The notes under the pieces are model-generated. The model was not told the origin of the DNA. It made no database searches and saw only the letters and a program-made list of their open reading frames with translations. DNA of 43,735 nt from a virus: IMG/VR virus record IMGVR_UViG_3300020147_000016, positions 1 to 43,735 of that record. The stretch is one strand, 5' to 3'. The translations under genes and the position numbers were made by a program. How positions within the stretch are numbered: position 1 is the first letter of the stretch; every line of letters begins with the position of its first letter. Below, one piece after another: positions 1-43,735 of this stretch.

Positions 1-96
1 CTCCGGGAAGATCACGACGTTCCGGCCGTCGATGTCCGCCACGCGGACAAGATCGGATTGCGCGTCCTCGATCTCGATCTCGAATTCGTCGCTCAT
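1..96 (-). CDS. Truncated second copy of the gene at 43033-43482 (first 32 residues)
   Basis: The minus-strand ATG at 94-96 begins a reading frame that runs off the left edge. Its 32 codons are identical to the N-terminus of the 149-residue protein at 43033-43482. This is the same gene seen again through terminal redundancy, not a separate paralog. Confidence 0.8.
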   Translation of the reverse strand, partial: MSDEFEIEIEDAQSDLVRVADIDGRNVVIFPE

Positions 97-195
97 GCGC
101 TGTGGTGCTCCGTTCGATTGATTCGATTGGTTCTATTCGATGGGTGAGGGGCGAGGCTGTGCTCCGCGTACGGATGTTTGGCTCCCGCCCCTCGC

Positions 196-279
196 TGCCA
201 GAGCGGGACTCGAACCCGCCTTAGGGGATGCCTCCCCGTACCGGCGCCCATCCGCCGGCCTGTCCCTGATCGTCTGGCA
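196..279 (-). tRNA. tRNA-like gene with long variable arm (class II), isotype unclear
   Basis: The acceptor strands TGCCAGA and TCTGGCA pair perfectly over 7 bp. The T arm is canonical (GCGGG-TTCGAGT-CCCGC) and is preceded by a GGGGA/TCCCC variable arm, so the shape is Leu/Ser-like at 84 nt. The anticodon arm folds as CCGGC(G)/(C)GCCGG with a 6- or 8-base loop instead of 7, and the D arm is poor. I therefore do not assign an anticodon. CCA is not encoded. An identical copy lies at 43621-43704. Confidence 0.6.
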
Positions 280-292
280 CTTAGTTACTGCG

Positions 293-385
293 TGCGCGAC
301 CGGGATTCGAACCCGGGACCTGCTACTTGGATCAAGGGCACAAGCCCCGCACCGTTTGCGGCTCTACCATCTGAGCTACCGCGCT
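293..385 (-). tRNA. tRNA-like gene with ~21 extra bases between D and T arms
   Basis: The D arm (GCTC-AGATGGTA-GAGC) and T arm (CCGGG-TTCGAAT-CCCGG) are textbook, and the acceptor pairs over 6 of 7 positions. Between them lie about 39 bases where a standard tRNA has about 18. They can form CCGC/GCGG and GGGC/GCCC hairpins, so the anticodon cannot be read reliably. Options are an intron-like insertion, an unusual variable arm, or decay. Confidence 0.6.
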
Positions 386-479
386 GGCCCGATGCCCGTC
401 GGGCCAAGATCGAGTGTTGGGGAATCCGTACGACGCCGGGCATGACGCCTTGCTTCATCCTGCTCACTCGATCAACCGT

Positions 480-544
480 GTCCAGGGCTGGCTTTGAACC
501 TACCGGCGTGGGCGCCCATACCTTGCGGGACCCGGACCCTGGAC
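480..544 (-). tRNA. Short degenerate tRNA-like gene (65 nt)
   Basis: GTCCAGG/CCTGGAC form a perfect 7-bp acceptor stem, and a weak T arm (GGTTCAAAGCC) is present. The whole molecule is only 65 nt, too short for a standard cloverleaf. It shares a TCCCGCAAGG-N-ATGGGC core with the element at 923-975, suggesting the two are duplicates. It may be a pseudo-tRNA or a minimal tRNA mimic. Confidence 0.4.
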
Positions 545-589
545 CCTTCCCACCTTCCACGGTCCGACAGCTCAGACCGATTCAGTAGG

Positions 590-670
590 CCAGCTAGCGG
601 GGATCGAACCCGCGACCTACCATCTTCGATGGCCATCGAAGATGGTGCTCTACCGCTGAGCTATAGCCGG
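590..670 (-). tRNA. tRNA-like gene whose anticodon arm is a perfect palindrome
   Basis: The acceptor CCGGCTA/TAGCTGG, D arm GCTC-AGCGGTA-GAGC and T arm GCGGG-TTCGATC-CCCGC are all well formed. The anticodon stem CCATC/GATGG encloses 16 bases instead of 7, and the whole arm (positions 620-645) is a 26-base perfect inverted repeat. Total length is 81 nt, about 9 more than expected. The anticodon cannot be assigned with confidence. Confidence 0.6.
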
Positions 671-922
671 CGTGTAACGGCGAGCGACTCACCCAAAAGG
701 GCTCACTCGTGCCCGCGGCGATTCTTCGGATCGTCTCCGCGGGAGGCTCGGCCTCGCCGTCTGGTATTTCTTCACACTGTTCAGTTGTAGCGAGGAGCGG
801 CGTACGCGTACGGCTATCAACCGCTCATCCACGCCGTTTCAGCCCCTCTATCCGGTTTCCACCTTTAAAGACGTTGTTCACCGGCAACCCAATGTCTCGC
901 TTGAAGCAAGGGGAACGGGATT
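671..922. other. Spacer in the tRNA cluster
   Basis: I see no gene here. A 7-bp inverted repeat, CCCGCGG (712-718) with CCGCGGG (737-743), could be a processing hairpin in the tRNA precursor. The short ORFs crossing it have no start signal or recognisable protein character. Confidence 0.4.
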
Positions 923-975
923 CGGGTGGGAATTGAACCCCCGGGCCCATCCCTTGCGGGATCACCCATCACCCG
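923..975 (-). tRNA. tRNA remnant or minimal tRNA-like element
   Basis: A T-arm-like GGGGG-TTCAATT-CCCAC is followed by CCACCCG, which pairs with CGGGTGA at the other end to give only about 53 nt. The ATCCC-GCAA-GGGAT hairpin and the following ATGGGC match the element at 480-544. It is the first element of the cluster after the promoter near 1051. Weakly supported as a functional tRNA. Confidence 0.3.
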
Positions 976-1050
976 GCCTGCCGGCCTTCGATCGGATCGG
1001 TTCCGCCAGCGCTAGCGGCTCCTGCTCCGTTCTCCCTTGCTTATGCCTCT

Positions 1051-1081
1051 ACTATAGCAGGCACGTGCGACCCGCCGTCAA
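1051..1081 (-). promoter_or_regulatory. Promoter for the tRNA cluster
   Basis: Read on the minus strand, TTGACG, a 19-base spacer and TGC-TATAGT match the phage's recurrent promoter. It points leftwards into the tRNA-like genes, and no coding start follows. The tRNA precursor should start near 1044. Confidence 0.65.
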
Positions 1082-2037
1082 CCCCTCGGCCGAAGAGAAT
1101 TCTGGAGCACCGGCCGGACGCCTCCGACGCCACGGCCCGGGGTCACGCTCTTGCCCCGAGAGCGCAGTGCCACCACCCACGAGGCCACCTCGAGCACCCT
1201 GGCGCCGTACTCCAGATCCACCTCATGGAGCTGCACGCGCCCACCATCGGACGGCATGTGAGCCAGCAGCGCCACCCGCTTGCCCTCGCACATGCCGCCA
1301 GGCATGCCCATGAGGTTGTTCATCTCCACCAGGGCGGGATCGAGGTCAGGATGCTGATACGGCACCCATCGGCCGCCCGGCCCCTCTGGGCCCTCCCAGA
1401 CCCACGAGGCCGAGTCGTAGCAGCACTGCTGGCCGGCGATCTCCTGATACGTCCAGAACTTGCGCTGCGTCTTGAGGTCCAGCACGCCCACCTGGCCGGT
1501 ACGCCGGCATATCACCCGAGCATCGAGCCGTCCCATCGTGCCACCGGCGATCGGGTGCCAGATCACGCGCTCGGACCAGCCGGGGAGGAAGTCCAGCTCG
1601 TGGCGCTCCATCTCCTCGAGGAGCTCCTCCATCTGGAGCCGCATGCGCCGATGACCGTTGATCACTCCGGTGTCCAGGTAGCCGGACATCATCAGGTGCC
1701 TGGCCGTGCCTTTGCGGGCGCCCTTGTCCGCGCCGGCCGCGGTCCGTGCCCGCTCGGCCGTCCGTTCCAGCATCTCCGGCGTCAGCTCTTCGTCCGGCAG
1801 AGCCGCGAGCTCATCAAAGATGAGCCCCTCGTTGGCCAGCAGACCGAGCAAGGTCGCGCGCTCCAGCCAGAGCTGCAGCGCGCGCTGGTCCGAGAAGGCG
1901 GCCACGAGGTTCGATGTCCGCATCCAGCCGTTGGAGCTGGGCTCGACGCCCGGTGGCGGGGGGAAGCGGTAGCGGCCGGCACGGACGCCGTACTCCGGCG
2001 GCGCCTCGGCATCCTCGAACAGATCCAGGTCGGTCAC
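1078..2037 (-). CDS. RecB/Cas4-type PD-(D/E)XK exonuclease
   Basis: A 319-residue protein. The RecB-family nuclease signature is visible: GRLDARV (Asp172), then VLDLKTQ (Asp187-x-Lys189), then a Q-x(3)-Y element near 203-207. The family cuts or resects DNA ends for recombination and replication. The GTG start overlaps the stop of the upstream 39-residue gene as GTGA, which is why I prefer it to the longer upstream frame. It is the last gene of the leftward replication operon. Confidence 0.82.
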   Translation of the reverse strand: MTDLDLFEDAEAPPEYGVRAGRYRFPPPPGVEPSSNGWMRTSNLVAAFSDQRALQLWLERATLLGLLANEGLIFDELAALPDEELTPEMLERTAERARTAAGADKGARKGTARHLMMSGYLDTGVINGHRRMRLQMEELLEEMERHELDFLPGWSERVIWHPIAGGTMGRLDARVICRRTGQVGVLDLKTQRKFWTYQEIAGQQCCYDSASWVWEGPEGPGGRWVPYQHPDLDPALVEMNNLMGMPGGMCEGKRVALLAHMPSDGGRVQLHEVDLEYGARVLEVASWVVALRSRGKSVTPGRGVGGVRPVLQNSLRPRG

Positions 2038-2153
2038 TTCGTCTCTCGCTCTCGTTTCCTGCACAAATGGGAATGGGTGCCGTATCCGATCCAGCACATG
2101 GCACAGTAGGTCTTGCCGCGCTTGTCGGTAGGCCGACCACAACGGCAGGTCAT
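2034..2153 (-). CDS. 39-residue Cys-rich protein (probable zinc binding)
   Basis: A tiny gene between the 80-residue Cys protein and the nuclease. Its ATG overlaps the upstream stop (ATGA) and its stop overlaps the nuclease start (GTGA). Cysteines are arranged C-x-C ... C-x2-C followed by H-x-H-x-C, with a basic C-terminus, which suggests a small zinc finger. The tight coupling on both sides supports it as real. Function unknown. Confidence 0.65.
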   Translation of the reverse strand: MTCRCGRPTDKRGKTYCAMCWIGYGTHSHLCRKRERETK

Positions 2154-2392
2154 ATCTGTTCACACCCGGCGTGAATCCAGCCGCCCTCGCCATCGGCCCG
2201 GATCGCCTCGCCGTGCTCGATCCCCTGGCCGCAGCACGAATCCTCGCCATCGAACTGCGCGTTGAAGACCGGGCCGAGCATCGGCGCGTCCTCGGCATCG
2301 GCGAATAGGTCGGGCGTCTTCGGTGCTGGCCGGCGCTCGGACGCGCACGCATCGTCCGGATCATGCCAGCCGAGGCAGATAAAGCACCTCAC
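2150..2392 (-). CDS. 80-residue Cys-containing protein, unknown function
   Basis: It begins MRCFICLGWHDPDDAC, with C-x2-C and a later Cys pair (residues ~54-55) plus a C-terminal H-x2-C, so a metal site is possible. The start overlaps the SF2 helicase stop by 4 bp (ATGA), so translation is probably coupled. No family recognised. Its place between helicase and nuclease suggests a role in DNA transactions. Confidence 0.65.
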   Translation of the reverse strand: MRCFICLGWHDPDDACASERRPAPKTPDLFADAEDAPMLGPVFNAQFDGEDSCCGQGIEHGEAIRADGEGGWIHAGCEQI

Positions 2393-4179
2393 GAGGTCGC
2401 CTCCTTGATCTTCGCCACCACGGGCTCCAGCGCGCGCGTGGCTACCGTCTTGGCGATCAAGTCGCTCACTTTCCCGGCCTTGCCGCCAGCCTTGGACTCC
2501 ATGATCGCCAGCAGCTCCTTGCCGAGGCCGAGGCGCTGCGCGTACTCCTGCAGCTCCGCGCTCGGCACCTGCTTACGCCACGGCCGGTTGCGGTCCGCGA
2601 TCAGCCGGCCGATGTCCCCGCCGCGCTCCTCGGCCTCCTGCTCGGCGACGGTGAGTGCGAGCTCGAGATCGGGCAGATCCTTGTGCAGGCGAACCGCGGC
2701 CATCTTTCGTACGCCGGCCTGGACGTAGGCGAACACGCTCGTCCCGACCACGAAGACGTACTCCCGATCCTTGGAGATCGGAAGGAACGGCGTGCCGTGT
2801 TTGGTCGCGCGCCACACCTTGCTCGAGCGCTGCACGAGTGGATCGAATTCCACGGGGCTGACCTGGCCAGTCCAGAGCCGTTGCCGATTGGCTTCGTCCA
2901 GCTCCTTGCCGAGGTTCCAGGCGTCCTCCATGGCCACTAAGGAGCCTTCGGCCTTGCGGTCCAGCGGCCGATCGGAGAGGTCGGCGACCGAGCAGAGATC
3001 GGTGGTCGCGTCCGCCACCGTGATGAGAATGCAGTCCTGCTCCTCCACGGGGATGCCGGGCACCGGTCGCAGACCGCGGCCGGCCATCTGGATAAACAGG
3101 GAGCGGCTCTTGGTGGGGCGCCCGACGATGACGCACTTCGTCCGCGGCGAGTCCCAGCCCTCGGTAAGCACCATGGCGTTGACCAGGACTTGGATCTTGC
3201 CGGCTTCGTAGTCGGCCAGGGTGGCGCGCCTGAGCAGGTCGGGCATGTCGCCGTGGATCACTTCCGCCGTGACACCCACGGAGCGGAACGCTTGCGCCAG
3301 AGCATGAGCCGATCGCACGAGCGGCATGAAGGCGACCGTGGAACGGTCGCTGGCCAGCTCTTGCCACTCCTCCACGATCTTTTCCGGCGCCATGGCATCG
3401 ACAAGCTGCCGATCGAGTGTGTCCGCCGCAGTAGTCCATCGATCGACCGCGCTTCGGTCGCCTTGGCCGAGGTCGGCAGGATCGATCTCCAGCCGGTAGC
3501 CGACCGGGTTGACCAGGAAGCCCTTGCGCACGCCCCACGAGACGTCACGGGAGTAGGCGACGTCCTCCCAGACCTCCCCGAGCCCCTGGCGGTCGCCGCG
3601 CTCCAGGGTGGCCGTGAAGCCAAGGGCGGGGGTAATGATCGCTGGATCACCATGCTCAGGGCAGTCCCGCTCCGGGCCGTCGCTTCCCGCGTGATACGGA
3701 AGGCAAGAGCATCCCATGCACCCGAAGTGCCGCATGATCGCCTGGTAGCTGGCCGCGGTCGCGTGGTGGCACTCGTCCACGATCACGAGGCCGACGTCGA
3801 TGATCCGCGCCCGGCGCTCCGGGCTGGCCAGCGTCTGCACGCTGCCGATGATGATGTCCGCGCCCGTCTCGTCGCGCTCGGCCTTGACGATGCCGACGGT
3901 CCAGGCGTCGCCGACCACGAGTTTGACCTTGGCGTATGCCTGGCTTGCCAACTCGTCGGTATGCACGAGGATGAGCACACGCTTTCCCCACGGCGGCGGG
4001 GTGTGCTGATCTGGCGGTCCTTGATCCAGGAAGCGCCGCGCCCGCTCGGCGAACGTGATCGTCTTGCCGGCGCCGGTCGGCAAGACGATGGCTAGGCGCG
4101 TCTCGTCGGGATGCTCGATCTGGTGCTGAGCCTCGGCCTCAAGAGCGTCGAGCTGATATTGGCGAAGCTGGATGGTCAT
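2389..4179 (-). CDS. SF2 DEAD/DEAH-box helicase (ResIII/type III restriction-like)
   Basis: A 596-residue ATP-dependent DNA helicase. Walker A PTGAGKT is at 34-40, motif II DECHH at 135-139, motif III-like FTATLERGD follows, and motif VI QMAGRGLR lies in the second RecA-like domain. A Cys cluster (CMGCSC ... CPEHG) sits between the motifs and may bind zinc. The start is the ATG that overlaps the stop of the upstream 44-residue gene (ATGA), with GGAAGG upstream. It probably acts with the downstream nuclease in end processing or replication restart. Confidence 0.88.
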   Translation of the reverse strand: MTIQLRQYQLDALEAEAQHQIEHPDETRLAIVLPTGAGKTITFAERARRFLDQGPPDQHTPPPWGKRVLILVHTDELASQAYAKVKLVVGDAWTVGIVKAERDETGADIIIGSVQTLASPERRARIIDVGLVIVDECHHATAASYQAIMRHFGCMGCSCLPYHAGSDGPERDCPEHGDPAIITPALGFTATLERGDRQGLGEVWEDVAYSRDVSWGVRKGFLVNPVGYRLEIDPADLGQGDRSAVDRWTTAADTLDRQLVDAMAPEKIVEEWQELASDRSTVAFMPLVRSAHALAQAFRSVGVTAEVIHGDMPDLLRRATLADYEAGKIQVLVNAMVLTEGWDSPRTKCVIVGRPTKSRSLFIQMAGRGLRPVPGIPVEEQDCILITVADATTDLCSVADLSDRPLDRKAEGSLVAMEDAWNLGKELDEANRQRLWTGQVSPVEFDPLVQRSSKVWRATKHGTPFLPISKDREYVFVVGTSVFAYVQAGVRKMAAVRLHKDLPDLELALTVAEQEAEERGGDIGRLIADRNRPWRKQVPSAELQEYAQRLGLGKELLAIMESKAGGKAGKVSDLIAKTVATRALEPVVAKIKEATS

Positions 4180-4310
4180 GGCTTGTGCCTTCCGCAGTAG
4201 ACGTCCCATGGCGCGCAGCCCCGGCGACATGTCATGCAGAAACCCATGCCTAGAAGGCGCGGAACGAAATAGAGAAAGATCATCAGGCCGAGAATGAGGA
4301 GAAGAGTCAT
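4176..4310 (-). CDS. 44-residue small membrane protein
   Basis: The sequence starts with a hydrophobic stretch (residues 2-20, MTLLLILGLMIFLYF...), followed by a Cys-rich tail with C-x2-C and two more Cys. Both ends are coupled by ATGA overlaps to the flanking genes, which is the main evidence that it is expressed. One transmembrane helix with a cytoplasmic or periplasmic metal site is plausible. Function unknown. Confidence 0.6.
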   Translation of the reverse strand: MTLLLILGLMIFLYFVPRLLGMGFCMTCRRGCAPWDVYCGRHKP

Positions 4311-4492
4311 CGCGGAAGATCCTCCATCCTGTACCGGTGCTCATGTTCGGGCGTCTCGTCAGCTGTACACCGGACGCCTGCGGAATCCTGGACAGCGCAC
4401 CGGAGATCAAGTGCTACCGAGCGCAGCTTGTCTGCCTGACGTTCGATCTCGAGCACGGCCGCAAGCGCGATGCTCCATTGCGGCTTGTTCAT
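4307..4492 (-). CDS. 61-residue unknown protein
   Basis: A small soluble protein with a helical N-terminal half and two Cys. It overlaps its neighbours on both sides (ATGA at 4307-4310; stop-start overlap at 4489-4492). No family recognised. It belongs to the leftward replication operon started near 5470. Confidence 0.6.
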   Translation of the reverse strand: MNKPQWSIALAAVLEIERQADKLRSVALDLRCAVQDSAGVRCTADETPEHEHRYRMEDLPR

Positions 4493-4809
4493 CGCAGCAC
4501 CCGGCTCCGGGCCAGCCGGAACGCGTCGCGAACGTACTGTGGCCAGTGACCGATCTCCCCGTCTTCGTCCTCGGCGTACTTCACCGTGGCACGGGCGCCG
4601 CGCTTGATCGTGCGGCGCCCGTGGACCTCGGCGGACGGCCAGGAGAGACGCCCGTCCCCAGACTGGGACCAGGAAACGATCACCCTCTCCGGCTGGAACT
4701 GGCCCACCTCGCGCTCGTAGCTAGACAGGATCATCTCCGCCTCATGCGGCGGAACGAGGCGGAGAGCGATCTCCACGCGGAGATCCATTCTGCTGACGGT
4801 CATGGTCAT
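4489..4809 (-). CDS. 106-residue unknown protein
   Basis: Starts MTMTVSRMDLRVEIAL. The mixed alpha/beta composition and basic C-terminus (RLARSRVLR) fit a small nucleic-acid-associated protein, but no motif is diagnostic. Stop and start overlap the adjacent genes by 4 bp, so it is co-translated in the operon. Confidence 0.65.
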   Translation of the reverse strand: MTMTVSRMDLRVEIALRLVPPHEAEMILSSYEREVGQFQPERVIVSWSQSGDGRLSWPSAEVHGRRTIKRGARATVKYAEDEDGEIGHWPQYVRDAFRLARSRVLR

Positions 4810-5225
4810 GAGGGACCTCCACTGGAAAAGACGGTGACGAAGGTGTCCACCGCGTGGCCGGCCTCGCCGCGCCGGACGGTGGCGTTCGGCTCGGCCTCGG
4901 TGGGTCGGGCGATCATGGCGCGCTTGCCGGCGCGCTGGATGCCGATGGAGTAGGTGCCGTTGGCCATGCGCTGCACGCTGATGACCTCCCAGAAGACGCC
5001 CGTCTTGGCGCTCTTGAGCTGGTCACCCTCAGCGACGCGCCACCACTCGATCTCCTGGACGGCGGAACTCTGAGCACGCTCCAGCGCCTCAACCGCGTCT
5101 GCCAGGTAGGCCGGGAAGGGATCTCCCTGCATCCAGTCCCGGTCCGCGGCGAAACGGCGCGCGGCCTCGATGACCGCGCGCTGCTCCGGTGTCACGACCG
5201 CGCCCGGGTGATCTCGATCCGGCAT
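4806..5225 (-). CDS. 139-residue unknown protein
   Basis: The N-terminal third is helical (TPEQRAVIEAARRFAADRDW...). The middle (residues ~60-105) reads like a small beta-barrel. No catalytic motif is apparent. It overlaps the upstream 90-residue gene by 34 bp and the downstream gene by 4 bp. Confidence 0.65.
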   Translation of the reverse strand: MPDRDHPGAVVTPEQRAVIEAARRFAADRDWMQGDPFPAYLADAVEALERAQSSAVQEIEWWRVAEGDQLKSAKTGVFWEVISVQRMANGTYSIGIQRAGKRAMIARPTEAEPNATVRRGEAGHAVDTFVTVFSSGGPS

Positions 5226-5464
5226 TCGTCAAAGTTGCCGCCGCGATAACCGGGCAGGGCGGTCAGAGCGGAACTGAGCTCACCGCATCCTTGGCGATCT
5301 GCCGGGAAGGTGATCGTAGTGATCACGATAGGGACGTCGGCGTCCAGGTCGTGGGAGAGCCGGCTCTCCACGGTGGCCATGACGCCCGGAATGAACTTGT
5401 CCACGATCCGGCGCGCCTGCGTGGTGGCCTTGGTGACGCTCAGCAGAGCGGAGGTCTTCGTCAT
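5192..5464 (-). CDS. 90-residue unknown protein, first gene of leftward operon, leaderless
   Basis: The ATG lies exactly 6 bases after the -10 box TATGCT (minus strand 5471-5476), so the mRNA should begin at or next to the start codon with no Shine-Dalgarno leader. The protein has a beta-rich centre (DVPIVITTITF) and no motif that I recognise. It heads the operon containing the SF2 helicase and nuclease. Confidence 0.7.
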   Translation of the reverse strand: MTKTSALLSVTKATTQARRIVDKFIPGVMATVESRLSHDLDADVPIVITTITFPADRQGCGELSSALTALPGYRGGNFDECRIEITRARS

Positions 5465-5470
5465 GTATGT

Positions 5471-5498
5471 AGCATAGCAGAGATCTACCTCTGCGCAA
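5471..5498 (-). promoter_or_regulatory. Leaderless promoter of the leftward replication operon
   Basis: Minus strand: TTGCGC (5493-5498), a 16-base spacer, then TGC-TATGCT (5471-5476), with the start codon 6 bases downstream. It is back to back with the rightward promoter at 5501-5530, so the two replication operons diverge from a 72-base region. Confidence 0.75.
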
Positions 5499-5500
5499 CA

Positions 5501-5530
5501 TTCGACAGAGACTGTTTTCTGTTATATGCT
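5501..5530 (+). promoter_or_regulatory. Leaderless promoter of the rightward replication operon
   Basis: TTCGAC, an 18-base spacer and TATGCT, followed after 6 bases by the ATG at 5537. It shares the consensus of the other promoters in this genome, including the AGGNAC-ATG tail. Confidence 0.7.
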
Positions 5531-5536
5531 AGGCAC

Positions 5537-5863
5537 ATGACAGACACCGAGAAGAGACAGTCCCAGACCGAGAACGCGCGCCGGGCGCGCGCGGAGCAGG
5601 CCTTGGCGCGCCGGATCGAGCAGGCCGCCGACCTGCTCCGAGAGAGGGGGTGGAGTCTCGTCTCTCCCCAGATGAAGGCGGCCGGCTGGGAGGTGATCGA
5701 CGCCGGACCGGTCATGGTGATCGATCGTGAGAATGATCAATGGGTGCGTGGCCGCGACGGGAAGTACTACCTCATGTCCTGGAATGCCGGCCAGATCCAC
5801 GAAACCGGCTGGACCCTGAACGAGCTCGAGAAGACCTACGGCCTCATGAGGGGCTGGGAGTGA
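5537..5863 (+). CDS. 108-residue unknown protein, first gene of rightward operon
   Basis: The first ~45 residues form a charged helix, probably a coiled coil (QTENARRARAEQALARRI...). A Trp-rich beta region follows. I chose the ATG placed 6 bases after the -10 box over the longer upstream frame, which would cross the promoter. Its stop overlaps the GTG of the RecD-like helicase. It may be a helicase partner; function unknown. Confidence 0.7.
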   Translation: MTDTEKRQSQTENARRARAEQALARRIEQAADLLRERGWSLVSPQMKAAGWEVIDAGPVMVIDRENDQWVRGRDGKYYLMSWNAGQIHETGWTLNELEKTYGLMRGWE

Positions 5864-7338
5864 AGGCCGGCACGGGCCTGTTCTGCCTCGGCTGCAAGGC
5901 CGAGGTCAGGCCGGAGCAGGAGATCTGCAAGTGCGGTGACCGGGTGAGGCCGAAGGACCGGTTGAAGCCGCTTCCCGAGGTGCCACCACGACCGATGCCG
6001 GAGGAGTACGGGACTCTGCCGGTGCTCGATCCTGCGGCTCTACGTGCTCCTAAGTCGGTACCGGCCGGCGACCCCCCGGAGAATCGCCTGATCGAGACGG
6101 GGCTCACACTCTCGGCTCAGCAGCACGAGGCGCTGGACGCCATCGCGGAGTGGTTCTCCACTCCGTTCCGGAAGGCGTTCTTCCTCACCGGCCCCGCGGG
6201 CACCGGCAAGACGACCCTGGCCAAGCATGTGGGCCAGGCGATCGGCACGAGCAACGTGGTCTACGGCGCCTACACCGGCAAGGCGGCACACGTGCTGCGC
6301 AAGAAGGGCGTGCCGGCTACCACGATCCACTCCGCGATCTACACGCCGATGGACAACTACGAGGCGCGGGCCGAGCTGCGCGAGGCGCAACGAGCATGGG
6401 ATGCGATCACGCAATCCGCCGCGGCGATCTCCTCGGAGCAGGAACAGCACGAATGGATGCACGACGAGAACGAGGCGCGCCTCAGGGTCGAGCAGCTCGA
6501 AGCACAGATCCGGCGCCCCGGCTTCGAGCTCAACCCCGACTCACCGTGGGCAGACGCCGATCTGATCGTGCTCGATGAAATCTCCATGGTCAACGAGGGG
6601 ATGGCGCAGGACATCGAGAGCTTCGGCGTGCCGGTGCTCGTGCTCGGAGACAAGGCACAGCTACCGCCGATCGAGGGTGGCGGGTACTACACCAAGCGGG
6701 AGCCGGACTACCGGCTCACCGAGGTGCACCGCCAGGCGCTCGAATCTCCCGTCTACGCGCTGTGCACGGACATCCGTAAGGGCGTGCCCTGGCCGACAGC
6801 GAAGGTGAGTCTGGCCGAGGCCATGGAGGCGGACCAGATCATCTGCTGGAAGAACGCCACCCGGTGGAACCTGATCGAGAAGATCAGGGCCAAGCTGGGA
6901 CGGCCGGCCGGACGTCCGGTGTCGGGTGACCGCATTATGTGCCTGGTCAACAACCGGAACGCCGGCATCCTCAACGGCCAGCAGTTCGAAGTGCTCGGCG
7001 TACTTGGCGAGGGCACGGATGCATGGGTCCTACACACCCGCGACGACGAAGGCAACGAGCGCCACCTTGCGGCTTATGCAGACGGTTTCCGCGGCCTGGC
7101 CGCGGAGCAGGAGGCAAGGAACACGTTGCGCGCCTTCCGTGGCCGGCGCGGTCTGTTCACCTTCGCCAACGTCATCACCTGCCACAAGGCACAGGGCTCG
7201 GAGTGGCCGAGCGTCTACGTGGTGGATCAAACACATCAGATGACGCGCGACAGCGCGGCTGACAAGCGGCGCTGGATCTATACCGCAAGCTCTAGAGCTA
7301 GCGAGTCGGTGACCATCGCGAGCACGCGGGCGCCATGA
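5860..7338 (+). CDS. SF1 DNA helicase, RecD/Dda-like
   Basis: A 492-residue ATP-driven helicase. An N-terminal Cys cluster (C-x2-C ... C-x-C, residues 9-25) precedes the core. Walker A GPAGTGKT is at 111-118, Walker B LIVLDEIS near 235, and a C-terminal UvrD-like motif (TCHKAQGSEW) near 440. An insertion of about 45 residues rich in charged coil separates motifs I and II. The GTG start overlaps the previous stop (GTGA) behind a purine-rich GAGGGGCTGGGA. It probably unwinds DNA during phage replication or recombination. Confidence 0.88.
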   Translation: MKAGTGLFCLGCKAEVRPEQEICKCGDRVRPKDRLKPLPEVPPRPMPEEYGTLPVLDPAALRAPKSVPAGDPPENRLIETGLTLSAQQHEALDAIAEWFSTPFRKAFFLTGPAGTGKTTLAKHVGQAIGTSNVVYGAYTGKAAHVLRKKGVPATTIHSAIYTPMDNYEARAELREAQRAWDAITQSAAAISSEQEQHEWMHDENEARLRVEQLEAQIRRPGFELNPDSPWADADLIVLDEISMVNEGMAQDIESFGVPVLVLGDKAQLPPIEGGGYYTKREPDYRLTEVHRQALESPVYALCTDIRKGVPWPTAKVSLAEAMEADQIICWKNATRWNLIEKIRAKLGRPAGRPVSGDRIMCLVNNRNAGILNGQQFEVLGVLGEGTDAWVLHTRDDEGNERHLAAYADGFRGLAAEQEARNTLRAFRGRRGLFTFANVITCHKAQGSEWPSVYVVDQTHQMTRDSAADKRRWIYTASSRASESVTIASTRAP

Positions 7339-7553
7339 GCCGTCGAAAGGTCTGGCGCCCAGGCGAGCGGGAGGAATTGCCGTACGGCAACAGCGGATGG
7401 TGCGTCACGAGCAAGGTCCGTTTCCCCTCCCGGGCCAAGGCACGCGCGAACGTCAAGCGGCTGCGCAGAGTGCCGGATTACGGACCCGTGCGGGAATACG
7501 AGTGCCCGCACTGCTCCGGCTGGCACCTGACGTCTCAGGAGCCGAGGACATGA
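7335..7553 (+). CDS. 72-residue small zinc-ribbon-like protein
   Basis: A basic N-terminal region (FPSRAKARANVKRLRR) is followed by YECPHCSGWHLTS, a single C-x2-C with a nearby His. This is a layout common in small conserved actinophage proteins near replication genes. The ATG overlaps the helicase stop by 4 bp. Probably DNA- or protein-binding; exact role unknown. Confidence 0.7.
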   Translation: MSRRKVWRPGEREELPYGNSGWCVTSKVRFPSRAKARANVKRLRRVPDYGPVREYECPHCSGWHLTSQEPRT

Positions 7554-7829
7554 CCAGCAACAGCCCGTCCTCACGCTGGACCAAAGAGCACGGCTACGGC
7601 ACGCCCGGATCGGTCCGGCGCGGGGCAGCGCCGCAACAAGGTCATGTACCGGTCGTGGTGGCATGCCCGGTGGGTCGCCTTCCAAGTCAATCGCCGCAGT
7701 CGCAAGAGGCTGGACGAGAAGATCTCGCCTTATGCCTGCGAGTGGGGCGATGACTACCGTGACGGCCAGACCGCGCCGCGGCACTGGCACAACGGGCGCC
7801 GGCCGCGTGACGACATGTGGGGCTACTGA
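7550..7829 (+). pseudogene. Small gene split by an apparent +1 frameshift in a GGGG run
   Basis: The first frame starts at the ATG at 7550, whose A is the last base of the preceding stop region. It reads naturally to residue ~25 (HGYGTPGSVRRG) and then becomes low-complexity until a stop at 7753. A second frame from about 7623 continues naturally (QRRNKVMYRSWWHARW...) to a stop at 7829. Dropping one G from 7622-7625 joins them into a single ~92-residue protein. It may be a sequencing or population error, a real inactivation, or recoding. Confidence 0.55.
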
Positions 7830-7860
7830 AGGCGTAGCCTGAGCACCCCTGAACAGCACT

Positions 7861-7890
7861 CGACCCCCACGGACGGCTCCGTGGGGGTCG
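7861..7890. terminator. Strong hairpin between the helicase cluster and the primase gene
   Basis: CGACCCCCACGGA pairs with TCCGTGGGGGTCG over 13 bp, with a short loop. No T run follows, only AAACAAC. It could be a terminator or attenuator, or an mRNA-stabilising hairpin 5' of the primase. Confidence 0.6.
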
Positions 7891-7915
7891 AAACAACTAC
7901 ATGAAGGAAAAACCC

Positions 7916-10291
7916 GTGACGGATAGTACCAACCGTGAAGCCATTCGGGCATATCTAGTGGGTCTCTACGGCGAGAACCCCAACGGGTATGTGTGGATCG
8001 GCGGCCACGGGGACGGCTTCAAGGGACGTTCATTCCTCGACATCGATGCCGCCAGCGACTACGCGGAGCGGCTCGATCAGCGTGACGGAGCCGGCGTCTA
8101 CCACCGCAGCACCACGCTTGCGCGCACCCTCGAGAAGGGCCGGGGCGATGCCGGCGACTCGGCCGCGGTCTACTACTTCGCGCTGGACCTGGACCTGAAA
8201 GGCCCTGGTCACAAGGCCGTAGATTTGCCGGAGACGAAGACAGACCTACTGGAACTGATCGAGGCCGCAGGCTTTCCTGAGCCCACGGCGTGGGTCTTCT
8301 CGGGAGGCGGGTACTACCCGCAATGGCGCTTTCATGAGCCGATCGACGTCCGTGAACCGGACATGCGTAAATGGGTGACTGATTCCTTTTCGCTCATGGC
8401 GGATCACTTCATCGCCAAGGGCAAGGAGCGCGGCTGGAAGCTGGACAACGTGCGCGATCTGGCGCGCGTCTTCCGGCTCCCCGGCACCACGAACCGTAAG
8501 GCCGATCCGGTGCTCGCCTCGCTCGAGCGGATGGACGGGCCGACCCATGACCTCGGGGTACTGGCCAGCCTGGCGCGGCCGAACCGCGGCGTCGTGCACG
8601 AGCCGGCGCCGGCCGCGCCGATGCTGATCGAGGACGCGATCGAGGAGCGCTGCTTCACCGAGGAACAGGCGAAAGAGTTCGTGCTCACCGCGCGCACGAA
8701 GCTGGCCGAGACCACGTCGGGCTACAACAACGCGATCAATGCGTTCGCCATGGCGTGCGCGCACTTCCCGTGGCTGGTTGATCGGGAGCGTTGCGCGAAG
8801 TTCGTGATCAAGGCGCTCGGCCCGAGCACCGGGTGGACCGAGCCGGACGGCGACGACATCGCCACCATCGACAGCGCCTACCGCGCCACCGAGGCCGGCA
8901 AGAGCTGGACCGCGGTGAAGGTGGAAGGCGGCGCCGGCCCGGACGGAGTCGAAACCTTCGCCGTCCTGCCTCCCCCTGGCCAACCCTTGAAGGTGGCCAG
9001 GGAATTGAAGTCGCTCATTCCGGCCACTGACGGTGCTCCGCACCTGGCATGGTGGCAGGACGACTTCTATCGCTGGACCGGTGCGCACTGGGAGGTGGAA
9101 CCCGAGCCCGTCGTGCGGCGCTGGCTCTATCGGCAGACCGGGGACGCGGTATACCTCACGGCGCCCAAAAAGGATGGGGAGCCCCCGGAGCGGAGCCCGT
9201 GGGCGCCGACCAAACAGAAGATCGCCAACGTCATGGACGCGCTCGGGGTGGCCGAGATTCAGCACGTCGGCGAGGAAGACCGGGCCCTGGCCGCTGCCAA
9301 CGGGGTGATCGAACGGCGCCGGCTGACGCCGCACACTCCGCGGCGTTTCAATCTGTTCAGCCTGCCCTTCGATTACGACCCCGCGGCCTCCTGCCCTGTC
9401 TGGCACGCTTTTCTCGATCAGGTGCTGCCTGGTGACGTACAAGCTCAGGACTTCCTCGGCGAGTGGTTCGGGTACGTCATCAGTGGCCGGACCGAGCAGC
9501 AGAAGATGGCCGCGCTGGTTGGCAAGAAACGTTCGGGCAAGGGCACCATCGCGCGCGTCCTCACCGCCCTGATCGGCAAGGACAACGTGTCCGGGCTCAA
9601 TCTCGGCTTGATCGGCGGGACGTTCGGGTTGGAGCCGTTCATCGGCTCCGCCCTGGCCGTGGCTTCCGACGTGCGCTGGCATTCGCGCAACATCGGCGAC
9701 GCTGTGCAGGTGCTGCTGGAGATCTCCGGCGAGGATCACGTCACGGTCAACCGGAAGAACAAGTCCGCCTGGAAGGGGCGTCTCGGGGTGCGCTTCATGC
9801 TCATGAGCAATGACACGCCCACCTTCTCGGACCGGTCCGGTGCTCTGGTGGACCGCATGCTCTATGTGGCGTTCAGGCAATCGTTCTTCGGTCGCGAGGA
9901 CACGTCGCTGACCGAGAAGCTGATGGAGGAGCTGCCCGGGATTCTCAACTGGGCCCTGGACGGTCTGGAGAGGCTGGACGCTCGTGGCCGATTCACTCAG
10001 CCAGACAGCGGGCGGGCCGAGGCGGAGGCAACCCGGCGACTCGCCGATCCGATCGGGGCCTTCATCGAGGATTGGTGCGAGGTCGGTCCGGATCAACACA
10101 TCAGCCTTGATCATCTTTACCTGAAATACCGGAATTGGTGCGAGGCCGAAGGCCGCACAAAGGACACGACTACCAAGGAGATCTTTAGTCGGGACCTTCG
10201 GCAAAAGGTTGACACTCTCACCTCAAAGCGGACACGCGAGGCGGGCAAGTTCGTAACCGTCCTGCACGGCATCGGGAGTGCCGCCCTGTAA
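7916..10291 (+). CDS. Primase-polymerase (AEP)/SF3 helicase fusion replication protein
   Basis: About 791 residues. The N-terminal ~300 residues carry an archaeo-eukaryotic-primase-like core: FALDLDLKG (catalytic DxD), then WVFSGGGYYPQWRF and ARVFRLPGTTNRK, as in primases of integrative elements and D5-type phages. The second half is a D5/SF3 helicase with Walker A GKKRSGKGT near 536 and a C-terminal winged-helix-like region. The GTG at 7916 has AAGGA 7 bases upstream; ATG 7901 is the alternative. No DNA polymerase gene is present, so this is the likely initiator/primase. The origin candidate follows directly. Confidence 0.88.
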   Translation: MTDSTNREAIRAYLVGLYGENPNGYVWIGGHGDGFKGRSFLDIDAASDYAERLDQRDGAGVYHRSTTLARTLEKGRGDAGDSAAVYYFALDLDLKGPGHKAVDLPETKTDLLELIEAAGFPEPTAWVFSGGGYYPQWRFHEPIDVREPDMRKWVTDSFSLMADHFIAKGKERGWKLDNVRDLARVFRLPGTTNRKADPVLASLERMDGPTHDLGVLASLARPNRGVVHEPAPAAPMLIEDAIEERCFTEEQAKEFVLTARTKLAETTSGYNNAINAFAMACAHFPWLVDRERCAKFVIKALGPSTGWTEPDGDDIATIDSAYRATEAGKSWTAVKVEGGAGPDGVETFAVLPPPGQPLKVARELKSLIPATDGAPHLAWWQDDFYRWTGAHWEVEPEPVVRRWLYRQTGDAVYLTAPKKDGEPPERSPWAPTKQKIANVMDALGVAEIQHVGEEDRALAAANGVIERRRLTPHTPRRFNLFSLPFDYDPAASCPVWHAFLDQVLPGDVQAQDFLGEWFGYVISGRTEQQKMAALVGKKRSGKGTIARVLTALIGKDNVSGLNLGLIGGTFGLEPFIGSALAVASDVRWHSRNIGDAVQVLLEISGEDHVTVNRKNKSAWKGRLGVRFMLMSNDTPTFSDRSGALVDRMLYVAFRQSFFGREDTSLTEKLMEELPGILNWALDGLERLDARGRFTQPDSGRAEAEATRRLADPIGAFIEDWCEVGPDQHISLDHLYLKYRNWCEAEGRTKDTTTKEIFSRDLRQKVDTLTSKRTREAGKFVTVLHGIGSAAL

Positions 10292-10590
10292 GGCTGTGCA
10301 GGGTGGTGAGCTGCTTGTGCAGGCTTGTGCGGGGTGTCTGGTGACACCCCGCACAACTGTTTTCGCAGCTCACCACCCCTATTTCTTCTCTTGTGCAAGA
10401 TGTGCAAGGTAAAAGTACGTATATATAAGAGCGTCAAGAGGTAGCAAGAATTAGTGATGTTAGAACCGAGTAGGGTTTTAGCCTGCACAACCCTGCACAC
10501 AAGGCCGAAAAAGCGGGCCTGAGCAGGCAAGACAGCATGTGCAGCCTCCCCTGGCCGACCGTGCACATGCAGACACATGGCTTATCCGTC
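10292..10590. other. Candidate replication origin: nested inverted repeats, TTGTGCA repeats, AT-rich run
   Basis: There is no gene in this 300-base stretch. GGGTGGTGAGCTGC (10301-10314) pairs with 10365-10378, and inside it TTGTGCGGGGTGTC (10325-10338) pairs with 10343-10356; each is 14 bp. TTGTGCA-type boxes recur in both orientations: near 10295, 10315, 10325, 10351, 10391, 10401, 10482, 10492, 10539 and 10561. An AT-rich tract (10411-10430, TAAAAGTACGTATATATAAG) lies between them. Iteron-like repeats, a dyad and an AT run directly after the replication protein gene is the expected origin layout. The hairpin could instead terminate transcription. Confidence 0.55.
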
Positions 10591-10605
10591 TGCTATACTT
10601 GACTC
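10591..10605 (+). promoter_or_regulatory. Leaderless promoter, extended -10 TGCTATACT
   Basis: TCTGC-TATACT (-10 at 10594-10599) is followed after 6 bases by the ATG at 10606. The -35 is not obvious, so the extended TGN may compensate. Confidence 0.65.
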
Positions 10606-11175
10606 ATGACCCTTCTTGGACACATGAACGAGTGCGACATCTGCCACCTACCCACCTTGAATCTCGGCGCCCATCGGGCCGTCTGCGAGAAGAAGCGGGC
10701 GGTCGCCCGGCCGTTGCAGATGCGCGGCATCTGGGAGACCGACCTGATCGTCCGGGCCGGCGCGCACGCCCGTCCTGGCCTCACCGAGGAGAACGGCGTC
10801 ACCGATCTGAACATCGCGCGTCTCGTGCACTGGATCGAGCGCGGTGGGCTCGTGCACCCGAGCCTCTCGTGGCGCACCTACGAGGCTCCCGGCATGCCGC
10901 GGATGACGCCCCGGGTCTCCCGGGTGGCGATGGAGGCGCTCCGGCTCGGCATCGTGCGCCCGATCATGGTGCGCACCGGGCCCTACACCTTCCGCACCCA
11001 GCTGGCCGCCGCGCCCGTGCACGCCATGAGCGCCACAGATCGCTCTCTGCCGGCCTGCGGCGCCGAGGACAAGGATGTCCTGCGGTGGAGGCTCCTGACG
11101 CGTGAGGATGTCGCTCAGGTGGATTGCCGGGACTGTACGGAGCTCCCCCTGTCTTGCGTTGCAACATCACTCTGA
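10606..11175 (+). CDS. 189-residue unknown protein with N-terminal Cys/His motif
   Basis: The N-terminus reads MTLLGHMNECDICHLP ... HRAVCEKK, a C-x2-C ... H-x3-C pattern like a small zinc finger. The middle (residues 45-120) looks helical and could hold a winged-helix fold. Two further Cys pairs are near the C-terminus. The start is set by the leaderless promoter. A DNA-binding role is inferred only. Confidence 0.65.
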   Translation: MTLLGHMNECDICHLPTLNLGAHRAVCEKKRAVARPLQMRGIWETDLIVRAGAHARPGLTEENGVTDLNIARLVHWIERGGLVHPSLSWRTYEAPGMPRMTPRVSRVAMEALRLGIVRPIMVRTGPYTFRTQLAAAPVHAMSATDRSLPACGAEDKDVLRWRLLTREDVAQVDCRDCTELPLSCVATSL

Positions 11176-11183
11176 GGCATACT
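11154..11183 (+). promoter_or_regulatory. Leaderless promoter inside the end of the previous gene
   Basis: TTGCGT (11154-11159), 18-base spacer, CATACT (11178-11183), and the ATG 6 bases later at 11190. The -35 lies within the last codons of the upstream gene. Confidence 0.65.
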
Positions 11184-11189
11184 AGACAC

Positions 11190-11546
11190 ATGAGTATCAC
11201 GGAACGCCCGAACGGCATCGCACCCCTGCCGTTGATCGGCAACAAGGGCAACAAGGGTGGTGCCGTCGCGCGTGCCTGGCAGGAGATCTGGGATCAGCTC
11301 AGCCGTACCCGGTTCACCGATTCGGTGGAGCTGGCCAACAGCGTGGCCCGCAAGTACGGCATCAAGGCGATCAGCCTCCAGACGCACATGCACCGGATGG
11401 CCGCGGAAGGCATCCTCGAGAAGGAGCGCCGTCGCGCCACGGTGAAGGTCAACCGGATGGCCACCAACGCCAAGGGCGAGAAGATCCCGTCCACCTACGA
11501 TGCCCACATCCCGCGGACCTTCTACCGGATCAAGGCCGGCTCGTGA
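11190..11546 (+). CDS. 118-residue putative winged-helix DNA-binding protein
   Basis: Residues 37-80 (ELANSVARKYGIKAISLQ... then MAAEGILEKERRR) have the helix-turn-helix plus beta-wing pattern of small winged-helix proteins, and the C-terminus is basic. The start at 11190 is fixed by the -10 box 6 bases upstream. It could be a phage transcription regulator. No repressor is otherwise recognisable in this genome. Confidence 0.65.
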   Translation: MSITERPNGIAPLPLIGNKGNKGGAVARAWQEIWDQLSRTRFTDSVELANSVARKYGIKAISLQTHMHRMAAEGILEKERRRATVKVNRMATNAKGEKIPSTYDAHIPRTFYRIKAGS

Positions 11547-11986
11547 GCGATCCGGTCAAGGAATGGATCGCACCGGCCGGCATGATCGCTGCGATCGAGC
11601 GCGAGTGGCGGACCTTCTACCGGCACATCTTCACGTCGTACGGAGTGAGCCCGAAGCAGTACCGGGCTCTCTACCTCGCCCAGCTCGGCCGGTGCTACAT
11701 CTGCCAGACCGCCCGCGGCAAGCATCCGGACGATCCCAAGGGAGGCGGTAACCGGCGCCTTGGGGTCGACCACAATCACGCGCTCGGCAACCGCATCGAG
11801 GCCGTACGCGGCCTGCTCTGCTCCGGCGGTCCCAACACTTGCAACCGCATCATCGGCTGGCTGGATTATGCCGCCCTCCGGCGCGCCGCGGACTACCTGG
11901 AGCGCGCGCCAGCACAGACCGTCTTCGCCGCAGTGGGCGCCGGCCAGACGGATGATCGTATTCAGGGCATGGTGTATCACCCGTGA
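11543..11986 (+). CDS. Recombination endonuclease VII (HNH/His-Me finger)
   Basis: A 147-residue protein with the endonuclease VII signature: a zinc-site Cys pair (CYICQ), then LGVDHNHA (catalytic D-H-x-H), then VRGLLC ... CN (second Cys pair). The family resolves branched DNA such as Holliday junctions, clearing DNA before packaging. The GTG start overlaps the previous stop. Its place just upstream of the packaging genes fits that role. Confidence 0.88.
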   Translation: MSDPVKEWIAPAGMIAAIEREWRTFYRHIFTSYGVSPKQYRALYLAQLGRCYICQTARGKHPDDPKGGGNRRLGVDHNHALGNRIEAVRGLLCSGGPNTCNRIIGWLDYAALRRAADYLERAPAQTVFAAVGAGQTDDRIQGMVYHP

Positions 11987-12372
11987 CCCTGGATATCCAG
12001 CACCTCGGTTCGCTGACTTGGCGCGCGCCGGAGCCGGCGCCGCGGACTCACTACCCGGCGCCGCTGCTGACCTCTCGGGAGCCGGCCGATATGCCCGTGC
12101 CCGAGCCGGTCGCTTCGCTGGCCGAGGTGGCGCGCGGGTTCGGGTGGACCGTGGATCAGCCGCGGATGTCGCGTGGCCTCGTCCCGCATTCGACCTACGG
12201 CACGCCCGGCAAGGCGCCCAAGACGATCTGGGCCCTGCGCATGTATCGCGGGAGCCGGCGCGCCGTGGCTACGCGCTGGAATGACACGTGGAGCTCGTTC
12301 TGGACGTGGAGCCCGGAGCAGTTCTTCACCCGGCATGACACGCTGGAAGCCTTCAAGGGAGTGTTGATCTAG
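11983..12372 (+). CDS. 129-residue unknown protein
   Basis: A Trp- and Arg-rich protein. The C-terminal half (AVATRWNDTWSSFWTWSPEQFF) resembles a small beta-sheet domain seen in conserved actinophage hypotheticals. The GTG at 11983 overlaps the endonuclease stop (GTGA). Function not recognised. Confidence 0.65.
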   Translation: MTLDIQHLGSLTWRAPEPAPRTHYPAPLLTSREPADMPVPEPVASLAEVARGFGWTVDQPRMSRGLVPHSTYGTPGKAPKTIWALRMYRGSRRAVATRWNDTWSSFWTWSPEQFFTRHDTLEAFKGVLI

Positions 12373-12570
12373 ATGGATCTGGACCCGTACGAGCTGCTGA
12401 GGAAGATCCAGATCTTGGTGGACGTGGAGGGCTTCTCGGATGTCCTCAAGGTCGAGCTCTCTTGGCCGGCGCATGGTGTCGTTGATCGAGAGCTCACCGC
12501 GGCCGACCATGCTGAGGCCGCTCGCCTGGCTGAGGAAGAATGGGGAATTGTGGTGAGTCATCGTGACTGA
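12373..12570 (+). CDS. 65-residue acidic unknown protein
   Basis: The ATG follows the previous stop directly (TAG-ATG). The protein is rich in Asp, Glu and Leu and probably helical. No motif. The 8-bp overlap with the next gene suggests an operon unit. Confidence 0.6.
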   Translation: MDLDPYELLRKIQILVDVEGFSDVLKVELSWPAHGVVDRELTAADHAEAARLAEEEWGIVVSHRD

Positions 12571-12802
12571 GCTGCTCAGGAGTCTTGAGCGCCCTACCTG
12601 GCAGTTCGGCCCGGATGCCCTCGAGCACCCCGTCCCGTGCCGCTGGCCGTTCGAGTCGTGCCGTGGCCATGTGACGAGTTATCCACAGGTTTCTGCACAG
12701 GCTATGCATAAAGAGCTTTCTAAATCCGGGCACAGTGCGCATGGCCCGGGATGGCATCGAGACTGCGCGGCCTGCGGCACGGCATGTGGGAGCTGTCTGT
12801 GA
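12563..12802 (+). CDS. 79-residue Cys/His protein upstream of terS
   Basis: Cysteines at CRWPFESC and a C-terminal H-x2-C-x2-C ... C-x2-C cluster suggest zinc binding. It starts at a GTG overlapping the previous gene and ends overlapping the terS GTG (GTGA). Many actinophages have a small Cys-rich or HNH-type gene at this position before terminase, but no HNH core is visible here. Confidence 0.6.
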   Translation: MTELLRSLERPTWQFGPDALEHPVPCRWPFESCRGHVTSYPQVSAQAMHKELSKSGHSAHGPGWHRDCAACGTACGSCL

Positions 12803-13305
12803 GCGGCGCTACGCGGCGCGACCGCGGCAAGCTCGGTGGCCTTAAGCGCAACGGTCTCATCCGCGCGCTGGCGCTCGAGGACGTCACGCAGGCAGCCCTG
12901 GCCGAGCGCTACGGCGTGACTGAGGGTGCGATCACGCAGTTCAAGCATCGTGAGGCCGAGGCGATCCAGGCGTTGCGCGATGAAGCGGAGAACGAGTTCG
13001 CAGGCATCCTCATTGCGCAGAAGGCGAATCGGCTCCGTGCGCTCGAAGAGCTCTTCGAGGTGGCGCGCACACCGACGCCGAAGGTCGCACCGAACGGCAA
13101 GATCGTCCGCGAGTACGTCACGAACGAGGACGGCTTGGCAGAGGAAGTCGTTGTCCAGGAGGTGGACGTGCGCGCGGCGGCCGGCGTGCTGAAGCAGGCG
13201 GCCGAGGAGATGGGTCAGCTCGTGGCGCGCACGCAGGTCAGCGGGGACATGAACACGACCACCACGTACCGCATCGAAGGGGTCTCGCCGGACGACTTGC
13301 GCTGA
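12799..13305 (+). CDS. terS: Terminase small subunit
   Basis: A 168-residue protein. The N-terminal helix-turn-helix (ALEDVTQAALAERYGVTEGA) would recognise the packaging site. A central helical stretch is the oligomerisation region, and the C-terminal tail (IEGVSPDDLR) would contact the large subunit. The GTG start overlaps the upstream stop. The last 10 codons reappear almost unchanged at 14499-14531 after the methyltransferase, showing that this junction was duplicated. Confidence 0.75.
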   Translation: MSGATRRDRGKLGGLKRNGLIRALALEDVTQAALAERYGVTEGAITQFKHREAEAIQALRDEAENEFAGILIAQKANRLRALEELFEVARTPTPKVAPNGKIVREYVTNEDGLAEEVVVQEVDVRAAAGVLKQAAEEMGQLVARTQVSGDMNTTTTYRIEGVSPDDLR

Positions 13306-13324
13306 GCTATCCTTCTGCTATGCT
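13272..13324 (+). repeat. First copy of the terS-end/promoter repeat
   Basis: These 53 bases (last terS codons plus -35 and -10) match 14497-14549 with no gaps and only a handful of substitutions, mostly near the -10. Confidence 0.85.
13297..13324 (+). promoter_or_regulatory. Leaderless promoter of the methyltransferase
   Basis: TTGCGC (13297-13302, inside the end of terS), a 16-base spacer, TGC-TATGCT (13319-13324), then 6 bases to the ATG at 13331. Confidence 0.75.
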
Positions 13325-13330
13325 AGGAAC

Positions 13331-14482
13331 ATGATAACCATGGCGGACTCAGAGATCCGCACCAAAGCCTCCCTATGTACCGGCGTCGGAGGCCTCGATG
13401 AGCAGCTCCCCGGCGAGCTTTCCTGGCTGGCCGAGACGGATGACTCCTGCTCCCGGCTGCTCAAGCGCGAGCACCCGGACGTGCCCAACCTCGGGGATAT
13501 CACCGCCGAGGGCTTCCCCGGTACGCATGTCGACCTGCTCACCTCCGGCGACCCTTGCCAGTCCATGAGCGTTGCCGGGCGTAAGCGCGCCAGCGAGGAC
13601 GAGCGGTTCCTCTGGCCGCATGTCATGGACGTCATTGACCAGGTGAAGCCGCGGCAGCTCTTCCTGGAGAACGTCCAGAACGTCACCAGTGTGGCACTGG
13701 TCAAGGGCGCCGATGACTGGCGCGGCCAGAAGGGCAGCGTGCTCGCCATGCGCCTGTCCGACCTGCGCGCCGCCGGCTACGCCTGCCGATGGATGGTGCT
13801 CGGCGCGTGCGCGGTCGGTGGCTGCCACCATCGGCACCGATGGTTTCTGCGCGCCTGGCACGTCGGCCAGGGCGCGCCGGAAGCTGAGCGCGTGATCACG
13901 AAGTGTGGCGCGCCGCGCACGGGTGGGCGGATTCTCCTGCCCACACCCACCGCGAGCTCGTACGGCAGCAATCAGGGCGGCGCCGCCGGTCGCGTCGGTC
14001 CGGTCCGGCACTCGCTCGAGTCCATGGCCCGCATGGACCTCTTGCCCACTCCGCGCGCTACAGACATCGGCACCGGGGGACGACGCTCATCCGAGGGGTG
14101 GCGGCCTCAGCTCGGCCAGGCGGTCATGGCGGAAACGCTCCTGCCTACTCCGCGCGCTACGGATGGCACCAACGGTGGACCGAATCAGCGCGGTCGGCGC
14201 GGTGATCTCACCATGGGCTCCGCTGTCCAGGCCGAGCACTGGGGCAAATACGCGGCGGCCGTCATGCTCTGGACCGAGGTCTTCGGCACGCCGCCGCCCG
14301 AGCCGACCGAGCCAGCTCCGAAAGGTGGCCGCCGACTGAATGCCGCCCTGTCTGAATGGATGATGGGCCACCGCGCCGGCTTCCTCACAGACGAGTTCGC
14401 GCGCAACGACGCGCTACGGATGGCGGGCAATGGGGCGATGGCCATGCAGTCGCGCGTGGCATGGGACATTCTCGGCCAGTGA
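13331..14482 (+). CDS. DNA (cytosine-5) methyltransferase
   Basis: A 383-residue protein. Motif I is CTGVGGLD, motif IV GDPCQSMS (catalytic Cys), motif VI LENVQN, motif VIII a C-HHRHRWF segment, and motif X MAGNGAMAMQSRVAW. The variable target-recognition region carries LLPTPRATD-type repeats, as in other phage Dcm-like enzymes. It probably methylates phage DNA against host restriction. The stop overlaps a GTG that begins a 22-base near-copy of the terL start, so this gene once sat directly before terL. Confidence 0.9.
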   Translation: MITMADSEIRTKASLCTGVGGLDEQLPGELSWLAETDDSCSRLLKREHPDVPNLGDITAEGFPGTHVDLLTSGDPCQSMSVAGRKRASEDERFLWPHVMDVIDQVKPRQLFLENVQNVTSVALVKGADDWRGQKGSVLAMRLSDLRAAGYACRWMVLGACAVGGCHHRHRWFLRAWHVGQGAPEAERVITKCGAPRTGGRILLPTPTASSYGSNQGGAAGRVGPVRHSLESMARMDLLPTPRATDIGTGGRRSSEGWRPQLGQAVMAETLLPTPRATDGTNGGPNQRGRRGDLTMGSAVQAEHWGKYAAAVMLWTEVFGTPPPEPTEPAPKGGRRLNAALSEWMMGHRAGFLTDEFARNDALRMAGNGAMAMQSRVAWDILGQ

Positions 14483-14531
14483 CCACTGCTCTTGTTCATC
14501 GAAGGTGTTTCGCCGGAGGACTTGCGCTGAG
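14479..14531 (+). pseudogene. Fused relics: terL start (14479-14500) plus terS end (14497-14531)
   Basis: 14479-14500 matches the terL start at 15053-15074 in 20 of 22 bases and overlaps the methyltransferase stop as GTGA. It runs directly into a frame ending IEGVSPEDLR-stop, the terS tail with one change. These non-functional scraps mark the joint of a recombination between two versions of the packaging locus. Confidence 0.8.
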
Positions 14532-14549
14532 CTATCTGTGTGCTATAGT
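14522..14549 (+). promoter_or_regulatory. Promoter of the structured RNA/82-residue ORF/terL unit
   Basis: TTGCGC (14522-14527), a 16-base spacer, TGC-TATAGT (14544-14549). Unlike its sister copy, the ATG that follows (14554) is immediately followed by TAA. The transcript therefore starts with about 240 untranslated bases. Confidence 0.7.
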
Positions 14550-14796
14550 AGAGATGTAAGGCAGGAAGTTGAAAATTCCAGAGCGGCAGAGTCAAATCTC
14601 CCGAAATACGTGGTTGAGTCACACGGTGAGGGGGACAGGCTAGGGAACGGCAACGGGCTACGGCCCGAGGGTGACACCGAGACCTCTCAGCTCGAAACTG
14701 GCGAGCCAGTCAATCAGCCGAGGATGGGATGCCCCACCGGCAACGCCCCCCTAGCGCTCTGCCGCTCCGGAGCACCAATCGACACAAGGGGCGGAT
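14550..14796 (+). ncRNA. Structured RNA leader or small RNA between the terS relic and terL
   Basis: No ORF of substance is present. GAGCGGCAGAG (14581-14591) pairs perfectly with CTCTGCCGCTC (14757-14767), and CC/GG extends it past one mismatch. Nested inside, GCTAGGG (14639-14645) pairs with CCCTAGC (14749-14755). Local hairpins include CGGGC-TACG-GCCCG (14654-14667, a UNCG-type tetraloop), GCTCG/CGAGC (14690-14706) and CGTG/CACG (14609-14625). A closed multi-branch fold of about 190 nt behind its own promoter suggests a cis-regulatory leader, a packaging-linked RNA or another ncRNA. No known family assigned. Confidence 0.6.
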
Positions 14797-15045
14797 ATGA
14801 AAATGGATGCAGGGGATCTGATCGTCCAGAACTTCACCGCCTCCGAGCGTCGCGCATGCTCCTCCTTCTTCTCAGGCCGTGAATCAAGTCGCTCCCAGCG
14901 CGATTCGCTCCGCGTGGCCATCGCCCGTGCCTCAAACCGAGATCTCGCGGAAGCGATGCGTGAGTTCTTCAACGGCATGCGGACCGAGGGTGAGCCCATT
15001 CCCTCCTGCTTGGTCACTTCGGCGCTTCGACTGCTTGCTGCATGA
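14797..15045 (+). CDS. 82-residue unknown protein before terL
   Basis: ATG at 14797 behind AAGGGGCGG, right after the structured RNA. The protein is mainly helical (RRACSSFFSGR ... LRVAIARASNRDLAEAMREFF), soluble and slightly basic. No family recognised. It is present only in the second copy of the duplicated junction, so it is cargo rather than core packaging machinery. Confidence 0.65.
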   Translation: MKMDAGDLIVQNFTASERRACSSFFSGRESSRSQRDSLRVAIARASNRDLAEAMREFFNGMRTEGEPIPSCLVTSALRLLAA

Positions 15046-15052
15046 TCGCAGT

Positions 15053-16420
15053 GTGACCACAGCTCTTGTCCATCACTTCCGACCCCGCGGTGCCGCAGCA
15101 GAAGCTATGCGGTACCGCGGGCCGGAAGTGCTGCTCGCCGGGCCTGCCGGCACTGGAAAGAGTCGTGCCGCGCTCGAGAAGCTGCACCTGATCTGCCTGC
15201 TCACGCCCAAGGTGCGCTGCCTGATCATGCGCAAGACAGCCGTCTCGCTGACCACCTCGGCCATCAAGACGTACGAGTCGGACGTCGCCGTCCAGGCGCT
15301 CCTGGACGGCACGGTGACGTTCTTCGGTGGCTCGCGGCGGGAGCCGGCGCAGTATCGCTACTCCAACGGCAGCACCATCGCTATCGGTGGCATGGACAAC
15401 CCGATGAAGATCATGTCCACCGAGTACGACGTGATCTTTGTGCAGGAGGCCACCGAGCTCGAGGTGGACGAGCTCGAGATGGCAACGACACGCCTGCGTA
15501 ACGGCGTACTCTCCTTCCAACAGCTGATCATGGACTGCAATCCGCAGGAGCCCACGCATCCGCTCAAGCTGCGCTGCGAGTCCGGCAAGACGCTCATGCT
15601 GCACTCGCGCCACGAGGACAATCCTCGGTACTTCAACGAGGACGGCTCGATGACCGACGCCGGCCGCGATTACATGGCACTGCTCGATGCGCTCACCGGC
15701 GTCCGCTACCTGCGCTTGCGCAAAGGGATCTGGGCTGCGGCCGAGGGCGTCATCTACGAGGAATTCAACCCTGCGCTGCACGTCATCGACCGGTTCGAGG
15801 TCCCCGAGGACTGGCGTCGCATCTGGACCGTGGACTTCGGTTACGTCCACCCGTTCGTTTGGCAGGACTGGGCCATCGATCCGGATGGCCGCGCTGTGCT
15901 CGTGCATGAGATCCACAAGACAGGCAATCTCGTGGAGGATCACGCGCGCACCATCCGCGCGCATTGCGGATGGGGTCCGATCAACACCGATACCGGGCGC
16001 CCGCGGTCTTTCGATGGACCGCCCGTCACCGGCTGGCGCGCCAAACGCCCCGAGCGCATCCTCTGCGATCATGATGCCGAGGACCGGGCCACGCTCGAGC
16101 GGCACATCGGCCAGCGCACCCGGCCGGCGAACAAGAACGTGAAGGACGGCATCCAGGTCGCAGCCGGCCGGCTCCGGCTCGATGGTCGCGGCCGGCCGCG
16201 GGTGGCCTTCATGCGCGATGCCGGCATCGTGCGCGATATCGAGCGCGAGGATGCCAAGAAACCGACCTCCACCCTTGCCGAATTCCCCGGCTACGTCTGG
16301 AACAGCAAGGGCAAGGACGAGCCGACGAAGATCGATGACGACGGCATGGACTGCTACCGCTACATGATGATGGAGCTGGACGCGCAGCCCAAGGCGCGCG
16401 TGCGCTTCATGCGGGGTTGA
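15053..16420 (+). CDS. terL: Terminase large subunit
   Basis: A 455-residue packaging motor. Walker A GPAGTGKS is at about 30-37, with Walker B VIFVQEAT near 130, for ATP-driven DNA translocation. The C-terminal RNase H-like nuclease shows DFGYVHPF near 260 and a second acidic site CDHDAED near 337. The GTG start follows the 82-residue ORF by a few bases. I prefer it because its first 22 bases recur exactly at the MTase overlap. It acts at the portal with TerS. Confidence 0.9.
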   Translation: MTTALVHHFRPRGAAAEAMRYRGPEVLLAGPAGTGKSRAALEKLHLICLLTPKVRCLIMRKTAVSLTTSAIKTYESDVAVQALLDGTVTFFGGSRREPAQYRYSNGSTIAIGGMDNPMKIMSTEYDVIFVQEATELEVDELEMATTRLRNGVLSFQQLIMDCNPQEPTHPLKLRCESGKTLMLHSRHEDNPRYFNEDGSMTDAGRDYMALLDALTGVRYLRLRKGIWAAAEGVIYEEFNPALHVIDRFEVPEDWRRIWTVDFGYVHPFVWQDWAIDPDGRAVLVHEIHKTGNLVEDHARTIRAHCGWGPINTDTGRPRSFDGPPVTGWRAKRPERILCDHDAEDRATLERHIGQRTRPANKNVKDGIQVAAGRLRLDGRGRPRVAFMRDAGIVRDIEREDAKKPTSTLAEFPGYVWNSKGKDEPTKIDDDGMDCYRYMMMELDAQPKARVRFMRG

Positions 16421-16421
16421 C

Positions 16422-16449
16422 TTGCGGTCCCCCATCTCTGTGCTATGCT
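16422..16449 (+). promoter_or_regulatory. Promoter TTGCGG-16-TATGCT
   Basis: TTGCGG (16422-16427) and TGC-TATGCT (16444-16449). Here a leader with an AGAAGGAG ribosome site precedes the ATG at 16482, so this member of the family is not leaderless. Confidence 0.75.
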
Positions 16450-16481
16450 AGACACACAACAGCAGAGAGAAGGAGATCGAG

Positions 16482-16634
16482 ATGGTCAAGATCACGATAA
16501 TTCAGCGGAACTTCGACGGCCAGGGCAACGACCGCAAGCGGGTCCGATGGGTCAAGCGAGGCCAGGTGGAGATCACCATCCAGCGTCTCAGCCAGGCCTA
16601 CAACCTGGACCACACCGACTTTGAGATTGAGTGA
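16482..16634 (+). CDS. 50-residue small protein, own promoter and terminator
   Basis: ATG at 16482 with AAGGAG upstream. Beta-rich start (MVKITIIQRNF) and a central basic segment (NDRKRVRWVKR). It is a monocistronic unit between a family promoter and a strong terminator, suggesting independent, perhaps early, expression. No family recognised. Confidence 0.7.
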   Translation: MVKITIIQRNFDGQGNDRKRVRWVKRGQVEITIQRLSQAYNLDHTDFEIE

Positions 16635-16639
16635 TCGGG

Positions 16640-16670
16640 AAAGCCCCCGTCCAGCACAGACGGGGGCTTT
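16640..16670 (+). terminator. Intrinsic terminator
   Basis: AAAGCCCCCGTC and GACGGGGGCTTT form a 12-bp stem with a 7-base loop and T-rich 3' flank. Its symmetry allows use in both directions, also ending the opposing gene at 16767. Confidence 0.85.
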
Positions 16671-16766
16671 CGTCTATCCTCAGTCCGGCAGCACCTAGGC
16701 CGAGCTTCGTACGCGGACACCCCGGGGTGAGCTAGCGCGACTCGTGGTCTAGGTGCTGCTCCATGT

Positions 16767-16940
16767 TCAGCGCGACCTTGCAGCCTTGCGCGCCATCGCC
16801 ACCCGGCCGACCTTGGTTCGCCCGGCGTTCGCGATCCTGGCCGCGGTGCTCTTGCTCTTGCCCTGGCGCCGGAGCGCCTTGTAGACGTTCTGCCTCGATC
16901 GAACGACATACCCGTGCTTGCCGCCTCGCGCGCTGACCAT
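16767..16940 (-). CDS. 57-residue basic conserved phage protein
   Basis: Starts MVSARGGKHGYVVRSRQNVY, with GGAGG 8 bases upstream of the ATG; a GTG 9 bases earlier is the alternative. Very rich in Lys/Arg/Ala. Small proteins of this type are recurrent in actinophages between terminase and portal genes, often on the opposite strand. Role unknown, possibly DNA binding. Confidence 0.7.
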   Translation of the reverse strand: MVSARGGKHGYVVRSRQNVYKALRRQGKSKSTAARIANAGRTKVGRVAMARKAARSR

Positions 16941-16950
16941 GACTTCCACC

Positions 16951-16968
16951 TCCGCTTATGCTGTACCC
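16951..16968 (+). promoter_or_regulatory. Leaderless promoter for the membrane protein and head genes
   Basis: TATGCT at 16957-16962 is followed after 6 bases by the ATG at 16969. The -35 is weak. It is the last family promoter seen on the plus strand before the long head-tail operon. Confidence 0.55.
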
Positions 16969-17253
16969 ATGACCACGGTTACCCTCGGCGAGCTGCTCGC
17001 ACGCCGCGACGAGAGCATGCGCGCGCCCAAGGTCCGGCGCCGGCCGCTCACCCTGGTCATGCGCCGACTCCGCAAGATCAACCTTGCCCCGCTCCGCGCA
17101 CTCATGGTTGTCATCACAACTTTTGCCTTGCGTCACACGCTCGTGCTGGCCGGATGCTCCGCTTTCGTGATCAGTGCAGCTATGCTGAGCCCCATCGCGG
17201 GATGGGCCACGGCCGGACTCGCCCTGTTCTTCCTGGAAGCGAGACGTAGGTGA
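16969..17253 (+). CDS. 94-residue membrane protein upstream of portal
   Basis: A basic N-terminal half is followed by two hydrophobic segments (residues ~44-58 and ~62-88), so two membrane helices. Its stop overlaps the portal GTG (GTGA). The position just before portal is unusual for a membrane protein. Function unknown. Confidence 0.65.
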   Translation: MTTVTLGELLARRDESMRAPKVRRRPLTLVMRRLRKINLAPLRALMVVITTFALRHTLVLAGCSAFVISAAMLSPIAGWATAGLALFFLEARRR

Positions 17254-18524
17254 GTCTTCGGAGCCTGCTCGGCGGCATCGCCAACCAGAGCGCTCCGCCC
17301 GTGCCCTACATCTCTCGCTGGCGCTCCGGCCTCATGAGCGTCGGTATCGGTACGGCCTCCGGCGCGCGCGGCCGAGCCGAGCAGCTCAGCATGTACTCCG
17401 ATAACGGCACCCTCTACGGCGTGGTCAGCAAGCTCGCCTCCATGACCTCCCGCGTCGAATGGAAGCTCTGGCGCAAGGCGCCCTCCGGCCTCAAGGAGGA
17501 CCGGACCGAAGTCACCCGGCACGCCGCTCTGCTGGTCTGGCGCCGGCCGAACCCCTTCATGCCCTGGCAGGAATTCGCCGAGGTCAGCCAGCAACACCTG
17601 GACCTCGCCGGGGAAGCCTGGTGGGTCATCAGCACCTCCCGGCTCACCGGTGGCACTCCGGTCGAGATGTGGCCCGTACGCCCGGACCGGATGAGCCCCG
17701 TCGAATCCAACACCGACTTCATCGCTGGCTACATCTACACGGCCCCCGACGGCGAGAAAGTCCCCCTTCGCCGTGAGCAGGTCATCATGGTCCGCACCCC
17801 GGCGCCGTTGGACGTCTACCGCGGAGAGAGCGCGCTCGGCGCGCTGAGCCCGGATCTGAACGCCGAGCAGATGCAGGCCACTTGGGCGTCCAATTTCTTC
17901 CGTAATTCAGCCACTCCTGGCGGCATCGTGGAGGTCCCGAACAACCTCAACGATGATGAATTCGAGGAGATGGTGGCTCGCTGGGAGCAGCAGCATAAGG
18001 GCATCGCGAACGCCGGCCGGGTGGCCATCATCGAGGGTGGCTCGAAGTTCGTCCCGCTCGCGTACACGCAGAAGGACATGCAGTTCGTGGAGTCGCGCGG
18101 CTTCACGAAGCAGGCCATCCTGGACGCGTACGGCTTCCCTAAGTTCGGCCTCGGTGACGTGGACGATGTCAATCGCGCGACCGCCACGGCCAGCCTCGCC
18201 CTCATGGCCGAGACGCTCACCGTGCCCCGCCTCGATCGGCTCAAGGCGGCGGCCAACCATGACTTTCTCCCCCTGTTCGGCCCCGGCGCGCGCGAGCTCG
18301 AATTCGACTACGAGAACCCGGTGCCGCCGGATCAGGAGTCCGAAAACGCCACCATGGCCACGAAAACAACGGCCTGGAAAACGCTCGTAGATGCCGGCGC
18401 CGACCCTGATGAAGCGGCCGACTTCATCGGCATCCCGCGCATGAAGATGGCGCCCAAGCCCGAACCGAAGATCATCGTCCCACCGGGAGGGAGTGTGCCC
18501 GATGACGGAGCCGGAGACGAGTGA
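17250..18524 (+). CDS. Portal protein (HK97-type)
   Basis: A 424-residue protein with the portal-family progression: N-terminal YGVVSKLASMTSRVEWKLW, then WWVISTSR, then LSPDLNAEQM ... WASNFFRNSATPGGIVEVP, then FTKQAILDAYGFPKFGLGD. It forms the dodecameric DNA channel at the capsid vertex and docks terminase. The GTG start overlaps the upstream stop. The C-terminal tail overlaps the next small gene. Confidence 0.9.
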   Translation: MSLRSLLGGIANQSAPPVPYISRWRSGLMSVGIGTASGARGRAEQLSMYSDNGTLYGVVSKLASMTSRVEWKLWRKAPSGLKEDRTEVTRHAALLVWRRPNPFMPWQEFAEVSQQHLDLAGEAWWVISTSRLTGGTPVEMWPVRPDRMSPVESNTDFIAGYIYTAPDGEKVPLRREQVIMVRTPAPLDVYRGESALGALSPDLNAEQMQATWASNFFRNSATPGGIVEVPNNLNDDEFEEMVARWEQQHKGIANAGRVAIIEGGSKFVPLAYTQKDMQFVESRGFTKQAILDAYGFPKFGLGDVDDVNRATATASLALMAETLTVPRLDRLKAAANHDFLPLFGPGARELEFDYENPVPPDQESENATMATKTTAWKTLVDAGADPDEAADFIGIPRMKMAPKPEPKIIVPPGGSVPDDGAGDE

Positions 18525-18684
18525 GCCCTCGCCGGGCGAGCCGGAGGCGATCGAAGTTGTGATCAACTGCCCGCGCTGCGGCGGGCGGCACAAGCCGTCC
18601 GAGGAGCACGCGGAGTACGTACCACTCCCGCTGGGCCCGCGGACCGTGCGCAACATCTTGCGTGGTGGCCGGGTGATCTCATGA
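18502..18684 (+). CDS. 60-residue acidic protein with zinc-ribbon motif
   Basis: CPRCGGRH near the middle gives a C-x2-C motif. The ATG at 18502 has GGGAGGGAG 8 bases upstream, preferred over GTG 18493. It overlaps the portal end by 23 bases and the next gene by 4. Function unknown; coupled to head genes. Confidence 0.6.
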   Translation: MTEPETSEPSPGEPEAIEVVINCPRCGGRHKPSEEHAEYVPLPLGPRTVRNILRGGRVIS

Positions 18685-18896
18685 AGGTCATCGAGATGGC
18701 CATGCGGTGGAAGGTCAAGGCCCGATCGGACGGCAACATCTGCGAGCCCTGCCAGAAGAACAAAGGCAAGCTGTACCGTAATCGATCATCGGCCTACTCG
18801 GACTACCCCGGTGGCCGGGGCTACATCAAATGCATCGGTGCGAAGTTCGGCAACCGGTGCCGCTGCACGGTGATCCGTCGGAGGTCCAGCGAGTGA
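18681..18896 (+). CDS. 71-residue MuF C-terminal-like head protein
   Basis: The pattern C-x2-C-x3-NKGKLY ... YSDYPGGRG ... C-x8-C-R-C resembles the Cys-containing C-terminal tail of Mu gpF-type minor head proteins. Here it is a free-standing short gene. Such proteins are carried inside the capsid or aid head assembly. The match is by pattern only. Confidence 0.6.
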   Translation: MKVIEMAMRWKVKARSDGNICEPCQKNKGKLYRNRSSAYSDYPGGRGYIKCIGAKFGNRCRCTVIRRRSSE

Positions 18897-19729
18897 ACAA
18901 GCGCCGTCGCTCAATCCTGAGCGCGCTCCAGCCCGCTACCGAATTCGCCATGCGCGCGCCCGTGCCGGCGCGCCCGCTGGCCGAAGTCTCCGGACTCGCC
19001 GTGCACAAGCGCATCTCGGCCAGCGCGCCGGCCGAGATCATGATCTACGGTGCGATCGGCGCCTCATGGTTCATGGACGGCGTTACCGCCAACGACGTAT
19101 CCGCCGCGCTCAAGGAAGCTGGTCCGGGTCCGGTCAACGTCCGCATCAACTCTGGTGGCGGTGATGTCTTCCAAGGCATTGCGATCCACACGTTGCTGGC
19201 GCGCCACCCCGGCACGGTCACCATGTACGTGGACGGTCTCGCTGCTTCCGCGGCCAGCTTCATCATGCTTGCCGGCGACCGCATCTACTCCGCGCGCAAC
19301 GCCTTCGTCATGATCCACGACGCGATGACCATGACCTACGGCAACGGCAACACCCACCGTGACGCCGCCGAACTGCTCGACAAGGTCTCGGACAACATCG
19401 CTGACATGTACGCCGAATCGGCCGGCGAAGACACCGCGTATTGGCGCGCCAAGATGACCGAGAACGGCGAGGACGGCGTCTGGTTCACCGGCCAGGAAGC
19501 GTTGGACGCCGGCCTCGTGCATGACCTCGTGCAGCTCACCAAGGGCGAGGAAGACGACGAAGACGAAGACGAGCTCCTCGCCGCGCGGCTGACCGGATGG
19601 GATCATGTCCTCAACGACCGCGCCAAGCAGTTCGTCAACGCGCATTTCCGGGAGCCCACGGCCGAAACGCCGGAGCCCGAATACGACCACACCAAACTGA
19701 TCGAAGATCTGAAGGGAATCCGAGCATGA
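18893..19729 (+). CDS. Head maturation protease, ClpP-type
   Basis: A 278-residue protein. The ClpP fold is seen in VRINSGGGDVFQGIAI, the nucleophile Ser in LAASAASFIMLAG, and the His in FVMIHDAM. The GTG start overlaps the preceding stop. It cleaves the capsid scaffold region during prohead maturation. The C-terminal ~50 residues are acidic and disordered (EEDDEDEDE) and may tether it to the capsid. Confidence 0.9.
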   Translation: MNKRRRSILSALQPATEFAMRAPVPARPLAEVSGLAVHKRISASAPAEIMIYGAIGASWFMDGVTANDVSAALKEAGPGPVNVRINSGGGDVFQGIAIHTLLARHPGTVTMYVDGLAASAASFIMLAGDRIYSARNAFVMIHDAMTMTYGNGNTHRDAAELLDKVSDNIADMYAESAGEDTAYWRAKMTENGEDGVWFTGQEALDAGLVHDLVQLTKGEEDDEDEDELLAARLTGWDHVLNDRAKQFVNAHFREPTAETPEPEYDHTKLIEDLKGIRA

Positions 19730-21123
19730 CCGCTCCGGCACTGCCGAAGAATTCTGCGGAGTGGGAGGAGTACGTTCAGTCCTTCGACACTCCGCAGGCT
19801 CTCGCTACCGCGATGAAGAAGGACGACGATGGTACGTCGCCGTTCCAGAAGGCGATGAAGTCTTACGTCGCCGCGCAGACCGCGGACACCGCGGAGCTGC
19901 AGAAGATGGTCAAGGAGGAGATGCAGGCCTCCTTGACCGAGATGCTCCAGAATGCCGGCGCCGGCAAGGCCGAGATCGCCAATGCGCGTCTCGACCTGTC
20001 CGCGGTCCGGCCGAAGGGCAACCGGCAGGCCAAGGGCGCCGGCCTGAACGGCAAGTTCGAAGACATGGGCGAATTCGTCCAAACCATCTGGCACCGGCGC
20101 CTCGAAGGCAACGCTCGCCTGGCCAATAGCAAGGTCTTGGACGAGAAGCTCCAGATCCTGAACGCCTATCAGGAGAAGGTGCCGAGCGACGGCGGTTTCC
20201 TTGTGCCGGAAGAGTTCCGGACCGAGATCGTCTCGCTCTCGCTCGAGACGGCCATCGTCCGGCCGCGCGCTGTGGTCATTCCCATGGGGACCAACACCCT
20301 CAGCTTCCCCACGGTGGACGCTACGTCCAACGTCTCCTCGGTCTTCGGTGGCCTTGTGGTCTACCGCACCGAGGAAGGCGAAGAGTTCGTCGAGAGCCAG
20401 GCGAAGTTCGCCCGGATCAAGCTGGACGTCACCAAGCAGACCGCGCTGGCGTACATCACGAACGAGACGATCAAGGACACCGGCGGCGCTCTGCTCGCCT
20501 GGCTGCGTCAGGCCCTGCCCCCTGCGTTCGCATGGTACGAGGACCGCGACTACCTCGTGGGCTCCGGCGCTGGCGAGCCCCTGGGCGCCATCAGCACCCA
20601 GAACCAGGCGATGTTGACCATCGCCAAGGAGTCCGGCCAGGCCGCGGCGACCCTTAAGTGGGTCAACATCCTGAAGATGTACTCTCGCCTGCTGCCGCAG
20701 TCGCTGCCGCGCGCGGTCTGGATCGTCACCCCGGACGCCTTCGTGCAGCTCGCCATGATGACCACCGAGGTCAAGAACGTGGCCGGTACCGAGAACGTCG
20801 GCGGCTCGGTGGTCTGGCTCCCCGACGCTCACGGCCGGCCGCAGCTCACTCTGCTAGGCCTGCCGGTCATCATGAGCGAGAAGGCCCCGGGCGTGCTCGG
20901 CACGCAGGGCGACATCAGCCTCGTGGACTTCGGCTTCTACTACATCGGTGACCGCGAGGAACTGTCGATCGAGACGTCCGCGCACGTCAAGTTCACCTCG
21001 GATCAGACCACGCTGCGCGCCATCCAGCGCAACGACGGCCGGCCCGCGATCCTCAACGCCATCACGCCGGCCAACAACGGGCCGACCCTGAGCCCGTTCA
21101 TCCAGCTGGCCACGCGCGCCTGA
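19726..21123 (+). CDS. Major capsid protein (HK97 fold) with N-terminal delta domain
   Basis: 465 residues. Residues 1-110 are helical and coiled (ELQKMVKEEMQASLTEML), the scaffold-like part normally removed by the upstream protease. From about residue 145 (SDGGFLVPEEFRTEIV) the HK97 core begins, with an E-loop/P-domain pattern and DYLVGSGAGEPLGAI. ATG overlaps the protease stop (ATGA). Followed by a terminator-like hairpin, consistent with high expression of the head unit. Confidence 0.92.
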   Translation: MTAPALPKNSAEWEEYVQSFDTPQALATAMKKDDDGTSPFQKAMKSYVAAQTADTAELQKMVKEEMQASLTEMLQNAGAGKAEIANARLDLSAVRPKGNRQAKGAGLNGKFEDMGEFVQTIWHRRLEGNARLANSKVLDEKLQILNAYQEKVPSDGGFLVPEEFRTEIVSLSLETAIVRPRAVVIPMGTNTLSFPTVDATSNVSSVFGGLVVYRTEEGEEFVESQAKFARIKLDVTKQTALAYITNETIKDTGGALLAWLRQALPPAFAWYEDRDYLVGSGAGEPLGAISTQNQAMLTIAKESGQAAATLKWVNILKMYSRLLPQSLPRAVWIVTPDAFVQLAMMTTEVKNVAGTENVGGSVVWLPDAHGRPQLTLLGLPVIMSEKAPGVLGTQGDISLVDFGFYYIGDREELSIETSAHVKFTSDQTTLRAIQRNDGRPAILNAITPANNGPTLSPFIQLATRA

Positions 21124-21138
21124 GCGTAGGCTGATCAC

Positions 21139-21173
21139 GTCCCGGAGCAACGGCCCCCCGCTTGCTCCGGGAC
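21139..21173 (+). terminator. Hairpin after the capsid gene
   Basis: GTCCCGGAGCAA (21139-21150) pairs with TTGCTCCGGGAC (21162-21173), 12 bp. No clear T run, so it may be partial termination or 3'-end stabilisation. Confidence 0.6.
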
Positions 21174-21254
21174 TCACCTCTAGCCCGCACCCACTCCGGG
21201 AGTAGGCGCGTACCGGACCGGCATTGAAACCCCGGACCGGGGAGAGAAGGAACC

Positions 21255-21695
21255 ATGTACTCCGAAGCACTCGGCCGTCTGTTCAACGCCGTTGCCCCCG
21301 CGGACGATGTCTACGTCTCCCTCAAGGAGGCCACTGGCGTCACCTTCCTGGTGACCGACGTGGACGCTGCCAGCGCGGTGACGATCACGTTCGCCTCCGA
21401 TAACGCCGGCACTGGCGCCGTGACTCCCGACGTGATCGACCACTACTACGGTCGCGCCGCGGACGTCGCCTCTGGCGTCTGGCACCGGACCGCGGTGTCT
21501 CCGGCCTCGGAGACCTTCACGAAGTCGGCCACCACCGAGGACCTGGTGGCCGTGCACGTCTCGGCCATGAAGTGCCCCGACGGCAAGCCGTACGTGAAGT
21601 GCACCGTGGCGGGCACCACCGGTACCGCGGTGGCCGTCCTGCACGACCTCACCATCCAGCGCGCGCCGCAGAACCTCCGGTCGCAGACCGTCTAG
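21255..21695 (+). CDS. Probable head decoration or accessory capsid protein
   Basis: A 146-residue beta-rich protein (VTFLVTDVDAASAVTITF ... AVAVLHDLTIQ), flanked by two strong hairpins, so it has its own transcript segment. ATG behind AGAAGGAACC. Position right after the capsid gene and composition fit a decoration protein, but there is no direct motif. Confidence 0.55.
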   Translation: MYSEALGRLFNAVAPADDVYVSLKEATGVTFLVTDVDAASAVTITFASDNAGTGAVTPDVIDHYYGRAADVASGVWHRTAVSPASETFTKSATTEDLVAVHVSAMKCPDGKPYVKCTVAGTTGTAVAVLHDLTIQRAPQNLRSQTV

Positions 21696-21698
21696 GCG

Positions 21699-21737
21699 TG
21701 AGGGGCCTAGGGTAAATGAACGCCCCTAGGCCCCTCA
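21699..21737 (+). terminator. Strong hairpin after the decoration-like gene
   Basis: TGAGGGGCCTAGGG (21699-21712) pairs with CCCTAGGCCCCTCA (21724-21737), 14 perfect pairs, followed by TCTCT. Confidence 0.7.
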
Positions 21738-21754
21738 TCTCTCAAGGAGCAAAT

Positions 21755-22099
21755 ATGCCCAGGAGCAGCAACTACGGTGCCAGCTACCCGGACGGCTCGA
21801 TCATCGCGCACAACGGCGACGTCGTGAACGAGGCTGACCCGGACTCGGACGCTCCTCGCTTCGAGGACACTCGCCCGACCACCGAGACGGATGGCAAGCA
21901 GACGCAGGACGAGCGCGGCGAGGACAACGCTGCGACCACGCGCCGGCAGACCGAGGACGAGCAGAAGTCCGAGGACGTCAAGCAGTCCACCGAGACCGCA
22001 GCCGATTCCGGCAACGACACGGGCCGGGACAAGTCCAACGTTCGCGCCTTCAAGAGCGCCACCCCGAGTAAGAGCACCACTCCCAAGACCGGCAAGTAA
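21755..22099 (+). CDS. 114-residue low-complexity hydrophilic head-region protein
   Basis: ATG behind CAAGGAG. From residue 30 on it is almost entirely Thr, Glu, Asp, Lys and Gln with no hydrophobic core, so intrinsically disordered. Similar disordered proteins are common next to capsid genes. Function not known. Confidence 0.65.
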   Translation: MPRSSNYGASYPDGSIIAHNGDVVNEADPDSDAPRFEDTRPTTETDGKQTQDERGEDNAATTRRQTEDEQKSEDVKQSTETAADSGNDTGRDKSNVRAFKSATPSKSTTPKTGK

Positions 22100-22109
22100 G
22101 GATCTCCCC

Positions 22110-22538
22110 GTGACCAACGCCGTTTTCCCCAAGGCGCTCGAAGGCCTGCTCAAGGGCGCGATCGACCTCGATACCGCCGTGATCAAGGCGGCGTTGGTCC
22201 GCGGGTACACCTACGACTCCACCGACGAATTCATGTCGGACGTCGTCTCCACCGGCACCTTGAACGGCACGAGTGCCGCGCTCGGCTCGGTCACTGTGAC
22301 CAACGGCGTCTTCGATGCCGGGAACACCACGATCACTGCGGCGGCCAGCGCGGTCAACCATGCGCTCCTGCTCTTTCAGGCCAGCGCGGTCACCGGTGGC
22401 GCGGACGTGGCACAGAGCGCTCAGCGCCTGATCGCCTACTACGACACTGGCACCGGCCTGCCGATCCAGCCGGGTACGGGTGATGTTGCCATCACCTTCG
22501 ATGACGGCACGAACAAGATCCTCAAGCTCGGCTCGTAG
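22110..22538 (+). CDS. 142-residue beta-rich structural protein
   Basis: GTG at 22110 with TAAGGAT upstream. The pattern (KGAIDLDTAVIKAALVRGYTYD ... AQRLIAYYDTGTGLPI ... VAITFDDGTNKILKL) recurs in phage proteins between capsid and head-tail connectors. It is probably a virion protein. Confidence 0.65.
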   Translation: MTNAVFPKALEGLLKGAIDLDTAVIKAALVRGYTYDSTDEFMSDVVSTGTLNGTSAALGSVTVTNGVFDAGNTTITAAASAVNHALLLFQASAVTGGADVAQSAQRLIAYYDTGTGLPIQPGTGDVAITFDDGTNKILKLGS

Positions 22539-22541
22539 CCG

Positions 22542-23672
22542 GTGGTAACCCTCCTTACGTCGCAGACGCCCGCGGGGGTAGGTACCGACGGTGGGCCCGG
22601 CATTACCACGGGCACCACCGAGATCTTCACCGAGGCCGGCTCGATCACCGGTGTTCGATTCTGGTCTGACGGTGGGAGCGGTACCTACACCGTGGCCGGC
22701 TGGCGCGTGACGGCTAGCGACTTCGGCGCTGGTGGCGCTGGCACCCCGATCTTCGACCCAATCATTTTTGTGGGAACGCCGGCCGTCGGCTGGAATGAGG
22801 TTCCCCTCGAAGACCCGGTCCCGATCACGCCTAGCACGGCGATGTACCGAGCCGGCGTTCACCATCCGACCGATTACGCGCTCACCAACGGGTTCTTCAC
22901 TAGCGGCGGGCCGGGCGCGTCCGGTCTCACCAACGGTCCGATCACGGCGCCAGCGGACGATACCGACCCGGTAGGCCTCGGCCAGCTGCGGCAAGGCACC
23001 TTCACGATCGATGCCGCGCTCTCCTACCCGCGGCAGGTCGGAGCCAGCGCGCTCTACTTCGTGGAATTTCTCTTCGAGCCCGAAGGCGAGGAGCCGCAGG
23101 AGGTCGCGCCGTCCGGCATCGCCGTGCCCGTGGCACTTGGCACACCGGCGCTGAGCCAGGCGCTGAGCGTCGCTCCTTCGGGCATCTCGGTCCCTGTTGC
23201 GCTCGGCTCCCTGGCCGTCAGCCAGGGCGGCATCGTCCCCTCCGGGATCGCCGTACCCGCGACGCTCGGCACGCCCACACTCAGCCAGGCGCTGAGTGTG
23301 ACGCCGGCAGGCATCTCGGTACCCGCAGCGCTCGGCACGCCAGCGTTGAGCCAGGCATTGAGCGTGACGCCGTCTGGTCTGGCCGTGCCCGCCACTCTCG
23401 GTTCGATCGGACTTAGCCAGACGATCGAGCCGGGCTTCGCGATAGCACCCGAAGGCGTCGCCGTACCCGTCACGCTGGGCTCGATCAGCGTGGCTAATCC
23501 GGTCGCGCGGGGTTCTTGGGAATCACTGCGTGGCATCGTGCGTGAGGCGCGCGCGGACCACGCCCGCAATCAGGAGCGGTTGGTCAATCCGCTCGACTGT
23601 CCCGAGCACGGCTGGCCGTTGGAGATCACTTCGCGCGGCCGGCACTGTCTGTTCGGTGGACACGTCGTCTAG
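22542..23672 (+). CDS. Virion surface protein: DUF4082-like domain plus six ~22-residue repeats
   Basis: 376 residues from GTG 22542. Residues 1-180 form a beta-domain resembling DUF4082 (FTEAGSITGVRFW ... YTVAGWR). Residues ~188-320 hold six repeats of PSGIAVPVALGTPALSQALSV type. The C-terminal ~60 residues are charged and end in a C-P-E-H-G ... C-L-F segment seen at the end of other phage structural proteins. Probably a head or neck adhesin or fibre. Repeat number may vary between strains. Confidence 0.6.
   Translation: MVTLLTSQTPAGVGTDGGPGITTGTTEIFTEAGSITGVRFWSDGGSGTYTVAGWRVTASDFGAGGAGTPIFDPIIFVGTPAVGWNEVPLEDPVPITPSTAMYRAGVHHPTDYALTNGFFTSGGPGASGLTNGPITAPADDTDPVGLGQLRQGTFTIDAALSYPRQVGASALYFVEFLFEPEGEEPQEVAPSGIAVPVALGTPALSQALSVAPSGISVPVALGSLAVSQGGIVPSGIAVPATLGTPTLSQALSVTPAGISVPAALGTPALSQALSVTPSGLAVPATLGSIGLSQTIEPGFAIAPEGVAVPVTLGSISVANPVARGSWESLRGIVREARADHARNQERLVNPLDCPEHGWPLEITSRGRHCLFGGHVV
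23104..23500 (+). repeat. Tandem protein-level repeats in the surface protein
   Basis: Six units of about 63-75 bases encode variants of (A/T)PSG-[IL]-[AS]-VP-[VA]-[AT]-LG ... SQALSV. They are diverged at DNA level, so an old expansion. Confidence 0.75.
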
Positions 23673-23725
23673 GATCATCGCTAGTCAACCGCATAGTCCG
23701 GTCCGCGCAGAAAGCAGCCGCGATC

Positions 23726-24760
23726 ATGACCGATCCCGAGATCCCGTACATCACGCGGGAGGTAGTGCAGCGTGAGCTGGGCTATGCCGATTCCGTCCGC
23801 CTGAACAAGCGGATCGACGCCAAGATTCTCCAGTCTTCGCGCGAAGTCGAGTCGCTGTGTCACCGGCGCTTCTACCCCTGGACCGGTACGCGCACCTTCG
23901 ATGTCCCCGAAACGGACACGCTCTGGTTGCATGAGAACGAGCTGAGCGAGATCACCGCCATCGACTCCGGCGGCACGGCCATGACCGGTGACGACTACAT
24001 TGCTCAGCCGGCCAGCGGTCCGCCCTACCGGTGGCTGGACATCCGATGGTCCGGCTCGGTGGGCTGGGAGGCCGGCGACACCTGGCAGCGCTCGATCGCC
24101 ATCACTGGCACCTACCATCATCCGGTGGCCACGAAGGTTGACTCCTTCACCAACGGTGAAGTGGCCACCGATGACACCACGCTCGCGCTCGATGCTGACT
24201 CCGACATCGGAGTCGGCTCGCTGATCCTGATCGGCTCTGAGCGCATGCTGGTCACCGAGAAGGAGCTGACGCTCGCCGGAGCCACCCTCGCCGCGGACCT
24301 CGCGGCGAGCAAGGGTCAGAGCCTGGTTCCGGTCACCAATCCCGGCGTCTTCGGCATCGGCGAGGTCATCCTGATCGGCGCCGAGCGCATGCTGATCGAG
24401 CAGATCAGCGGCGACAATCTGATCGTTGCGCGCGGCTACAGCGCCTCCACGCTGGCCGAGCACACCACAGGCGACTTCATCGCCGCGCCCCGGCTGGCCA
24501 CGGTCCGGCGAGGCATCCTCGGCACGAGCGTGGCCGCGCACGCCTCAGATGCGACGATCACCCTCTTGCAGGCACCTTCACTCGTCCAGGAAGCAACACT
24601 CGCGCTCACCGTCACGGCACTCGAGCAAGGCTCGAGCGGCTATGGCCGCACCGTCGGCTCCGGGGACAACCAGCGCGAGGCGGCCGGCCGCGGAGTGAAG
24701 ACGATCCTGGACGCCGTCTACAGCGCCTACGGTCGCAAGGCGCGCGGACGGGCGGTCTGA
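23726..24760 (+). CDS. Head-tail connector (gp6-like adaptor), extended
   Basis: 344 residues. The N-terminal ~60 residues (YITREVVQRELGYAD ... ILQSSREVESLCHRRFYPW) match the helical start of head-tail adaptor proteins. The rest is long for the family and contains two similar blocks (LILIGSERMLVTEKEL and VILIGAERMLIEQISG), an internal duplication of a beta module. Joins portal to tail. Confidence 0.7.
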   Translation: MTDPEIPYITREVVQRELGYADSVRLNKRIDAKILQSSREVESLCHRRFYPWTGTRTFDVPETDTLWLHENELSEITAIDSGGTAMTGDDYIAQPASGPPYRWLDIRWSGSVGWEAGDTWQRSIAITGTYHHPVATKVDSFTNGEVATDDTTLALDADSDIGVGSLILIGSERMLVTEKELTLAGATLAADLAASKGQSLVPVTNPGVFGIGEVILIGAERMLIEQISGDNLIVARGYSASTLAEHTTGDFIAAPRLATVRRGILGTSVAAHASDATITLLQAPSLVQEATLALTVTALEQGSSGYGRTVGSGDNQREAAGRGVKTILDAVYSAYGRKARGRAV

Positions 24761-25137
24761 TGGCCACCGTCTCGGGGCCGTTCTTCTCGGCCAGCGCGGA
24801 CCGCATCATGGATGCCGGCGTGAAGGAGATCGAGCGCCGGGTGGCCGCCGCGGCGCACTGGCGACTCCAGCTCTTCATGCACGGCTACTTCCGTCGTCCA
24901 CGCCCGTACTACTGGACGCGCGTCATTGACAAGCCGCGCGCCGATTACCACGTGGTCACTGATCAGGGCGTGGTTTACGGCGCCTGGCTGGAAGGCATCG
25001 GAAGCCGGAACCGGACCACCCGTTTCAAGGGCTACCGGCACTTCCGGCAGACGACCGCGATCATGAACAACGCGCGACTCACCAGGCACATCATCGATCC
25101 CGTGATGACCGATATCGTGCGGGTGCTGAACGGATGA
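24760..25137 (+). CDS. Head closure/neck protein (HK97 gp10-like)
   Basis: 125 residues. ATG overlaps the preceding stop (TGATGG). A helical N-terminus, a basic aromatic loop (FRRPRPYYWTRV) and the order connector, neck, tail terminator support the assignment more than sequence does. Confidence 0.55.
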   Translation: MATVSGPFFSASADRIMDAGVKEIERRVAAAAHWRLQLFMHGYFRRPRPYYWTRVIDKPRADYHVVTDQGVVYGAWLEGIGSRNRTTRFKGYRHFRQTTAIMNNARLTRHIIDPVMTDIVRVLNG

Positions 25138-25601
25138 TCAACTCTCTGGACGTCATCGAGATGGCCGTGAGCCACGCCATGGCTACCGGCTACTTCGAAC
25201 GTGTGAACCAGTACGAGCCCAAGTCGGCACCGATCGAGGGATTGTTCGCCGCGGTGTGGGTGCAAAGCATCGCGCCGTACGCCGCGCAGTCCGGCCTGGC
25301 TGCGACGTCCGCTTATCTCATCCTCAACGTGCGCATCTACACCAACATGATCGCCGAGCCGCAGGACATGATCGACCCTCGGATCATGGAGGCGACCGAT
25401 GAGCTGATGCGGCGCTATTCCGCGGACTTCACCCTTGACGGCTTGGTGGCCGCGGTTGATCTGCTCGGCCAGGGGACGGAGAGTCTGCGTGCCGAGGCCG
25501 GCTACATCCAGATCGGTAGCGGTGACAAGGGCGCGATGTTCCGCGTCATGACCATCACCCTGCCCTTGATCCTCAATGACGCGTGGGAGCAACAGCCATG
25601 A
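25134..25601 (+). CDS. Tail terminator-like protein
   Basis: 155 residues with the pattern of minor tail/tail-completion proteins: IEGLFAAVWVQSIAPYAAQSGLA, LILNVRIYTNM, then MMRRYSADFTL-like and GYIQIGSGDKGAMFRVMTITLPL. It caps the tail tube and meets the neck. ATG overlaps upstream stop (ATGA). Confidence 0.7.
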   Translation: MINSLDVIEMAVSHAMATGYFERVNQYEPKSAPIEGLFAAVWVQSIAPYAAQSGLAATSAYLILNVRIYTNMIAEPQDMIDPRIMEATDELMRRYSADFTLDGLVAAVDLLGQGTESLRAEAGYIQIGSGDKGAMFRVMTITLPLILNDAWEQQP

Positions 25602-26329
25602 GCAAGCAGAGCGGATTGGGCGATCAGCTCCTGATCGACGGCTATCTCCTGTCCGGTGACATCGGCTCCCTGAGCCGGATCGGCGGGGGCCCTGCCGCGC
25701 TGGACATGACCGGTATCGACAAGGAAGCCTTCGAACGCAAGGGTGGTCTGCTCACCGGCGCCATCGAGTTCACTTCGTTCTTCAACGACGCGGCCGGCCA
25801 GGCGCACCCGGTGCTCTCCGCACTGCCCACCACGGACCGCTACGTCACCTATCTACGCGGCTCCGGCATCGGGAAGGGTGCCGCCTCCATCCTGGCCGTA
25901 CAGGTCGGCTACGACCCCTCGCGCGGCCAGGATGGCTCCTTGACGATGAACACGTCAGCGCAGTCGACGGGCGGTATCCCGCTGGAATGGGGCGAGCAGC
26001 TCACGGCCGGCGTGCGCACAGACACCGCGGCCACGAACGGCGCGAGCCTGGACGGCGGTGCCGCGACCACGTTCGGCGGGAGCGCCTACCTTCACGTGCT
26101 CGCGGTCACCGGGACCTCGGTGACGGTGACCCTGCAGGACTCGGCGGACAACTCGAGCTGGGCCAACATCACCGGTGGTGCGTTCACCGCGGCTACCGCG
26201 CGCGGGGCACAGCGGCTCACCGTGGCCGGCACCGTTCGCCGGTACGTCCGGGCAATCACCTCCGGCACGTTCACCAACGCTCAGTTCGTGGTGGCCTTCA
26301 CCCGGCACCTGACGGCGATGAGCTACTGA
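25598..26329 (+). CDS. Tail tube protein 1 with C-terminal Ig-like extension
   Basis: 243 residues. The N-terminal ~140 residues are the tube domain (DMTGIDKEAFERKGG ... FFNDAAGQAH). Residues ~145-243 add a beta-sandwich (VTVTLQDSADNSSWANI) like discoidin/Ig decorations on tail tubes. The gene at 26935 shares the tube core without the extension. ATG overlaps the previous stop. Confidence 0.7.
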   Translation: MSKQSGLGDQLLIDGYLLSGDIGSLSRIGGGPAALDMTGIDKEAFERKGGLLTGAIEFTSFFNDAAGQAHPVLSALPTTDRYVTYLRGSGIGKGAASILAVQVGYDPSRGQDGSLTMNTSAQSTGGIPLEWGEQLTAGVRTDTAATNGASLDGGAATTFGGSAYLHVLAVTGTSVTVTLQDSADNSSWANITGGAFTAATARGAQRLTVAGTVRRYVRAITSGTFTNAQFVVAFTRHLTAMSY

Positions 26330-26472
26330 TGACCGAAAAGCGTGGACAGGAGCAGGCCTCGAAGGTGCCAAAGTCGCCTCCGCGACCGAGCAAGGCACCC
26401 GATCCGCCCCCGTCGTCGGGCTCGGCGATGCGTCGGTGTTGCCTGAACTGCTGGGGAAGGTGCCGTTACTGA
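26329..26472 (+). CDS. 47-residue small protein between tail genes
   Basis: The ATG overlaps the tail gene stop (TGATG) and its own stop overlaps the next ATG in the same way. It has a Lys/Pro/Ser-rich linker and a C-terminal C-C-x2-C ... C cluster. The double overlap is the main support. Function unknown. Confidence 0.5.
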   Translation: MTEKRGQEQASKVPKSPPRPSKAPDPPPSSGSAMRRCCLNCWGRCRY

Positions 26473-26933
26473 TGACCATGCCGAACCCGTTCCGGATGCA
26501 ACCGCTGGGCCCGGTCCAGGCCTACAAGACGTACGCCATCCGCCAGCCCTTGGCTACGCACTGGCGCCGCGCCACCTGCGAAGAGGTCGGGTGCGAAGCT
26601 TTCCTCAAAGGGTGGGTCACGCGAGTGCCTGCCGGCTCGCCGCAGGCCGAGTACATCGCGAGCAAGGTTCACGGCCGGCGCTTCCATGAGACGACTGGTC
26701 ACGGCAACCTGGCACGAGCTGAACGAGAGTTCATGTTCGCGCCAGGCCAGCCCTGTTTTCGGGCCAGCGAGCACCGGCTCCCGCACGGCCGGCCGCCGTT
26801 GTACGTGGTCCGCGGGGGCGACCACCGCGGGAACCCGTCCGGCGAGCGGCTCGTCCACCGGCGTCCGGAGGATTGGGCCGAAGACCTCGGCGAGCACCTG
26901 GACATGATCAAAGAACGACAGGAGAAGGGCTGA
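26472..26933 (+). CDS. 153-residue conserved actinophage tail-region protein
   Basis: The segment QPLGPVQAYKTYAI ... THWRRATCEEVGCEAF is a recurrent actinophage signature in genes near the tail tube. ATG at 26472 overlaps the upstream stop. A C-x4-C pair may bind metal. Role in tail assembly is inferred from position. Confidence 0.65.
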   Translation: MTMPNPFRMQPLGPVQAYKTYAIRQPLATHWRRATCEEVGCEAFLKGWVTRVPAGSPQAEYIASKVHGRRFHETTGHGNLARAEREFMFAPGQPCFRASEHRLPHGRPPLYVVRGGDHRGNPSGERLVHRRPEDWAEDLGEHLDMIKERQEKG

Positions 26934-26934
26934 C

Positions 26935-27342
26935 ATGGCCAAAGAGTCAGGACTGGGCTGGACCACGCTGAGCGTGGACGATTCCGCAGGCACCCCGAAC
27001 GACATCAAGAACGACGTCACCAACTTCAACTTCTCCACGCCGCGCGCGGTCCAGGATGTGACCGGTATCGACAAGAGCGCGATCGAGCGGCTCCTCCTGC
27101 TGGCCGACTTCTCGACCACGTTGAACGGCGTGTTCAACGACGCGGCCGGCAAGAGCCACGCCACATTCAAGACCGTGCCGAGCTCGAGCGTGGCGCGCAC
27201 GACCACCATCGTGATCTCTGGCCAGACGCTCGCGCCGGAGGTGCTCTACACCGATTACCAGCTCACCCGGGGCACGGATGGCTCCCTCACCTGGACGGCG
27301 CCCGGCTCCCTGGCCGACGGCACCGTCCCGGCTTGGTCGTAG
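26935..27342 (+). CDS. Tail tube protein 2 (paralog of 25598-26329)
   Basis: 135 residues. Shares SGLG, D-V/M-TGIDK-x-A-x-ER and FNDAAG-x-x-H with the first tail tube protein and lacks its C-terminal extension. Two tube paralogs may be laid down in a mixed tube, or one may be decorative. It lies just before the chaperone genes, the classic place of the major tail protein. Confidence 0.7.
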   Translation: MAKESGLGWTTLSVDDSAGTPNDIKNDVTNFNFSTPRAVQDVTGIDKSAIERLLLLADFSTTLNGVFNDAAGKSHATFKTVPSSSVARTTTIVISGQTLAPEVLYTDYQLTRGTDGSLTWTAPGSLADGTVPAWS

Positions 27343-27345
27343 TCC

Positions 27346-27750
27346 GTGGGTCACAAGATCAAGCGGAAGGTCTTCGCGCTCCAGTTCGAAGGGCACGAGG
27401 ATCTGGACGGCGCTACTGTACGCGTCCGCTCCGTTAGCCTCGGCAAGCTCTTCGAGGTTGCCGGCCAGGCGGAGCAGGCGCGCGACGGCAAGTTCAAGCT
27501 GGACGACGTCCGCGCTCTGTTCGAACTGTTCACCGACCGTCTCGACTCCTGGGATCTCGAGGACGAAGACGGCACGCCGATTGAGCAGGACATGGACGGC
27601 CTGCTCTCCCTTGATCCGGATGTGGCGCTCGAGATCGTGCTGACCTGGTTCGACGTCATGATCAGCATCAAGCGGGACACCGACTTGGGAAAAGAATCGA
27701 CCTCTGGCGAGCAGTTCCCGGAGGCGTCCATCCCGATGGCAGTCGCGTAG
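27346..27750 (+). CDS. Tail assembly chaperone G (short form)
   Basis: 134 residues from GTG 27346. A ubiquitin-like beta start (KVFALQFEGHEDLDGATVRVRSV) and acidic helical end are typical of the first tail chaperone. It binds the tape measure during tail assembly. The frame carries a slippery heptamer near its end that gives a longer product. Confidence 0.75.
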   Translation: MGHKIKRKVFALQFEGHEDLDGATVRVRSVSLGKLFEVAGQAEQARDGKFKLDDVRALFELFTDRLDSWDLEDEDGTPIEQDMDGLLSLDPDVALEIVLTWFDVMISIKRDTDLGKESTSGEQFPEASIPMAVA

Positions 27751-27917
27751 AGAAGCCGGATGAGCTCGCTCAGGCGGAGCTGATCATCGGCCTAGCCGAC
27801 CGGTGGCACAAGCTGCCGGAGGAGATCTTGGCCATGGACGCGGTCAATCTGCGATTGCTGGCGATCGTCAGCCACGGCAAGCCGGACGAAGGGAAGGGGG
27901 AAGTCGATGCCCAATGA
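27346..27917 (+). CDS. Tail assembly chaperone GT (programmed -1 frameshift product)
   Basis: At 27687-27693 the in-frame heptamer G-GGA-AAA has the X-XXY-YYZ form. A -1 slip there leaves the 0 frame and continues for about 74 codons (..EKPDELAQAELIIGLADRW..) to the TGA at 27915-27917, just inside the tape measure start. Total about 190 residues. This G/GT arrangement before the tape measure is universal in long-tailed phages. Confidence 0.8.
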
Positions 27918-29565
27918 GGTCGTGATCATCGTCAAGGCGCGCAACGACACGCGCGCTGTCTTCGATCGCATCCGGCAGGAGTCGCGCGATCTCGGCGATG
28001 ACATGGGCACCGATGTGACCACCAATTTCTCCCGCTCGTTCGGCCAGAACATGCGGCGCGAGGCCGGCAACCAGGGCGGCAATATCGCCAGCATCGGAGA
28101 CACCATCGGAGAGACGATCGGCCGGCGCGTCTCCGAGCGCGTGACCGAGCGCATCAACCGCGACGTCAACGAACGTCTTCGCGATGGGGCGGGCCGCGGT
28201 GGGGATGGCGGGGACGGCAGTTACCGCGACGCTAACGGGCGCCTCCGCGGCGCCAACGGCCGCTTCATCTCCGGCGCCGGCTCGGGAGGCGCCGGGGGTA
28301 ACGCCAAGGTCGATGTGGACGTGGATCGGCAGAGCCTGCTGGGCAAGATGGCGGGAATCGGGCAGGCCATCGCTGGCCGAGTGTCCGGCGCTCTCTCCTC
28401 GGCCGTGAGCACTTTCTTCTCTGGCGACTTCCTCTCGATCATCTTGAAGACGCTCTCCGTCGGGGCCCTGGCCGCGGTGCTGCTCCCGACCTTCGGCGCG
28501 GCTATCGGGGCCGTACTGCTCACGGCTGTCTCGGGTGGTGCTCTCGCGGCCGGCATCGCGGCTGCGCTCAAAGACCCCAAGATCATGGCCGAGGTCAAGG
28601 CCTTCGGCGCACGGGTCAAGGACACGTTCAGCAAGTTCGGCGACTTCTTCAAGCCCGCGATCGGTACGACCCTCGAGGGGCTCGGCCGGGTGCTCGAGCA
28701 GATGCGTCCGCTCGTGGATCATCTTGGGGCCGTGCTCGGTCCGGTTGCCGAGAAGCTGGGTGCCGGCGTGGTCGGCTTTCTCCAGAACTTCCTGCCCGCG
28801 CTCACCCGATTCGCTGAGAACGGCGCACCGTTGATCGAGACGCTCGCTGATGAGCTGCCCGGAATCGGCGATGCCCTCGGCGACATGTTCGATGCGATCG
28901 GCGCCGAGGGGGACTCGGCCAATGCTTTCTGGAATGACTTCCTCAACATCATCCAGTTGATCATCCGGACCGTCGGCCACCTGATCGCCAACTTCGCCGA
29001 GATGTACGGATTCGCCCGAACCGTGTTCAAGGGCTTGATCGTCACCATCCTGGATGTCTTCGGCGCCATCCTGGCCGGCGCGGACATCGCCTTCGGTTGG
29101 GTCCCCGGCATCGGCCCCAAGCTCAGCCGGGCACGCAAGCAGTTCGCCGAATTCAAGGCCGGCGTCAACCGGGAGCTCAAGGGGATCGATGACGTCGATG
29201 TCACCGTACGCATCCGTCAGGTTTTCAGCGTGGTCGGCAATGCGGTCGCTGGCGTCGGTGCCATCCTCAGCCGGCGCGCCGCAGGCGGTATCAGCGGCGC
29301 CGCGTCTGGCGGTATCCGCAACGGCATGACGTGGGTTGGTGAGCACGGGCCGGAGCTCGTGCAGCTACCCGCGGGTAGCTCGGTGAAGTCGAATCCGGAC
29401 TCCATGCGGATGGCCGGCCAGAGCACGAGGGGGGGCGGGCCCCTTCTCGTGCAGCTGCTCCTGGACGGCAGGGTGCTGGCTCAGCAGCTGCTCGATCCGC
29501 AGCGTGAGATCGTCAATTCGAGGTTCGGCGGCAACGTCCAGTCGGCATACGGGCGGGCCTACTGA
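27907..29565 (+). CDS. Tape measure protein
   Basis: 552 residues, short for the family, so the tail should be short. Charged helical N-terminus (EVVIIVKARNDTRAVFDRI), Gly-rich linker, then long hydrophobic helices (residues ~165-225) and a C-terminal conserved end with GMTWVGEHGPELVQLP, a signature of phage tape measure proteins. It sets tail length and reaches the host membrane. Confidence 0.85.
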   Translation: MPNEVVIIVKARNDTRAVFDRIRQESRDLGDDMGTDVTTNFSRSFGQNMRREAGNQGGNIASIGDTIGETIGRRVSERVTERINRDVNERLRDGAGRGGDGGDGSYRDANGRLRGANGRFISGAGSGGAGGNAKVDVDVDRQSLLGKMAGIGQAIAGRVSGALSSAVSTFFSGDFLSIILKTLSVGALAAVLLPTFGAAIGAVLLTAVSGGALAAGIAAALKDPKIMAEVKAFGARVKDTFSKFGDFFKPAIGTTLEGLGRVLEQMRPLVDHLGAVLGPVAEKLGAGVVGFLQNFLPALTRFAENGAPLIETLADELPGIGDALGDMFDAIGAEGDSANAFWNDFLNIIQLIIRTVGHLIANFAEMYGFARTVFKGLIVTILDVFGAILAGADIAFGWVPGIGPKLSRARKQFAEFKAGVNRELKGIDDVDVTVRIRQVFSVVGNAVAGVGAILSRRAAGGISGAASGGIRNGMTWVGEHGPELVQLPAGSSVKSNPDSMRMAGQSTRGGGPLLVQLLLDGRVLAQQLLDPQREIVNSRFGGNVQSAYGRAY

Positions 29566-32500
29566 TGACCGAGCTGCAGCCCATCCGTCAGGAACTGCTG
29601 ATCGACGGCGCATGGGTGGACGTCACGTCGGAAACCCGGGGTGTCCCGCGTGAGGTCCGGATCACCCGCGGAAACTCTAGCGAGCAGGCCGCTTTGAGTA
29701 CCGACGTGGCCGCCTTCCAGCTGGACAACACCGACGGGCGTTTCTCCAACCGCAATCCGTTGAGCCCGTACTACGGCATGATCGGGCCCTGGACGCCGTA
29801 CCGGTGCTTCATGCAGACCACTGACGCGAGCCTGCGGCTGACCGATACGAGCACGCTGGGCACTGACGACTACGACGGCGCGCGCGCCTGGACCGCGGAC
29901 AAGGCCGTACTCGACATCACCGGTGACATCGACGTCCGAGTCGACGCGGAGGCCGATGACTGGACCGGGCGCGCCGGCCACATCCTGGCCAGTAAGTACG
30001 TGAGCACCGGCAACCAACGATCATGGTCGTTCACCACGGACCAGTACGGCCGGCTGCTGTTCATCTGGACCACTGACGGCACCTCAGCCACCCGGACGAT
30101 CGCCAGAAGCACCGACTACATCCCAGACCGTGGCCGGCTCTATCTGCGCGCTGTGCTTGATGTCAACACCGGCGCCGGCTGCGCGGCGTATTTCTATACC
30201 GGCGACTCCATGACCGGGCCCTGGACGCAGCTAGGCGCTACGGTCACCGGACCGCTGACCACGAGCATCTACGCTTCATCAGCTCCGCTCGAGGTCGGCA
30301 CCGCCAACGGGGGTGGCACCCGCACCTTTTTCGGATCGGGCATCAATTCCGAGCCCTTCACCGGCAAGATCTACGACTTCGCGCTACGGACCGGTATCGA
30401 CGGCACGATCGTGGCCCGGATGAACGCCACGAGCCAGGCCACCGGCACCACGACATGGTCCGACGGCTTGGGCACACCGAACACCTGGACGCTTGAGGCC
30501 TCGGCCGAGATCTCCGACGCGGACTACCGCTTCTACGGCGAGATTCCAGAAATGCCCGCGGAGTGGGACCCCACCGGCACGGACGTCATCGTGAACATCA
30601 ACGCGTCCTCCATCCGGGAGCGGCTCACGTTCGGCCAGAAGCCCCTGCACTCGCCGATCTACCGCAACTTGTCGCGGCTCGACATGGACGGCTACTGGCC
30701 GATGGAGGACAGCTTCGGCTCCACCTCGATCGGTGCCTACATCGGCCGCACCGGCTACATGAAGGACGCCGCCTTCGGCACGGCGCCGGAACTGCCGGGC
30801 ACGGCCGGCGCGCTCGCCTTCACCTCCGATGACGGCTACGCCTCGGCGATCGCCGAGCCGCGCGGTGCCAACACGGACATCGCGTACGTTCTGTTCTATT
30901 TCCGATTCGAGAACATCCCCGCGGCCAGCAAGGAGATCTTCTCCTTCTACTACCGCTCTGGCTCGGTCTACAAGATCACCATCAACGTCTCCGCGACCAC
31001 CTACGTCATGGAGATCATCGGCAATACGGGCACCGTGATCGGTACGTCGAACACGACCTTCGGTGCCTCGGCCAGCCCGAACCAGTGGATCGCCATGCGC
31101 ATTCTGCTTCGGCAGGATGGCGCCAACGTGGATTGGTTCCTCTCCTGGTATCCGATGGGTGGACCTGTCTACTACGGCACCGAAGGCACCTTCGCAGGCA
31201 CGGCCGGCCGTCCCGTCTCGTGGATCTCCTGGCCGTTTACCGACAAAGGTGATCTTCAAATCGCGCACGTCGCGCTTGCCCGCTCTGACCTCGGGTTCGA
31301 CGATCTTCCGTTCGTTCAGAGCACCAACGGCTACACCAATGAGAGCGCGCGCGACCGCGCGTTGCGCCTGGCCGCGGAGCTGAACATTCCGTTCTGGTGG
31401 ATCGGCCCGAACACGCTCGATGGCATCGAGCAGACGCCGGCCATGGGCGCACAAGGGTTGCTCTCTGGCATCGACCTGCTGCAAGAGTGCGCGGACATCG
31501 ACGGCGGAATCCTGTTCACGCCGCGAGACAGGCTCGGCCTGGCCATCCGCTCCTCCTACTCGATGCGCAACCGCACCGGTCCAGAGATCGACTACACGGC
31601 CTTCCACCTCTCCGACACGCTGCGGCCCCGGGAGAACCGAGACTGGCGCAATGACGTCACCGTGACTCGTGCCGGTGGGTCGTTCGGCCGGTACGTCAAG
31701 GAGTCGGGTTCGAACAACGTCAGCGCGCGCGAGGACGATCCGCAAGGCATCGGCGTCTTCGACGTGTCGATCCCCCGCAATGCGGCCACGGACGCGCAGC
31801 TCGTCCCCCTGGCCGAACGTGAGGTGCTCTTTGGGACGTGGGACGAGCTGCGTTTCGCGCTGGTCCAGATTCAGCTGCACCGTGATGCCGTGCAAGGACT
31901 GGCTTCCGAGATCACGGCTCTCGATCTCGGAAGCCGTTTCGACTTGATCAACCTGCCGCTGTACGGCGGCGGGCCGGACGACGCACCCCAGATCGTCCGC
32001 GGCTACACGGAGTCGATCTCCAACATGACGCGCACCATCGACTTCAACGCCACGCCCTACGGGCCCTACCTCACCGGCATCTACGGCGGTAGCCGGCGTG
32101 TGGCCACCGCGACAAGCACCCTGAGCGGGCCGATGACCGCCTCAGCCACGCAGGTCCCCATCCTGACCTCGGACGCACGTGAGGTATGGAGCACCACGGC
32201 TGAGCCGTACGACATCATTATCGCCGGTGAGCGGATGACGGTAACGAGCATGGGCGCGGCCGGCAACCTCACCGCCCTAGACGGGACGTTTGAGTCGGGC
32301 ATTACCGGATGGTCGGGCACTGGCGGCACGCTGAGCTGGTCATCGGCGCAGGCGCAGACGGGCACGCGCTCGGCCTTGGTCACCGTGTCCGGCTCTCCCA
32401 CGCAGGCCTACATCCGGCCTTCAGGAGCGAACCTGGCACCGGTGAACGCCGGCACGCAATATCGGGCGAGCGGGTGGATTCGCTCGAGCTCGGCAACGGC

Positions 32501-32843
32501 AACGGCCGGCGCCTCGATCGATTGGTACGACAGCGGATTGAACTACCTAAGCACCTCCTTCTCCGGTGGCGCTCTCGTGGCCAACACCTGGACGCAGTAC
32601 TCGGTAACCGGTACGGCGCCGGCCAATGCGGTATACGCGGGCTTCGGCCTCGGAGTGGCAGGCTCGCCCGCGAACGGGACCACGGTCTACTTTGACAACA
32701 TCACTTGGCGCGCCGTGGACGGCAATGGCGGCCAGCTGGCCACGGTGACGCGCGCGATCAACGGGATCAGCAAGGCGCACGTGGCCGGCGCCGCGGTCCG
32801 GATATGGATGCCGGCGCGCTGGGCGCCGGACGTGAGGGGATGA
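29565..32843 (+). CDS. Large tail-tip protein with two LamG-like domains and a C-terminal CBM
   Basis: 1092 residues. The N-terminus (EVRITRGNSSEQAAL ... FQLDNTDGRFSNRNP) is the distal-tail domain common in actinophages. Residues ~90-280 and ~375-560 look like concanavalin/LamG folds. Residues ~590-860 are the hub-like part. Residues ~955-1065 (GTFESGITGWSGTG ... TVYFDNITW) resemble carbohydrate-binding CBM4/9 domains. Baseplate hub and receptor binder in one chain. Confidence 0.8.
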   Translation: MTELQPIRQELLIDGAWVDVTSETRGVPREVRITRGNSSEQAALSTDVAAFQLDNTDGRFSNRNPLSPYYGMIGPWTPYRCFMQTTDASLRLTDTSTLGTDDYDGARAWTADKAVLDITGDIDVRVDAEADDWTGRAGHILASKYVSTGNQRSWSFTTDQYGRLLFIWTTDGTSATRTIARSTDYIPDRGRLYLRAVLDVNTGAGCAAYFYTGDSMTGPWTQLGATVTGPLTTSIYASSAPLEVGTANGGGTRTFFGSGINSEPFTGKIYDFALRTGIDGTIVARMNATSQATGTTTWSDGLGTPNTWTLEASAEISDADYRFYGEIPEMPAEWDPTGTDVIVNINASSIRERLTFGQKPLHSPIYRNLSRLDMDGYWPMEDSFGSTSIGAYIGRTGYMKDAAFGTAPELPGTAGALAFTSDDGYASAIAEPRGANTDIAYVLFYFRFENIPAASKEIFSFYYRSGSVYKITINVSATTYVMEIIGNTGTVIGTSNTTFGASASPNQWIAMRILLRQDGANVDWFLSWYPMGGPVYYGTEGTFAGTAGRPVSWISWPFTDKGDLQIAHVALARSDLGFDDLPFVQSTNGYTNESARDRALRLAAELNIPFWWIGPNTLDGIEQTPAMGAQGLLSGIDLLQECADIDGGILFTPRDRLGLAIRSSYSMRNRTGPEIDYTAFHLSDTLRPRENRDWRNDVTVTRAGGSFGRYVKESGSNNVSAREDDPQGIGVFDVSIPRNAATDAQLVPLAEREVLFGTWDELRFALVQIQLHRDAVQGLASEITALDLGSRFDLINLPLYGGGPDDAPQIVRGYTESISNMTRTIDFNATPYGPYLTGIYGGSRRVATATSTLSGPMTASATQVPILTSDAREVWSTTAEPYDIIIAGERMTVTSMGAAGNLTALDGTFESGITGWSGTGGTLSWSSAQAQTGTRSALVTVSGSPTQAYIRPSGANLAPVNAGTQYRASGWIRSSSATATAGASIDWYDSGLNYLSTSFSGGALVANTWTQYSVTGTAPANAVYAGFGLGVAGSPANGTTVYFDNITWRAVDGNGGQLATVTRAINGISKAHVAGAAVRIWMPARWAPDVRG

Positions 32844-32847
32844 CCAA

Positions 32848-33339
32848 ATGACCCTGCCGGCGATCGGTGATGAGATCTACCCGAGCGACCTGGACGAGCT
32901 GAACCGCGTGGTGTGGGTGGCCGGCGCCGCGAACGTGGCAAACGTGGCCGGCGTGACCACTACGGAAACCGTGGTTACCACGCTGAGCACGACCACATTC
33001 GAGGCGAACACCGCCTACAAGATCGAGGTCGGTGGGCTGGTCCGAGTGTCAGTGGCCAACAACAGCCCCATGTTCCAGCTGCGCAAGACGAACGCGTCCG
33101 GCCAGACGCTCGGCATCCAGGCCCGGTGGGCATGTTGCTCGGCGAACGCCTCGCACGGCTTCAACCTGATCTGGCATTTCCAGGTCGGAGGGACTGCCGT
33201 ATCCGCGGCACTGGTGGCTACGGTGACGGGCGCCGGCACGTACAACACGGATATTCGGGGCGCTGACTCGCCGACGTGGATCAATGCGTACAAGATCGAA
33301 TCGGCGGCCAACATCACTTGGCCTACCACGCTGGTCTGA
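32848..33339 (+). CDS. Minor tail protein/short fibre
   Basis: 163 residues. An N-terminal linker (IGDEIYPSDLDELN) precedes a beta-sandwich (TAYKIEVGGLVRVSV ... NLIWHFQVGGTAVS) of a kind frequent in actinophage tail fibres. It follows the tail-tip gene by 4 bases and probably attaches to it. Confidence 0.65.
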   Translation: MTLPAIGDEIYPSDLDELNRVVWVAGAANVANVAGVTTTETVVTTLSTTTFEANTAYKIEVGGLVRVSVANNSPMFQLRKTNASGQTLGIQARWACCSANASHGFNLIWHFQVGGTAVSAALVATVTGAGTYNTDIRGADSPTWINAYKIESAANITWPTTLV

Positions 33340-33357
33340 TCCCGTAGGCTGGCCGTC

Positions 33358-33501
33358 ATGGATCTCGCGATGTTCTTCTTCCTGCTCGCCATGGTGCTGG
33401 GCATCGTGGCCGCCTTCGTCAGTCCGCCGCGGGTCAACCTGCTCGCGCTCGCCATCGCGGCGCTGGCCGCCGGCTTCCTCGTGACGGGCCTCGATCTCTA
33501 A
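33358..33501 (+). CDS. 47-residue membrane protein at the head of the lysis cassette
   Basis: Two hydrophobic segments (MDLAMFFFLLAMVLGIVAAF and LLALAIAALAAGFLV) separated by a short SPPRV turn. Stop overlaps the amidase ATG (TAATG). A TAGGCT box 7 bases upstream of the ATG resembles the leaderless promoters but is weaker. Candidate holin or antiholin. Confidence 0.65.
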   Translation: MDLAMFFFLLAMVLGIVAAFVSPPRVNLLALAIAALAAGFLVTGLDL

Positions 33502-34385
33502 TGGCGCGCTCACCGGAGTACCCGGACCTGACGTTCGTCCGGCCACGCTCCTGGACAGACGTCTCTCGAACGAGCGTTCAGCTAATCGTGATCCACACGA
33601 CCGAGGGATCGTCCCGGTCGGAGTCCGCCGAGGATGGCGCCGCGTACGACGCGCGCCGCACCGACGGCACGAGCACGCACTACTTCCACGACTCCAATTC
33701 CACCGTGCAGTGCGTACGCACCGAGGACATCGCGCACACGGCCAAGGGCGAGGGCAACCGGCGCGGCATCCATCACGAGCTGTGCACGACCGTGAAGCGC
33801 GCCGAAGGCGTCAACTGGAACGACGACTACCACACCGCGCTGTTGCAGAAAGCCGCGTGGCAGGCCGCTCGGGACGCGGTGAAATGGAACATCCCCATCC
33901 GCAAGCTGTCTGCCTCGCAGGTGAAGGCCGGCATCAAGGGCTTCTGCGGACACGTGGAGATCACGCGCGCATTCGGCCAGAGCACCCACACCGACCCGGG
34001 TCAGGGCTTCCCGTGGTCGCGCTTCGTTGCCCTGGTGGCCGGGTACGCCAACCCTAAGAAGGAGGACGACATGCCGAGTGCCGATGAAGTCGCGGACAAG
34101 GTCATCGCGAAACTGATGAGTTTCGAGGTCAACGATGCCGCCACGAAGGACACAACTCAGCGCAAGATCAGCCTCTACACCCTGTTCGCCTACACCGACT
34201 TCCGGCGCGATCAGATCCTCGCCTCGATCGCTCGCGTGCAGGCACAGCAGGAGGCGATCCTGGCCAACGTGAAGGCGGACGACGGGGACCGCGCGGCGCT
34301 CGAGGCCCGGATCGACGCACGTGCCGCGGAGCTGCTGGCGGAGCTCAAAAAGGACGATGACGTCCCTGCGGAGCCGGCCTCCTAG
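33501..34385 (+). CDS. Endolysin: N-acetylmuramoyl-L-alanine amidase (Amidase_2)
   Basis: 294 residues. Zinc ligands are visible: His32 in LIVIHTTEG and the HTDPGQGFPW motif near 157. The family cuts the amide bond between muramic acid and the stem peptide. Residues ~190-294 form a helical, coiled-coil tail instead of a standard wall-binding domain. It sits among small membrane proteins that would act as holins. Confidence 0.88.
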   Translation: MARSPEYPDLTFVRPRSWTDVSRTSVQLIVIHTTEGSSRSESAEDGAAYDARRTDGTSTHYFHDSNSTVQCVRTEDIAHTAKGEGNRRGIHHELCTTVKRAEGVNWNDDYHTALLQKAAWQAARDAVKWNIPIRKLSASQVKAGIKGFCGHVEITRAFGQSTHTDPGQGFPWSRFVALVAGYANPKKEDDMPSADEVADKVIAKLMSFEVNDAATKDTTQRKISLYTLFAYTDFRRDQILASIARVQAQQEAILANVKADDGDRAALEARIDARAAELLAELKKDDDVPAEPAS

Positions 34386-34440
34386 CCTGCCCACTGATCC
34401 GATACCGTCCCCTCCCCCGTAAGGTGGATCATGAGTGATC

Positions 34441-34716
34441 ATGCGACCAGGCTTGCCCACGCTCCTACGCGACACGGTGGCGTGGATCGGCGGGTGGCTG
34501 ATCATGTTCCGCCAGGCGGGCGTGTTCTTCGATCCGCCGTCCCAGCCCAACGACACAGCGCTGTACGTGGCAGGCGTACTTATCGGCGCCCCCGGCCTGT
34601 TGCAGCTCTGGCAGGCGCGTTCCGGCGGGCCAGCCTCTACGGCCGGATCGCAGCCGGAAGCTCCGCCGGAGGAGTCCTCGCCGTCATCATCTGGCGCGTC
34701 TTCGGGAGCTGAGTAG
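34441..34716 (+). CDS. Small membrane protein, holin candidate
   Basis: About 91 residues (GTG at 34435 possible). Two hydrophobic stretches (TVAWIGGWLIMFRQAGVFF and TALYVAGVLIGAPGLLQLW) and a Ser/Pro-rich tail. A different frame (34431-34712) also stays open over the same span and ends with a hydrophobic segment, so the 3' half is ambiguous. Confidence 0.6.
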   Translation: MRPGLPTLLRDTVAWIGGWLIMFRQAGVFFDPPSQPNDTALYVAGVLIGAPGLLQLWQARSGGPASTAGSQPEAPPEESSPSSSGASSGAE

Positions 34717-34718
34717 TC

Positions 34719-35042
34719 GTGCCGTTGAAGCGATGGTTCCGCGAGCGCGGTCACCCCGGTTGGTATTCGTGGCTCGTAGTGGTGGCGCTCACCGCGGCCA
34801 GTGCTGCGCTGTCCGTGGTGGTCAACCGCGGACTGACGCAGAACGCGTTGGAGGCCGATCGGCGAGCCAAGGCGGATGCCGAGGCCAAGGCGCAGCAGCT
34901 GGCCGAGAACAATCGGCGCGGCATGTGTTCGGTGTTCCTTGCGCAGGAGCGCGTGTTCGCCGAGGCGGAGACCGAAGTAGGCCGCAATGCCGAGAAGGCA
35001 TGGCATGATCTGGCAGTGACATACCGTTGCTACGAGAGGTGA
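34719..35042 (+). CDS. 107-residue single-pass membrane protein (lysis cassette)
   Basis: GTG start right after the preceding stop. A basic N-terminus, a membrane helix (residues ~19-36), then an Ala/Glu-rich coiled coil and a Cys pair near the end. Type II membrane topology is likely, spanin- or antiholin-like by position only. Confidence 0.6.
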   Translation: MPLKRWFRERGHPGWYSWLVVVALTAASAALSVVVNRGLTQNALEADRRAKADAEAKAQQLAENNRRGMCSVFLAQERVFAEAETEVGRNAEKAWHDLAVTYRCYER

Positions 35043-35047
35043 TGACC

Positions 35048-35281
35048 ATGCCCAATCCCGTCAACGCCGGCCCCAACCAGGACGGCGCGCACTCGCTGGC
35101 CAAGGAGTCGAAGGTCGGCGCGCTCGTCCAGTGGCTCACGACTGTGGGCGCCTCCGGCGCGCTCGTCTGGCTAGCCGATCTGGACACTTTGAGCTGGAGC
35201 GGATGGTGGGCGACGACCGCGGTCGCCGCGGTCGGTGGCCTGACCGGCCTGTTCTCCGCGTGGTTGAAGAAGAACCGCTGA
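35048..35281 (+). CDS. Putative holin
   Basis: 77 residues (ATG 35042 possible). Two membrane segments (VGALVQWLTTVGASGALVWLA and WWATTAVAAVGGLTGLFSAWL) joined by a short turn, with a basic end (KKNR), is the class II holin form. ATG 35048 has AGAGG 8 bases upstream. Last gene of the rightward late operon, followed by a terminator. Confidence 0.7.
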   Translation: MPNPVNAGPNQDGAHSLAKESKVGALVQWLTTVGASGALVWLADLDTLSWSGWWATTAVAAVGGLTGLFSAWLKKNR

Positions 35282-35320
35282 GGTACGCTGCCGTCATCTC
35301 TCGTATCGGGTGAACGGCAT

Positions 35321-35354
35321 GAAGCCCTCGGACCTGGCCAGGTCCGAGGGCTTC
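35321..35354. terminator. Bidirectional terminator between converging operons
   Basis: GAAGCCCTCGGACCT pairs with AGGTCCGAGGGCTTC, 15 perfect pairs with GGCC loop, followed by GGTCTTTCC. It ends the late operon and faces the leftward accessory operon. Confidence 0.85.
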
Positions 35355-35369
35355 GGTCTTTCCGGGGGA

Positions 35370-35849
35370 TCAGCGCTTCACGGTCACCGAGGCGATCGCC
35401 GTAGCGGTGACCGTGCCACCGCCGCCGCGCCGGCTGCGGCCGAGCCAAACGAGCAGGACGAGACCGCCGAGCGCGGCGCCGAGGAACGTCAGCAGAGCCT
35501 CGCCGGTGACCTCGTTCGCGGCACGCCATCCGAGCCAGAAGATCCCGGCCAGCAGGACGCCGGCCGCGGCTGAGGCGAGCACGGGCAAGCGCCACCACGG
35601 GGGGCCGCTCTTGAGCCGGCGTATTGGCAGCTCCCAGCGCTGATGTTCGTGGCTCCAGACGGGGTTGCGTCGCAGGCGCTTGATCTCGCCGCGCTGCTCC
35701 TGCTTGATGGCCTGGCCGACGAGCTCCCAGCGTTCCATCCGGCCGGCCGTCATGATCTCGGTTCGCGGACGCGGGTTCGGAGCAGGCAGGGTGCGCACGG
35801 TGAGCACCGGGGGGTGCCGCAGAACGACGGTCTTGTCAGGCGAGGTCAT
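35370..35849 (-). CDS. 159-residue membrane protein, end of leftward accessory operon
   Basis: ATG at 35849 behind GAAGGAG. A soluble charged N-terminal ~100 residues, then two membrane helices (LPVLASAAAGVLLAGIFWLGW and ALLTFLGAALGGLVLLVWLG). Small two-helix proteins of this sort are typical of actinomycete plasmid transfer regions. Function unknown. Its start overlaps the upstream gene by 14 bases. Confidence 0.65.
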   Translation of the reverse strand: MTSPDKTVVLRHPPVLTVRTLPAPNPRPRTEIMTAGRMERWELVGQAIKQEQRGEIKRLRRNPVWSHEHQRWELPIRRLKSGPPWWRLPVLASAAAGVLLAGIFWLGWRAANEVTGEALLTFLGAALGGLVLLVWLGRSRRGGGGTVTATAIASVTVKR

Positions 35850-36093
35850 CGCTCGCTCCTTCCCGGTTGTTGTTGGCGTGCTCGACCTTCGATGCCAGTT
35901 GGAGCGCCTTGGTGATGGCTCGCTGGAACGCAAGCAATCCTTCAAAATCGAAGGAGATGATGGGCTCGTCCGCGCTGGGGACGTAGAGATCGATCTGCGT
36001 GAAGCCGACCCATCGAATGTCGATACGGTCGAGGTCGGGCACCTCGACAATGGAGTAACCCTGGTCTCTGACCTTGGGCCCGTCCGGATTCAT
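35836..36093 (-). CDS. 85-residue unknown protein in accessory operon
   Basis: The ATG at 36093 overlaps the GIY-YIG gene stop (ATGA). An alternating pattern (YSIVEVPDLDRIDIRWVGF ... IDLYVP) suggests a small beta-sheet fold with a C-terminal helix. No family recognised. Confidence 0.6.
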   Translation of the reverse strand: MNPDGPKVRDQGYSIVEVPDLDRIDIRWVGFTQIDLYVPSADEPIISFDFEGLLAFQRAITKALQLASKVEHANNNREGASDDLA

Positions 36094-36569
36094 CGGCTCC
36101 ACCAATACCCCCCAATTCCTACCAAAATGATTGCAATTCCGAGTACCTTGAGCGCGCCGTAGGCGACCGTGGATCGCTGCATCAACAGCTGTACATCGCG
36201 GGCCCGGTCACGCGCCGCGCGTTGCGCGGCTTGCGTACGAGGCCCGACCTTGCCCGGGCGCGGGTTCTTCTGCCAGTTGTAGCGAGGTCGGATGGCGAGG
36301 ATCAGCAGCGTCTCCAGTGAGAGCGTGATCCAGTCCCATCCGAGCCACCACGGGAGCCGCAGCTCCCGGCGGGAGACGACAAGGTCGTACCAGGGCTTCT
36401 CGAGATGGTTCGGGTGCCGACCGCAGGTGCCGGCGTGGCAGCGCTTGCGGATGTCCAGGTCGCGGCTCTTGCCGGCGTAGCCCCACTCCGTCCCGGGCTT
36501 CATGTGCCGGAAGGTGCGGTAGAGATAGACGCCCGGGCGGCGGCGCCGGTAGCGCGCGAACAGCTTCAC
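36090..36569 (-). CDS. Membrane-linked GIY-YIG-like protein
   Basis: 159 residues. VYLYR ... WGYAGKSRDLDIRKRCH matches the GIY ... YIG core with the following Arg. LETLLILAIRPRYNWQKN supplies the Glu and the PRYN motif of the fold. A C-terminal membrane helix (VLGIAIILVGIGGYWW) anchors it. GIY-YIG enzymes nick or cut DNA, and membrane anchoring would fit DNA handling during transfer. Starts at the second GTG, overlapping the micro-gene stop. Activity not proven by sequence. Confidence 0.65.
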   Translation of the reverse strand: MKLFARYRRRRPGVYLYRTFRHMKPGTEWGYAGKSRDLDIRKRCHAGTCGRHPNHLEKPWYDLVVSRRELRLPWWLGWDWITLSLETLLILAIRPRYNWQKNPRPGKVGPRTQAAQRAARDRARDVQLLMQRSTVAYGALKVLGIAIILVGIGGYWWSR

Positions 36570-36658
36570 CACGGCTTCCTCAACATCAGGGCTACGCCGA
36601 TCAAGGCGAGCGTGGGACAGGCGAAGAGCACGAGCAAGACAGCGAGCCAGCCGGGCAC
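36566..36658 (-). CDS. 30-residue membrane micro-protein
   Basis: GTG start with a strong AGGAGGTG 3 bases upstream. Nearly all residues form one membrane helix (WLAVLLVLFACPTLALIGVALML) with a basic tail. Its stop overlaps the GIY-YIG gene start (GTGA). The strong ribosome site and coupling argue for expression. Confidence 0.55.
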   Translation of the reverse strand: MPGWLAVLLVLFACPTLALIGVALMLRKPW

Positions 36659-36745
36659 GAGCACCTCCTGAGACGCGACGGCCGGGGCGGAGGCTCTCTT
36701 TCGTCCATCCACCCCGACCGCGATGTCATCAGTCTGGCATAGGTG

Positions 36746-36910
36746 CTACGTGGACGCAATACGTCGCTCGGGGGGAGTCTCCAAATCGTCCGGCTCCGTG
36801 ACGGTGAAGCCATGGTGTTTCAGCTCCTCGGCCAGCCGGCGCAGGCGCGCGACGCTGCGAGCCCAGTTCATCGGGCGCGTGTCGCGCCACTCGCTCCTCT
36901 GGCTGGTCAT
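36746..36910 (-). CDS. 54-residue basic protein
   Basis: ATG at 36910 overlaps the stop of the 80-residue gene (ATGA). An Arg-rich helix (MNWARSVARLRRLAEELKHHGF) precedes an acidic/basic tail. Possible nucleic-acid or membrane-surface binder. No family recognised. The 87 bases up to the next gene show nothing certain. Confidence 0.55.
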   Translation of the reverse strand: MTSQRSEWRDTRPMNWARSVARLRRLAEELKHHGFTVTEPDDLETPPERRIAST

Positions 36911-37149
36911 TCGAGGTGCCCGGCCTCGCTGAGGCTCAGAAGTGGATCTCCGGCCAGATCGAGATTCGTCAGGGCGGTCGCGGCGGTGAAGTGCGCCGTA
37001 GCCATGGCTGCCATGGCTGCCGCTGCAGGAGCGGCCTCGCGATGCCTTTGTCCGACCGGCCAGTCCTTCATCACTTCCTCGGCAACTTCCAGGATGAACC
37101 GCCCCCGCTGAACGTGCCGATGTGCAAGTTGCACGTTTTCGATGCTCAT
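36907..37149 (-). CDS. 80-residue protein, first gene of leftward accessory operon
   Basis: Starts MSIENVQLAHRHVQRGRF. The middle is Ala/Met-rich and helical. ATG lies 8 bases after a TACACT box on the minus strand, so the mRNA is nearly leaderless. It is divergent from the FtsK-like gene across the operator region. Confidence 0.6.
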   Translation of the reverse strand: MSIENVQLAHRHVQRGRFILEVAEEVMKDWPVGQRHREAAPAAAAMAAMATAHFTAATALTNLDLAGDPLLSLSEAGHLE

Positions 37150-37170
37150 GGGCCCTGAGTGTAAGGGTCG

Positions 37171-37223
37171 GTGTGACGAATACGCCATAGGTCCGAATCA
37201 TTCATGTGACCTATACGTCACAT
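37171..37223. promoter_or_regulatory. Operator region between divergent accessory operons
   Basis: ATGTGAC-N-TATA-N-GTCACAT (37204-37223) is a 20-base palindrome. GTGTGACGAATACGCCATAG (37171-37190) is a weaker second site next to the leftward -10. A related ATGTGACGTAGGCCACAT sits at 40696-40713. Such spaced repeats between divergent transfer genes are typical binding sites of dimeric (for example GntR/Kor-type) repressors. The repressor itself is not seen here. Confidence 0.6.
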
Positions 37224-37242
37224 GTGAGGTAGCGTTGATCAG

Positions 37243-39036
37243 GTGCCTCAGAACGCAGCACCCCTGATCAGTTGGCGCGGCGAGCACGCCCGCGTCCCCC
37301 TGCCCCTGCGCGTGCTCTATCGGTACTTCATCACCGGGCAGGCGCTCCGCGGCCCCGGGGACAACGCCACCTTCCTGCACCGCGCCACGGTGGACTACCG
37401 GGCGCGTCCGTACGTCACCCTTACCGGGCCCATCTGGCAGCGCCTGGCGCGCCGGCACGCGGCTCTCACGCTGCCGGCGCTGCTCCTGATATTTGCCGGA
37501 TGGCAAGCGGCGTGCGTGTGGCTTGCTGCCACCTGGCCGATAGCGATGTGGTGGATCGTCCGGTCAGCCATCCGCTGGGCCCGGCGCAGGCGCAACAACC
37601 AGAGCTTCATCGACCCTGCGGCACGCGTGCTGTACACGCTCATCGGTGGCCGGTACACCAAACGCGCCGGCCGTGCTGCCATTGAGCTGCCGGAGAACTG
37701 GGGTAAGGAGGCGCAAGGGGCCGTGCGCGTCTCCATCCCGCCGTCAGTCGCGCTCAGCCCGCGGTTGAAGCAGGCCATCACAGAGAACGTCGGAGCCCGG
37801 CTCGGCATCCCCTCGCCCGTCCGCGGCGACTGGCGAGAGGCCGGCGCGAATGTGTGCGTGGAGCTCTCCTCGGCGCCGCAGCCGCCCAAGACGGTGACCT
37901 TCGAGGGCCTGCGCACGGCCATCGAAGAGTGCGCCGATGACGAAATGATCGTTGGCCGGAAGGCTCAAGGTCATCTTGTCAAGGTCAGCCTCAGCGAGGA
38001 CTCGCCGCACTTCATCATGTCCGGTCCCGCGGGCACCGGTAAGAGCGTGCTCATCCGGGTAGCGCTCGTGCAGCGTGCCCTGAGGGGTGATGGCTTGATC
38101 ATCCTCGACCCTAAGCGCTTCTCACATTGGCGCTGGGCAGGCGGTGGCAAGCTCTCGAAAGAGCAAGTGATCTACGCCTACCGCGATGCTGACCTACATG
38201 AGACGTGGGTCGCGATCGGCGAGGAGATCAAGCGACGCATCGAGCTGCCGGAGGATGAGCTGGATGGCCAACGTCGGGTGATCATCACCGTCGAAGAAGC
38301 CAACGTCCAGACCAAGAAACTGGCCCGGTACTGGCGCGGCCTGCGCAAGGAGATCATCCTCGCGGCCAAGCAGGCGCAGGCGGACGACGCGCCGTTTGAC
38401 CCCGCCGACCTCGATCCACCGCTCCAGTCACCGGCGATCGTGGCCATGCAGGAGAGCGTGTGCATGGGACGAGAACTGAGGATGCATGTCCTCGTGGCCG
38501 CTCAGCGTGCGAGCGCCTCGGTCTTCGGTGGCAACGGTGGTGACATCCGGGAGAGCTTCCAGGGCGGCCGATTCATCGCCCGGTGGGACCGCAAACTCTG
38601 GAAAATGTTGGTGGACACGATCGACTACATCGCCTGCCCCTCACGCGACCGCGGCATCTGGGGTGTTGCCAGAGCGGACGGGTTTGAGATCTTCCGCGTG
38701 CCCTGGCTAGAAGAGAAGGAGGCGTTGGACATCCTGTCCAACCTGGACGTGTCCACTGGCCCAGTGCTTGGCCAGTCCTGGACATCATTGGACACGCCGG
38801 CCAAGCAGGCGCTGCCGACCGCGGTCACTCTGGCCGAGGCGTTGGACATGCTCCCCGGCCAGGACGGGCCGATGGCCATCGGCCTTGGCCGGCTCCGGCG
38901 AGCGTCCACCGAGCCCGGTTTCCCGGAGCCCATCGAGAAGCCGGACGGCACACCGTACGGGCGTACTGAAGCCCGACTGTACGACCTCTCGGCCTTGATC
39001 CACTGGCGTGAAGGGGTCTACGCGCTTAAGCGCTGA
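37243..39036 (+). CDS. FtsK/SpoIIIE-like DNA translocase (plasmid Tra-type)
   Basis: 597 residues from GTG 37243. Two N-terminal membrane helices lie around 73-110. The motor has Walker A GPAGTGKS (261-268) and a Walker B-like VIITVEEAN. In actinomycete plasmids and integrative elements a single protein of this class moves double-stranded DNA between cells. Its gene is normally near spd genes, as here. The C-terminal part encodes several TGGACA-type DNA motifs. An alternative role is DNA positioning inside the host. Confidence 0.82.
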   Translation: MPQNAAPLISWRGEHARVPLPLRVLYRYFITGQALRGPGDNATFLHRATVDYRARPYVTLTGPIWQRLARRHAALTLPALLLIFAGWQAACVWLAATWPIAMWWIVRSAIRWARRRRNNQSFIDPAARVLYTLIGGRYTKRAGRAAIELPENWGKEAQGAVRVSIPPSVALSPRLKQAITENVGARLGIPSPVRGDWREAGANVCVELSSAPQPPKTVTFEGLRTAIEECADDEMIVGRKAQGHLVKVSLSEDSPHFIMSGPAGTGKSVLIRVALVQRALRGDGLIILDPKRFSHWRWAGGGKLSKEQVIYAYRDADLHETWVAIGEEIKRRIELPEDELDGQRRVIITVEEANVQTKKLARYWRGLRKEIILAAKQAQADDAPFDPADLDPPLQSPAIVAMQESVCMGRELRMHVLVAAQRASASVFGGNGGDIRESFQGGRFIARWDRKLWKMLVDTIDYIACPSRDRGIWGVARADGFEIFRVPWLEEKEALDILSNLDVSTGPVLGQSWTSLDTPAKQALPTAVTLAEALDMLPGQDGPMAIGLGRLRRASTEPGFPEPIEKPDGTPYGRTEARLYDLSALIHWREGVYALKR

Positions 39037-39081
39037 CCCCCTCGTTTTCGCAGGTAGGGTAAGGTTGCGCCTAAGCAGCAC

Positions 39082-39118
39082 AAAGCCCCCGGCCTTCCTC
39101 CATGAGGCCGGGGGCTTT
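39082..39118. terminator. Bidirectional terminator after the translocase gene
   Basis: AAAGCCCCCGGCC and GGCCGGGGGCTTT form 13 pairs, with A and T runs on both sides so that either strand can use it. Confidence 0.85.
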
Positions 39119-39133
39119 GCTGTTTGCGGAGGG

Positions 39134-39271
39134 TCAGATGTTACCGATGTAGATGCTCCCGCTCCCTCCGCAGGCTGCGCAGGTGCGCTCCGTGACCTTG
39201 CCGTGCTTGTCGGCGACAAGCTGCTTACCAGTGCCGTTGCAGCTCTGGCACCGTCTCACTCGCTCCGCCAT
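39134..39271 (-). CDS. 45-residue DnaJ-type zinc-finger protein
   Basis: Two CxxCxGxG-like motifs (CQSCNGTG and CAACGGSG), the zinc-binding unit of DnaJ, make up most of the protein. ATG behind GGAAGGATGGGG, from its own promoter at 39308. Such free-standing motifs are common in Streptomyces plasmids and phages. Partner unknown. Confidence 0.7.
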   Translation of the reverse strand: MAERVRRCQSCNGTGKQLVADKHGKVTERTCAACGGSGSIYIGNI

Positions 39272-39307
39272 CTCCCCATCCTTCCTGTCTGCCGATCTTA
39301 TGTACCT

Positions 39308-39313
39308 AGCATA
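39308..39313 (-). promoter_or_regulatory. -10 box TGC-TATGCT for the DnaJ-like gene
   Basis: Family promoter on the minus strand, -35 poor. A ~35-base leader precedes the start. Confidence 0.6.
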
Positions 39314-39341
39314 GCAGACCGATAGGACCGGGGAAAGCCCC

Positions 39342-40220
39342 TTAGCGCCCCGTCCGCCACCTGCGTGCCTGTCGCTGCGACACGTTGAACGTGGAGGCCA
39401 CGAGCGCGTCCACCGCACCCAGCGCATCCCCGGCATCCAGGCACTCCTGGATGAGCTTCTGTGCCTCAGCCGGCACGCCCTCGATCACCGGCACGGACGG
39501 CGCCGGCCGCTGGACACCGTTGGCCACGGCCTCCGCTTCGTCGGCCAGCTCCTGGCCAGCCTGCGCGATGGCGTTGAACACCTGCTTGTCCCATCCGTCC
39601 AGCTCCCTGTCCCATTGGACAGGGTCGGCGGCAGGCTCTGTCCAACCTTCCAGCCGTCGCGTGTCCAACTGGACAGAGGGCTGGACATCGTTGGACAGGG
39701 GCGTGTCCAACTGGACAGAGGGTTGGACATCGTTGGACAGGGGCGTGTCCAACTGGACAGAGGGTTGGACATCGTTGGACAGGGGCGTGTCCAACTGGAC
39801 AGAGGGTTGGACATCGTTGGACACGGCACGCGTGACCAGGATCTTTGCCATGGCCATGATGGCCAGCCCATCGATGGCCAGTGGCCAGAGGATGGCCACC
39901 AACAGCAGCTGGCCGCGGGCCAGTAGTAGCTCATGGATGTGCAGCCAGGACACGACCATGGCCAGGGTGCCGACCAGCAGAGTGGCCGACCAGCGGACGG
40001 CCTGGACACTGAGCCGGCGCGGCCAGGCGGACACGAAGAGCTCGGCCACGAGCAGGCTGGCCAGTGGCGGGCCGATGGCCAGCGCGATGTCCACCGCGTC
40101 CACCGCGTCCGCCCGGATGCGGTAGGTGTCTGCCAGGTTGCCGGCCACCGAGAGGCCGGCGCCGACCAAGAGGCTGACGTAGGCCACCGCTCCGGTCCAG
40201 AGTTTGCCGAGCTTGGTCAT
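39342..40220 (-). CDS. DUF2637/SpdB-like membrane protein with four 14-residue repeats
   Basis: 292 residues. Four membrane helices fill residues ~8-130, as in DUF2637 proteins of actinomycete conjugative plasmids and elements, which help plasmid spread between cells. Then come four copies of SNDVQPSVQLDTPL, the last ending DTRR. The C-terminal ~50 residues (VPAEAQKLIQECLDAGD ... VSQRQARRWRTGR) have a helix-turn-helix look and could bind DNA. ATG overlaps the upstream stop, with GGGAGG before it. Confidence 0.78.
   Translation of the reverse strand: MTKLGKLWTGAVAYVSLLVGAGLSVAGNLADTYRIRADAVDAVDIALAIGPPLASLLVAELFVSAWPRRLSVQAVRWSATLLVGTLAMVVSWLHIHELLLARGQLLLVAILWPLAIDGLAIMAMAKILVTRAVSNDVQPSVQLDTPLSNDVQPSVQLDTPLSNDVQPSVQLDTPLSNDVQPSVQLDTRRLEGWTEPAADPVQWDRELDGWDKQVFNAIAQAGQELADEAEAVANGVQRPAPSVPVIEGVPAEAQKLIQECLDAGDALGAVDALVASTFNVSQRQARRWRTGR
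39661..39828. repeat. Four tandem 42-base repeats
   Basis: Units begin at 39661, 39703, 39745 and 39787. The copies are nearly identical. Each contains TGTCCA-AC-TGGACA (inverted repeat) and two more TGGACA words, so four motif copies per unit. Recent tandem expansion in frame. Confidence 0.92.
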
Positions 40221-40447
40221 GCGTCCTGCCTCCCCGTGTCAGCGTGGTCCGCGGCGTACTTCACCGCGTCGCGCAGATCGTCGTACTCCCGAATCCAAAT
40301 GCATCCTGTATCGCCCGGCTTGAGCGTCAGCCGATCGGGGCGCTTGATCTCGCCGTGCTTGATGCAGGCAGCCCATACGGTGCCTTCGGAGGGGTCGATA
40401 CTCAGCTGGACCTTGGCTACGGGTCCCTTCAAGATCAAGTCCGCCAT
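40217..40447 (-). CDS. 76-residue unknown protein upstream of the SpdB-like gene
   Basis: ATG behind GAAGGAG; its stop overlaps the SpdB-like ATG. Beta-rich (ILKGPVAKVQLSID ... GCIWIREYDDLRDAV), one Cys pair. Co-expressed with the transfer-like protein. No family recognised. Confidence 0.65.
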   Translation of the reverse strand: MADLILKGPVAKVQLSIDPSEGTVWAACIKHGEIKRPDRLTLKPGDTGCIWIREYDDLRDAVKYAADHADTGRQDA

Positions 40448-40452
40448 AGTGG

Positions 40453-40656
40453 TCAGCTCCTTCTCAAGATCAACTGGACCAGCAGCGTGAGGGCGAGGCC
40501 GATGACCGCGCCATTGATGATCGCCAAGATCAGCGAGGGGAGGAAGTCACTGGTGGGTCGGATGGTGATCAAGATCAACAGCGCGAGCGCGCCCCCCGCT
40601 GCGAGGGTGAGCACTACCACCGCGGCGAGCTCTCGGCGGGTCATCTTCTTGGGCAT
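40453..40656 (-). CDS. 67-residue membrane protein, leaderless
   Basis: The ATG sits 6 bases after TATAGT. Two membrane helices (AAVVVLTLAAGGALALLILI and LPSLILAIINGAVIGLALTLLVQLI). First gene of the leftward unit with the SpdB-like protein. Small two-helix membrane proteins are part of spd clusters. Function unknown. Confidence 0.68.
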   Translation of the reverse strand: MPKKMTRRELAAVVVLTLAAGGALALLILITIRPTSDFLPSLILAIINGAVIGLALTLLVQLILRRS

Positions 40657-40662
40657 GATCCT

Positions 40663-40745
40663 ACTATAGCAGAGACATAGCTACCTTGCCAACGAATGTG
40701 ACGTAGGCCACATGTCTTGCAGTGGGGCTATGTCTCTGCTATGCT
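40663..40745. promoter_or_regulatory. Divergent promoters with an operator-like site between them
   Basis: Leftward: TTGGCA (minus, 40687-40692), 18-base spacer, TATAGT (40663-40668), leaderless. Rightward: TTGCAG (40717-40722), 17, TATGCT (40740-40745). The 18-base ATGTGACGTAGGCCACAT (40696-40713) lies between the two -35 boxes, well placed to control both. Confidence 0.65.
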
Positions 40746-40778
40746 ATGTACATAACCGAGAGAGAGAAGGGCACGAAG

Positions 40779-41051
40779 ATGAGCGAGAAGCTGTACACGA
40801 TGGAGCAGGTCAACGGCAACACCAACGACAAGCAGTTCCGGACCGGGGAGCACGGCGAGCTGATCCAGGAGCCGGCCGCGCGGACTGGGTTCCTGGTCGA
40901 GGACAAGGACGTGTTCGCCGCCCGGATGGAGATCCTCCGGGCGCGCCGGGAGGGTGGGGACGAGACTTCCTCGGACTGGACGCGGGAGCGCGCGGCGACC
41001 GCCGAGGACATCGAGCGCTACGAGAAGCGGGACTTCGGCCAGCAGAGCTAG
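40779..41051 (+). CDS. 90-residue charged unknown protein
   Basis: Starts MSEKLYTMEQVNGNTNDK behind AGAGAAGGG. Hydrophilic, with an acidic-basic helical C-terminus (TREREAATAEDIERYEKRDF-like). Independently expressed from the 40717-40745 promoter and followed by a hairpin. Early small phage proteins often look like this; no function assigned. Confidence 0.65.
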   Translation: MSEKLYTMEQVNGNTNDKQFRTGEHGELIQEPAARTGFLVEDKDVFAARMEILRARREGGDETSSDWTRERAATAEDIERYEKRDFGQQS

Positions 41052-41060
41052 AAGATCTTC

Positions 41061-41100
41061 ATGGAGGGGGTTGCGGCCCCCTCCATGTCTCTGCTATACT
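41061..41100 (+). promoter_or_regulatory. Hairpin whose loop is the -35 box of the next promoter
   Basis: ATGGAGGGGG (41061-41070) pairs with CCCCCTCCAT (41077-41086). The six loop bases TTGCGG are the -35, 18 bases before TATACT (41095-41100). The element could terminate the upstream gene and start the next one. Confidence 0.65.
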
Positions 41101-41139
41101 TCATACATAAGCAAGAGGGAACGAGCCAGGGAGACAGAG

Positions 41140-41301
41140 ATGCGGACCTACACGATCATCGCGAACATCGAGAACGCGATCGGCGAGATCAAGCTCCCCG
41201 CGGTGGCCGGCGTCCTGGCCGATGACATCGAGACCGCGAAGCGGGAGCTGGCCGAGGAGTACGCGAACACCGGCGACACGATCACCTACCGGGTGATCTG
41301 A
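41140..41301 (+). CDS. 53-residue unknown protein
   Basis: ATG behind GGGAGACAGAG. Beta start, then a helix (ETAKRELAEEYANTGD) and a final strand (TITYRVI), a compact alpha/beta domain. Monocistronic between a promoter and terminator. Confidence 0.65.
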   Translation: MRTYTIIANIENAIGEIKLPAVAGVLADDIETAKRELAEEYANTGDTITYRVI

Positions 41302-41308
41302 GGACAAG

Positions 41309-41326
41309 GGGCCCCGCGAGGGGCCC
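41309..41326 (+). terminator. Terminator GGGCCCC-GCGA-GGGGCCC
   Basis: Seven GC pairs with a GCGA tetraloop, followed by TCCCCTTTT. Ends the 53-residue gene. Confidence 0.7.
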
Positions 41327-41372
41327 TCCCCTTTTGCCCACGTTTGATACGTTTCAATAACATAGACATGGA

Positions 41373-41402
41373 CGGGCCCCGGGTGATGAAGCCCGGGGCC
41401 CG
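41373..41402. terminator. Second hairpin between converging genes
   Basis: CGGGCCCCGGG pairs with CCCGGGGCCCG, 11 bp. Most likely ends the leftward membrane-protein unit at 41415. Confidence 0.7.
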
Positions 41403-41414
41403 CGGTTGTGGATC

Positions 41415-41507
41415 TTATCGATGCCGGCCAACCGGCTCCCCTGCCCACCAGAGCAGGAGCAGGAGCAGCTGGAAGCCGAACAGCATGAGCAGCAGGTAGA
41501 GGGTCAT
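41415..41507 (-). CDS. 30-residue membrane micro-protein
   Basis: Almost a pure helix (LYLLLMLFGFQLLLLLLWWAG). ATG overlaps the stop of the upstream 60-residue membrane protein (ATGA), so translation is coupled. Function unknown. Confidence 0.55.
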   Translation of the reverse strand: MTLYLLLMLFGFQLLLLLLWWAGEPVGRHR

Positions 41508-41686
41508 CGCACACCCGCCCTGAGGCGAGAGCAGTACCCGAGGAACAGGAAGGCGATGGCCGTGATCAGGTACGAGGCGGCCGACACCGCCTCGCCGCGG
41601 TGGAAGGCCAGCAGCGAGGCCAGGCCGTTGACGCTGCCGGCCGCGTAAGCGAGGCACGCCAGGATGGCCCACTTCGTAGGTGTCAT
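41504..41686 (-). CDS. 60-residue two-helix membrane protein
   Basis: ATG behind CCGGAGG. Helices at WAILACLAYAAGSVNGLASLL and AASYLITAIAFLFLGY. Transcribed from the 41754 promoter with a ~65-base leader. Forms a two-gene membrane unit with the micro-protein. Confidence 0.65.
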   Translation of the reverse strand: MTPTKWAILACLAYAAGSVNGLASLLAFHRGEAVSAASYLITAIAFLFLGYCSRLRAGVR

Positions 41687-41753
41687 CCGATTACCTCCGG
41701 GTCTTCGATCTGCACGGGATTCCCCTCCACGAGGTCTGCTCTGCTACGTCTCA

Positions 41754-41759
41754 AGCATA
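41754..41759 (-). promoter_or_regulatory. -10 box TGC-TATGCT (minus strand)
   Basis: Family promoter for the membrane pair; -35 not clear. It lies just downstream of the hydrolase-like gene. Confidence 0.55.
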
Positions 41760-41773
41760 GCAGAGAGATAATC

Positions 41774-42484
41774 TCAGAGGAAGCCCTTGCCGCCCCACTC
41801 GATGCCCTGCATGGCGAACAACCGAGCGGCCATGGCACCGGGCGTCACCACCTGCCGCGGCACGCCCTCCATCACCCGCTTGCCGGCCAGCGACCATGCC
41901 TGATCCGCGAGCACAGAGCAGATCGCTTCGTAGGGAAGACGACCACCGCGCGGGTGGCCGGCCAGACCATTCGACCACGACGATAGCTCGATCGGCTTCG
42001 GCCGTCGCCGGTCGATCCACCGCTCCAGCCGCTCTGCCTTCAGGCCCCAGCGCCACGCGATCAGCGCGGCGTACGAGGCGAAGGAGTACGGCACCTGCTC
42101 GCTGACGAACAGGCGCGCGATCGCCGCGGTGTCGCGCGCCTGGCCGGGATAGTCCTCGGGGATGCGCACGTAGGCGTGCCGATCCGTCCAGTGCTCGGCC
42201 TCGGTGAGCTCGATCTCCTCGGCGCCGCGGGGCATGGCCTGGACGAGGCGCGGGCCCTTTCGCATTCGAGGTGCCGGGCCGGGGATGAGAGTAAGGTCCG
42301 CCGCCTCCACCACCACCCCGACATGACGCACGCTCATCCGGCCGGCACGGAACGTCTCGGCCAGCAGGAGCTGGCCGGCGCCCACGGGGAACAGGCCGGG
42401 CACGATGCCACCGATGGGGCCGAACATGATATCCCCGGGCCGCAGGTCGGCCAGGGAGCGAATGGCGCGGACAGGCTTGCTCAT
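41774..42484 (-). CDS. NlpC/P60-like (papain-fold) hydrolase, circularly permuted type
   Basis: 236 residues. LRPGDIMFG ... RHVGVVVE provides the conserved Asp and His strand. LVQAMPRGAEEIEL and a late Cys in EAICSVLADQAW complete the pattern of YiiX/YebB-like permuted NlpC enzymes. These are amidases or thiol hydrolases of lipids, proteins or wall peptides. ATG overlaps the upstream stop (ATGA). Not in the lysis cassette, so a role other than lysis is possible. Confidence 0.6.
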   Translation of the reverse strand: MSKPVRAIRSLADLRPGDIMFGPIGGIVPGLFPVGAGQLLLAETFRAGRMSVRHVGVVVEAADLTLIPGPAPRMRKGPRLVQAMPRGAEEIELTEAEHWTDRHAYVRIPEDYPGQARDTAAIARLFVSEQVPYSFASYAALIAWRWGLKAERLERWIDRRRPKPIELSSWSNGLAGHPRGGRLPYEAICSVLADQAWSLAGKRVMEGVPRQVVTPGAMAARLFAMQGIEWGGKGFL

Positions 42485-42681
42485 GCGATCACGTAGACCT
42501 TTCTCCACTGGTGTCGATCACCGCAGGTGTCGCAAGACATCATGATCGGAATATCGGGCTCCTTGGCGGCCAGTGCCGCCCGATTCGAGAGCCACTGCAC
42601 ATGGTTCGTCTCGTCGGCCACGTACAGTGCCTCGGTGCCGAGGCCGAACGAGTGCCGCTCGATCGCCTGATAGCTGTTCAC
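42481..42681 (-). CDS. 66-residue unknown protein with C-x2-C
   Basis: GTG overlaps the upstream stop (GTGA) and its stop overlaps the hydrolase ATG. Contains MSCDTCGDRHQW, a zinc-ribbon half. Small domain of unknown role, coupled to the hydrolase. Confidence 0.6.
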   Translation of the reverse strand: MNSYQAIERHSFGLGTEALYVADETNHVQWLSNRAALAAKEPDIPIMMSCDTCGDRHQWRKVYVIA

Positions 42682-42875
42682 CGCACCATCCACTTGGCGA
42701 AGTACGGCTCCCGGGCACCGCGAGGGTAAGCGCGGCCGGCGAACGTGGCGTCCTGGAAAGCGCGCGCGTGTCCACGGTGCCATCCACTGGAGTACTTCGT
42801 CGTGCTCTTCGTACCTGTACCGGCCACGTATCGGGCCCACTTCAGCCAACGGCGCTTAGCTCTGCTCGCATTCAT
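42678..42875 (-). CDS. 65-residue basic protein
   Basis: ATG behind AAGAAGG. Rich in Arg, Lys, Trp and Tyr (RAKRRWLKWARYVAG ... YFAKWMVR), so nucleic-acid binding is plausible. First gene of the three-gene hydrolase unit, located after a terminator. Confidence 0.6.
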   Translation of the reverse strand: MNASRAKRRWLKWARYVAGTGTKSTTKYSSGWHRGHARAFQDATFAGRAYPRGAREPYFAKWMVR

Positions 42876-42915
42876 CTGCAAACCTTCTTAACAGTAAGGA
42901 TCGATCCAGAAACGG

Positions 42916-42953
42916 TGCGAGGCCCGGACCATGGCGGTAGTCCGGGCCTCGCA
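42916..42953 (-). terminator. Terminator after the 149-residue gene
   Basis: TGCGAGGCCCGGAC pairs with GTCCGGGCCTCGCA, 14 bp. On the minus strand it closes the tRNA/149-residue gene transcript. Confidence 0.75.
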
Positions 42954-43032
42954 TTCAATGCTCCGTATCAGGCACGCCCGGAACAACGGCGCTCGAGGCC
43001 GGCCCCTCACAAGCCGTCCGCCCCGGAAAGAC

Positions 43033-43482
43033 CTACTCGAAGTCCTCGGCGTCCTCGACGACCTTCGGCTTGGCCTTGATGTACTTCGCGGCCTCGATGT
43101 TGGCCAGCTTGCGAATCGGCGCGTCCGGCTCCCACGTGGTGATCCCGTAGGCCTTGTTGCCGAACTTGCCCTTCTGGCTGTTGATCCGGCCGGCGAAAGG
43201 CTTGTCCTTGCCCTTCTTCATCACGCGCTCGCCGTTGCGAACCAGCGGGCCGGAGGTGAGCCGCATGCTGGTAACCACGAAGGGGATCGTGTCCATGAGC
43301 TCGGTGACCGGGCCGTCCAGGACGATGACGTCGGCCTGAAGGTAGTTGTACGGCTTGCCATCGTCGCCCTTGTCCTTGTCGATCTTCTCCGGGAAGATCA
43401 CGACGTTCCGGCCGTCGATGTCCGCCACGCGGACAAGATCGGATTGCGCGTCCTCGATCTCGATCTCGAATTCGTCGCTCAT
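43033..43482 (-). CDS. 149-residue conserved actinophage protein, possible ssDNA-binding (OB-fold)
   Basis: Alternating strands (VRVADIDGRNVVIFPEK ... YNYLQADVIVLDG ... PFVVTSMRLTSGPL), a Lys/Gly-rich loop and an acidic tail (VVEDAEDFE). This matches proteins in actinophage replication regions that are suspected ssDNA binders, where acidic tails recruit partners. Assignment is tentative. ATG behind CGGAG. Transcribed with the tRNA cluster across the circle joint. Confidence 0.55.
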   Translation of the reverse strand: MSDEFEIEIEDAQSDLVRVADIDGRNVVIFPEKIDKDKGDDGKPYNYLQADVIVLDGPVTELMDTIPFVVTSMRLTSGPLVRNGERVMKKGKDKPFAGRINSQKGKFGNKAYGITTWEPDAPIRKLANIEAAKYIKAKPKVVEDAEDFE

Positions 43483-43498
43483 GTGCTGCTGTGCTCCG

Positions 43499-43530
43499 TT
43501 CGATTGATTCGATTGGTTCTATTCGATTGG
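43499..43530. repeat. Short direct repeats TTCGATTG
   Basis: Three spaced copies of (A)TTCGATTG(G) lie between the gene start and the tRNA cluster; they are also in the left copy at about 113-140. They sit in the 5' leader of the 149-residue gene on the minus strand. Possible binding repeats. Confidence 0.6.
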
Positions 43531-43537
43531 TGAGGGG

Positions 43538-43612
43538 CGGCACCTGCGGACTCGAACCGCGTAGGACTCCCTAGGGCTTGCACCCCGTATGTCATCACCA
43601 TGCGATCTGCCG
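43538..43612 (-). tRNA. Extra tRNA-like gene present only in the right terminal copy
   Basis: CGGCA/TGCCG at the ends extends outward into an 11-bp inverted repeat (TGCCGCCCCTC and its partner). The T arm GCGG-TTCGAGT-CCGC is good, and a GGGAGTCC variable segment suggests class II. CAA lies in the anticodon position (Leu?), but position 33 would be G instead of U. In the left copy this gene is replaced by unrelated bases. Confidence 0.45.
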
Positions 43613-43620
43613 CCCCTCGC

Positions 43621-43704
43621 TGCCAGAGCGGGACTCGAACCCGCCTTAGGGGATGCCTCCCCGTACCGGCGCCCATCCGCCGGCCTGTCCCTGATCGTCT
43701 GGCA
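43621..43704 (-). tRNA. Second copy of the tRNA-like gene at 196-279
   Basis: Identical in sequence to 196-279; same remarks on the acceptor, T arm and abnormal anticodon arm apply. Present because of terminal redundancy. Confidence 0.6.
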
Positions 43705-43717
43705 CTTAGTTACTGCG

Positions 43718-43735
43718 TGCGCGACCGGGATTCGA
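43718..43735 (-). tRNA. Truncated copy of the tRNA-like gene at 293-385
   Basis: Only the 3' acceptor and part of the T arm remain before the window ends; identical to 293-310. Confidence 0.6.

Follow-up and report, generated by a model that had tools for sequence, protein, structure and literature searches.

A predicted closed RNA between its own promoter and a small open reading frame in the variable terS–terL slot of an uncultured phage: a possible structured leader

The window, that is, the whole stretch of DNA analyzed here, corresponds to one IMG/VR virus record (43,735 bases) from an uncultured phage, probably an actinobacterial one. The region between its two terminase genes, hereafter the terS–terL slot, follows the order terS, C5-cytosine methyltransferase, RNA, ORF82 and terL, with the following features:

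12751–13305, plus strand: terS, a small terminase-like HTH protein at the upstream border of the slot, 41–82% identical to the proteins encoded ahead of terL in four of the relatives
13331–14482, plus strand: C5-cytosine DNA methyltransferase, the first cassette of the duplicated slot (PF00145, 2e-23; phrog_363)
14522–14549, plus strand: promoter, made of TTGCGC (14522–14527), 16 nt and the extended −10 TGC-TATAGT (TATAGT at 14544–14549)
14556, plus strand: predicted transcription start, GTAAGG, aligned to promoter-class members in which the A of ATAAG or of a leaderless ATG marks the +1
14577–14771, plus strand: closed RNA domain, a multi-branch structure of ~195 nt (z −4.0 for 14575–14773)
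14786–14791, plus strand: Shine-Dalgarno sequence AAGGGG of ORF82, predicted to pair with ORF82 codons (hairpin 14780–14852), outside the closed domain
14797–15045, plus strand: ORF82, an orphan, all-helical small protein with a ribosome site and a weak coding score
15042–15056, plus strand: mini-ORF ATG ATC GCA GTG TGA, which overlaps the stop of ORF82 in ATGA and the start of terL in GTGA
15053–16420, plus strand: terL, the large terminase, with a GTG start, at the downstream border of the slot (phrog_2, 1e-31; PF04466, 7e-10)

No informative PHROG or Pfam family was found for terS. As originally predicted, the RNA lies between a promoter and an 82-residue ORF.

Upstream of the RNA, TGCTATAGTA occupies positions 14541–14550, with TTGCGC 16 nt ahead of the TATAGT hexamer. 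A generic consensus scan missed the good promoter that had been claimed here, but the comparative evidence for it is strong: the pattern TTGCG-N16/17-TGCTATAGTA describes a phage promoter class with 43 matches in nine related contigs, against 0 for a reversed control pattern. Members of this class are found in the window at 13316, 14541, 16441 and 40737 on the plus strand and at 40671, 39316, 5479 and 1059 on the minus strand, and also in the relatives L182–L201. The class has a fixed +1, and in many members an ATG sits right at that expected position, 15 nt past the first T in TGCTAT, so that the corresponding genes are leaderless. The methyltransferase of the window likewise has a leaderless ATG at the promoter spacing, 15 nt past the first base of TGCTATGCTA. 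The remaining members carry ATAAG or a similar sequence at +1, with a ribosome site and a start codon 17–34 nt further on, and their short leaders begin with ATAAGCAAG. From the alignment with the class members, we infer that transcription of the RNA starts at about 14556. Here, 241 non-coding bases separate the +1 from the first start codon that has a ribosome site; comparably long non-coding outputs of the class are confined to tRNA-like arrays (the minus-strand promoter at 1059 of the window, L195 and L183) and to the slot of L061.

The array at positions 1–1060 of the window (minus strand) comprises about five aberrant tRNA-like RNAs driven by one promoter of the class, and similar arrays occur in L183 and L195. 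One of these RNAs (589–670) has a 12-bp anticodon-arm hairpin and another (292–385) an enlarged arm, and several that go uncalled by ARAGORN (at about 197–278, 480–545 and 905–1045) possess T-arms and acceptor stems. The first element has a 75% identical homolog in L183, and as judged by eye the closing helix shows one or more compensatory replacements of A-U by G-C; the T-arm of this element resembles that of a Streptomyces phage tRNA-Lys. Another tRNA-like RNA of L183 lacks nearly all of its anticodon arm.

The fold of the RNA between terS and terL agrees with the original prediction. An 11-bp helix (gagcggcagag at 14581–14591 with ctctgccgctc at 14757–14767) and a 7-bp helix (gctaggg at 14639–14645 with ccctagc at 14749–14755) were recovered exactly where they had been proposed; a UNCG-capped hairpin (pairing probability 0.95) and two further helices (0.95–0.98) that they enclose were recovered as well. 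The predicted elements are:

14581–14592/14756–14767, plus strand: P1, the outer helix, 12 bp with one G·U pair and a probability of about 1.0 in the partition function of 14556–14860
14639–14645/14749–14755, plus strand: P2, 7 bp, probability about 1.0
14649–14651/14745–14747, plus strand: P3, inside P2, probability 0.73
14597–14635, plus strand: an arm composed of 14597–14602/14630–14635 and 14609–14612/14622–14625, probability 0.95–0.98
14654–14667, plus strand: UACG-capped hairpin CGGGC-UACG-GCCCG, probability 0.95

P1 gains 3 bp more beyond an A·C mismatch (14577–14579/14769–14771). Downstream, the hairpin 14780–14852, which involves the ribosome site and codons of ORF82, is unexceptional (z only −1.4).

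When compared with shuffled sequence, a check put forward with the original prediction, the RNA folds better: the region 14550–14796 reaches −96.7 kcal/mol (z −2.4), with 2 of 200 shuffles equally good, and the closed domain 14575–14773, whose borders were picked after the fold had been seen, shows a z of −4.0 that none of 300 shuffles attained. The genome itself is a more demanding background. A z as low as that of the RNA occurs in about 6–12% of all its 215-nt windows, although a closing helix of 12 bp or more that spans 150 nt or more is present in only 0.6–1.1% of genome windows and in none of 600 shuffles. This genome contains 11 perfect 11-bp inverted repeats with 60–230 nt spacing, ten in addition to that of P1, versus 0–7 in simulations. 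Moreover, the minus strand is about equally stable (−98.1 versus −96.7 kcal/mol), without the strand preference typical of selected RNA. The closed structure is likely to be real, though not proven, standing out clearly against shuffles and less clearly against its own genome. The frequency of equally low z values, the abundance of similar inverted repeats and the similar folding of both strands all favor the view that this is fortuitous folding or decayed cargo, a remnant either of a leaderless gene or of a double-slot recombination, in a GC-rich genome rich in inverted repeats. We consider this explanation unlikely, while giving it appreciable weight; the absence of so long a closing helix among the 600 shuffles argues against it, as does the neat position of the domain between the +1 and the ribosome site.

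Other folds were noticed along the genome. The strongest (z −9.8), at 10290–10500, is a long hairpin, GGTGGTGAGCTGC...GCAGCTCACCACC, within a stretch of 51% GC that has repeated TGTGCA motifs and could be a replication origin. The second strongest fold region (39001–39216, z −7.1) contains a 15-bp hairpin at 39081–39119. A 10-mer with a 42-nt period (39660, 39702 and 39744; whole stretch 39660–39753) is complementary to 39816–39825.

The earlier statement that no ORF competes with the RNA held only in part. A 108-codon open frame begins exactly at the +1 (14556, with GTA where relatives have ATG), and it scores as non-coding: its RNA part gives −0.35 per codon, versus at least 0.05 in all 18 of the 18 leaderless ORFs of the clade, and the other frames of the RNA stretch score about equally low or lower under codon and position models. 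No credible relative of the 108-codon frame was found, the two weak matches among 396 genomes being at chance level. A protein-coding reading of the RNA stretch was rejected on these non-coding scores. A frame open right from the +1, with GTA in place of the ATG, is a point in favor of a decayed leaderless gene, whereas its non-coding score and the lack of a credible relative weigh against such a remnant. The downstream ORF82 has a coding score of 0.02, just under the lowest of the 18 leaderless ORFs and well over shuffles. No relative of ORF82 was found in IMG/VR, GTDB, INPHARED, Pfam, PHROGs or NCBIfam, a match to Pfam Exo70_C being discarded as below the cut-off. Its single-sequence AlphaFold2 model is helical and fairly confident (mean pLDDT 80.8), and a fold search with this model gave no match.

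Searches for relatives of the RNA gave a uniform picture. There was no blastn homolog among phages, plasmids and whole relatives, and at most chance matches in 396 genomes of an actinobacterial host's phylum. A single-sequence covariance model found no homolog in 139 loci, 15 relatives and 12 genomes, and three exact-pattern scans of IMG/VR with 16–17-mers returned chance-like matches only. This absence applies to the phage, plasmid, IMG/VR and genome collections searched, and does not amount to absence elsewhere, metagenomes outside that scope included. A 20-nt match in L233 and L235 was set aside, as it lies inside a protein-coding gene reading like ribonucleotide reductase. The RNA has no match in Rfam, and the homologs that the original prediction had sought in Rfam and in genomes were not found in these collections. 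Neither ARAGORN nor Rfam called a tRNA within 14480–15060, no IscB/HEARO or retron family of Rfam matched the RNA, no domain of an RNA-guided nuclease or a reverse transcriptase was seen in ORF82, and the literature yielded nothing on an RNA between terS and terL. With no homolog of the RNA there is no covariation to count, and no direct sign of selection on its pairs.

The locus, on the other hand, can be compared among relatives. The terS–terL slot carries from 0 to 2.5 kb of cargo that differs between them, and in relatives with a 40–80% identical TerL it is either empty or filled with an endonuclease, a methyltransferase, small ORFs or another RNA. The slot of L004 is empty, with the terS stop overlapping the terL start (TGACGTGACC); in L003 and L006 a single small leaderless ORF occupies it; L005 carries an endonuclease VII-like ORF (from a translation read by eye) along with small ORFs; L059, a methyltransferase; L061, an unrelated closed RNA besides small ORFs and a methyltransferase; and L057, other genes. 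The slot DNA methyltransferases are of two types. In the closest named phages, Thermobifida phage P1312 and Streptomyces phage Dagobah, terL directly follows the preceding gene, terS. L057 was considered as a second copy of the RNA, with a similar +1 sequence (GTAGGCAGG), yet a normal ORF lies there. This ORF is flanked by two near-identical terminator-like hairpins (3564–3589 and 3945–3974; CCCCCTGATC..GATCAGGGGG-CTTT), which suggests another duplicated cassette border.

These comparisons bear directly on the packaging-linked role raised by the original prediction. The pRNA of the tailed phage phi29 is compact, closed and shorter than 200 nt, and the RNA of the window, a closed multi-helix RNA of like size adjoining terL, shares with it (RF00044) the compact closed form and the proximity to packaging genes. 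It differs, however, in that it is not conserved with the terminase: it is absent from every relative examined that has the same terminase, including those with a 40–80% identical TerL, where the slot is varied or empty. Moreover, the phage of the window has a separate terS, and the RF00044 covariance model gave no match at the gathering score or at E values up to 10. The variable slot content, together with the abutting terS and terL of the closest named phages, therefore makes a packaging RNA like that of phi29 unlikely, and we assign it a minimal probability.

In the window, the slot is duplicated in tandem, with the methyltransferase followed by scars and then by the RNA and ORF82. Two scars are recognizable:

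14479–14499, plus strand: copy of the terL start, GTGACCACTGCTCTTGTTCAT versus GTGACCACAGCTCTTGTCCAT at 15053–15073 (2 mismatches in 21, 0 expected)
14497–14551, plus strand: terS-end copy together with the promoter, an 85% match to 13272–13326 in a repeat search

The terL-start copy is fused to the terS-end copy at a common CATC. Because of these scars, the RNA+ORF82 and methyltransferase cassettes are probably alternative occupants of the slot that were joined by recombination. As marks of rearrangement at the slot, the scars also count in favor of fortuitous or decayed cargo. The cassettes with leaderless promoters (13316 in the window, L003, L006, L056 and L062) have the promoter class, the slot and the terL junction in common with the RNA cassette, but they start with a leaderless ATG, whereas the RNA cassette starts with 241 nt of non-coding RNA.

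The closed RNA of L061 (IMGVR_UViG_3300025910_000148), at 3878–3975, has an 18-bp terminal helix from about the +1 and a z of −3.6; no relatives of it were found. It resembles the RNA of the window in its promoter class, its position ahead of terL and after a methyltransferase, and its long terminal helix. In contrast, the two share no sequence similarity, the L061 RNA is a rod of about 100 nt rather than a multi-branch structure of 195 nt, and it is followed by only a 4-codon mini-ORF.

Such an unrelated closed RNA, with its 18-bp closing helix and z of −3.6 under the same promoter in the same slot, is consistent with a trans-acting cargo RNA, for example a decoy or inhibitor of host defense, that would be processed from the terL message or made beside it. 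The accessory nature of the slot load, with two methyltransferase types and an endonuclease VII-like ORF, points the same way, as does the use of the same promoter class for tRNA-like RNAs. However, no terminator or processing signal was seen at the 3′ end, no homolog exists elsewhere in the collections searched, which is unusual for mobile cargo, and no target is known, so that we regard a trans-acting role as rather doubtful. A broader proposal would see the slot as a site of interchangeable cargo that includes stand-alone closed RNAs (those of the window and of L061), acting in trans against host defenses beside methyltransferases, in phages with aberrant tRNA-like arrays; we rate it as improbable.

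How the RNA is connected to terL can be followed on the sequence. The lone terminator-like match between the two, at 14845–14861, is weak, lies inside ORF82 and is equaled in number by shuffles. Because no credible terminator intervenes, the RNA is probably the 5′ part of an ORF82–terL transcript. The mini-ORF at 15042–15056 is likely to serve as a relay for translational coupling: the ATGATC....GTGA layout recurs in L059, L060, L061 and L062, which suggests coupled translation into TerL.

We tentatively favor, at somewhat under an even chance, the explanation that the RNA is a non-coding, strongly folded and cis-acting 5′ leader of a lineage-specific accessory RNA+ORF82 cassette in the variable terS–terL slot. 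It shows features expected of a structured mRNA leader, namely an upstream promoter, no credible terminator before the ORF, no coding signal and a fold above that of shuffles. The promoter class and the missing terminator before terL likewise sustain the original suggestion of a possible leader with its own promoter. The RNA has in common with structured 5′ leaders of phage mRNAs its own promoter, a folded non-coding 5′ part, and a ribosome site and ORF next to it; it differs from them in matching no Rfam family, and its regulation is putative. As a cis-acting leader, it would begin at about 14556 in a transcript running through ORF82 into terL, the usual leaderless start being swapped for a structured leader with a ribosome site of the ordinary kind. 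As a stable and insulated module at the 5′ end, the closed domain would protect the message and prevent pairing between the leader and the ribosome site of ORF82, and the ATGA/GTGA relay would couple the translation of TerL to that of ORF82. A simple role in holding that site open is not evident, given its own predicted pairing with ORF82 codons.

A multi-branch leader ahead of a ribosome site could also suggest a riboswitch-like element, sensing a ligand or a protein and controlling ORF82 and terL. We find this hard to credit, as the closed domain, without pairing to the ribosome site, offers no expression platform, neither a terminator nor an antiterminator was seen, Rfam has no match, and terL does without the RNA in L003, L004, L006 and others.

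The by-products of the analysis are more interesting: the cassette slot, the leaderless promoter class, the closed RNA of L061 and the odd tRNA-like array. If the RNA acts in cis, as in the leader explanation that we favor, it would be one more orphan structured leader, and the clade provides its natural controls, in which the same promoter and slot are found with a leaderless ORF, an empty junction or the RNA. If it were instead a trans-acting cargo, the RNA would join the interchangeable payloads of a hotspot at the terminase genes, and the comparison of slots would allow further RNAs of this kind to be located independently of sequence homology.
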